Of a DNA stretch of 28,651 nucleotides, positions 1-28,651 are shown in pieces (within the stretch, counting starts at the first letter, position 1; each line of letters begins with the position of its first letter). The translations under genes and the position numbers were made by a program. This DNA comes from a virus, in the IMG/VR virus record IMGVR_UViG_3300021962_004831, positions 1 through 28,651 of that record; one strand, 5' to 3'. The notes beneath the pieces are model-generated. The model was not told the origin of the DNA, made no database searches, and saw only the letters and a list, made by a program, of their open reading frames with translations.

Positions 1-16
1 ATCAAAGGTCGTATCA

Positions 17-916
17 ATGGCCAAATTAGCAATGGATATCCAAAACTTGGTCCCATCCAAAGATGATACTTATGTACCCTTTGGTTTTCACAAGGACCTT
101 AAGACTATTTTGCAGGGCGGTATGTTTTATCCCTTGTTTATTTCCGGATTGTCCGGTAACGGTAAGACTACAATGGTTGAGCAGGTTTGCGCTCAGCTCA
201 AGCGTGAGGCTATCCGTGTGAATATTAGTATTGAGACCGACGAGGACGATCTAATCGGTGGCAATACTCTGGTTGATGGTAATGTCGTCTATAGAGAAGG
301 ACCGGTCCTCACCGCCATGAAACGTGGCGCGGTCCTGATCCTTGATGAGGTAGATAGAGGCTCTAACAAGTTAATGTGTCTCCAGGCCATACTTGAGGGC
401 AAGCCCTACTTCAATAAGAAGACTGGCGAGACCGTCGCTCCTGCCAACGGGTTTACTATTGTCGCAACGGCTAATACAAAAGGTCGTGGCTCAGACGATG
501 GTAAATTCATCAGCGCTCAGCTGTTGGACGAGGCGTTCCTGGAGCGCTTTGCAATTACCGTTGAGCAGGAGTACCCTACAGCAGCCGTAGAGAAACGCAT
601 CATCCTTAACAAGATGGGCAAGGCTGGTTATACAGATGAGGACTTTGCGGTTCATCTGGTTACTTGGTCCGAGGTGATTCGTAAGACCTTTTTCGAGGGT
701 GCTATAGACGAGCTGGTCAGCACCCGTAGGCTTGAACACATTGTCAATGCGTATGGTGTGTTCAAGGACAAGATTAAGGCAATCACCTTGTGTACCAACC
801 GTTTTGACGCTGATACTAAGGCGGCATTTATTGACTTGTACACTAAGGTTGACCCTTCAAACCCTCAGGCTCCTGAGGTAGAGACAGGTACAATCGAAGA
901 CGAGGTAACTTACTAA
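17..916 (+). CDS. cobS: CobS/MoxR-like AAA+ ATPase
   Basis: A 299-residue AAA+ ATPase of the MoxR/CobS group. The Walker A motif GLSGNGKT lies at residues 44-51 and Walker B VLILDEVD at about 106-113. A sensor-1-like segment (IVATANTKG) and an arginine-bearing ERF segment follow. In bacteria CobS is a subunit of aerobic cobaltochelatase in B12 synthesis. T4-like marine phages often carry a CobS-like gene, but whether it inserts cobalt is unproven and a general MoxR-type remodelling role is possible. No CobT or CobN partner is visible here. The start ATG has an AAGG ribosome binding site about 8 nt upstream. The stop overlaps the start of the next gene (TAATG). Family assignment is firm; the cobalamin role is inference. 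Confidence 0.8.
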   Translation: MAKLAMDIQNLVPSKDDTYVPFGFHKDLKTILQGGMFYPLFISGLSGNGKTTMVEQVCAQLKREAIRVNISIETDEDDLIGGNTLVDGNVVYREGPVLTAMKRGAVLILDEVDRGSNKLMCLQAILEGKPYFNKKTGETVAPANGFTIVATANTKGRGSDDGKFISAQLLDEAFLERFAITVEQEYPTAAVEKRIILNKMGKAGYTDEDFAVHLVTWSEVIRKTFFEGAIDELVSTRRLEHIVNAYGVFKDKIKAITLCTNRFDADTKAAFIDLYTKVDPSNPQAPEVETGTIEDEVTY

Positions 917-1212
917 TGAGTGAAGCTAAGGTTTATAAGTTCCGTGAAGATGAATTGATTGAGGAGTTTAAGAAGTATATCGACTCCACATACAATGCAC
1001 ACTATGGCCAAGGAGGACTACAGTCCTCCGAAGTCATTATTGACCGAGGTCACGGTGAAGGTTTCTTCCATGGCAACATTGACAAGTACAATGGCCGTTA
1101 CGGTAAGAAAGGTGAAACACCTGCTGAATGGCGAAAGGACATTGTGAAAATCATTCATTATGGATTTTTAGCATTATATGAGCACGATAGGCGTTACAAG
1201 GATTATAAATAA
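916..1212 (+). CDS. DUF3310-like conserved phage protein
   Basis: A 98-residue soluble protein. Its central and C-terminal part (residues about 50-95: FFHGNIDKY, GRYGKKG, then DIVKIIHYG and an L-x-L-Y helix) resembles the short phage DUF3310 family, in which a GNxxKYxxR-type segment is followed by a lysine- and tyrosine-rich helix. The function of that family is not established. It starts at the TAATG overlap with the CobS-like gene, so the two are probably translationally coupled. A TATAAATA late motif overlaps its last codons and serves the next gene. Family resemblance is by eye only. Confidence 0.55.
   Translation: MSEAKVYKFREDELIEEFKKYIDSTYNAHYGQGGLQSSEVIIDRGHGEGFFHGNIDKYNGRYGKKGETPAEWRKDIVKIIHYGFLALYEHDRRYKDYK
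1204..1211 (+). promoter_or_regulatory. T4-type late promoter motif TATAAATA
   Basis: Exact TATAAATA octamer, the T4 late promoter core recognised by the gp55 sigma factor with gp45. It overlaps the end of the upstream gene and lies 33 nt before the next ATG, giving an expected start site near 1217 and a leader with a GGAG ribosome binding site. Position and exact match support a real late promoter. Confidence 0.6.
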
Positions 1213-1243
1213 GAAACAATACACCCTTATTTGGAGATAAGAA

Positions 1244-1552
1244 ATGGCATATAAAGTAAGATTTACACTAACTAAAGCGGCCGAAGATCAAGATGCTGCT
1301 GCTGCTTTAGCTTTAGATAATCCTTCTGATATAGGATTGGTTGATGGGTATTTAGCTGAGAATGGTGGGACAAAAGAAATTACAGATCACGGTGATGGAG
1401 TAACCTCTTCTGTAACTTACACCTTTGAGAATAGCGCAGCATGGCAGGCTTTCTACAATCAGGCCTTACCTGTTTGGAATAGAAACTCATTTACATCTAA
1501 GGCGAGCAACGCCGGCATAAGTGTAGATGTGGCAGTAGTTGAAAACACTTGA
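1244..1552 (+). CDS. Hypothetical small protein under late promoter
   Basis: A 102-residue protein of no recognised family. It is alanine-rich near residues 15-30, has no membrane segment or signal peptide, and has a beta-rich middle (SSVTYTFEN). A GGAG ribosome binding site sits about 10 nt before the ATG. The TATAAATA motif just upstream suggests late expression, so a small virion or assembly protein is conceivable, but nothing in the sequence proves it. The next transcription unit (gp45) begins directly after with its own early-type promoter, whose -35 overlaps the last codons of this gene. Confidence 0.7.
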   Translation: MAYKVRFTLTKAAEDQDAAAALALDNPSDIGLVDGYLAENGGTKEITDHGDGVTSSVTYTFENSAAWQAFYNQALPVWNRNSFTSKASNAGISVDVAVVENT

Positions 1553-1577
1553 CATTCAGTCCTGTTTGTATTATTAT
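1549..1577 (+). promoter_or_regulatory. Sigma70-type promoter of gp45
   Basis: The -35 TTGACA (1549-1554), a 17-bp spacer and the -10 TATTAT (1572-1577) lie 31 bp before the gp45 start codon. The -35 is a perfect consensus match. This would let host RNA polymerase express the clamp early. A TTATATTATATTA segment follows and recurs before gp44 and in part before gp43. Confidence 0.75.
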
Positions 1578-1607
1578 ATTATATTAACATAGTGAAGGAA
1601 CTATATT

Positions 1608-2267
1608 ATGAAACTAAGCAAGAATACTGTAGATGTTCTAAAGAACTTCTCGCAAATTAATCCTAACATCCTTGTCAAAGCAGGCCAAGAGATTCGCACA
1701 ATTAACTCAGGCAAGAGTGCCTTTGCTAAAGCGACTATCACTGAGTCCTTTGACAAGGAGTTTGCTATCTATGACCTCAATGAACTGCTCGCAGTATTGT
1801 CATTGGGTGATGAGCCCGAGGTCAGTCTTAATGATGACCACATGACAATTTCGGTTGAGAACTTTGGTGAGATTAATTTCTTTTACTCAAAGCCCGAGCT
1901 TGTCACAGCTCCCCCCGATAAAGACCTGCCATCATCTGAAGGTTTCTTTACTCATTCACTGACTAATGAAAGCCTACAGTTTTGGTTACGTACAGCAGCT
2001 ACTATTGCAGCTCCCCTTGTGAGCATTGTAGCAGACGGTACACAGGCTAAGGTTCGTATCACAGACCCTGAGTTGAGCAATGCTACTAAGTTTGAGGCAA
2101 AGATTGCTGACACTGACAAGAAGTTTGTAGCACATATTCCTACATCAAATATTAAATTGATGCCACAGGATTACAATGTAAACATTCCTTCCACAGGTGG
2201 GTTCGTACACTTCAAGGCAGGCAATGTTGAGTATTGGATTGCCCTTGACAAATCTTCGGAGTTTTAA
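1608..2267 (+). CDS. 45: DNA polymerase sliding clamp (gp45)
   Basis: A 219-residue T4 gp45-type sliding clamp. The N-terminus (MKLSKNTVDVLKNFSQIN) and the AIYDLNELLAVLSL segment closely follow T4 gp45, and the length is close to the roughly 228 residues of the T4 protein. It forms a trimeric ring that tethers gp43 polymerase to DNA. In T4 it also activates late transcription through gp55 and gp33. It has its own sigma70-like promoter and a GAAGGA ribosome binding site. It heads the conserved block gp45-gp44-gp62-regA, here interrupted by three accessory genes between gp45 and gp44 and one between gp44 and gp62. Confidence 0.95.
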   Translation: MKLSKNTVDVLKNFSQINPNILVKAGQEIRTINSGKSAFAKATITESFDKEFAIYDLNELLAVLSLGDEPEVSLNDDHMTISVENFGEINFFYSKPELVTAPPDKDLPSSEGFFTHSLTNESLQFWLRTAATIAAPLVSIVADGTQAKVRITDPELSNATKFEAKIADTDKKFVAHIPTSNIKLMPQDYNVNIPSTGGFVHFKAGNVEYWIALDKSSEF

Positions 2268-2269
2268 TT

Positions 2270-2443
2270 ATGGATAGCAAATTATCCTTCACCCTGCGTG
2301 AAGTAGCAAACGGTTGGTTACTTGAAATTAACGGCACTGACTATGCAGAATACATTTTCAAAACTACGGGTCCTGCATTGGGTATGATCCGTAAAGTGTT
2401 GAAGGACGAGGTCAATCCATTTGAGGAATCAGACGACAATTGA
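2270..2443 (+). CDS. Hypothetical 57-residue protein after gp45
   Basis: A short open frame starting at ATG 2270, two bases after the gp45 stop. It encodes 57 residues (starts MDSKLSFTLREV, ends FEESDDN). Its codon choice and base composition match gp45, with both C and G at third positions, unlike the AT-rich gene that follows. No ribosome binding site is obvious apart from coupling to the gp45 stop. The translated frame looks protein-like, with alternating hydrophobic residues (GWLLEINGTDYAEYIF) and an acidic tail. No family recognised. A similar small acidic protein directly behind the clamp gene is plausible in this phage group. Confidence 0.65.
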   Translation: MDSKLSFTLREVANGWLLEINGTDYAEYIFKTTGPALGMIRKVLKDEVNPFEESDDN

Positions 2444-3083
2444 TAAAGATGGCGATACGATTGTTATCGCCATTGATATTTTTTCCAATGTATCAAAAGG
2501 AAAAAAAGTTCCTAATATTTTAAGTCAAAAAGTTATAGATCTTTGTAATCATCCTCAAGTAGTAGCTGCTCTAATTGCAATATATGATTCTCCATTGTTT
2601 TGTGAAGACGAATATTGGAAAAAAAGATATACAGACACTTTCAATCAAAGCAATGAATACAAAATAGACCCCGATTTTAATTGGGCTCCTTGTCCGAATA
2701 TATTATCTTGGCGCTCTACAAAAAATGTATTTCCTGGATATACGATTGGTGATTTAAAAAAAATACTAAAAGAATTTCCCAATACGAAAAATATTTTGAT
2801 AGCAGGTGAGGCTTGGGAAATGTGTATTAGAAATAGACCTTTAGGACTATTGAAACTTATACCTTTCTTAAAAGACACTGATATAAATATCATATGCGAC
2901 TTTGATATAATAAATACTATGGAAAAAAGCAATAAGACTGGAAATTGGTTTCCTGAAAATGAGACTCATGTTTGGGAACAAGTAGCCGGTAGACTATATC
3001 ATCTACCTAAAAAACATTATGATAGATATCTTGACAAATATGTCTATATGTATTATGATAAATATCCATGGGAGAAAAAATGA
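2421..3083 (+). CDS. Isochorismatase-like cysteine hydrolase (probable)
   Basis: About 220 residues, much more AT-rich than gp45. Hallmarks of the cysteine hydrolase fold are visible in order: an N-terminal hydrophobic strand ending in Asp (IVIAID, D19), a lysine in the STKNVFPGYT segment (K101) followed by a helix, and then the strand and turn ILIAGEAWEMC with Cys135. These correspond to the Asp-Lys-Cys triad of isochorismatase/nicotinamidase relatives. The substrate is unknown; amide hydrolysis or NAD salvage would be a guess. The start is uncertain: no in-frame ATG lies near the N-terminus, and TTG 2421, inside the previous gene, is the best candidate. The stop overlaps the next start (ATGA). 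Confidence 0.5.
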   Translation: MRNQTTIDKDGDTIVIAIDIFSNVSKGKKVPNILSQKVIDLCNHPQVVAALIAIYDSPLFCEDEYWKKRYTDTFNQSNEYKIDPDFNWAPCPNILSWRSTKNVFPGYTIGDLKKILKEFPNTKNILIAGEAWEMCIRNRPLGLLKLIPFLKDTDINIICDFDIINTMEKSNKTGNWFPENETHVWEQVAGRLYHLPKKHYDRYLDKYVYMYYDKYPWEKK

Positions 3084-3193
3084 CAAATAGAGAAGAAGAA
3101 GTACAGGTCAAAGAAGAACAGACTGAAGAAGGCAAACATATTGAATTGAATGTCACAGACGAGACAGCAGTAAAAGAAAAACTTGGCGGTTAA
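3080..3193 (+). CDS. Hypothetical 37-residue acidic peptide
   Basis: An open frame of 37 codons beginning at the ATGA overlap with the stop of the upstream hydrolase-like gene. A GGAG ribosome binding site (3070-3073, GGGAGAAAAA context) lies about 7 nt before the ATG. The product is highly charged (about one third Glu/Asp, plus Lys) and has no hydrophobic core, so it is likely disordered or helical. No family recognised. Good translation signals argue that it is made, but at this length it could also be a coupling device. Confidence 0.5.
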   Translation: MTNREEEVQVKEEQTEEGKHIELNVTDETAVKEKLGG

Positions 3194-3209
3194 ATTTATA
3201 TTATATTAT
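3183..3209 (+). promoter_or_regulatory. Weak candidate promoter before gp44
   Basis: A -35-like TTGGCG (3183-3188) and a -10-like TATTAT (3204-3209) are separated by only 15 bp, shorter than optimal. The AT box TTATATTATATTA (3196-3208) is identical to the one before gp45. A promoter here would fit the unit start at gp44 but is poorly supported. Confidence 0.3.
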
Positions 3210-3219
3210 GGAGTTGTGA

Positions 3220-4152
3220 ATGGAACATTTCCTCTGGGTAGAAAAATACAGGCCCAAGACAATTGAAGAATGTATCCTGCCCGAATCAATCAAACGCACG
3301 TTCAAGGAATTTCTCCTCAAGGGTGAAGTTCCTAACCTGCTTTTGTGCGGTACAGCAGGTACAGGTAAAACTACAGTAGCACGAGCCCTGTGTGAAGAAC
3401 TTGGTAGCGATTACATTGTTATCAATGGTTCGGACGAGGGTCGTCAAATTGATACCTTGCGAACTAAGATAAAACAGTTTGCAAGCGGTATGTCCTTTCT
3501 CGGCAAGCCTAAGGTTGTAATCATAGATGAGGCTGACTATCTAAACAGGGAGTCGGTACAACCTGCTCTCAGGGCTTTCATTGAGACCTTCTCTGATAAT
3601 TGTCGCTTCATATTCACTTGTAACTACAAACAAAAAATCATTACTCCTCTACACAGCAGGACTACGGTGATTGACTTTGGTTCACAAAAGGCAGACAAGG
3701 CTAAACTTGCCTCGGCGTTTATGAAACGTATGCAAGAGATTCTCAAGGCAGAGGGTGTTGAATATGTAGACAAGGTACTGGCCGAACTGTTGATGAAACA
3801 CTATCCTGACTACAGGCGAGTGATAAACGAACTACAACGCTACAGTAGCTCCGGTGTCATTGACGAAGGTATCCTCAGCAATATAGGTGAGATAAATACA
3901 AAGGAACTTATCTCAGCAATGAAGGAGAAGGACTGGAAGAAGATGCGTCAGTGGGTTGCTAACAATGTTGAGTCAGACCCTCAAGGTATTTTCAGATACA
4001 TCTATGACAGTTTGATTCCTGAGGTCACTACTGTTCCTCAGATGGTTGTACTCATTGCTGACTATCAATACAAGGCGGCTTTTGTTGCAGATCAGGAAAT
4101 CAATCTGACTGCTTGTCTAACCGAACTTATGGCGAGTATGAAATTTAAATGA
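3220..4152 (+). CDS. 44: Clamp loader ATPase subunit (gp44)
   Basis: A 310-residue AAA+ ATPase of the RFC-small/T4 gp44 type. The N-terminus has the clamp-loader WVEKYRPKTIEE motif. Walker A GTAGTGKT is at residues 44-51 and Walker B VVIIDEAD at about 104-111. A sensor-1-like FTCNY and an HSRTT segment (position of the SRC motif) follow. With gp62 it opens and loads the gp45 clamp at primer ends. A GGAG ribosome binding site sits just before the ATG. The stop overlaps the start of the inserted hydrolase-like gene (ATGA-type, 4 nt). Confidence 0.95.
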   Translation: MEHFLWVEKYRPKTIEECILPESIKRTFKEFLLKGEVPNLLLCGTAGTGKTTVARALCEELGSDYIVINGSDEGRQIDTLRTKIKQFASGMSFLGKPKVVIIDEADYLNRESVQPALRAFIETFSDNCRFIFTCNYKQKIITPLHSRTTVIDFGSQKADKAKLASAFMKRMQEILKAEGVEYVDKVLAELLMKHYPDYRRVINELQRYSSSGVIDEGILSNIGEINTKELISAMKEKDWKKMRQWVANNVESDPQGIFRYIYDSLIPEVTTVPQMVVLIADYQYKAAFVADQEINLTACLTELMASMKFK

Positions 4153-4865
4153 ACATAATCCACGATGATGATACAGTCAGAATTTTTTATGAGAAAGGTG
4201 AAGGTAACAATACTCTTGTTATGTTTTCGGGTATTGACTTTGACATATTTGGCTTCAATAATCTTAACAGAAATGCTCTTGACCGACCTGAGTTTGTAAA
4301 AGTTACTGCAGGAATGGGAGATAGGTTTTGGGTTATTGACAAACAAAGAACTTGGGGCGCCCACATTGATTGGGAGTGGGTATCTAATTTTCTGAGCCCT
4401 TACTTTGATGGAAAAAATGTAGCAGCTTTAGGAAACTGTATGGGGGGAACAAACGCTATTAAGTTTGCTTACCATGCTGATGTACATCGAGTGATAGCAT
4501 TTACACCCCACTGGAGTGTTGATCCTAATGAAGTTACTCACCAGTTTGACCGAAGGACTCAACCTTTACGAGATAGGGTATTAGCTTCTGGTTGGAAAAC
4601 CTTAGAAGGTATGTTCAGGCCGATGACAACATATATTCATCTTTGGACACCGGATGAAATTGATGTACCCCACATGATAAAGTTTCCTACTTTACCTAAC
4701 ATAAAAAGAATATTCTTCCCTACTTCAAATCATAGTGTAGCAAGAATGTTAAAAAATAATGGTGTGTTAAATGAGCTGTTAGGATTATGTATTGTTGCTG
4801 ATGATGTCCACACTGAAGTATCAAAAGTTTTAGATGGTGCAGGTATTCCACATGAGTTATTTTAA
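4149..4865 (+). CDS. Alpha/beta-hydrolase-like protein with Cys at the nucleophile elbow
   Basis: A 238-residue protein with alpha/beta-hydrolase features. A hydrophobic strand (NTLVMFSGID) comes early. Then VAALGNCMGGTNAIKFA at about 91-107 has the shape of a nucleophile elbow (G-x-Nuc-x-G), with Cys97 where lipases have Ser. A late SNHSV segment (His195) could supply the catalytic His, and Asp169 is a candidate acid. Dienelactone hydrolases show that Cys can be the nucleophile in this fold. Substrate unknown. It is inserted between the two clamp-loader genes with 4-nt and 14-nt overlaps and is more AT-rich than gp44, suggesting later acquisition. The fold is inferred from motifs only. Confidence 0.5.
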   Translation: MNIIHDDDTVRIFYEKGEGNNTLVMFSGIDFDIFGFNNLNRNALDRPEFVKVTAGMGDRFWVIDKQRTWGAHIDWEWVSNFLSPYFDGKNVAALGNCMGGTNAIKFAYHADVHRVIAFTPHWSVDPNEVTHQFDRRTQPLRDRVLASGWKTLEGMFRPMTTYIHLWTPDEIDVPHMIKFPTLPNIKRIFFPTSNHSVARMLKNNGVLNELLGLCIVADDVHTEVSKVLDGAGIPHELF

Positions 4866-5304
4866 AGAGTTTGGTCCTCCCGTTGAAGAGGTGGACGAAA
4901 AAGAATATGTTGAGAAGATTAAAAAGCTAAGTCCCTTTGACTATCTAAACACTATTACATACAGCAAACAGGACATAATGACAGAGGACAATGAGTCACA
5001 ATACCCTGCCTTTATTATAAACAGAGGACTGGGGTTTGGTGCTGATACTGTCATAGCAGCTAACGAAATGAACAGCAGAACACATATTGATTACAGGATG
5101 CAGTATGATTTTCTACGCCACGTTATTCGTAAGTCAAAAAGATATAACAAATGGATCAAAGCAGAGGAGAGCAATCTTGAGGCAGTGAAAGAATACTTTG
5201 GCTATAGTTATAACAAAGCTAAGGAAGCACTGACACTTCTTTCTGATAAAGAAATTGCTGAGATCAAGGGTTGGTTAGCGACCGCTAAAGGCGGCAAATT
5301 ATAA
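4852..5304 (+). CDS. 62: Clamp loader small subunit (gp62)
   Basis: 150 residues when started at ATG 4852 (MSYFKEF), which is preferred over an upstream in-frame start because it matches the usual short gp62 N-terminus. The diagnostic segment is RKSKRYNKWIKAEE at about residues 84-97, equivalent to the KRYGKWAK region of T4 gp62. A C-terminal helical region follows. The protein is the non-ATPase partner of gp44 in the clamp loader complex. It overlaps the hydrolase-like gene by 14 nt. A late promoter motif overlaps its stop codon and leads into regA. Confidence 0.88.
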   Translation: MSYFKEFGPPVEEVDEKEYVEKIKKLSPFDYLNTITYSKQDIMTEDNESQYPAFIINRGLGFGADTVIAANEMNSRTHIDYRMQYDFLRHVIRKSKRYNKWIKAEESNLEAVKEYFGYSYNKAKEALTLLSDKEIAEIKGWLATAKGGKL

Positions 5305-5307
5305 ATA
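5300..5307 (+). promoter_or_regulatory. T4-type late promoter motif before regA
   Basis: Exact TATAAATA overlapping the gp62 stop codon. The expected start site is near 5313, giving a leader of about 39 nt before the regA ATG at 5352. It could provide late expression of regA and the desaturase, or be a chance match in AT-rich sequence. Confidence 0.45.
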
Positions 5308-5351
5308 CCTATGTTGCTATGAATAATAATTAATAACAAAAGGTGTTTGAA

Positions 5352-5774
5352 ATGATTGAACGAGATAATTTCTTTAGCATTGATTATCCCGGGTACCAAC
5401 CATTAGAAATTTTGTTAGAAGATCCTGAAAACTTTTTAAAAATCAAGGAAACTCTTTCACGTATTGGTGTGGCCTCTAAAAAGGACAATACATTGTATCA
5501 GTCCTGTCACATTCTTCACAAGCAAGGCAGATACTTCATTACTCATTTTAAGGAGTTATTTGCTTTAGACGGTAAGGATGCTGACTTTATGGATAACGAT
5601 TTAGAAAGAAGAAATACAATTGCAAAGCTATTACAGGATTGGGGACTATTAAAGATCGTTACTACTTTAGGTGAAGATGCATATAGTCCTTTGAGTCAAA
5701 TAAAAATTATATCATACAAAGAAAAAAGTGAGTGGAACCTTGTCCCAAAATATAATATCGGGAAGAAGCGCTAA
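5352..5774 (+). CDS. regA: RegA translational repressor
   Basis: 140 residues from ATG 5352, chosen because AAAAGG lies 8 nt upstream; a GTG nine bases earlier is less likely. The core matches T4 RegA clearly: DPENFLKIKETLSRIG, LYQSCHILHKQGRY, ITHFKELF and the C-terminal EWNLVPKYNIG. RegA binds ribosome binding sites of early mRNAs, including its own in T4, and blocks translation initiation. The protein carries about 17 extra N-terminal residues relative to T4 RegA. It sits directly behind gp62 as in T4, and its 3' end overlaps the desaturase frame by 47 nt. Confidence 0.95.
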   Translation: MIERDNFFSIDYPGYQPLEILLEDPENFLKIKETLSRIGVASKKDNTLYQSCHILHKQGRYFITHFKELFALDGKDADFMDNDLERRNTIAKLLQDWGLLKIVTTLGEDAYSPLSQIKIISYKEKSEWNLVPKYNIGKKR

Positions 5775-6456
5775 TTTACAAACTAAGATACAGTTATTAT
5801 TTTTAATTGTATCTTGTTTCTTTTTATATAATTGGCCTTACAAAACAATAGTTTTGTTTTCTATTTTCTTTATTGTGTCTGGGTTTTTAGTATCTGGATT
5901 CTTACATAGATACTGTACACATAGGTCTTGGGATTGTCCAAGATGGTTAGAATGGTTTTTTGTATTGCTGACTTGTGCAGCAATGAGTGGACTGTGTATT
6001 ACGTGGGTTGCTTTACATAAAGATCATCACAGGTACACAGACAAAGAAGGTGACCCACACGGACACTATGCCGGTGCGTGGAATAACTTTGCGATATTTT
6101 CATACAATCCAACGAAAGGTTCAGCATCAAAATGGATGCTGAGAGATCCTTTGTACAGGATGCAAATGAAATATTATTGGGTATTAGTTATACTCACCGC
6201 CATGGTATGGATAAGTATTTTCGGATTGTTTAGTTGGATCCTGTTTACTACTACAGTTTTTGTGTGGCAAGTAAGCATAAACATGATAGGTCATAGTAGG
6301 GTTTATAAATCCGTAAACAGAAATCATTTTCTCGCTGCCTTATGGGGTGGGGAACTGTATCACAATGACCATCATAAAAATCCAATGAAAACTCGATTAG
6401 GAATGATTGACTTCCCATATTTTTTTATGATAAAATGGTTTGACAAGTATAAATAA
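5728..6456 (+). CDS. Membrane fatty acid desaturase
   Basis: About 242 residues with the three histidine boxes of acyl-CoA/acyl-lipid desaturases: HRYCTH (60-65), HKDHH (97-101) and HNDHH (212-216), plus a conserved NxxGH near 185-189. Four hydrophobic membrane segments lie at about 22-36, 39-58, 76-95 and 150-180. The enzyme would use a di-iron centre to introduce a double bond into fatty acyl chains in the host membrane. The start is uncertain: GTG 5728 lies inside regA, and the GGAAGAAG at 5760 suggests a later non-ATG start may be used. Its AT-rich composition suggests an acquired accessory gene. A late promoter motif overlaps its stop. Confidence 0.85.
   Translation: MSGTLSQNIISGRSANLQTKIQLLFLIVSCFFLYNWPYKTIVLFSIFFIVSGFLVSGFLHRYCTHRSWDCPRWLEWFFVLLTCAAMSGLCITWVALHKDHHRYTDKEGDPHGHYAGAWNNFAIFSYNPTKGSASKWMLRDPLYRMQMKYYWVLVILTAMVWISIFGLFSWILFTTTVFVWQVSINMIGHSRVYKSVNRNHFLAALWGGELYHNDHHKNPMKTRLGMIDFPYFFMIKWFDKYK
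6448..6455 (+). promoter_or_regulatory. T4-type late promoter of hsp20
   Basis: Exact TATAAATA overlapping the desaturase stop codon. T4 late promoters start about 13 nt after the first T, which puts the transcript start near 6461, exactly where a GC-rich hairpin begins. The resulting leader of about 100 nt before hsp20 is unusually long for this compact genome. Confidence 0.6.
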
Positions 6457-6459
6457 AAG

Positions 6460-6556
6460 GCCCCCGTAAGGTGAAGTACATTATATATGATACCGAGCGG
6501 GAGGCACCACTACGCCGATAGGGTAGTGTAACATTAAAACTCGCTTAATAAAGGAG
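6460..6556 (+). ncRNA. Candidate ROSE-like RNA thermometer in the hsp20 leader
   Basis: Three successive hairpins can be drawn by hand. Hairpin 1 pairs 6460-6466 with 6498-6505, leaving A6502 bulged. Hairpin 2 pairs CACTAC (6508-6513) with GTAGTG (6523-6528). Hairpin 3 pairs CTC-G-CTT (6540-6546) with the ribosome binding site AAGGAG (6551-6556), with an AATA loop and one bulged G (6543). The TCGCT at 6541-6545 fits the U(U/C)GCU anti-Shine-Dalgarno motif of ROSE thermometers, which control small heat-shock genes in proteobacteria. The ATG lies 7 nt after the ribosome binding site. The pairing is seen in the sequence; thermosensing is inference. Confidence 0.6.
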
Positions 6557-6563
6557 CACAATT

Positions 6564-7007
6564 ATGGTACGTAAGTATACAACAGCTAACATGGCTGAAA
6601 TTTTTGATAATGTAAGACCGTTTACTATAGGTTTTGATCGTTTGTTTGACAATCTTCATAATGTTTCGGAGATTCATAGTCCAAACTATCCCCCCTATAA
6701 TATTGTAGCAGATGACGATGAGCATTTCACTATTGAAATTGCTTGTGCAGGATTTGCTAAAGATGAATTTAATGTTCATTTACTTCCAGAGGGCAACAAG
6801 TTAATTGTCCAGGGCGTACAAGACCGAGGTGAGGATAAGAGAAAATTCCTACACAAAGGCATTGGAGCTCGTAACTTCACACATTCATTCGCACTTGCAA
6901 ATGATGTTGAGGTTGTAGATAGTGTTTACTACGATGGCATCCTTGAGATTACACTCAGGCGTGTTGTTCCAGATGAAATGAAACCAAGACAAATTGAAGT
7001 GAAATAA
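6564..7007 (+). CDS. hsp20: Small heat shock protein Hsp20 (alpha-crystallin family)
   Basis: 147 residues with the alpha-crystallin domain at about 45-140: PPYNIVADDDEHFTIEIACAGF, then KDEFNVHL, KLIVQG, and the C-terminal DGILEITLRR strand. The core strand order and the GxLxxxxPR-like region fit the IbpA-type family. Hsp20 proteins are ATP-independent holdases. Such genes are common in marine T4-like phages and may help virion protein folding or protect infected cells. The leader carries a late promoter and a possible RNA thermometer that masks the AAGGAG ribosome binding site. The next gene follows after 9 nt. Confidence 0.92.
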   Translation: MVRKYTTANMAEIFDNVRPFTIGFDRLFDNLHNVSEIHSPNYPPYNIVADDDEHFTIEIACAGFAKDEFNVHLLPEGNKLIVQGVQDRGEDKRKFLHKGIGARNFTHSFALANDVEVVDSVYYDGILEITLRRVVPDEMKPRQIEVK

Positions 7008-7016
7008 GGAGTTATT

Positions 7017-7325
7017 ATGAGTATCCAAGTTTTAAAGTTAGTAACAGGTGAAGACGTAGTAGGAGAAGTAAGTGTAACTGACAGCGGTTATAATGTATCC
7101 AATCCTATTTGTATTTTTGTAAGACCTAATCCGAATAAAGAAGGTTCTTTTAAACTTGGAGTAGCTCCCTGGGCACCGTACGCATCAGGTGCGGTGCCTA
7201 TTTTTCAAAATAGTGTAGTTGCTGTATTTGACCCAGATGAAACTCTGCTAAAAGAATATGGTAGAAGAAATGAATATATACCAAAAGAGGTATCAAAAGA
7301 ACCCGAACTCTTACAGGAGGCGTGA
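7017..7325 (+). CDS. Sm-like small conserved phage protein
   Basis: 102 residues. The first half (VLKLVTGEDVVGEVSVTDSG, then VSNPICIFV) has the strand-turn pattern of Sm-like beta barrels, with the G-E-D-V-[IV]-G-E type turn seen in small phage proteins of unknown function. The middle contains a WAPYASG segment and the C-terminus is acidic and charged. It follows hsp20 by 9 nt with an AAGGAG site, and its stop overlaps the thermonuclease start (TGATG). The Sm resemblance is by eye and no RNA-binding role is shown. Confidence 0.6.
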   Translation: MSIQVLKLVTGEDVVGEVSVTDSGYNVSNPICIFVRPNPNKEGSFKLGVAPWAPYASGAVPIFQNSVVAVFDPDETLLKEYGRRNEYIPKEVSKEPELLQEA

Positions 7326-7795
7326 TGTACGAATACAACTCAAAAATATTAAAAATTGTAGACGGTGATACAGTAGACGTAGACATTGATCTTGGGTTTG
7401 GTATCATGCTCTGTGATGAACGAGTAAGAATCATGGGTATTGATACACCCGAGTCTCGTACCTCGGATAAGTTAGAAAAGATTTTCGGACTTGCCGCAAA
7501 GAACAGACTCAAAGAACTTTTAGGCAAAACTGCAAAACTCAAAACCCGTGTGGCAAAAGACGGTGAAGATATGAGAGGCAAATTTGGCCGAGTCCTCGGA
7601 GACTTTGAAGTATACTACGACAGAGAAGATCGTTGGTGTGGAGTTGCTCAAATTCTCATTAGAGAAGGCCACGCCGTTGAATACGAAGGCGGCAGTAAAG
7701 AAGATGTACAGGAACAGCACCGACTTAACCGAAGACGTCTTATTGAAGAAGGCCGTGTTCAGATTCCAGATGGAATGAGGCATCTTATTACTTGA
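7325..7795 (+). CDS. Thermonuclease (staphylococcal nuclease-like)
   Basis: 156 residues from ATG 7325, preferred because AGGAGG sits 4 nt upstream and the start overlaps the upstream stop; an adjacent GTG is the alternative. The SNase domain is clear: VDGDTVDVDIDLGFG at 12-26, RIMGIDTPESR with Arg35, Asp40 and Glu43, and the KFGRVLGDF segment with Arg89. These are the calcium-binding and catalytic residues of the family. There is no signal peptide, so it would act in the cytoplasm, perhaps in host DNA degradation or nucleotide recycling. It lies immediately before the gp43 promoter, whose -35 overlaps its stop. Confidence 0.88.
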   Translation: MYEYNSKILKIVDGDTVDVDIDLGFGIMLCDERVRIMGIDTPESRTSDKLEKIFGLAAKNRLKELLGKTAKLKTRVAKDGEDMRGKFGRVLGDFEVYYDREDRWCGVAQILIREGHAVEYEGGSKEDVQEQHRLNRRRLIEEGRVQIPDGMRHLIT

Positions 7796-7820
7796 CATTA
7801 CCCTCCTTATATTATATAAT
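7792..7820 (+). promoter_or_regulatory. Consensus sigma70 promoter of gp43
   Basis: Perfect TTGACA (7792-7797), 17-bp spacer, perfect TATAAT (7815-7820), 23 bp before the gp43 ATG. This is the best promoter match in the first 10 kb and predicts strong early transcription of the polymerase by unmodified host RNA polymerase. The spacer and -10 contain the TTATATTATAT box shared with gp45 and gp44. Confidence 0.85.
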
Positions 7821-7843
7821 GGTTACACTTGAATGGAGATCTA

Positions 7844-10348
7844 ATGTCAAATTTTTACACTTACGCCAAACATTACGGTGACAAAATACTTTACCGTGGT
7901 ATCGAAAATGGGAAGCGGGTATCTCGTAAGATGCCTTTTTCCCCTACTCTTTATGTTCCTTCTAAAAAGGAATCCCCCTTTAAAAGTATGTTCGGTGAAC
8001 AAGTTTCTCCGGTCAATTTTGATTCCAACAAAGACGCAGCTGAGTTTGTAGATAACTACAAGGAAGTATCTAACTTCCCCATATATGGTCAGACACATTG
8101 GGGTTATCAATTCATTGCTGACAAATATCCTGAAGAAGAAATGGACTGGGATATTTCTCAGATCAAATTGTACTCAATAGATATTGAGACTACAGTAGAG
8201 ACAGGTTTCCCTGACGTATTTGATCCGAGGGAGCAGATAACGCTTATCACCATACAAGACAACGTGACTAAAAAGATTAAAACATTTGGTCTCGGTTCCT
8301 TTACTCCCGGTGAAGCCACTGAACACTTAGATATTGATTACGAAGGTTTCAGCTCCGAGAAAACAATGTTGGCACGTTTCATTGACTGGTGGGTGCCTAA
8401 CTGTCCTGATGTATTGACAGGCTGGAACATAAAACTGTTTGACGTACCTTATCTCATTGTACGTATGGAACGGGTGTTTGGCGAAGAGCATGGCGACCAT
8501 GCTAAGAGAGCAATGAGTCCTTTTAAACTGGTACGTAAGACAGAAAGGGCTTACAGCGGCAGAACTTATTTGTCTTATGATATACAAGGTGTTGCACAGT
8601 TAGACTACTTGGACATCTATCAGAAGTTTACATACGTTACCCGTGAATCATACAAACTCGATTACATAGCAGAGGTTGAACTCGGTCATAAGAAGTTAGA
8701 CAATCCTTTTGATACTTTTAAGGAGTTTTACGAGAAGGATTGGAATAGGTTTGTAGAATACAACATCATAGACACAGTGTTGGTTGACCAACTTGAGGAT
8801 AAGATGAAACTTATCGAACTGTGTATGACTATGACCTATGACGCCAAGATGAACTTTGAGGACGTATTCAGTCCTGTAAAGACATGGGACTGTTTGTTGT
8901 ACAATCACTTGCTGAGGCAGAATATTATTATCGGTCAAGGCAATGGACGAGCACCGAGAACTATTGCAGGTGCCTATGTACAAGAGCCGGTTCCTGGTGC
9001 TTATCAATGGGTAGAGTCCTTCGATGCTACTTCACTGTACCCTTCTATCATCATGCAATATAACATGAGCCCTGAGACACTGGTTCCGGGTGGTATGATA
9101 GACGTAGACGTTGATGGTATGTTGGAGAGGAAGTACAAGTTTGACACCGATGATGCTATAGCTGCTAATGGTCAGACGTTTACACGTAGCAGGCAAGGTC
9201 ACTTCCCTAACATTGTACAGAAGTTTTTTGATGACCGACAGCGTTACAAGAAACTGATGATTGAGGCTAAGCAGGACTATGAGGTGACTAAGGACCCAGC
9301 AACAAAGAAACTCATAGCAAAGTATAACAACTTTCAAATGGCACGTAAGATTCAACTGAACTCACTCTATGGTGCGATGGCTAACGAATTCTTCAGATAC
9401 TATGATGACCGTATAGCAGAAGGAATCACACTAACCGGGCAATTTATCATACGAAAGGCAGCAATGGGCCTTAATAGGTTTTTGAATGATACGTTAAAAA
9501 CTAAGGACCAAATGTATAGTTTCTATACTGACACTGACTCCTGCTATATTACGTTGAAGCCCTTGGTTGACAAGTTTTTTGCAGACAAACCTAAAGATAA
9601 GCTCATTGACATTCTGGACAAAGTAGGCGAAGAACAAATCGAACCATGTATTGCGAAGGCAATGACCGAACTCGCAGAATACTCAAATGCCTTTGAGGAG
9701 AAGATCTTCTTTAAACGTGAGGCGATAGCTGATAACTGTTTGTGGGTAGCAAAGAAACGATACGCTATGAATGTGTTGGACAACGAGGGTGTGAGATATA
9801 CTACTCCTGACTTGAAGGTTATGGGACTTGAGATTGTTCGCTCATCTACTCCTGCTCCTGTACGTGATTCCTTGAAAGAGGCTGTACGTATTTGTCTTAC
9901 ACAGGATGAACAGGCATTGCATGATTATGTGGAGAAAACTAAAAAGGACTTTTTGGCAATGACTCCTGAGGAAATAGCATTTCCTCGTGGTTGTAATAAC
10001 ATGGCAAAATATACAGATGTTGGTAGTATCTACTCAAAAGGATGTCCTATTCATGTCCGAGGTGGGTTGTTGTACAATTACTATCTGAAAGAATTTAATA
10101 TAAGTGATAAGTATGAAAAGATACAGGAAGGTGACAAGATTAAGTTTATCTTTTTAAAAGAACCTAATACTATACGAGAGAATATATTGGGTTTTAATTC
10201 AAAGATACCTAATGAGTTTGGTATACATAGTTACATAGATTATGAGATGATGTTCCAAAAGGCATTTTTGGAACCTCTGGATACAATTGTAAAGACACTC
10301 GGTTGGCATACTGAGAAACAGTCTACACTTGAGGATTTGTTTGTATGA
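7844..10348 (+). CDS. 43: Family B DNA polymerase (gp43)
   Basis: 834 residues from ATG 7844 (GGAG 6 nt upstream); an upstream TTG adds five residues and is less likely. The 3'-5' exonuclease motifs are intact: SIDIETT (Asp113, Glu115), LTGWNIKLFDVPYL at about 191-204, and YNIIDTVLV near 306. Polymerase motif A FDATSLYPS is at 393-401, motif B (KIQLNSLYGAMAN) at about 502-514, motif C YTDTDS at 561-566, and a KKRY motif follows. The C-terminal TLEDLFV resembles the clamp-binding tail of T4 gp43. It is slightly shorter than the 898 residues of T4. It replicates phage DNA with gp45, gp44/62 and gp41. The stop overlaps the next start (ATGA). Confidence 0.97.
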   Translation: MSNFYTYAKHYGDKILYRGIENGKRVSRKMPFSPTLYVPSKKESPFKSMFGEQVSPVNFDSNKDAAEFVDNYKEVSNFPIYGQTHWGYQFIADKYPEEEMDWDISQIKLYSIDIETTVETGFPDVFDPREQITLITIQDNVTKKIKTFGLGSFTPGEATEHLDIDYEGFSSEKTMLARFIDWWVPNCPDVLTGWNIKLFDVPYLIVRMERVFGEEHGDHAKRAMSPFKLVRKTERAYSGRTYLSYDIQGVAQLDYLDIYQKFTYVTRESYKLDYIAEVELGHKKLDNPFDTFKEFYEKDWNRFVEYNIIDTVLVDQLEDKMKLIELCMTMTYDAKMNFEDVFSPVKTWDCLLYNHLLRQNIIIGQGNGRAPRTIAGAYVQEPVPGAYQWVESFDATSLYPSIIMQYNMSPETLVPGGMIDVDVDGMLERKYKFDTDDAIAANGQTFTRSRQGHFPNIVQKFFDDRQRYKKLMIEAKQDYEVTKDPATKKLIAKYNNFQMARKIQLNSLYGAMANEFFRYYDDRIAEGITLTGQFIIRKAAMGLNRFLNDTLKTKDQMYSFYTDTDSCYITLKPLVDKFFADKPKDKLIDILDKVGEEQIEPCIAKAMTELAEYSNAFEEKIFFKREAIADNCLWVAKKRYAMNVLDNEGVRYTTPDLKVMGLEIVRSSTPAPVRDSLKEAVRICLTQDEQALHDYVEKTKKDFLAMTPEEIAFPRGCNNMAKYTDVGSIYSKGCPIHVRGGLLYNYYLKEFNISDKYEKIQEGDKIKFIFLKEPNTIRENILGFNSKIPNEFGIHSYIDYEMMFQKAFLEPLDTIVKTLGWHTEKQSTLEDLFV

Positions 10349-11103
10349 AGATACTAATTGTTGGACATGGCTTTGTAGGAACAGCCACAGAGTATTTGTT
10401 TAAAAAAACAAAAGCTGAAATACATATCCATGACACTGTGAAAGGTAGCACAGGATTCTGTGACGAGGATATGTTTGATTATATTTTCTTGTGTGTTCCT
10501 ACACCTACAGGAGAAGATGGTAAACTTGATATTTCCATTTTAACAGATGCCTATGAGCAATGGAACTGGCGAGGACAAATTGTTATTCGTAGCACTATTG
10601 GTCCCGATCAAGTAGATTCATTTCCTAATGCTATTATGATGCCTGAGTTCCTAAGAGAGAAACATTGGAAAGAAGATGTTGACGATCCCGTTATTCCTAT
10701 TATAACAAGTGACTATAAATTTACAGATAAGTTACAGGACCTACTGCCAAATAAATGTTGTTGGTATTTACGTCCTAAAGAGGCCATGATGTATAAGTTA
10801 TCAAGGAATACCATACTTGCTATGAGAGTGGCGTTGGCAAATAGTTTAAAAGAAATTTGTGATGCCCAAGGTATAGACTGGAATACTTTGGCATTTATGT
10901 TTCAGGGTGAAGCTGCTTTGGGATACTCACATTGGCAGGTTCCTGGACATGATGATAAACCAGGCTTTGGCGGAAAATGTTTACCTAAGGACTTGACACA
11001 CATGGCAGCATTGTGTTATAATGATGATAATCTATTACAAAAAGCTTTGGATGAAAATTTGATAAGGAGAGTACAATGGGGTATAAGAGAGCCATCGTAT
11101 TAG
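10345..11103 (+). CDS. UDP-glucose/GDP-mannose dehydrogenase-like protein (short form)
   Basis: 252 residues. The N-terminal Rossmann motif GHGFVGTA (7-14), LCVPTPTGEDGKLD (49-62), STIGP, PEFLRE (100-104) and the active-site segment GFGGKCLPKDL with Cys212 are the hallmarks of nucleotide-sugar 6-dehydrogenases. Lys151 and Asn155 fit the catalytic K-x3-N pair. The protein ends soon after the catalytic Cys and lacks the roughly 150-residue C-terminal nucleotide-sugar-binding domain of typical 390-450-residue enzymes. It may use a different substrate or pair with another protein. It overlaps gp43 (ATGA) and the next gene by 28 nt. Confidence 0.75.
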   Translation: MKILIVGHGFVGTATEYLFKKTKAEIHIHDTVKGSTGFCDEDMFDYIFLCVPTPTGEDGKLDISILTDAYEQWNWRGQIVIRSTIGPDQVDSFPNAIMMPEFLREKHWKEDVDDPVIPIITSDYKFTDKLQDLLPNKCCWYLRPKEAMMYKLSRNTILAMRVALANSLKEICDAQGIDWNTLAFMFQGEAALGYSHWQVPGHDDKPGFGGKCLPKDLTHMAALCYNDDNLLQKALDENLIRRVQWGIREPSY

Positions 11104-11648
11104 GCAATGGTGAAAGCCGTCGAGGCATAGACATTCCTGACGATTGTGACGTTTGGGGTACAAACTGGGCTTGTAAAGAAATGCCATTAGATTTCTTAGT
11201 ATCTACAGACATAACCTGTCAACATCTAATTTATCGCACAGGTTATTGTAATGATAACACTGCTTATTATTTAGACTGGGATCCTTTGGGATCGGATGAT
11301 ATATCTTTAGGAACTTTCTCCTCTACAGGGGCCGTAGTTGATGATAATGAATACACCGAGCACGGGGTAGTTATAGGGTCAGAACATGATAGGGTTTATT
11401 TTACATATTTAGATGAAAGTGATAAAGTCACTAATGTAAAATTAAATGAATTACCTATACCTTTAGCATCAGGCCAACTTGCTTTGTATTTAGCAGCAAA
11501 ATCAGGAGAGTATAATGAAATACTGTATTCAGGTTTTGGTGATAATAAACATATACGCACAGATGATGTGCCGAATTTAGAAGTTTGGAAAAAAGAAAGA
11601 GAATATATTATGCACTATTATAGTGATATAAAATGGAGAAAAATATGA
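11076..11648 (+). CDS. Conserved phage protein with N-terminal GNGxSR motif
   Basis: 190 residues. The N-terminus reads as a hydrophobic strand followed by GNGESRRG, a glycine turn like that of some glycan-modifying and DUF115-type proteins (GNGxS). DVWGTNWA and the SGFGDNKH segment near residue 157 complete an alternating alpha/beta pattern. There is no membrane segment. It sits between the dehydrogenase-like gene and uvsX with overlaps on both sides, so it is part of the same message. A role in sugar transfer or nucleotide-sugar handling is a guess based on the turn and on the neighbour. The C-terminal stop overlaps the uvsX ATG. Confidence 0.55.
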   Translation: MGYKRAIVLGNGESRRGIDIPDDCDVWGTNWACKEMPLDFLVSTDITCQHLIYRTGYCNDNTAYYLDWDPLGSDDISLGTFSSTGAVVDDNEYTEHGVVIGSEHDRVYFTYLDESDKVTNVKLNELPIPLASGQLALYLAAKSGEYNEILYSGFGDNKHIRTDDVPNLEVWKKEREYIMHYYSDIKWRKI

Positions 11649-12727
11649 GTTTGATTGATAAACTAAAAAAGAACAGCACTATCAAAGATACATCTGTTCT
11701 AACCGATTCAAAGTTTTTCGGAATGAAAGACTTGATTCAAACCTCAGTGCCTGCTTTGAACGTAGCATTGAGTGGCCGCCTTGATGGTGGACTAACACCT
11801 GGACTGACAGTATTCGCAGGTCCTTCTAAACACTTCAAGACAGCCTTCTCGCTGATGTTGGCAAAAGCCTATTTGGACAAGTATGATGATGCTGTCATCC
11901 TGTTCTATGATTCAGAGTTTGGTACTCCTCAGTCCTACTTTGATACCTTTAATATTGATAAAGACAGAGTTGTTCATACTCCTATCACAGATGTAGAACA
12001 GTTGAAGCATGATTCAATGTCACAGCTAAACAGCATTGAACGTGGTGATCATATTATGATTATCATTGATTCAGTAGGTAACTTGGCGTCTAAGAAAGAG
12101 GTTGATGATGCACTTGATGGTAAGTCAGTTGCAGATATGTCTCGTGCGAAACAGTTGAAGTCCTTGTTCCGTATGGTTACTCCTCATTTGACACTGAAAG
12201 ACATTCCGATGGTTGCAGTGAATCACACGTACAAAGAGATTGGACTGTTCCCTAAAGACATTCTTTCAGGCGGTACAGGTATTTACTACTCAGCAGATAA
12301 CATCTATATCATTGGTCGTCAGCAGGACAAACAAGGTACTGAACTGATGGGTTATAACTTTATTATCAATGTTGAGAAGTCACGTTTTGTACGTGAGAAG
12401 TCTAAGATTCCTATTGAAGTATCATTTGAAGGCGGTATCAGCAAGTGGTCAGGCCTGTTGGACATGGCACAGGCATCAGGTCATGTAGTCAAACCGAGCA
12501 ATGGTTGGTATTCAAAAGTAGATGTATCTACAGGCGAGGTAGAAGATAAAAAGTATCGTATTAAGGATACTTACACTAAAGACTTTTGGTTGCCTATTCT
12601 ACAAGACGAAACCTTCCTATCATGGATCAACAAACGATACGCTATTTCAAGCGTTGACGGGATAATGCGTGATGAAGTTACTGAACAAGATATTGAAGAA
12701 GCCTACGGGCAAGTCCAAGAAGCCTGA
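11645..12727 (+). CDS. uvsX: RecA-like recombinase UvsX
   Basis: 360 residues from ATG 11645, chosen over an ATG 12 nt upstream because GGAG precedes it and it forms an ATGA overlap. The Walker A motif GPSKHFKT (59-66), FYDSEFG, ERGDHIMIIIDSVGNLASKKE, the VNHTY segment, GGTG and VEKSRFVREKSK follow T4 UvsX almost segment by segment. UvsX forms filaments on single-stranded DNA and drives strand exchange for recombination-dependent replication. The length is close to T4 UvsX (about 391). The C-terminus is acidic. A small zinc-binding protein frame overlaps its 3' end. Confidence 0.96.
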   Translation: MSLIDKLKKNSTIKDTSVLTDSKFFGMKDLIQTSVPALNVALSGRLDGGLTPGLTVFAGPSKHFKTAFSLMLAKAYLDKYDDAVILFYDSEFGTPQSYFDTFNIDKDRVVHTPITDVEQLKHDSMSQLNSIERGDHIMIIIDSVGNLASKKEVDDALDGKSVADMSRAKQLKSLFRMVTPHLTLKDIPMVAVNHTYKEIGLFPKDILSGGTGIYYSADNIYIIGRQQDKQGTELMGYNFIINVEKSRFVREKSKIPIEVSFEGGISKWSGLLDMAQASGHVVKPSNGWYSKVDVSTGEVEDKKYRIKDTYTKDFWLPILQDETFLSWINKRYAISSVDGIMRDEVTEQDIEEAYGQVQEA

Positions 12728-12869
12728 AGGGGTGTGCGATCGCTGTCAAATAACTATTTGGCAGGGTGACGAAGGTATCTGTTTCCATACAGCCACGGAA
12801 GAACTTTTCATGTGTGGAAGCTGTGTCGAAGAAATCTTCGGCGAGAAAGCCAGGGAGTGGATCGAATGA
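12672..12869 (+). CDS. Small zinc-ribbon-like protein
   Basis: About 65 residues if started at ATG 12672 inside uvsX, or 45 residues if a GTG at 12732, just after the uvsX stop, is used. The invariant part has two CxxC pairs, CDRC and CGSC, about 26 residues apart, as in zinc ribbons. The N-terminal extension in the longer form is lysine-rich. Neither start has a strong ribosome binding site. The stop overlaps the kinase-like gene (ATGA), which supports translation. Function unknown; a small zinc-bound accessory protein of the replication block is possible. Confidence 0.5.
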   Translation: MKLLNKILKKPTGKSKKPEGVCDRCQITIWQGDEGICFHTATEELFMCGSCVEEIFGEKAREWIE

Positions 12870-13318
12870 TAGTCCTAATATGTGGGTTGCCCGGTTCGGG
12901 TAAGACTTGGTTGGCTGAGCGATTGTGCGAAGGTCACAACGATATGATACACCTCAATGCTGATTTTGTAAGAGAGGCAGTAGGTGATTGGCATTTTGAT
13001 TACAATGCACGTTTAAGACAGGCCATGCGTATGCGTGGTCTTGCCTATTGTGAAGCACACTTTGGTAGAACAGCAATAGCCGATTTTGTTTGCCCTTTAC
13101 CTGAAACAAGGAGGATATTCAACGCAGACTATACTTTATTCCTTGACACTATAGATATTTCACGTTATAATGATACAAACAAAATGTTCGTAAAGCCTGA
13201 CAATGCTGACTTTACTATTAAAGAATATTTACATGAAAATGCAGTAGATTTGATTCGTAAAAGGATAAGAAATGCAACACCAATTGGAAAATATAATTCT
13301 CCACACCCTTTTGACTAA
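12866..13318 (+). CDS. P-loop kinase, adenylylsulfate-kinase-like
   Basis: 150 residues from ATG 12866, which gives the ATGA overlap and places the first strand directly at the N-terminus. Walker A GLPGSGKT is at 7-14. NADFVRE (31-37) matches the DGDxVR position of APS kinases. An arginine-rich helix, a strand ending in ADFVCPLPETR, and a distal strand with Asp follow. The FVKPDNADFTI segment resembles the substrate loop of the same family. APS kinase makes PAPS, but phage relatives may phosphorylate other small molecules or nucleic acid ends. It overlaps gp41 by 47 nt. Confidence 0.65.
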   Translation: MIVLICGLPGSGKTWLAERLCEGHNDMIHLNADFVREAVGDWHFDYNARLRQAMRMRGLAYCEAHFGRTAIADFVCPLPETRRIFNADYTLFLDTIDISRYNDTNKMFVKPDNADFTIKEYLHENAVDLIRKRIRNATPIGKYNSPHPFD

Positions 13319-14654
13319 TGACAATTATTTTAGAAAGGTCATTCCTTTTCTAAAAACAGAATACTTTGCTGGTAGCCATAGGATTCTTTTAAGAAAAATA
13401 CAAGACTATTCTGAAAAGTACAATACAGCTCCTACTAAACAGGCACTTGCTATTTCTGTCAGCGATGATAGAAGTATAACTGAGGCCGAACTTCCCTATA
13501 TTGAGGAATGGCTTAAAGAAGATTATACTACTGAAGTAGCTGATGATTGGTTGTTAGATGAAACTGAAAAGTATTGTAAAGACAAAGCAATCTACAATGC
13601 TATCATGGAGAGTATACAAGTTATTGATGGCAAGGATAAGGAGAGAGGTCCTGATGCACTGCCTGATATGCTGTCAAAGGCTTTGCAGGTAGGCTTTGAT
13701 AATAACATTGGACATGACTATATTGAAAACGCAGAACAGCGCTATGAGTTTTATCATAGACTGGAAGAAAAGATGCCGTTTGACTTGGCAATGTTCAATG
13801 AGATTACAGAAGGTGGACTTGCTAACAAAACACTGAATGTTTGTCTCGCAGGCACAGGGGTCGGTAAGTCATTGTTCATGTGTCACATGGCAGCTAATTG
13901 TATTTCACAAGGCAAAAATGTTCTGTATATTACACTTGAGATGTCTGAAGAACGTATTGCAGAACGTATAGACGCTAACCTTATGAACTTGCCTATTGGG
14001 CAGTTGAAAGATTTGTCTAAACAAATGTTTGAAGATAGAATTGAAAAGATCAATAACAAAATACAGGGTAGGCTCATTGTAAAAGAATATCCTACAGCAT
14101 CAGCACACGCAGGTCACTTCAAAGCATTACTAAATGAACTTAAACTCAAAAGAAACTTTACACCTGATATTATATTTATTGACTATCTTAACATCTGTGG
14201 TAGCAGTAGATTCCGTGCTGGTTCATCCGCAAACTCTTATACAATCATTAAGTCCATTGCAGAGGAGTTACGAGGCTTAGCAGTAGAACATGATGTTCCT
14301 TTGGTCACGGCAACACAAACTACACGAGGTGGTTACAACAGCAGTGATGTTGAACTGACTGATACCTCAGAATCGTTTGGTCTCCCTGCTACAGCAGACT
14401 TAATGTTTGCCATTATAAGTACAGAGGAGTTAGAAAAACTTGGACAGGTCATGGTTAAACAGTTGAAAAACAGATACTCAGACCCTACACGTAATAAAAG
14501 GTTTATGTTAGGTATTGATAGAGCGAGAATGAAACTGTTTGATGTTGAAGGCGACCCACAAGAAGGGCTACAGGATACAGGTAAGGATGTTCCTGTATTT
14601 GATAATACAGCAGTAGCAAGGTTCGGCGGAGAATATGAACAATTTAAGTTTTAG
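13272..14654 (+). CDS. 41: Replicative DNA helicase (gp41)
   Basis: 460 residues, DnaB/T4 gp41 family. The N-terminal helical domain spans about 1-150. The RecA-like motor has Walker A AGTGVGKS (193-200), the LEMSEERIAERID segment, Walker B IIFIDYL near 295, and the TATQTTRGG motif (helicase H3 region). It forms a hexamer that unwinds DNA 5'-3' ahead of gp43 and works with a primase, not visible in this window. The AAGG ribosome binding site and ATG lie inside the upstream kinase-like gene. The 3' end overlaps the methyltransferase frame by 20 nt. Confidence 0.95.
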   Translation: MQHQLENIILHTLLTNDNYFRKVIPFLKTEYFAGSHRILLRKIQDYSEKYNTAPTKQALAISVSDDRSITEAELPYIEEWLKEDYTTEVADDWLLDETEKYCKDKAIYNAIMESIQVIDGKDKERGPDALPDMLSKALQVGFDNNIGHDYIENAEQRYEFYHRLEEKMPFDLAMFNEITEGGLANKTLNVCLAGTGVGKSLFMCHMAANCISQGKNVLYITLEMSEERIAERIDANLMNLPIGQLKDLSKQMFEDRIEKINNKIQGRLIVKEYPTASAHAGHFKALLNELKLKRNFTPDIIFIDYLNICGSSRFRAGSSANSYTIIKSIAEELRGLAVEHDVPLVTATQTTRGGYNSSDVELTDTSESFGLPATADLMFAIISTEELEKLGQVMVKQLKNRYSDPTRNKRFMLGIDRARMKLFDVEGDPQEGLQDTGKDVPVFDNTAVARFGGEYEQFKF

Positions 14655-15321
14655 GTTTGCAAGATACCAGAGGCTTGACATTTTTAAAAAGGCTACCGGT
14701 GTAGATAACTGGAAAGGCTTGAAGGTGTTAGACTATGGCGGCAATGCAGGAAATCTATTACGAGATGGTTTAGAAACTGGTGAGATTGTACAGTCTGACT
14801 ATACTTGTTTAGATGTTGATAAACTTGTCTTGGATGAAGTAAGACAAGAATTGCCTGAGGCGAATTGGGTTGAGTACGATAGATATAGTCCGGTATATAA
14901 CCCGAACGGCCAAAAAAACATTCCCTTTCCTTTTGAGGACAATTCTTTTGATATTGTTTGTGCATACAGTGTTCATAGTCATTCCTCATACGAGGATTTA
15001 CTTTTTGACCTGAAAGAAATGTCACGGGTAGGCAAAGTTGTTGCTACTTCTGTTGTAGATGTGGAGTTTTTAAACATTGTAAAAATGAAAAGAGAATTTG
15101 ATTACGGCGATACCTTGCATCCTCTTTGGCACAACCCCCTACCTTTAGATACCTATAGATATTATGTAAACGGTGAATTTGCTGGTAACCCAACATTGCC
15201 TAAGTTTTGTGATTTTTTAATTACAGCATATAATTTAGACTGGTTACAAGAACAGGTAAACATGAAAGTAATTCCGGCATACAGTAATTTTCATCAACCT
15301 ATTTTAATTTTAAATGAATAA
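14635..15321 (+). CDS. Class I SAM-dependent methyltransferase-like protein
   Basis: 228 residues. Motif I VLDYGGNAGNLL (31-42) is the glycine-rich SAM-binding loop. An acidic residue (CLDVD, about 58-62) ends the second strand, and FDIVCAYSVHSH (motif IV region, about 103-114) precedes a typical LLFDLKEMSRVG helix. The target is unknown; no base-flipping DNA methyltransferase motif (NPPY or DPPY) is present, so a small molecule, lipid or sugar is more likely than DNA. It is immediately followed, with an 8-nt overlap, by a radical-SAM protein, suggesting a joint pathway. AT-rich relative to gp41. Confidence 0.7.
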   Translation: MNNLSFRFARYQRLDIFKKATGVDNWKGLKVLDYGGNAGNLLRDGLETGEIVQSDYTCLDVDKLVLDEVRQELPEANWVEYDRYSPVYNPNGQKNIPFPFEDNSFDIVCAYSVHSHSSYEDLLFDLKEMSRVGKVVATSVVDVEFLNIVKMKREFDYGDTLHPLWHNPLPLDTYRYYVNGEFAGNPTLPKFCDFLITAYNLDWLQEQVNMKVIPAYSNFHQPILILNE

Positions 15322-16198
15322 GATCTATCGTTCCTATATGGAACACATTGTTACTTGGCACTGTAACCTGAGATGTACAAATTGCAGCTCAGGTTCTCCT
15401 TTCCAACCTCACCGTGATGATGACTTGTCGATATTTGTACGAGATTTAAACATGATAGGTAAATATGTTGATACCCCGTACATAAGGTTAATTGGTGGGG
15501 AGCCTTTGATGCACCCACAGATATTAGATTACCTAAAAGAAATACGCAAGGCAGGATATAAAAGCAATGTAGCAACCAATGGGTTGATGATACCTACTAT
15601 GCCAGATGAATTCTTTGAGTTAGTAGATATGGTATCGCTGTCAATATACTCTAACAATAATATAAATTATGAGAAGATAGTAAACAAGTTAAATCAAACA
15701 GGAGTGCGTTGGAGAAACGTGACCGATGTTGATGCTGTACACACTTTTGAGTCAATGCAAAAGTTTAAAGATGATTATACTTGGCATGACACAGGAAGTT
15801 TTATTGTTTTAGACAAGTACGAAAAACATACAGACGAAAGAGCGAGAGAAGTATACGACCCATGTTTGTTAAAAGATATGTGTCATTCTTTTATGAATGG
15901 CAAATATTACAAGTGTAATATATGTATCACCAAAGGCCCACAGTATGATAATATGGGCATACCCATTGAATGGGACTTTGCAGAAGAGGACGGATTTGAT
16001 TTCACAGGAGATAACGAAGAAGAAATACTGGCAGGTCTTAGAGACTTTGTTGAAGGTGAGAGGCACAAAGAAATAATGAAAGCTTGTTATTATTGTGAGG
16101 GGTACAATACTTCATGTAATAAACCGCACGGACAATTTACAAAAAACGAAATAAATGATGTTATAAATAAAAAGATACCCATAACAAATATAATATAG
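15314..16198 (+). CDS. Radical SAM protein with SPASM-like C-terminal cysteines
   Basis: 294 residues. The radical-SAM cluster motif CNLRCTNC gives Cys17, Cys21 and Cys24 (CxxxCxxC). GGEP is at 61-64 and ATNG at about 87-90, both standard radical-SAM elements. Seven further cysteines at 184, 190, 201, 204, 258, 261 and 268 resemble an auxiliary iron-sulfur (SPASM/twitch) domain. Such enzymes modify peptides, sugars or other small molecules. No precursor peptide gene was recognised nearby. The gene overlaps the methyltransferase by 8 nt. A late promoter motif lies in its last codons. The substrate cannot be named from the sequence. Confidence 0.8.
   Translation: MNKIYRSYMEHIVTWHCNLRCTNCSSGSPFQPHRDDDLSIFVRDLNMIGKYVDTPYIRLIGGEPLMHPQILDYLKEIRKAGYKSNVATNGLMIPTMPDEFFELVDMVSLSIYSNNNINYEKIVNKLNQTGVRWRNVTDVDAVHTFESMQKFKDDYTWHDTGSFIVLDKYEKHTDERAREVYDPCLLKDMCHSFMNGKYYKCNICITKGPQYDNMGIPIEWDFAEEDGFDFTGDNEEEILAGLRDFVEGERHKEIMKACYYCEGYNTSCNKPHGQFTKNEINDVINKKIPITNII
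16162..16169 (+). promoter_or_regulatory. T4-type late promoter before the EF-hand membrane protein
   Basis: Exact TATAAATA inside the final codons of the radical-SAM gene. The expected start site near 16175 is 33 nt before the ATG of the next gene, the same distance class as other late promoters here. It would give the membrane protein its own late transcript, ended by the hairpin at 16556. Confidence 0.55.
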
Positions 16199-16207
16199 GG
16201 GATTCTT

Positions 16208-16525
16208 ATGGCAGAGGAAAAGAAGTACCACGATGCTGACGTAAACGGCGACGGTATTGTAGATGACGAAGAAAAAGCAATGTACCTCGAATTCAAGCGT
16301 AAGCGTTTAGAGGACGAGGATGCAATGCGAGACGCCCAGCGCAATATGGCCTGGTTCGCACTTTACGGTATGTTATTGTATCCGTTCGCTGTAGTTGGCT
16401 CTACATTCTTTGGCCTCGAGTCAGGAGCAAGCGTTTTGGGTGATATGGCGCCAACCTATTTTGTTTCAGTCGCTGCTATAGTCGCCGCATTTTACGGTAA
16501 AAGCGCTTTAGAGAAAAAAGAGTAG
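16208..16525 (+). CDS. EF-hand membrane protein, possible holin-like
   Basis: 105 residues. A canonical 12-residue EF-hand loop runs from Asp11 to Glu22, with Asp11, Asn13, Asp15, Gly16, Asp19 and Glu22 in place. A charged helix (about 24-45) and two hydrophobic segments (about 48-68 and 78-96) follow, ending in a charged tail. Small late proteins with two membrane segments include holins, but no holin function is shown. Calcium binding near the membrane is a reasonable inference from the loop. It appears monocistronic, between a late promoter and a terminator hairpin. Confidence 0.7.
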   Translation: MAEEKKYHDADVNGDGIVDDEEKAMYLEFKRKRLEDEDAMRDAQRNMAWFALYGMLLYPFAVVGSTFFGLESGASVLGDMAPTYFVSVAAIVAAFYGKSALEKKE

Positions 16526-16555
16526 TAGGATAACCCTAAATTGACTGCTCAACAC

Positions 16556-16582
16556 AGCCCCTCACAGACCCTTTGAGGGGCT
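16556..16582 (+). terminator. Terminator-like hairpin
   Basis: Perfect 9-bp stem AGCCCCTCA (16556-16564) with TGAGGGGCT (16574-16582) around a 9-nt loop. It is GC-rich at the base and followed by a short pyrimidine stretch (TCCT) rather than a long U-run. It lies between a late gene and the early promoters of the next block, where a terminator is expected. Confidence 0.7.
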
Positions 16583-16617
16583 TCCTAACTCATTGATTAT
16601 TAAGGCATTTTTAATGC

Positions 16618-16646
16618 TTGACAAGTGAACCTACAGATAGTAATAT
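16618..16646 (+). promoter_or_regulatory. Upstream sigma70-type promoter
   Basis: TTGACA (16618-16623), 17-bp spacer, TAATAT (16641-16646). The -35 is embedded in AATGCTTGACA, an 11-base string repeated exactly at the second promoter 88 bp downstream. A small inverted repeat GCATT-TTT-AATGC (16605-16617) overlaps the upstream side. It probably acts in tandem with the 16706 promoter. Confidence 0.55.
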
Positions 16647-16700
16647 AAGCACATAAGTTGTTGATTTCATTAGGCCAAATAATTGAAAAAAAGTGAAAAA

Positions 16701-16740
16701 AATGCTTGACATTTCCTCAGATTCGTGTATAATAAGCATT
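16701..16740 (+). repeat. Inverted repeat AATGCTT/AAGCATT framing the early promoter
   Basis: AATGCTT (16701-16707) and its exact reverse complement AAGCATT (16734-16740) flank the promoter. The left arm covers the first two bases of the -35, and the right arm begins at the base after the -10. This layout fits an operator. A third copy of the left arm lies at the upstream promoter (16613-16619). Confidence 0.5.
16706..16733 (+). promoter_or_regulatory. Strong early promoter with A-tract UP-like element
   Basis: Perfect TTGACA (16706-16711) and perfect TATAAT (16728-16733) with a 16-bp spacer. A-rich tracts at 16684-16702 sit where an UP element would contact the alpha subunit. It drives the block of small early genes starting at 16775. 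Confidence 0.85.
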
Positions 16741-16774
16741 ATAGAATGAAAAAACGGTTGTGAGGACTGTGATT

Positions 16775-17101
16775 ATGTTAGATTTTATGGGTTATGAGAT
16801 TGTCGCTGACGGCGTTGATGCCGGTCGTTACGCTACTACTGAAGTAGCAGCACAGGCCTATGCAGATGAACTGTACGGCTACATCTCAGATGCGTCTAAG
16901 GACGTAAATGGTTGTCGTTTCCGTATGGACATTAGCGGCATGACCTTTGCCGAACTCGAGGCAGATTGCGACTATTGGTCTAACCTGATCGAGCAAGATA
17001 TTGCGGCCGAAAAAGCCTATGAGGAGGCAACCCTCAAAGCATTTATGCAGTATGCTCCTGACTTGGAAACAGCCGAGCGCTGGGCCAAGGAGGTTGCGTA
17101 A
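16775..17101 (+). CDS. Hypothetical early protein
   Basis: 108 residues from ATG 16775 (GAGG 9 nt upstream; a GTG 15 nt earlier is in frame but less likely). The protein is acidic and alanine-rich. The first half has GYEIVADGVDAGRYATTEVAAQ-like alternating character and the second half is helical with many Glu and Ala. No family recognised. It is the first gene after the strongest promoter in the window, so it should be among the first proteins made in infection, a position often taken by host-takeover proteins. The stop overlaps the next start (TAATG). Confidence 0.75.
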   Translation: MLDFMGYEIVADGVDAGRYATTEVAAQAYADELYGYISDASKDVNGCRFRMDISGMTFAELEADCDYWSNLIEQDIAAEKAYEEATLKAFMQYAPDLETAERWAKEVA

Positions 17102-17307
17102 TGGTAGATAAAAAACATGGCGGTCCATATGACCGTGGTTCTGCAGATAGTTATTATCAGCGTGATGAAGACCCTCATTACTATGTAGGCGCCACCTACT
17201 CCTCCGAGAAGGTTGACATCACTGATAAAAATAGTGTAGAATATAAAGAATATATGCTCGGTTATAACGACAATGAGCGTATTGGTTCCCATAAAGAATG
17301 GGATTAA
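17101..17307 (+). CDS. Conserved small phage protein, PHYY type
   Basis: 68 residues with a compact conserved-looking core: HGGPYDRGSADSYY, then DPHYYVGATYSS, and GYNDNE near the C-terminus. I recognise this pattern from small uncharacterised proteins in phages and bacteria but know no function. It is rich in Tyr, Asp and Gly, with no membrane segment. The start overlaps the stop of the previous early gene, implying coupling. Confidence 0.7.
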   Translation: MVDKKHGGPYDRGSADSYYQRDEDPHYYVGATYSSEKVDITDKNSVEYKEYMLGYNDNERIGSHKEWD

Positions 17308-17331
17308 CTTTGATGATGAAAGGAGACATTT

Positions 17332-17592
17332 ATGTCTAAAGCTACAAGCACCACCCAGAACCAGAAGGTTCTGAACTTCCTCCGTTCTGGCCAGTCACTG
17401 TCTGCTAAGCAGGCAAGCGGTCTGTTCGGTGTTACTTCACTTGGCAAGCGTGTTAGCGAGCTCCGTGCAAACGGTTATGCTATTTACACTAACACTGCTA
17501 AGAACGGCACAACCGTTTATCGTTTGGGTACTCCCAGCCGTGCTATGATTGCAGCTGCTTATTCAGTTGCTGGTTCCTCAGTATTTGAGTAA
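17332..17592 (+). CDS. Winged helix-turn-helix DNA-binding protein
   Basis: 86 residues. Residues about 9-60 form a compact winged-HTH: a helix (NQKVLNFLRSG), the LSAKQASGLFGV helix-turn, a recognition-helix-like segment (TSLGKRVSELRANG) and a two-strand wing (AIYTN, TTVYRL). The tail is short and Ala/Ser-rich. AAAGGAG precedes the ATG, and codon use is richer in G and C at third positions than its neighbours, suggesting high expression. A role as an early transcription regulator is likely. The inverted repeat at the promoter of this same block is a natural candidate target, but that is inference. Confidence 0.75.
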   Translation: MSKATSTTQNQKVLNFLRSGQSLSAKQASGLFGVTSLGKRVSELRANGYAIYTNTAKNGTTVYRLGTPSRAMIAAAYSVAGSSVFE

Positions 17593-17605
17593 TCATTTGT
17601 AATGA

Positions 17606-17634
17606 GGTATGGGCTCCACCTTAACGGGCCCACC
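17606..17634 (+). terminator. Weak hairpin after the winged-HTH gene
   Basis: TGGGC (17610-17614) pairs with GCCCA (17628-17632), extendable by GG/CC (17606-17607 with 17633-17634) across a 2-nt bulge. TTATT follows. It lies in the 66-nt gap before the next gene and could attenuate transcription. The stem is short, so the call is tentative. Confidence 0.3.
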
Positions 17635-17658
17635 TTATTAATGTATTCGGAGACTCAA

Positions 17659-18210
17659 ATGGCAAATCATGTAGATAACTTCCTAAAGGTCACAGGCAAT
17701 CATGCTTGCATGACTGAATTCTCACGCATCTTTGAAGAACTCTCAGAGCAAGAACCTATTCAAAATGCAAGATTCTTACCTGAGTGGGACGGAGACGATT
17801 ATCCTTCAAGGGATTGGATGGAAGATTACATAGGTCCTAAGTGGGCCAATGTTGATTACTATGAGGAAGGCAATGATTTTGTCAGTATCACCAGTGCTTG
17901 GTGTAGCATATTTCCGTTTACAAAAAATTTAGCTCGACATCTTATGGACTTTGACCCTAAGGTACGCATTGAACTCACATATATAGATGAGTTTATTAAC
18001 TTTGCAGGCTGTGCAGTCTGGGCAAATAATGATTGGGACGTTGAGGAAGAGGACCACAAATACTTTGAGAAGATGTGGTTAGTCTTAGATGGTCTTGACT
18101 TTGAACATGAGGACCATGACCATTGGGAATACCGAGACATGGTCAATGAAGAAATTGCAAACTGGGCCTGTGAAATGGCCTTTGGGATGGAGGTCAATAT
18201 AGATGACTGA
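17659..18210 (+). CDS. Api92-like conserved phage protein (tentative)
   Basis: 183 residues from ATG 17659, selected because GGAG lies 6 nt upstream; a longer in-frame start at 17602 would run through the hairpin. The N-terminus MANHVDNFLKVTG and the later SAWCSIFPFTKNLARHL, then IELTYIDEFINFAGCAVW, recall the ferredoxin-like Api92/YubB-type proteins of phages and plasmids, in which a strand, helix and strand surround a W/F-rich loop. It is acidic, with His/Asp-rich stretches near 150-165. Function unknown. The last codons overlap the next gene by 8 nt. Confidence 0.6.
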   Translation: MANHVDNFLKVTGNHACMTEFSRIFEELSEQEPIQNARFLPEWDGDDYPSRDWMEDYIGPKWANVDYYEEGNDFVSITSAWCSIFPFTKNLARHLMDFDPKVRIELTYIDEFINFAGCAVWANNDWDVEEEDHKYFEKMWLVLDGLDFEHEDHDHWEYRDMVNEEIANWACEMAFGMEVNIDD

Positions 18211-18475
18211 TGTTAAATTGAGAGTTGATGTAGACACCGAACTTAACCCAACAGGACTTAAAACTCTTGTATACGTTGGAGAGACCGATATTCCTCAAGT
18301 TGACATTACAGAGTCCTGGGAAGAGATTATTTATCGCACAGTACAATACTGTACCATAAAAGGAAAGATTGCCGAATGCCATAGAGACGAGATTGATGCG
18401 TTGATTTCCGGTCTCCGTAACGCATTGGAATTGTTTGAATCTACAGTGGAGGAAGTTGGATACCATGAAAAATAG
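18203..18475 (+). CDS. Hypothetical early protein
   Basis: 90 residues with no recognised family. The first half is strand-rich and the second is a probable amphipathic helix (ALISGLRNALELFESTVEEVG). A GGAGG ribosome binding site lies 9 nt upstream of the ATG, which overlaps the previous stop. Its last 11 nt overlap the start of a 10-codon mini-frame that copies the beginning of the gene at 18819. Confidence 0.7.
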   Translation: MTDVKLRVDVDTELNPTGLKTLVYVGETDIPQVDITESWEEIIYRTVQYCTIKGKIAECHRDEIDALISGLRNALELFESTVEEVGYHEK

Positions 18476-18497
18476 ATTTGACCTTGACCGCAAATGA
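18465..18497 (+). pseudogene. 10-codon mini-frame, truncated copy of the gene at 18819
   Basis: ATG 18465 opens a frame reading MKNRFDLDRK then TGA, with GGAGGAAG about 9 nt upstream. The first 23 nt match 18819-18841 with one mismatch, so the peptide starts like the 72-residue protein at 18819 (MKNRFDLEQE). The stop overlaps the next ATG (ATGA at 18494). It is either a relic left when the 18494 gene was inserted or duplicated, or a leader peptide that couples translation into 18494. Confidence 0.5.
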
Positions 18498-18835
18498 TAT
18501 ACCAACCAGATAACTGGGTAATCCTAAAAATTAAACCAGGCAAAGGTGCATTTCCTATCTACAAGGTTCTCGCCGGCTGGAGTGGGGGATACCGCGATGG
18601 TGATAGTTGGCGTATGAATTCAGGTATTACCGAAGTTAAACAAGACGGTGACTATTACGAATTCTATGGATACAGTGGCAGTTTCTATTGCTGTCACAAG
18701 AACACTTATCGCTTGACAATGGCTAATGGTGGAGTGTATAATAGTTTAAAAGAGCAAGAAGAATTTGATGGTCAAATTACACTAATGCCGGAAGACACAA
18801 ATTGGATGGAGATTGAATATGAAAAACAGATTTGA
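18494..18835 (+). CDS. Conserved hypothetical phage protein
   Basis: 113 residues. The middle is beta-rich with a notable aromatic and glycine core (YYEFYGYSGSFYCCHKNTY) resembling small uncharacterised phage proteins. NWVILKI near the N-terminus suggests a first strand. There is no membrane segment or enzyme motif. The start overlaps the stop of the 10-codon mini-frame. The gene is bracketed by the two copies of the 23-nt repeat, so it may be a cassette gained by recombination. A perfect sigma70-like promoter lies within its 3' half. Confidence 0.65.
   Translation: MIYQPDNWVILKIKPGKGAFPIYKVLAGWSGGYRDGDSWRMNSGITEVKQDGDYYEFYGYSGSFYCCHKNTYRLTMANGGVYNSLKEQEEFDGQITLMPEDTNWMEIEYEKQI
18713..18742 (+). 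promoter_or_regulatory. Intragenic consensus promoter
   Basis: TTGACA (18713-18718) and TATAAT (18737-18742), both perfect, with an 18-bp spacer, inside the 18494 gene. It lies about 77 bp before the 18819 start and would transcribe that gene, the TagD-like gene and the following small genes independently of the 16.7-kb promoters. Confidence 0.6.
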
Positions 18836-18841
18836 CCTTGA
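18819..18841 (+). repeat. Second copy of 23-nt start-codon repeat (first at 18465-18487)
   Basis: The 23 nt from the ATG match 18465-18487 except at one base (AAC versus AAT, both Asn). The copies are direct repeats 354 bp apart, each preceded by a ribosome binding site. Together they flank exactly one gene. Confidence 0.8.
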
Positions 18842-19037
18842 GCAGGAAATTATGAATTGCTGGGGTGTCGTAGATGATATTAATCTTGTCTACCATGCTC
18901 ATGGCGAGGCCAGTGATGAACTTGCGAATGTTCTTCTTGGACTTGAAACACTGTATAAGCTAAAGTTTCAAAAGTTGTTTAGTACATTTGAGGATTGTGT
19001 AAAACAAAGACTCCTCGAGGGAGAAAATAATGGATAA
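18819..19037 (+). CDS. Hypothetical helical protein
   Basis: 72 residues from ATG 18819 (GGAG 7 nt upstream; a TTG two codons earlier is less likely). Mostly helical, acidic, with EIMNCWGVVDDINLVYHA and a later LLGLETLYKLKFQKLF helix. Small proteins of this MKxRFDLEQxIxxCW style occur in phages, with no known function. The start region is duplicated at 18465. The stop overlaps the TagD-like gene by 8 nt. Confidence 0.7.
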   Translation: MKNRFDLEQEIMNCWGVVDDINLVYHAHGEASDELANVLLGLETLYKLKFQKLFSTFEDCVKQRLLEGENNG

Positions 19038-19482
19038 GAATTGGGATAAAGTCGGTTTTACCTGTTCCACTTTTGACTTGCTTCACGCTGGGCATATTAC
19101 AATGCTCAAGGAAGCAAAGAATCAGTGTGACTATTTGATTTGTGGTCTGCAAACAGACCCTACTATTGACAGGCCTACAAGCAAGAATAAACCTATTCAG
19201 TCGCTTGTAGAACGCTACATTCAGCTTGAAGCTGTGAAGTATGTAGATCAAATTGTGGTGTATCAGACTGAAAAGGATCTTGAGGATTTACTTCTTACAC
19301 TTGACATAGATGTTCGTATTGTCGGTGAGGAATACCTAAATGTAAACTTCACAGGCAAAGACATCTGCAAGCAACGTGGTATAGAACTGTATTTCAATAA
19401 GCGTGAACATAGTTTCTCTACTACTGAACTACGGGAGAGAATTCATGCCGTTGGACTTAGAAGTGTTAAAACTGCATCTTGA
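19030..19482 (+). CDS. Glycerol-3-phosphate cytidylyltransferase-like (TagD-type) nucleotidyltransferase
   Basis: 150 residues. The nucleotidyltransferase signature HAGH (His19, His22) follows the GFTCSTFDLLHAGH strand-loop, and the second signature SFSTTELRER (128-137) matches the RTxGISTT region of TagD. The family couples CTP to glycerol-3-phosphate or related small phosphates. In phages it might supply CDP-linked precursors for decoration or act on host lipid or wall metabolism. A glycosyltransferase lies 0.5 kb downstream. It starts with an 8-nt overlap with the upstream gene; the ribosome binding site is GGGAG. Confidence 0.85.
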   Translation: MDKNWDKVGFTCSTFDLLHAGHITMLKEAKNQCDYLICGLQTDPTIDRPTSKNKPIQSLVERYIQLEAVKYVDQIVVYQTEKDLEDLLLTLDIDVRIVGEEYLNVNFTGKDICKQRGIELYFNKREHSFSTTELRERIHAVGLRSVKTAS

Positions 19483-19495
19483 GGATTGGAATAAT

Positions 19496-19687
19496 ATGAA
19501 TGATAGTGAAATTAGAAGAAAGATTGCTAAGGTTGTAATTGCTTCACGTAGGACATTGAACCCATCTTTCAAGGCTTACTGGAAGGATACTGCCAAAGCG
19601 TTGGCGACTAAATACAATGTAAGTCTAACAGAAATTGAGAAATGTCCGGAGTATTATAATGAAATTAAAGCTCGTAGCTATCACTAA
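19496..19687 (+). CDS. Hypothetical basic helical protein
   Basis: 63 residues from ATG 19496, which lies just after the cytidylyltransferase stop with GAGG about 11 nt upstream. In-frame ATGs inside the upstream gene (19403, 19445) would extend it but overlap coding sequence. The product is basic and helical, with a regular RRKIAKVVIASRR segment and LATKYNVSLTEIEKC, which could be a small helix-turn-helix-like or RNA-binding fold. No family recognised. It overlaps the next gene by 29 nt. Confidence 0.6.
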   Translation: MNDSEIRRKIAKVVIASRRTLNPSFKAYWKDTAKALATKYNVSLTEIEKCPEYYNEIKARSYH

Positions 19688-20006
19688 AGTTTATAAAAAT
19701 ATTGGGAGTATTGACCTTCCAATGTGGAGAGGAATCGACGGTAACGAATATATCTGTGCAAGGTTTGACAAAGAACCTTCTTGGAAAGAAGTAGGTGAAC
19801 GTATTAATAGTTTCATCCACTCGCTTGAAGGAAAAATAACTGATGATGTAAGAGAGGCATATGCAGGATTTGAACTGTATAATAATGATTCTCTCACCCA
19901 CGGTGAAAATTTCCAACTTCTCAATGGCGGCACAATAGATTTTCCTGCACAAGATGTAACTAAAATTGATGTATCAGAGGAAATGGATGGCATCCTCGGA
20001 GTATAG
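19659..20006 (+). CDS. Hypothetical protein
   Basis: 115 residues from ATG 19659 (GGAG 7 nt upstream), inside the end of the previous gene. The first half is strand-rich (KLKLVAITKVYK, then DLPMWRGIDGNEYICARF) followed by a helix (WKEVGERINSFIHSLEG). The second half is acidic. No family recognised. The 3' end overlaps the glycosyltransferase start by 20 nt. AT-rich. Confidence 0.65.
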   Translation: MKLKLVAITKVYKNIGSIDLPMWRGIDGNEYICARFDKEPSWKEVGERINSFIHSLEGKITDDVREAYAGFELYNNDSLTHGENFQLLNGGTIDFPAQDVTKIDVSEEMDGILGV

Positions 20007-20709
20007 ATTTACTCTTGGTTTTACTTATTATGAAGATCCTGAACTACTACAACAACAAATAGACATTTGGAAAAAATATCCTTCTCTTATAGAAATTGTT
20101 GTAGTAGATGACGGGTCCTCAAAGTTTCCTGCTGAAAATCTTTTAAAAGATTTAAAAATACTACCTACCCTTAGGCTCTACAAAATCAATGAGGATCTTG
20201 GTTTTAATTCACATGGTTGCAGAAATTTAATTGCAGCTGTTGCCTCTTCTGACACTGTTATCTTTTCAGATATTGATTGTCAGTTTTCTCCTAATGATAT
20301 AGGATATCTAAGAACTGTATCTTTTCTAAAAGATCATTTATATAAGTTTGCCTCTTATTCTACTTTTAACAGTAAATACAATTCTACAGGACACGTAAAT
20401 GTTTTTGCTGTACATAAAGATAAGTTTTGGGAAGCAGGTGGATATGACGAATCCTTCACAGGTTGGCATTACGGCGACCGAGAGTTTCTAAACAGATTGT
20501 CAGATGTTACCATTCAAAAATCTTTGGCTCCTATATCTTGTGCGCTTGTAAGAGGTAAACGGGAAACAATTATAGATGCAAATCTATTAAAAGCAGAATA
20601 CAATAATTACACAAATACTTTAAAAGTGCCTTTAAAGGATAAAAAATATTCAGAAATGTTAGGCACAGTGAAAACTAAATTAAATTTCTCCTATACTCAG
20701 GTATTATAA
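19987..20709 (+). CDS. Family-2-like (GT-A) glycosyltransferase
   Basis: 240 residues from ATG 19987, chosen for the AGAGG 6 nt upstream. GT-A features are in order: IEIVVVDDGSS (36-45) for nucleotide binding, NEDLGFNSHGCRN (68-80), the DxD-like SDIDCQ (94-99), and GGYDESFTGWHYGDREF (151-167), the acceptor and catalytic region typical of galactosyltransferase-like domains. It has no membrane anchor, so it acts in the cytoplasm. Possible targets are phage DNA bases, virion proteins or host surface sugars; none is proven. It is AT-rich, the last gene before the late block, and its stop overlaps a late promoter motif. Confidence 0.8.
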   Translation: MASSEYRFTLGFTYYEDPELLQQQIDIWKKYPSLIEIVVVDDGSSKFPAENLLKDLKILPTLRLYKINEDLGFNSHGCRNLIAAVASSDTVIFSDIDCQFSPNDIGYLRTVSFLKDHLYKFASYSTFNSKYNSTGHVNVFAVHKDKFWEAGGYDESFTGWHYGDREFLNRLSDVTIQKSLAPISCALVRGKRETIIDANLLKAEYNNYTNTLKVPLKDKKYSEMLGTVKTKLNFSYTQVL

Positions 20710-20712
20710 ATA
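20705..20712 (+). promoter_or_regulatory. T4-type late promoter placed for a leaderless start
   Basis: Exact TATAAATA starting 13 nt before ATG 20718. By the usual T4 late spacing, transcription would begin at or next to the A of the ATG. No Shine-Dalgarno lies within 15 nt of this ATG. Confidence 0.6.
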
Positions 20713-20717
20713 CAGTT

Positions 20718-21917
20718 ATGTTTAGATTCAAACAATACCTCATTGAGGCAACAGACGAAGATAAGTTGGCACACCTTGAACACGTTGAGGACCATGCTGT
20801 CCACGGTGGTTCTAAGGGGTTCGCTCATGCCTTTCATACACTAAACGGTGTACATGATGTGCTGATGGGTAAGAAAGGCGGCACTAAGGTTACTATGAAA
20901 TATGATGGTAGCCCCTCGGTAATATTCGGTCATCACCCTGAAACAGGTAAGTTTTTTGTAGGCACTAAGGGTGTATTCAACAAAAAACCTAAGATAGCAC
21001 ATACTCCTGAAGATATAGAAAACCATTACGGGCATTCACCAGGCTTAAAACAAAAAATGCACGCTGCCTTAGAACACTTGCCTAAGATTATGCCTGACAA
21101 AGGTATCTATCAAGCAGACATTATGCACACACCCGCTGATCTAAAACACGAAGGTCACAGAATATCACATAGGACACAGCTTATCACATATCATCACAAA
21201 CCTAACTCAGAGGAAGCACGTAAGGCTACGAACTCTCAGATAGGTGTTGCTGTACACACAGCTTACGATGGCAAAACATTACAGGATATGAAAGTTAGAC
21301 AAGCACACGTACCTGAAATGAAAGACCACGAACACGTACACCAGTTTCCTATGTTCCATCAAATGGAACACGTATCATTCACACAGGATCAACAGAAACA
21401 ATACAAACAACACATGGCAAACGCTATGGAAGCCTATAAGAAGGCACCTAAAGAAGCGTTTGACCATGTACAAGCACATGAAATTAAACACGATGGGAAG
21501 GCTACAGCAGTAGCAGCATATCTAAACAAAACTGTACGGGACGGTAGCACACCCTCACACAAAGGTATGGTTGATCATTTGAAAGCAGACTATGCTAAGA
21601 AAGCAGCGAGTGTGAAAACCGAAGTTGCTCAACAGAGACACATAGACGCAGGCAAGAAACACGTTGCGGGACTTAACAAAGAACATCTAACACACGTTTT
21701 AGGTGTACACGGACACTTACAAAAAGCAAAGAATACATTGACTGACGCATTTAACTCACACCACCTACATGGGCATGAGTTTGATGGTGAACCTACAAAC
21801 CCTGAAGGTTATGTTGTGCATCACAATGGCAGACCTTCTAAGTTTGTGTTGAGGCATGAGTTTAGTAAGATGAACTTTGCAGCAAGCGAAATGAGGAAGA
21901 AAGGTGCAGCATCTTAA
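20718..21917 (+). CDS. Ligase-like nucleotidyltransferase with capsid-targeting-like N-terminus
   Basis: 399 residues, His- and Lys-rich. The N-terminus MFRFKQYLIEATDE resembles the T4 capsid-targeting peptide (MKTYQEFIAEA). LIE-A fits the gp21 protease site. Residues 61-64 are KYDG, matching motif I (KxDG) of DNA/RNA ligases, followed by a GTKGVFNKK segment like motif Ia, GIYQADIM (129-136) at the motif III position, EGYVV (363-367) like motif IV and KFV (375-377) like motif V. If correct, Lys61 would carry AMP. A marine-phage hypothetical family with this pattern is known to me only as uncharacterised. Late promoter, no Shine-Dalgarno. Activity is inferred, not shown. Confidence 0.6.
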   Translation: MFRFKQYLIEATDEDKLAHLEHVEDHAVHGGSKGFAHAFHTLNGVHDVLMGKKGGTKVTMKYDGSPSVIFGHHPETGKFFVGTKGVFNKKPKIAHTPEDIENHYGHSPGLKQKMHAALEHLPKIMPDKGIYQADIMHTPADLKHEGHRISHRTQLITYHHKPNSEEARKATNSQIGVAVHTAYDGKTLQDMKVRQAHVPEMKDHEHVHQFPMFHQMEHVSFTQDQQKQYKQHMANAMEAYKKAPKEAFDHVQAHEIKHDGKATAVAAYLNKTVRDGSTPSHKGMVDHLKADYAKKAASVKTEVAQQRHIDAGKKHVAGLNKEHLTHVLGVHGHLQKAKNTLTDAFNSHHLHGHEFDGEPTNPEGYVVHHNGRPSKFVLRHEFSKMNFAASEMRKKGAAS

Positions 21918-22101
21918 AGAAGTTGGCACAGGATATTGGGAACATTTTAGATATGCTATGTGGTTTAATTTAGTTGCTGTTGCGATAGTAGTGACAGGAA
22001 CAATACACGCGGTGTTTCCTTTTTTATTTGAAAAGACACCTTATATATTAGCAAAGTATATTGTACAAGAAGCAGACCGGAAATTTAAATTAAATGGCTA
22101 A
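21904..22101 (+). CDS. Small membrane protein, DUF6356-like
   Basis: 65 residues from GTG 21904, with a GAGGAAGAAAGG ribosome binding region; the first codons overlap the upstream gene. The HLKEVGTGYWEHFRYAMWF start, a hydrophobic segment at about 19-38 and the IHAVFPFLFE motif match a small phage/bacterial membrane protein group I associate with DUF6356. One membrane segment is clear. It is near the lysozyme, so a lysis-related role (holin or antiholin) is conceivable but unsupported. The stop overlaps the next ATG by 8 nt. Confidence 0.65.
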   Translation: MQHLKEVGTGYWEHFRYAMWFNLVAVAIVVTGTIHAVFPFLFEKTPYILAKYIVQEADRKFKLNG

Positions 22102-22732
22102 AGATCATATTGTATTCACATTTGGGAGAATGAATCCTCCTACTACAGGTCACAGCAAGCTGATTGACGCTGTACACAACCATGCCAAAGAGAATGGACA
22201 TGACCATCAGGTTATTGTTAGTCATTCCCAGGACAAGCACAAGAATCCTTTACATCAGGATCATAAATTAGAATACTTAAATCACATTCACCCCAACACA
22301 CATTTTGAGGCGTCCACAAAAGAACACCCACACTTTCTTGCACAGTTAAAAAAGTTTCATCAGCAAGGATACAAGCATGCTACTATGTTTGTCGGTTCGG
22401 ATCGTGTAAAAGACATGAAAGAACTTGCACATAAGTATAACGGACCAGACGGTGATTATCACTTTGACAGCCTGCATATCAAATCAGCGGGCAAAAGAGA
22501 CCCTGATGCGGAAGGCGTGGCAGGCATGAGCGGTACTAAGATGAGAGGCCACGCAGGAGACAACGACTTTGATAAATTTAGAGAAGGTTTACATGGGTCT
22601 GCTTCTGACCATCATGCCCGTAAGTTATTTAATGCCACACGAAATGGAATGGGTCTTAAAGAATCAAGTATGAGAATGTCGTTCGCTAAGTTTTTATCTG
22701 AAGGCATTGTAAGAGGATTTGTCAATGAATAG
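22094..22732 (+). CDS. NMNAT-like nucleotidyltransferase of marine T4-like phages
   Basis: 212 residues. The N-terminal FGRMNPPTTGHSKLI contains the TxGH nucleotidyltransferase motif (His20), and MSGTKMR (145-151) is the second signature (ISSTxxR-type). The fold is that of NMN/pantetheine adenylyltransferases. The protein is unusually His-rich. The C-terminus ends in SFAKFLSEGIVRGF, which looks like a capsid-targeting peptide with a gp21-type LSE-G site, although it is at the wrong end. It may therefore be a virion-associated enzyme. Substrate unknown. Overlaps lysozyme by 8 nt. Confidence 0.75.
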   Translation: MAKDHIVFTFGRMNPPTTGHSKLIDAVHNHAKENGHDHQVIVSHSQDKHKNPLHQDHKLEYLNHIHPNTHFEASTKEHPHFLAQLKKFHQQGYKHATMFVGSDRVKDMKELAHKYNGPDGDYHFDSLHIKSAGKRDPDAEGVAGMSGTKMRGHAGDNDFDKFREGLHGSASDHHARKLFNATRNGMGLKESSMRMSFAKFLSEGIVRGFVNE

Positions 22733-23189
22733 AGAAGCAGTTTACGAACAATTAAAAGAAGACGAAGGAGTCCGCTATGACATCTATCTCGACCACCTCG
22801 GTTATCCAACATTTGGAGTCGGTCACCTTATCAAAGAGAGTGACCCAGAACACGGACAACCAGTTGGAACAGCAGTCAGTGAAGAAAGAGTCCGTGAATG
22901 TTTCGAGGACGACCTCGGGACCGCAATTAGAGAGTGTAACCATTTATACGGAGAAGGGGACTTTGGAAACTACCCAGATGAGGTCCAACAAGTCCTGGTT
23001 AATATGATGTTTAACATGGGGCGTCCTCGCCTCTCTGGTTTCAAAAAGTTTAACGCTGCTATTGAAACACGAGATTGGTTGGAAGCAGCAAAAGAAGGAA
23101 GAGATAGCCGTTGGTACAAACAAGTTACTAACAGAGCTGAGAGATTAATGGTGAGATTGGAGCATTTAGCAAGTTTAGAAAGGAGTTGA
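22725..23189 (+). CDS. e: T4-type lysozyme (endolysin)
   Basis: 154 residues from ATG 22725 (AGAGG 8 nt upstream). The catalytic Glu14, Asp23 and Thr29 have the same spacing as Glu11, Asp20 and Thr26 of T4 lysozyme (LKEDEGVRYDIYLDHLGYPT), followed by FGVGHL. The VLVNMMFNMG, SGFKKF and SRWYKQVTNRAERL segments also match. It cleaves the glycan strands of peptidoglycan at lysis. There is no signal peptide, so release depends on a holin. It heads a cluster that ends with the spanin pair. Confidence 0.95.
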   Translation: MNREAVYEQLKEDEGVRYDIYLDHLGYPTFGVGHLIKESDPEHGQPVGTAVSEERVRECFEDDLGTAIRECNHLYGEGDFGNYPDEVQQVLVNMMFNMGRPRLSGFKKFNAAIETRDWLEAAKEGRDSRWYKQVTNRAERLMVRLEHLASLERS

Positions 23190-23191
23190 TT

Positions 23192-23404
23192 ATGAGAGAA
23201 GATATTTTAAACGCATCAAGGTTGCACTTTATGTCGCACATTGAGAAACACCGTATTAACGTAGAGAATTATCTCCGTAACGGTGTAGGCGTAGCAGAAC
23301 ACCCTGATATTATGGATAGCATTGAAAAAGAACTGGGCATTATGGCTGAGTACGAAGATAAATTAGAAATGTTAGATAGATATTTTGGAGAAGAAAATGG
23401 CTAA
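23192..23404 (+). CDS. Hypothetical small helical protein
   Basis: 70 residues from ATG 23192 (GGAG 6 nt upstream). It is almost entirely helical and acidic, with a pattern like HIEKHRINVENYLRNGVG followed by a long helix (SIEKELGIMAEYEDKLEML). Similar short proteins sit near DUF1353 genes in marine myophages. No function known. It overlaps the next gene by 8 nt. Confidence 0.7.
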   Translation: MREDILNASRLHFMSHIEKHRINVENYLRNGVGVAEHPDIMDSIEKELGIMAEYEDKLEMLDRYFGEENG

Positions 23405-23864
23405 ATTCAACAGATTGTTAGACGCCGACTTTCAACCTCCGAGAACTTGGATATTGGACCTGTCGTTGGCGTTTGATTCTGATGTTCTTAGCGAGACTGA
23501 AGCTAAAGCACTAAAACTTGTCGGTGCAAAATTAAATAAGAACAATAAAATCACTGTACCTAAGGGGTTCAAAACAGACTTAGCTTCTGTGCCTCGTGGT
23601 ATATGGTGGTTTATTGCACCCTTTGACGTAGCACGAGCAGGTGTTGTACATGATTACTTATACTATTGTATCCGTCAGTATCGAGCAGCTACAGGCGAAC
23701 AACAGGATGTTTGTTTAGTATCAGATGCTAAGCAGGCAGCAGACAAAGTGTTCAAAGAAGCAATGACGCTTTCAGAACACGTACCTGCATGGAAACAGTG
23801 GTTGGCACACAAAGCAGTTGTGTTGTTTGGACACAGCTCTATTGTACCAAGAGAAGAACTGTAA
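23397..23864 (+). CDS. DUF1353 family protein
   Basis: 155 residues from ATG 23397 (GGAG 8 nt upstream). The DUF1353 signature is clear: ITVPKGFKTDLASVPRGIWW, then the VVHDYLYY segment with conserved His and Asp, and a later DKVFKEAM helix. DUF1353 proteins occur in phage genomes, often beside lysis genes. Their role is not established, although the HD-containing motif suggests metal or catalytic function. It lies between the lysozyme and spanin genes, consistent with a lysis-associated protein. The next gene starts with GTG immediately after its stop. Confidence 0.85.
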   Translation: MAKFNRLLDADFQPPRTWILDLSLAFDSDVLSETEAKALKLVGAKLNKNNKITVPKGFKTDLASVPRGIWWFIAPFDVARAGVVHDYLYYCIRQYRAATGEQQDVCLVSDAKQAADKVFKEAMTLSEHVPAWKQWLAHKAVVLFGHSSIVPREEL

Positions 23865-24164
23865 GTGTGGTTTCTTGTTGTTCCATTACTTAGAGCCTGT
23901 GCCACTGGTGTCATAGGCTCAAGTTTTGGTAAGTGGTTTGCTACTACCAAAGCTGGTATCTGGTTTCAAAAGAAATTGGATAACTTTATGGAGTATTTGT
24001 CTTATAAATACGATATAGATATAGCAAAAAAAGAAGCAAAGTGGGTGAAACATTACCCTAAACTTGCAATAAAAATAGAAGAATTAGAAAACAGAATAAG
24101 CGAGTTGGAAAATGCAAACATTCAAAGAGTGGCTGGACGAAGAAAAACAAAGACTCGACCCTAA
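23865..24164 (+). CDS. Membrane-proximal coiled-coil protein
   Basis: 99 residues from GTG 23865, which follows the DUF1353 stop directly. A hydrophobic N-terminus (MWFLVVPLLRACATGVIGSS) could be a membrane segment or uncleaved signal. A basic amphipathic region and a short heptad-like helix (IKIEELENRISELEN) follow. The layout resembles small lysis proteins or spanin-like subunits, but the real spanin pair lies downstream. No family recognised. The last 53 nt overlap the next gene. Confidence 0.65.
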   Translation: MWFLVVPLLRACATGVIGSSFGKWFATTKAGIWFQKKLDNFMEYLSYKYDIDIAKKEAKWVKHYPKLAIKIEELENRISELENANIQRVAGRRKTKTRP

Positions 24165-24666
24165 GTGTTGGGACGGTTATAAGAAAAAGGGCACCAAAAT
24201 GAAAGGTGATACCCGTGTGAATAACTGTGTCAAAGAGGAAGAATTACAAGAAATAAAACAAAGTGATATAAACCAAGCTAAGAAAAGGCTTGAATTTGCT
24301 AAGGCGATGAGAAAAAAAGCACAAGAAAATGAAAAAGAACGTGCTGCTGTAAAATCATCATATGGTATCAAACCTTTGCCTCGATCTACACAATCTGTAC
24401 AGACAGAAGCCAAGGGTATGGAAGGCATGACTCAAGGCGGAGGTCATAAGCGACCTACTGACCAAGGCGCTGGTCTGACAAAGAAAGGTGTTGAGAAATA
24501 CCGCAGACAGAATCCTGGTAGTAAACTACAGACTGCTGTCACTACACCTCCCAGCAAGTTAAAGCCTGACAGTAAAGCAGCCAAGAGGCGCAAGTCTTTC
24601 TGTGCAAGGTCTCGTAGTTGGACAGGTGAAAGAGGCAAGGCAGCACGTAGAAGGTGGAACTGCTAA
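24112..24666 (+). CDS. Capsid-targeted-like basic protein, DUF6321-like C-terminus
   Basis: 184 residues. The N-terminus MQTFKEWLDEEKQ resembles the T4 internal-protein targeting peptide. A second module, CWDGYKKKGTKMKGDTRVNNC (about 19-39), is followed by a helical charged region. The C-terminal module has the GGGHKRPTDQGAGLTKKGVEKYRR start and the KRRKSFCARSRSW core that I associate with DUF6321 phage proteins. It is strongly basic, ending in RRRWNC. It is likely virion-associated or DNA-binding; the function is unknown. Ends with an overlap to the i-spanin ATG (TAATG). Confidence 0.7.
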   Translation: MQTFKEWLDEEKQRLDPKCWDGYKKKGTKMKGDTRVNNCVKEEELQEIKQSDINQAKKRLEFAKAMRKKAQENEKERAAVKSSYGIKPLPRSTQSVQTEAKGMEGMTQGGGHKRPTDQGAGLTKKGVEKYRRQNPGSKLQTAVTTPPSKLKPDSKAAKRRKSFCARSRSWTGERGKAARRRWNC

Positions 24667-25079
24667 TGGGAAAAATTGTTTTAGTATTGTTACTTTTAAT
24701 GGTTGGCATGGGATTCGTGGGGCGTTGGTATTACAATAACTCCCAGGAACAAATAGCACAGTTGAATCAGAACATTTCTACATTAAGAGCCAACCAAGCA
24801 CAGCTGGAAGAAGCTATTGCTACAAGTAACGAAACTATTGCAAGACAACAGGCAGATGCAGCACAGTTTTCAGCTGCCAATGACCAACTTAGGGCACAGT
24901 TAGTACAAGCAGAAGCGTATCAAGACGAGTTAGCTGGTAAGTTAGCAAGACATGATTTGACAAGACTTACACTACAACGTCCTGGCTTAATTGAAACAAG
25001 GGTAAATAATGCAACAGAAAGATTATTTAGGGAAATGGAAGGCCTTACTGGCGCTCCCAATCCTGCTACTTCTGAGTAG
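24666..25079 (+). CDS. Inner-membrane spanin (i-spanin, Rz-like)
   Basis: 137 residues from ATG 24666, which overlaps the upstream stop. An N-terminal hydrophobic anchor (IVLVLLLLMVGMGFVG, about 4-20) with a short cytoplasmic side is followed by a long Gln/Ala-rich coiled coil (about 28-105), as in Rz proteins. The o-spanin frame begins inside its 3' end, the classical overlapping Rz/Rz1 arrangement. Spanins bridge inner and outer membranes and fuse them after peptidoglycan is cut. There is little sequence identity to lambda Rz, so the call rests on topology and context. Confidence 0.8.
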   Translation: MGKIVLVLLLLMVGMGFVGRWYYNNSQEQIAQLNQNISTLRANQAQLEEAIATSNETIARQQADAAQFSAANDQLRAQLVQAEAYQDELAGKLARHDLTRLTLQRPGLIETRVNNATERLFREMEGLTGAPNPATSE

Positions 25080-25437
25080 CTGTACAAGTTTTAGCTTGTT
25101 TGGTAAAAAGGAACCAGTGGTTCCTGAACCTATTGTTGTGACAAAAACAGAGTATGCGTATAGAAACATACCCTTACAACCAAGACCTAAGCCTGTCACA
25201 CTATATGATATAGATTTTTATGCTGTAACAACAGAGAACCTTGATGAGTTCTTAGAAAGATTTGGTGAGGAGAATGGCGCTGTTGTATTCTTTGCAATCA
25301 GTGTTCCTGATTATGAGAACATAGCTCTTAACATGGGTGAGCTAAGAAGATTTATAGAGTCACAGAGTGCTATCATTCTGTATTACGAAGAAAACGTAAA
25401 CGTACAACCAGAGCAACCAGATGAAGAAGAAAACTAA
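25009..25437 (+). CDS. Outer-membrane lipoprotein spanin (o-spanin, Rz1-like)
   Basis: 142 residues, starting at ATG 25009 inside the i-spanin gene in another frame (71-nt overlap). A signal peptide ends in the lipobox LSSC with Cys25, and no Asp at +2, as expected for outer-membrane sorting. A proline-rich stretch (about 36-65) is followed by a folded domain (about 66-130) absent from short Rz1 proteins. It should pair with the i-spanin for outer membrane disruption. The host must therefore be Gram-negative. The 3' end overlaps the next gene by 17 nt. Confidence 0.8.
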   Translation: MQQKDYLGKWKALLALPILLLLSSCTSFSLFGKKEPVVPEPIVVTKTEYAYRNIPLQPRPKPVTLYDIDFYAVTTENLDEFLERFGEENGAVVFFAISVPDYENIALNMGELRRFIESQSAIILYYEENVNVQPEQPDEEEN

Positions 25438-27385
25438 CGAATCAGAATCGCTTGGTTTGATGGTCGCACGTAGGCGATCAGAACAAGTTAAAAGGGATTG
25501 GAGCAAATTGTCTCCCGATCAAAAACTTGCATCGCTGAGAAAAGATAGAGAAGATTTAAAGAAAAGAATGGCCGACCACGAAAAGTCAATGAAAGAAGGC
25601 AAGAATCATACTTGGAAGTCTGAAGGACACTATACAAAAGACGGTAAGGAATGGTCAGGCCCTCAGCACGCACACGATGGGCAAGTGATGACAGGCGAGA
25701 AGCACACTGCTGACAGTCAGAACCTATATCACTTCAAGGCACTATCACCCGAAGTGAAGAAAAAAGTATTAGAGAAAATGAAAATGGACGAGGGTATTGT
25801 CGATACCATTATGAAGTCCAAGACTCTGAACAAATCTAATTACAACATAGCTGCGAAAGAACTTGAAAAGAAAATGAAGAAGGATCCTTCAAAGTCAAAG
25901 ATGTCCCATGCACATGACGTAGCAAAGTATGTGAAGAATGTTGATGCACGTAAACTTGCTGCTGAGGATTATATAAAAGAAGAAGATAATATAACAACAG
26001 GACATCTCCACAAATTATACGCTACTAAAGATTTAGAAACTGCTAAAAAACACGCACATAATATAGTACATCATTGGAAAGAAACTTCTAAGAAAAAAAT
26101 TACTAAAGATAAAGCAGAGTTCCATCACCGTCAAATTGATAATCATAATTCTGTACATAAAGTACACAAACATATGACAGACTTATATTTGTCTGGACAG
26201 GGACACGGAGTAATAGGCAATAAGTATAGTACAAAGAAAAATGCTTATCGTGGCAGATTCCGTGATTCTGGACACGGGCCCACAGCAAAAAGAGCTCACG
26301 GGTCTATAACCCAAGAATTTGAAATGACAGGGTGTCCTCTGTTAGAAAAACTGTCACCTTCTGACGGTATCGGTAAGTACGTAAAAGATTTTAAAAAGTC
26401 AGATGCCCCACAGTTTAAAGGTGCATCAGCATCCAAGCGTAGAAAGATGGCAGTCGCTGCTTACTTAGGTGCCAAGCGTAAGAAGTTAGCAGAGGGCATG
26501 GCATATGATTCTACTATGGGTGTCATGGATAGAGGCCTACCTAAAGGCACAGAATACATGAAAGACAACACTCCTGGCGAAAGCACGAGTGAGTGTAAAT
26601 CATGTGAAGGTAGAGGTTGCTCACATTGTAACTACCGAGGCAGCATGAATAGAAAAATTGAAGCCCCGGTAAAATTTGCAGAAGAAACCGAAGCAGGCGA
26701 AACTAAAAAAAAGTATAGAGAGGACAATGCCGATGTAGCACCTGAGGCTGGCATTGTTCCTCTGTCAAAAGATGATATAGCAAACTTGTATGCTGAAATA
26801 GAAACCATGACATATGATGACATGGAAGAATATGGTTTCTTTGATGATGAAGATGATGAATATGATTCTACTATAGAGTGGGACGACTTTGATTTTGAAG
26901 ACGTTGATATAGTTGATACTGATTATAAAGTGACAACATCGGAAGGTGTAGAACATATCTTTACACTTGATGAAGTCCTTTCAGTACAAGGTAGACTGAA
27001 GCGTAGATTTGCTGCACGTAAGAATAGACAGAAACTTAAAGTAGCAAGAAACATTGCACTAAGACGAGGATCCTCACCTGATCGTTTGAAAAAGAGAGCG
27101 ACAAGAGGTGCTCGTTCTATGGTATACAAGCGACTACTCAAAGGTAGAGACAAATCATCAATGCCACCAGCAGAGAAGGCACGCTTTGAAAGACTTATCG
27201 TTATGTATCAACCCCTCATTCAGAGATTTGCACAAAGAATGTTACCTAAAATGCGTAAGATGGAAATTACACGCATGAAAAATAGAAGAGGAAAGGCTCC
27301 ACAGAAGTCTAAGAAGTATAAAGCATCAAAGCCAATAGCAAGAGCATCCTCACAGAAGGCGAAGAAATTTAAAGTGAAAAGATAA
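25421..27385 (+). CDS. Large modular basic protein, probable virion or internal protein
   Basis: 654 residues, built of distinct modules. An N-terminal charged helix region is followed by a HAHDGQ/HTADSQNLYHF segment, a His-rich helical part, and a basic block ending LAE-G (356-359), a good match to the T4 gp21 prohead-protease site. A zinc-binding-like CKSCEGRGCSHC comes next, then a strongly acidic stretch of about 45 residues, and a very basic C-terminal 150 residues with many Arg/Lys (helices such as RLKRRFAARKNRQKLK). The charge layout suggests DNA-condensing or head-internal protein that is processed. It lies in the late block, after the spanins. No single family recognised. Confidence 0.65.
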   Translation: MKKKTNESESLGLMVARRRSEQVKRDWSKLSPDQKLASLRKDREDLKKRMADHEKSMKEGKNHTWKSEGHYTKDGKEWSGPQHAHDGQVMTGEKHTADSQNLYHFKALSPEVKKKVLEKMKMDEGIVDTIMKSKTLNKSNYNIAAKELEKKMKKDPSKSKMSHAHDVAKYVKNVDARKLAAEDYIKEEDNITTGHLHKLYATKDLETAKKHAHNIVHHWKETSKKKITKDKAEFHHRQIDNHNSVHKVHKHMTDLYLSGQGHGVIGNKYSTKKNAYRGRFRDSGHGPTAKRAHGSITQEFEMTGCPLLEKLSPSDGIGKYVKDFKKSDAPQFKGASASKRRKMAVAAYLGAKRKKLAEGMAYDSTMGVMDRGLPKGTEYMKDNTPGESTSECKSCEGRGCSHCNYRGSMNRKIEAPVKFAEETEAGETKKKYREDNADVAPEAGIVPLSKDDIANLYAEIETMTYDDMEEYGFFDDEDDEYDSTIEWDDFDFEDVDIVDTDYKVTTSEGVEHIFTLDEVLSVQGRLKRRFAARKNRQKLKVARNIALRRGSSPDRLKKRATRGARSMVYKRLLKGRDKSSMPPAEKARFERLIVMYQPLIQRFAQRMLPKMRKMEITRMKNRRGKAPQKSKKYKASKPIARASSQKAKKFKVKR

Positions 27386-27876
27386 TGTCTACACCCTTGA
27401 TACTTGTTGATTATGATTTAGACATACAAAGAATGAAAGAAATTGCAGAGGAGGCATACCCCTCTGCAACCTTTTATACTGATGATAGATTTCCTGACGC
27501 TGACTTTAGTTGGTGGAAAATAGGAAAGTACGAACATCCAGATCTACAAAAGATTGCTGATGATTTTGGTATTGAATGTAATCCCAGATTCTATTGGCAG
27601 GAACCCCATTCATATCTCCCACCTCATGTTGATAACGGCACACAATGTTCACTGAACTTTGTGCTATCAGACGACCCAGCCCCAGTAAATATAGAAGGCC
27701 TTGACTATTATTACAAGGCAGCATTTCTTAATACCTCTCTCATGCACTCAGTTAAAACAGGCGACAAACCAAGATTGTTGTTAAAATTTTCCATATTTGA
27801 TACTCCTATAGAGGCAATAGGTTATAAATACAAGTATGGAAAGCAAAACAAAACAACGATTAGAACAGTTAGTTAG
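27385..27876 (+). CDS. 2OG-Fe(II) oxygenase-like protein
   Basis: 163 residues. The jelly-roll iron motif is visible: LPPHVDNGTQCSLNFVLS contains the HxD pair, and the distal MHSVKTGDKPRLLLKF gives the second His and an Arg that would bind 2-oxoglutarate. AFLNTSLMH fits the strand before the distal His. Aspartyl/prolyl-hydroxylase-like oxygenases of this size are widespread in marine T4-like phages. The substrate (protein, nucleotide or sugar) is unknown. The start overlaps the upstream stop (TAATG). A late promoter and the start of the next gene lie in its final 60 nt. Confidence 0.75.
   Translation: MSTPLILVDYDLDIQRMKEIAEEAYPSATFYTDDRFPDADFSWWKIGKYEHPDLQKIADDFGIECNPRFYWQEPHSYLPPHVDNGTQCSLNFVLSDDPAPVNIEGLDYYYKAAFLNTSLMHSVKTGDKPRLLLKFSIFDTPIEAIGYKYKYGKQNKTTIRTVS
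27823..27830 (+). promoter_or_regulatory. T4-type late promoter placed for a leaderless start
   Basis: Exact TATAAATA inside the oxygenase gene, starting 13 nt before ATG 27836, the same spacing as at 20705. The start site would fall on or next to the ATG. No Shine-Dalgarno is seen between the motif and the ATG. Confidence 0.55.
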
Positions 27877-28651
27877 ACAGGGTATAGTACCTTCGGGTAA
27901 ACTTCCCATGCTTATGCAAGCAATGAGTAGTTTGCATATGGGTAAGCAACTGTCACCAACTGAAAGAAAAGTATTAGACAAGTATATGTTCAACATGACA
28001 GATATTATGTTGAAAGATACCACTGTTTTTAATCGTGCAAAGTTACACACACAAAGAACAAGATACCAAACGGAGGAGACAGCCGTGGAAATTGATGAGA
28101 ATGTCAGGGTCATAGACGGCGCTGAAGAAGATATGGAAGTGAGGGGAAGAGAGAAAGCAGAAAAGAAAGCAAAGCGTCTTTCAATTCGTAAGCGAGATAA
28201 ATACAGACTTCTTTCACCTGAACTTAAAAAAGAGAAAAAGAAAGCACAGATGGACGAAGAAGTCTTAGAGTTGAATGACACCTATCAGGAAATGTTTGAA
28301 GCAACATTAGAATACTTTGAAGTATCTAATATCAGGGACTTACCTGAAGAAAAGAAAGCGGTCTTCTTCAAAATTGTAGACGAGGCTTTGGAAGAAGCTA
28401 AGATGGCTAAGAAAGACCATGACGGCGACGGCAAAGTAGAAACCAGCACATCAGAGTACATGGGTTCCCGTGACAAAGCTATCAAAAAGTCTATGAAGAA
28501 AGAAAGTTTTGAAGATAACGAGAAGCGCAGAGAGAAAGCCCGTGCTGATATGGCTGCCGGCAAATACGACAAGGAAGGCAACCGTGTTAAACTTAAAGGA
28601 TTTGGTCCTGATGCTGGTAAAAGCAACATGAGCAATCCAGCAGCCAGAGCA
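27836..28651 (+). CDS. Basic late protein, partial (3' end outside window)
   Basis: Open from ATG 27836 to the last base: 272 codons with no stop, so the gene continues beyond the window. The N-terminal part (MESKTKQRLEQLVRQ, then SLHMGKQLSPTERKVL) is helical and a charged Lys/Glu-rich middle follows. Residues 194-202 read DHDGDGKVE, an EF-hand/dockerin-like calcium loop lacking the usual Glu at position 12, followed by TSEYMGSRDKAIKK, a module seen in marine phage structural or internal proteins. It overlaps the oxygenase gene by 41 nt in another frame. Probably a virion or assembly protein; function not identified. Confidence 0.75.
   Translation, partial: MESKTKQRLEQLVRQGIVPSGKLPMLMQAMSSLHMGKQLSPTERKVLDKYMFNMTDIMLKDTTVFNRAKLHTQRTRYQTEETAVEIDENVRVIDGAEEDMEVRGREKAEKKAKRLSIRKRDKYRLLSPELKKEKKKAQMDEEVLELNDTYQEMFEATLEYFEVSNIRDLPEEKKAVFFKIVDEALEEAKMAKKDHDGDGKVETSTSEYMGSRDKAIKKSMKKESFEDNEKRREKARADMAAGKYDKEGNRVKLKGFGPDAGKSNMSNPAARA

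Follow-up and report, generated by a model that had tools for sequence, protein, structure and literature searches.

The hsp20 gene of the phage fragment analysed here raises the question of whether its 5' leader is a regulatory RNA and, in particular, whether it could open on warming and so adapt the supply of a viral chaperone to temperature. The window, i.e., the whole stretch of 28,651 nucleotides that was analysed (IMG/VR record IMGVR_UViG_3300021962_004831), is a fragment of a T4-like phage with genes for a sliding clamp, a clamp loader, a DNA polymerase and UvsX. On its + strand, hsp20 (6564..7007) encodes a small heat-shock protein of the IbpA class, of 147 aa (Pfam HSP20, E 1.9e-14; PHROG 432, Hsp20). 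A fatty-acid desaturase gene (5728-6456) lies directly upstream and ends at the putative late promoter, and the gene of the translational repressor RegA (5343-5774) is located two genes upstream of hsp20. A sequence-only reading of the window had proposed a late promoter followed by a leader of three hairpins, the last of which would close the ribosome-binding site as in the ROSE-type RNA thermometers, making Hsp20 output follow temperature during late infection.

The letters and coordinates given for the promoter element TATAAATA (6448-6455), for TCGCT (6541-6545) and for AAGGAG (6551-6556) were all correct, and the ATG of hsp20 is at 6564. The element TATAAATA (6448..6455, + strand), a candidate T4-type late promoter by sequence match, overlaps the stop codon of the desaturase gene and is enriched in the window (8 occurrences vs 2.3 expected); judging from this match, the hsp20 transcript would start at about 6461. 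Other copies were observed 5-38 bases 5' of gene starts, at positions 1204, 5300, 16162, 20705 and 27823 of the window, and such further copies near gene starts are probably late promoters. Among the leaders selected by protein, [ACT]TAAATA was present upstream in 35 out of 71, and the type of promoter varies among the relatives, being either TAAATA-type late or TTGACA/TATAAT-like (L033-L035, L042, L203; several by eye). The leader is thus kept when the promoter type changes, and any tie of the regulation to late infection is putative, given the sigma70-like promoters of some relatives.

RNAfold returned exactly the last hairpin that had been described, with CTCGCTT (6540-6546) paired with AAGGAG: over 6540-6556 the predicted structure is (((.(((....)))))), in which the anti-SD strand CUC[G]CUU (6540..6546), carrying the U(U/C)GCU motif, is paired across the loop AATA (6547..6550) with the Shine-Dalgarno sequence (SD) AAGGAG (6551..6556), leaving G6543 bulged; the pairing of the SD is also part of the covariance model R1 described below. 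This hairpin II is preceded by an unpaired linker (6529..6539), which in the comparison of leaders is variable in length and sequence, and by a stabilising hairpin I (6508..6528; CACTAC[G]CC-GATA-GG-GTAGTG), identified by R1 and by covariation and containing a bulged G at 6514. The remaining hairpin, the 5'-most one (6461..6504), is predicted by RNAfold but is missing from most relatives and falls outside the conserved element; the proposed three-hairpin leader is therefore reduced to two conserved hairpins. All these features are on the + strand. A role of hairpin I as a terminator was considered and dropped, since in the relatives a U-run is generally not found 3' of it.

The fold alone is weak evidence, because the folding energy of the whole leader is only mildly unusual when compared to shuffled sequences (z -1.9) and many ribosome-binding sites of the AT-rich window are predicted to be closed; neither the folding energy nor the computed opening of the SD separates hsp20 from the other genes of the window. 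It is conservation, not the fold, that raises the leader above chance. The computed opening of the SD increases with temperature to an extent similar to that in the Salmonella-type ROSE_2 control (L210); without its bulged G, hairpin II is predicted to be more stable, going from -3.0 to -6.8 kcal/mol. The melting of the hairpin predicted near 65 °C by nearest-neighbour calculation is not physiological, as is also the case for the ROSE controls, and is not taken as evidence. Folding in silico is compatible, and only compatible, with an SD closed in the cold and opened by heat.

Since blastn with the locus as query found nothing similar among named phages, relatives were sought through the protein. 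Single Hsp20 queries (from S-PM2 and L045) retrieved close relatives only, while a query made of an alignment reached further, and 80 viral loci were collected through Hsp20 protein similarity. Their leaders show a hairpin of the form stem-GCC-loop-GGG-stem followed by ACTCGCTTAATNNAGGAG or a close variant, within flanks that differ. The covariance model R1 was built from 23 leaders, with the window and its close relatives excluded, and on hairpins of equal length; a MAFFT alignment of 70 leaders of mixed length had misregistered the loops and the SD. In the window, R1 matched 6508-6556 with 41.4 bits and an E-value of 2.8e-12, which is to be read as rough owing to a shortened calibration, and the next best match scored 6.2 bits. 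The element was found in most of 91 loci, directly 5' of hsp20 or of a small gene heading its operon, and 68 of the 80 loci that a distant query added have it as well; among isolates, R1 matched 9/9 leaders of a first set and 9/12 of a further one. By inspection, the leaders of S-TIM5 and PA5oct are divergent versions, and hsp20 of Vibrio phage PWH3a-P1 (L447) is without the leader. The element occurs in cyanophages, pelagiphages and a methylophage, with relatives from both ocean and lake. That this phage encodes an element of its own was thus borne out as to its presence; it is not peculiar to this phage, the family spanning many others.

The source of the leader was sought in bacteria with strict filters, which may miss copies: R1 gave few and weak matches in 114 gammaproteobacterial and 10 selected genomes, the best ones being near 25 bits (a Serratia ibpB-like leader and the leader of one Rhodospirillaceae sHsp gene), and so did ROSE_3 in 115 alphaproteobacterial and 14 control genomes, under the same kind of filters. 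No bacterial source of the phage leader was traced in these searches.

A comparison of leaders from related phages, suggested as a check of the reading, provided the main evidence that the element acts as RNA. In hairpin I, changes on both sides were observed in 7 of the 8 pairs, and the covariation score was 0.51, compared with 0.145 for shuffled and at most 0.14 for slid versions; the alignment used is biased in favour of the model, having been fitted to it, and a smaller MAFFT alignment agrees. Of 66 protein-selected leaders, 60 had the bulged G in the 5' strand of this hairpin, compared with 2.1% in shuffled sequences, and many leaders have loops of the UUCG or GNRA type. Hairpin II, one strand of which is the SD, is nearly invariant in its canonical register. 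Lack of its conservation in related phages had been named as an outcome that would count against the reading, and the opposite was seen: of 73 non-redundant leaders, picked on the basis of the Hsp20 protein alone so as to avoid selection by motif, 66 had a helix covering the SD with a single bulged G in its 5' strand, compared with 5.6% of shuffled upstream sequences. The helix search demands three lower pairs, so that pairing in 66/66 is partly by construction and the shuffle rate is the fair control. Moreover, several clades have a shifted register with compensated pairs, namely AGAC[G]CUU/GAGGUCU, AUAAC[G]CUU/GAGGUUAU and AGUC[G]CUU/GAGGACU, and in cyanophage S-TIM5 (L455), in which the SD is AAGGTGG (GGUG), a compensating change has made the anti-SD strand CAC[G]CTT. 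In hairpin I of this phage the sequence is wholly different, but a bulged G is kept.

The element is associated with hsp20 even when gene content is ignored. Viral contigs were scanned for CTCGCTTAATN{0,4}AGGAG without regard to the genes present, yielding at least 120 sites; among the 120 listed, hsp20 followed within 1.5 kb downstream at 106 and directly 3' at 87, whereas the same scan of cellular genomes placed 2 of 119 sites before hsp20. Judged by these scans, the anti-SD/SD motif specifies hsp20 in viruses and not in cells. At the loci selected by protein, the anti-SD pattern was found in 41 of 51 hsp20 contexts and before 8 of 136 other genes, 7 of these 8 being a small gene at the head of the hsp20 operon. 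This gene, of about 70-90 aa (MLxxINTAIDSFQGxKTxFVKTFV...), often occupies the first position of the operon and bears the leader in place of hsp20 (L055, L056, L062, L067, L070, L079, L086, L087, L099 and others). Its product had no PHROG match (one member searched) and no significant Pfam match (two members searched), and looks phasin-like by eye only. In the phage contig L147 the two-hairpin leader precedes both hsp20 and dnaK, and has thus been reused for a second chaperone; on the gene contexts seen, the element is tied to chaperone genes. The cluster in question (L147:2361-5698) contains dnaK, hsp20, clpS and a heme oxygenase gene.

How close is this leader to the known thermometers? As in the ROSE elements, UCGCU (6541-6545) pairs imperfectly with AAGGAG in the 3'-proximal hairpin, a stabilising hairpin is present upstream (the class has two to four hairpins in all), and the position is the 5' leader of a small heat-shock gene. 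The proposed ROSE-type class therefore held as regards the SD helix with its bulged G, the stable hairpin before it and the sHsp gene, but the scores remained under the Rfam ROSE cut-offs. At the gathering threshold, Rfam gave no match in the window. Among the Rfam ROSE models, whose use on the window had been recommended, ROSE_3 (RF02523) was the best match, both for the window and for several phage leaders, and lay in register, but reached 18.2 bits in the window and 18-34 bits in the phage leaders against a gathering score of 43, the highest phage score tested being 34.1 bits, in Methylophilales phage Melnitz-3. ROSE_2 (RF01832) had no match in the window up to E 10, and in one phage leader (L452) it reached 26.2 bits against a cut-off of 65. 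The search itself works, since the Salmonella-type ibpA of the positive control L210 scored 100.4 bits with ROSE_2. Four consecutive U opposite the SD, as in fourU thermometers, were not found in the anti-SD strand CUCGCUU. Because the scores are below the cut-offs, we call the leader ROSE-like and assign no Rfam ROSE family; by its sequence features it is a distinct, phage-borne variant outside these families. The control L210 comes from a record named 'Campylobacter phage A11a', in which an enterobacterial-type IbpA accompanies the ROSE_2 element; its ibpA is probably host contamination of an unverified record.

Comparison with individual systems sharpens this placement. In the ROSE_3 consensus, too, the first hairpin contains a bulged G and the SD is preceded by ACUCGCU, while both hairpins of the phage leaders are shorter and the scores sub-threshold. 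In ROSE_2 of E. coli and Salmonella-type ibpA, CUCGCUGA pairs with UCAGGAG leaving a bulged G, and in the L210 copy the penultimate hairpin has a bulged G as well, but the sequence is too distant from the phage leaders for a match. The ROSE-like thermometers of Pseudomonas ibpA (Krajewski et al. 2013, PMC3669281) match the layout of the window in every feature visible in sequence: they consist of two hairpins, of which the first is stable and the second places U(U/C)GCU across from the SD. In these, hairpin II alone melts, between 25 and 42 °C, and in P. aeruginosa single-nucleotide deletions in the anti-SD strand, including G39, hold the element closed (PMC3669281). Unlike them, the element described here is phage-borne, is placed under phage late or sigma70-like promoters and has a short helix II, of 6 pairs in the window. 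RNA thermometers of phages are already known from lambda cIII (PMC4166951) and from the fourU of SPbeta blyA (PMC10586365), which also put phage genes under temperature-dependent RNA folding; their structures and genes are unrelated, translation of lambda cIII decreases at high temperature (PMC4166951), and neither represents a leader of chaperone genes maintained throughout a group of phages.

On these grounds we consider it likely that the 5' leader of hsp20 contains, at 6508-6556, a ROSE-like element that is carried by the phage, controls translation and is opened by warming. The sequence itself displays the position, the two-hairpin fold, the conserved bulged Gs, covariation in both helices, a near-exclusive association with hsp20 and the spread among T4-like phages of cyanobacteria, Pelagibacter and Methylophilales. 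A stable bulged-G hairpin I would be followed by a weak bulged-G hairpin II pairing with the SD, so that the hsp20 mRNA would be poorly translated until hairpin II opens; by analogy with Pseudomonas ibpA, warming would open it and Hsp20 output would rise with heat. Titration of Hsp20 onto misfolded proteins may relieve the repression too, or instead. Conservation of the leader in many related phages makes it probable that these viruses, like their host bacteria, adjust the production of the chaperone to heat or protein stress. Some points count against the heat reading: the predicted opening of the SD is slight even at 47 °C, no temperature experiments on such phage leaders were found in the literature, and lytic marine infections experience little temperature change.

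In the open-access literature, which does not cover most subscription journals, we found no earlier description of this leader family and no paper on the regulation of phage hsp20, and the papers on cyanophage sHsps do not mention the element. The gene belongs to the core set of T4-like cyanophages (PMC3037559), and an Hsp20 homologue is present in about 500 phage records; a conserved ROSE-like leader would therefore give some very abundant viruses a switch responsive to heat or protein stress, and whether warming of the host or protein damage alters the chaperone output of the phage becomes a testable question. ROSE-like elements, described mainly from alpha- and gammaproteobacteria, would be extended into phages infecting cyanobacteria, and the alignment offers dozens of diverged natural variants for structure-function work.

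The two bulged-G hairpins could instead be mainly an operator for the phage's own Hsp20, acting like IbpA, with temperature having an indirect effect: free Hsp20 would bind the leader and block translation, and Hsp20 occupied by misfolded protein would release it. We rate this as possible, with a probability somewhat below even, and on sequence grounds it appears as a serious rival of opening by heat or as its partner, in the form of a second layer. The precedent is E. coli IbpA, which acts on the 5' UTR of its own mRNA to repress it, and for which R93, R97, K98 and an aromatic residue at position 34 are required (PMC10474464). The phage system resembles it in having a ROSE-type leader and an Hsp20 of the IbpA class in which both the essential Arg and the aromatic residue are present: in the 148 Hsp20s whose genes bear the leader, the equivalent of R93 is Arg in all and position 34 is aromatic in all (R103 and Y42 in the window protein), while position 97 is Arg or Lys in 135/148. 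The window protein, whose RNA binding is putative, differs in having His and Ser at the equivalents of R97 and K98, and position 98 is rarely basic in the family; furthermore, R93 is general in proteobacterial IbpAs, and its conservation may reflect ancestry. In the leaderless PWH3a-P1 (L447) the Arg is absent, and in Pseudomonas phage PA5oct (L448), which has a weaker leader and in which clpS follows hsp20, it is replaced by Lys; these two cases, and only these, suggest that leader and RNA-binding Arg go together. The repetition of one bulge in two hairpins would be in keeping with binding by an oligomeric protein, and self-repression would suit lytic infection at a steady temperature, but in Pseudomonas heat melts the RNA alone in vitro (PMC3669281). 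The broader proposal that the tandem bulged-G leader is a virus-wide sensor of proteostasis, with phage Hsp20 binding its own mRNA, seems to us rather unlikely; if true, ocean viruses would gauge the misfolded protein in the infected cell and match the chaperone supply to it, and further chaperone genes, phage dnaK for example, would have acquired the leader.

Explanations in which the leader senses nothing, or is recognised by other factors, fare worse. It is improbable that it merely sets a low constant translation or protects the mRNA: stable 5' hairpins with UUCG and GNRA loops can stabilise mRNA, and occlusion of the SD is common in the AT-rich genome of the window, but a weaker SD would suffice for a constant low rate, and it would be left unexplained why both hairpins have a conserved bulged G, why SD helices are compensated and why the leader is restricted to chaperone genes. 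Repression of hsp20 by RegA through binding to the initiation region has very little probability in our view, even if regA is close to hsp20 in the window and in several cyanophages. RegA sites are short, unstructured and located around the start codon; they would not need two covarying hairpins, and the leader is kept where regA is not adjacent to hsp20. The conserved CTCGCTTAAT block might, finally, be a DNA operator of the promoter, as it is listed as a putative Pho box of S-PM2 hsp20, in the form of ATTCAAACTCGCTTAAATA upstream of this gene (PMC10976474). This reading we regard as practically negligible, and we rejected it, since the S-PM2 hsp20 fragment was not bound by PhoB in gel shift and low phosphate elicited no response of the gene (PMC10976474); moreover, the CTCGCTTAAT block sits just 5' of the SD within the leader and covaries with it as RNA. 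In Synechococcus phage S-PM2 (L209), ATTCAAACTCGCTTAAATA is the anti-SD strand of the RNA leader, which explains away the published false Pho box.
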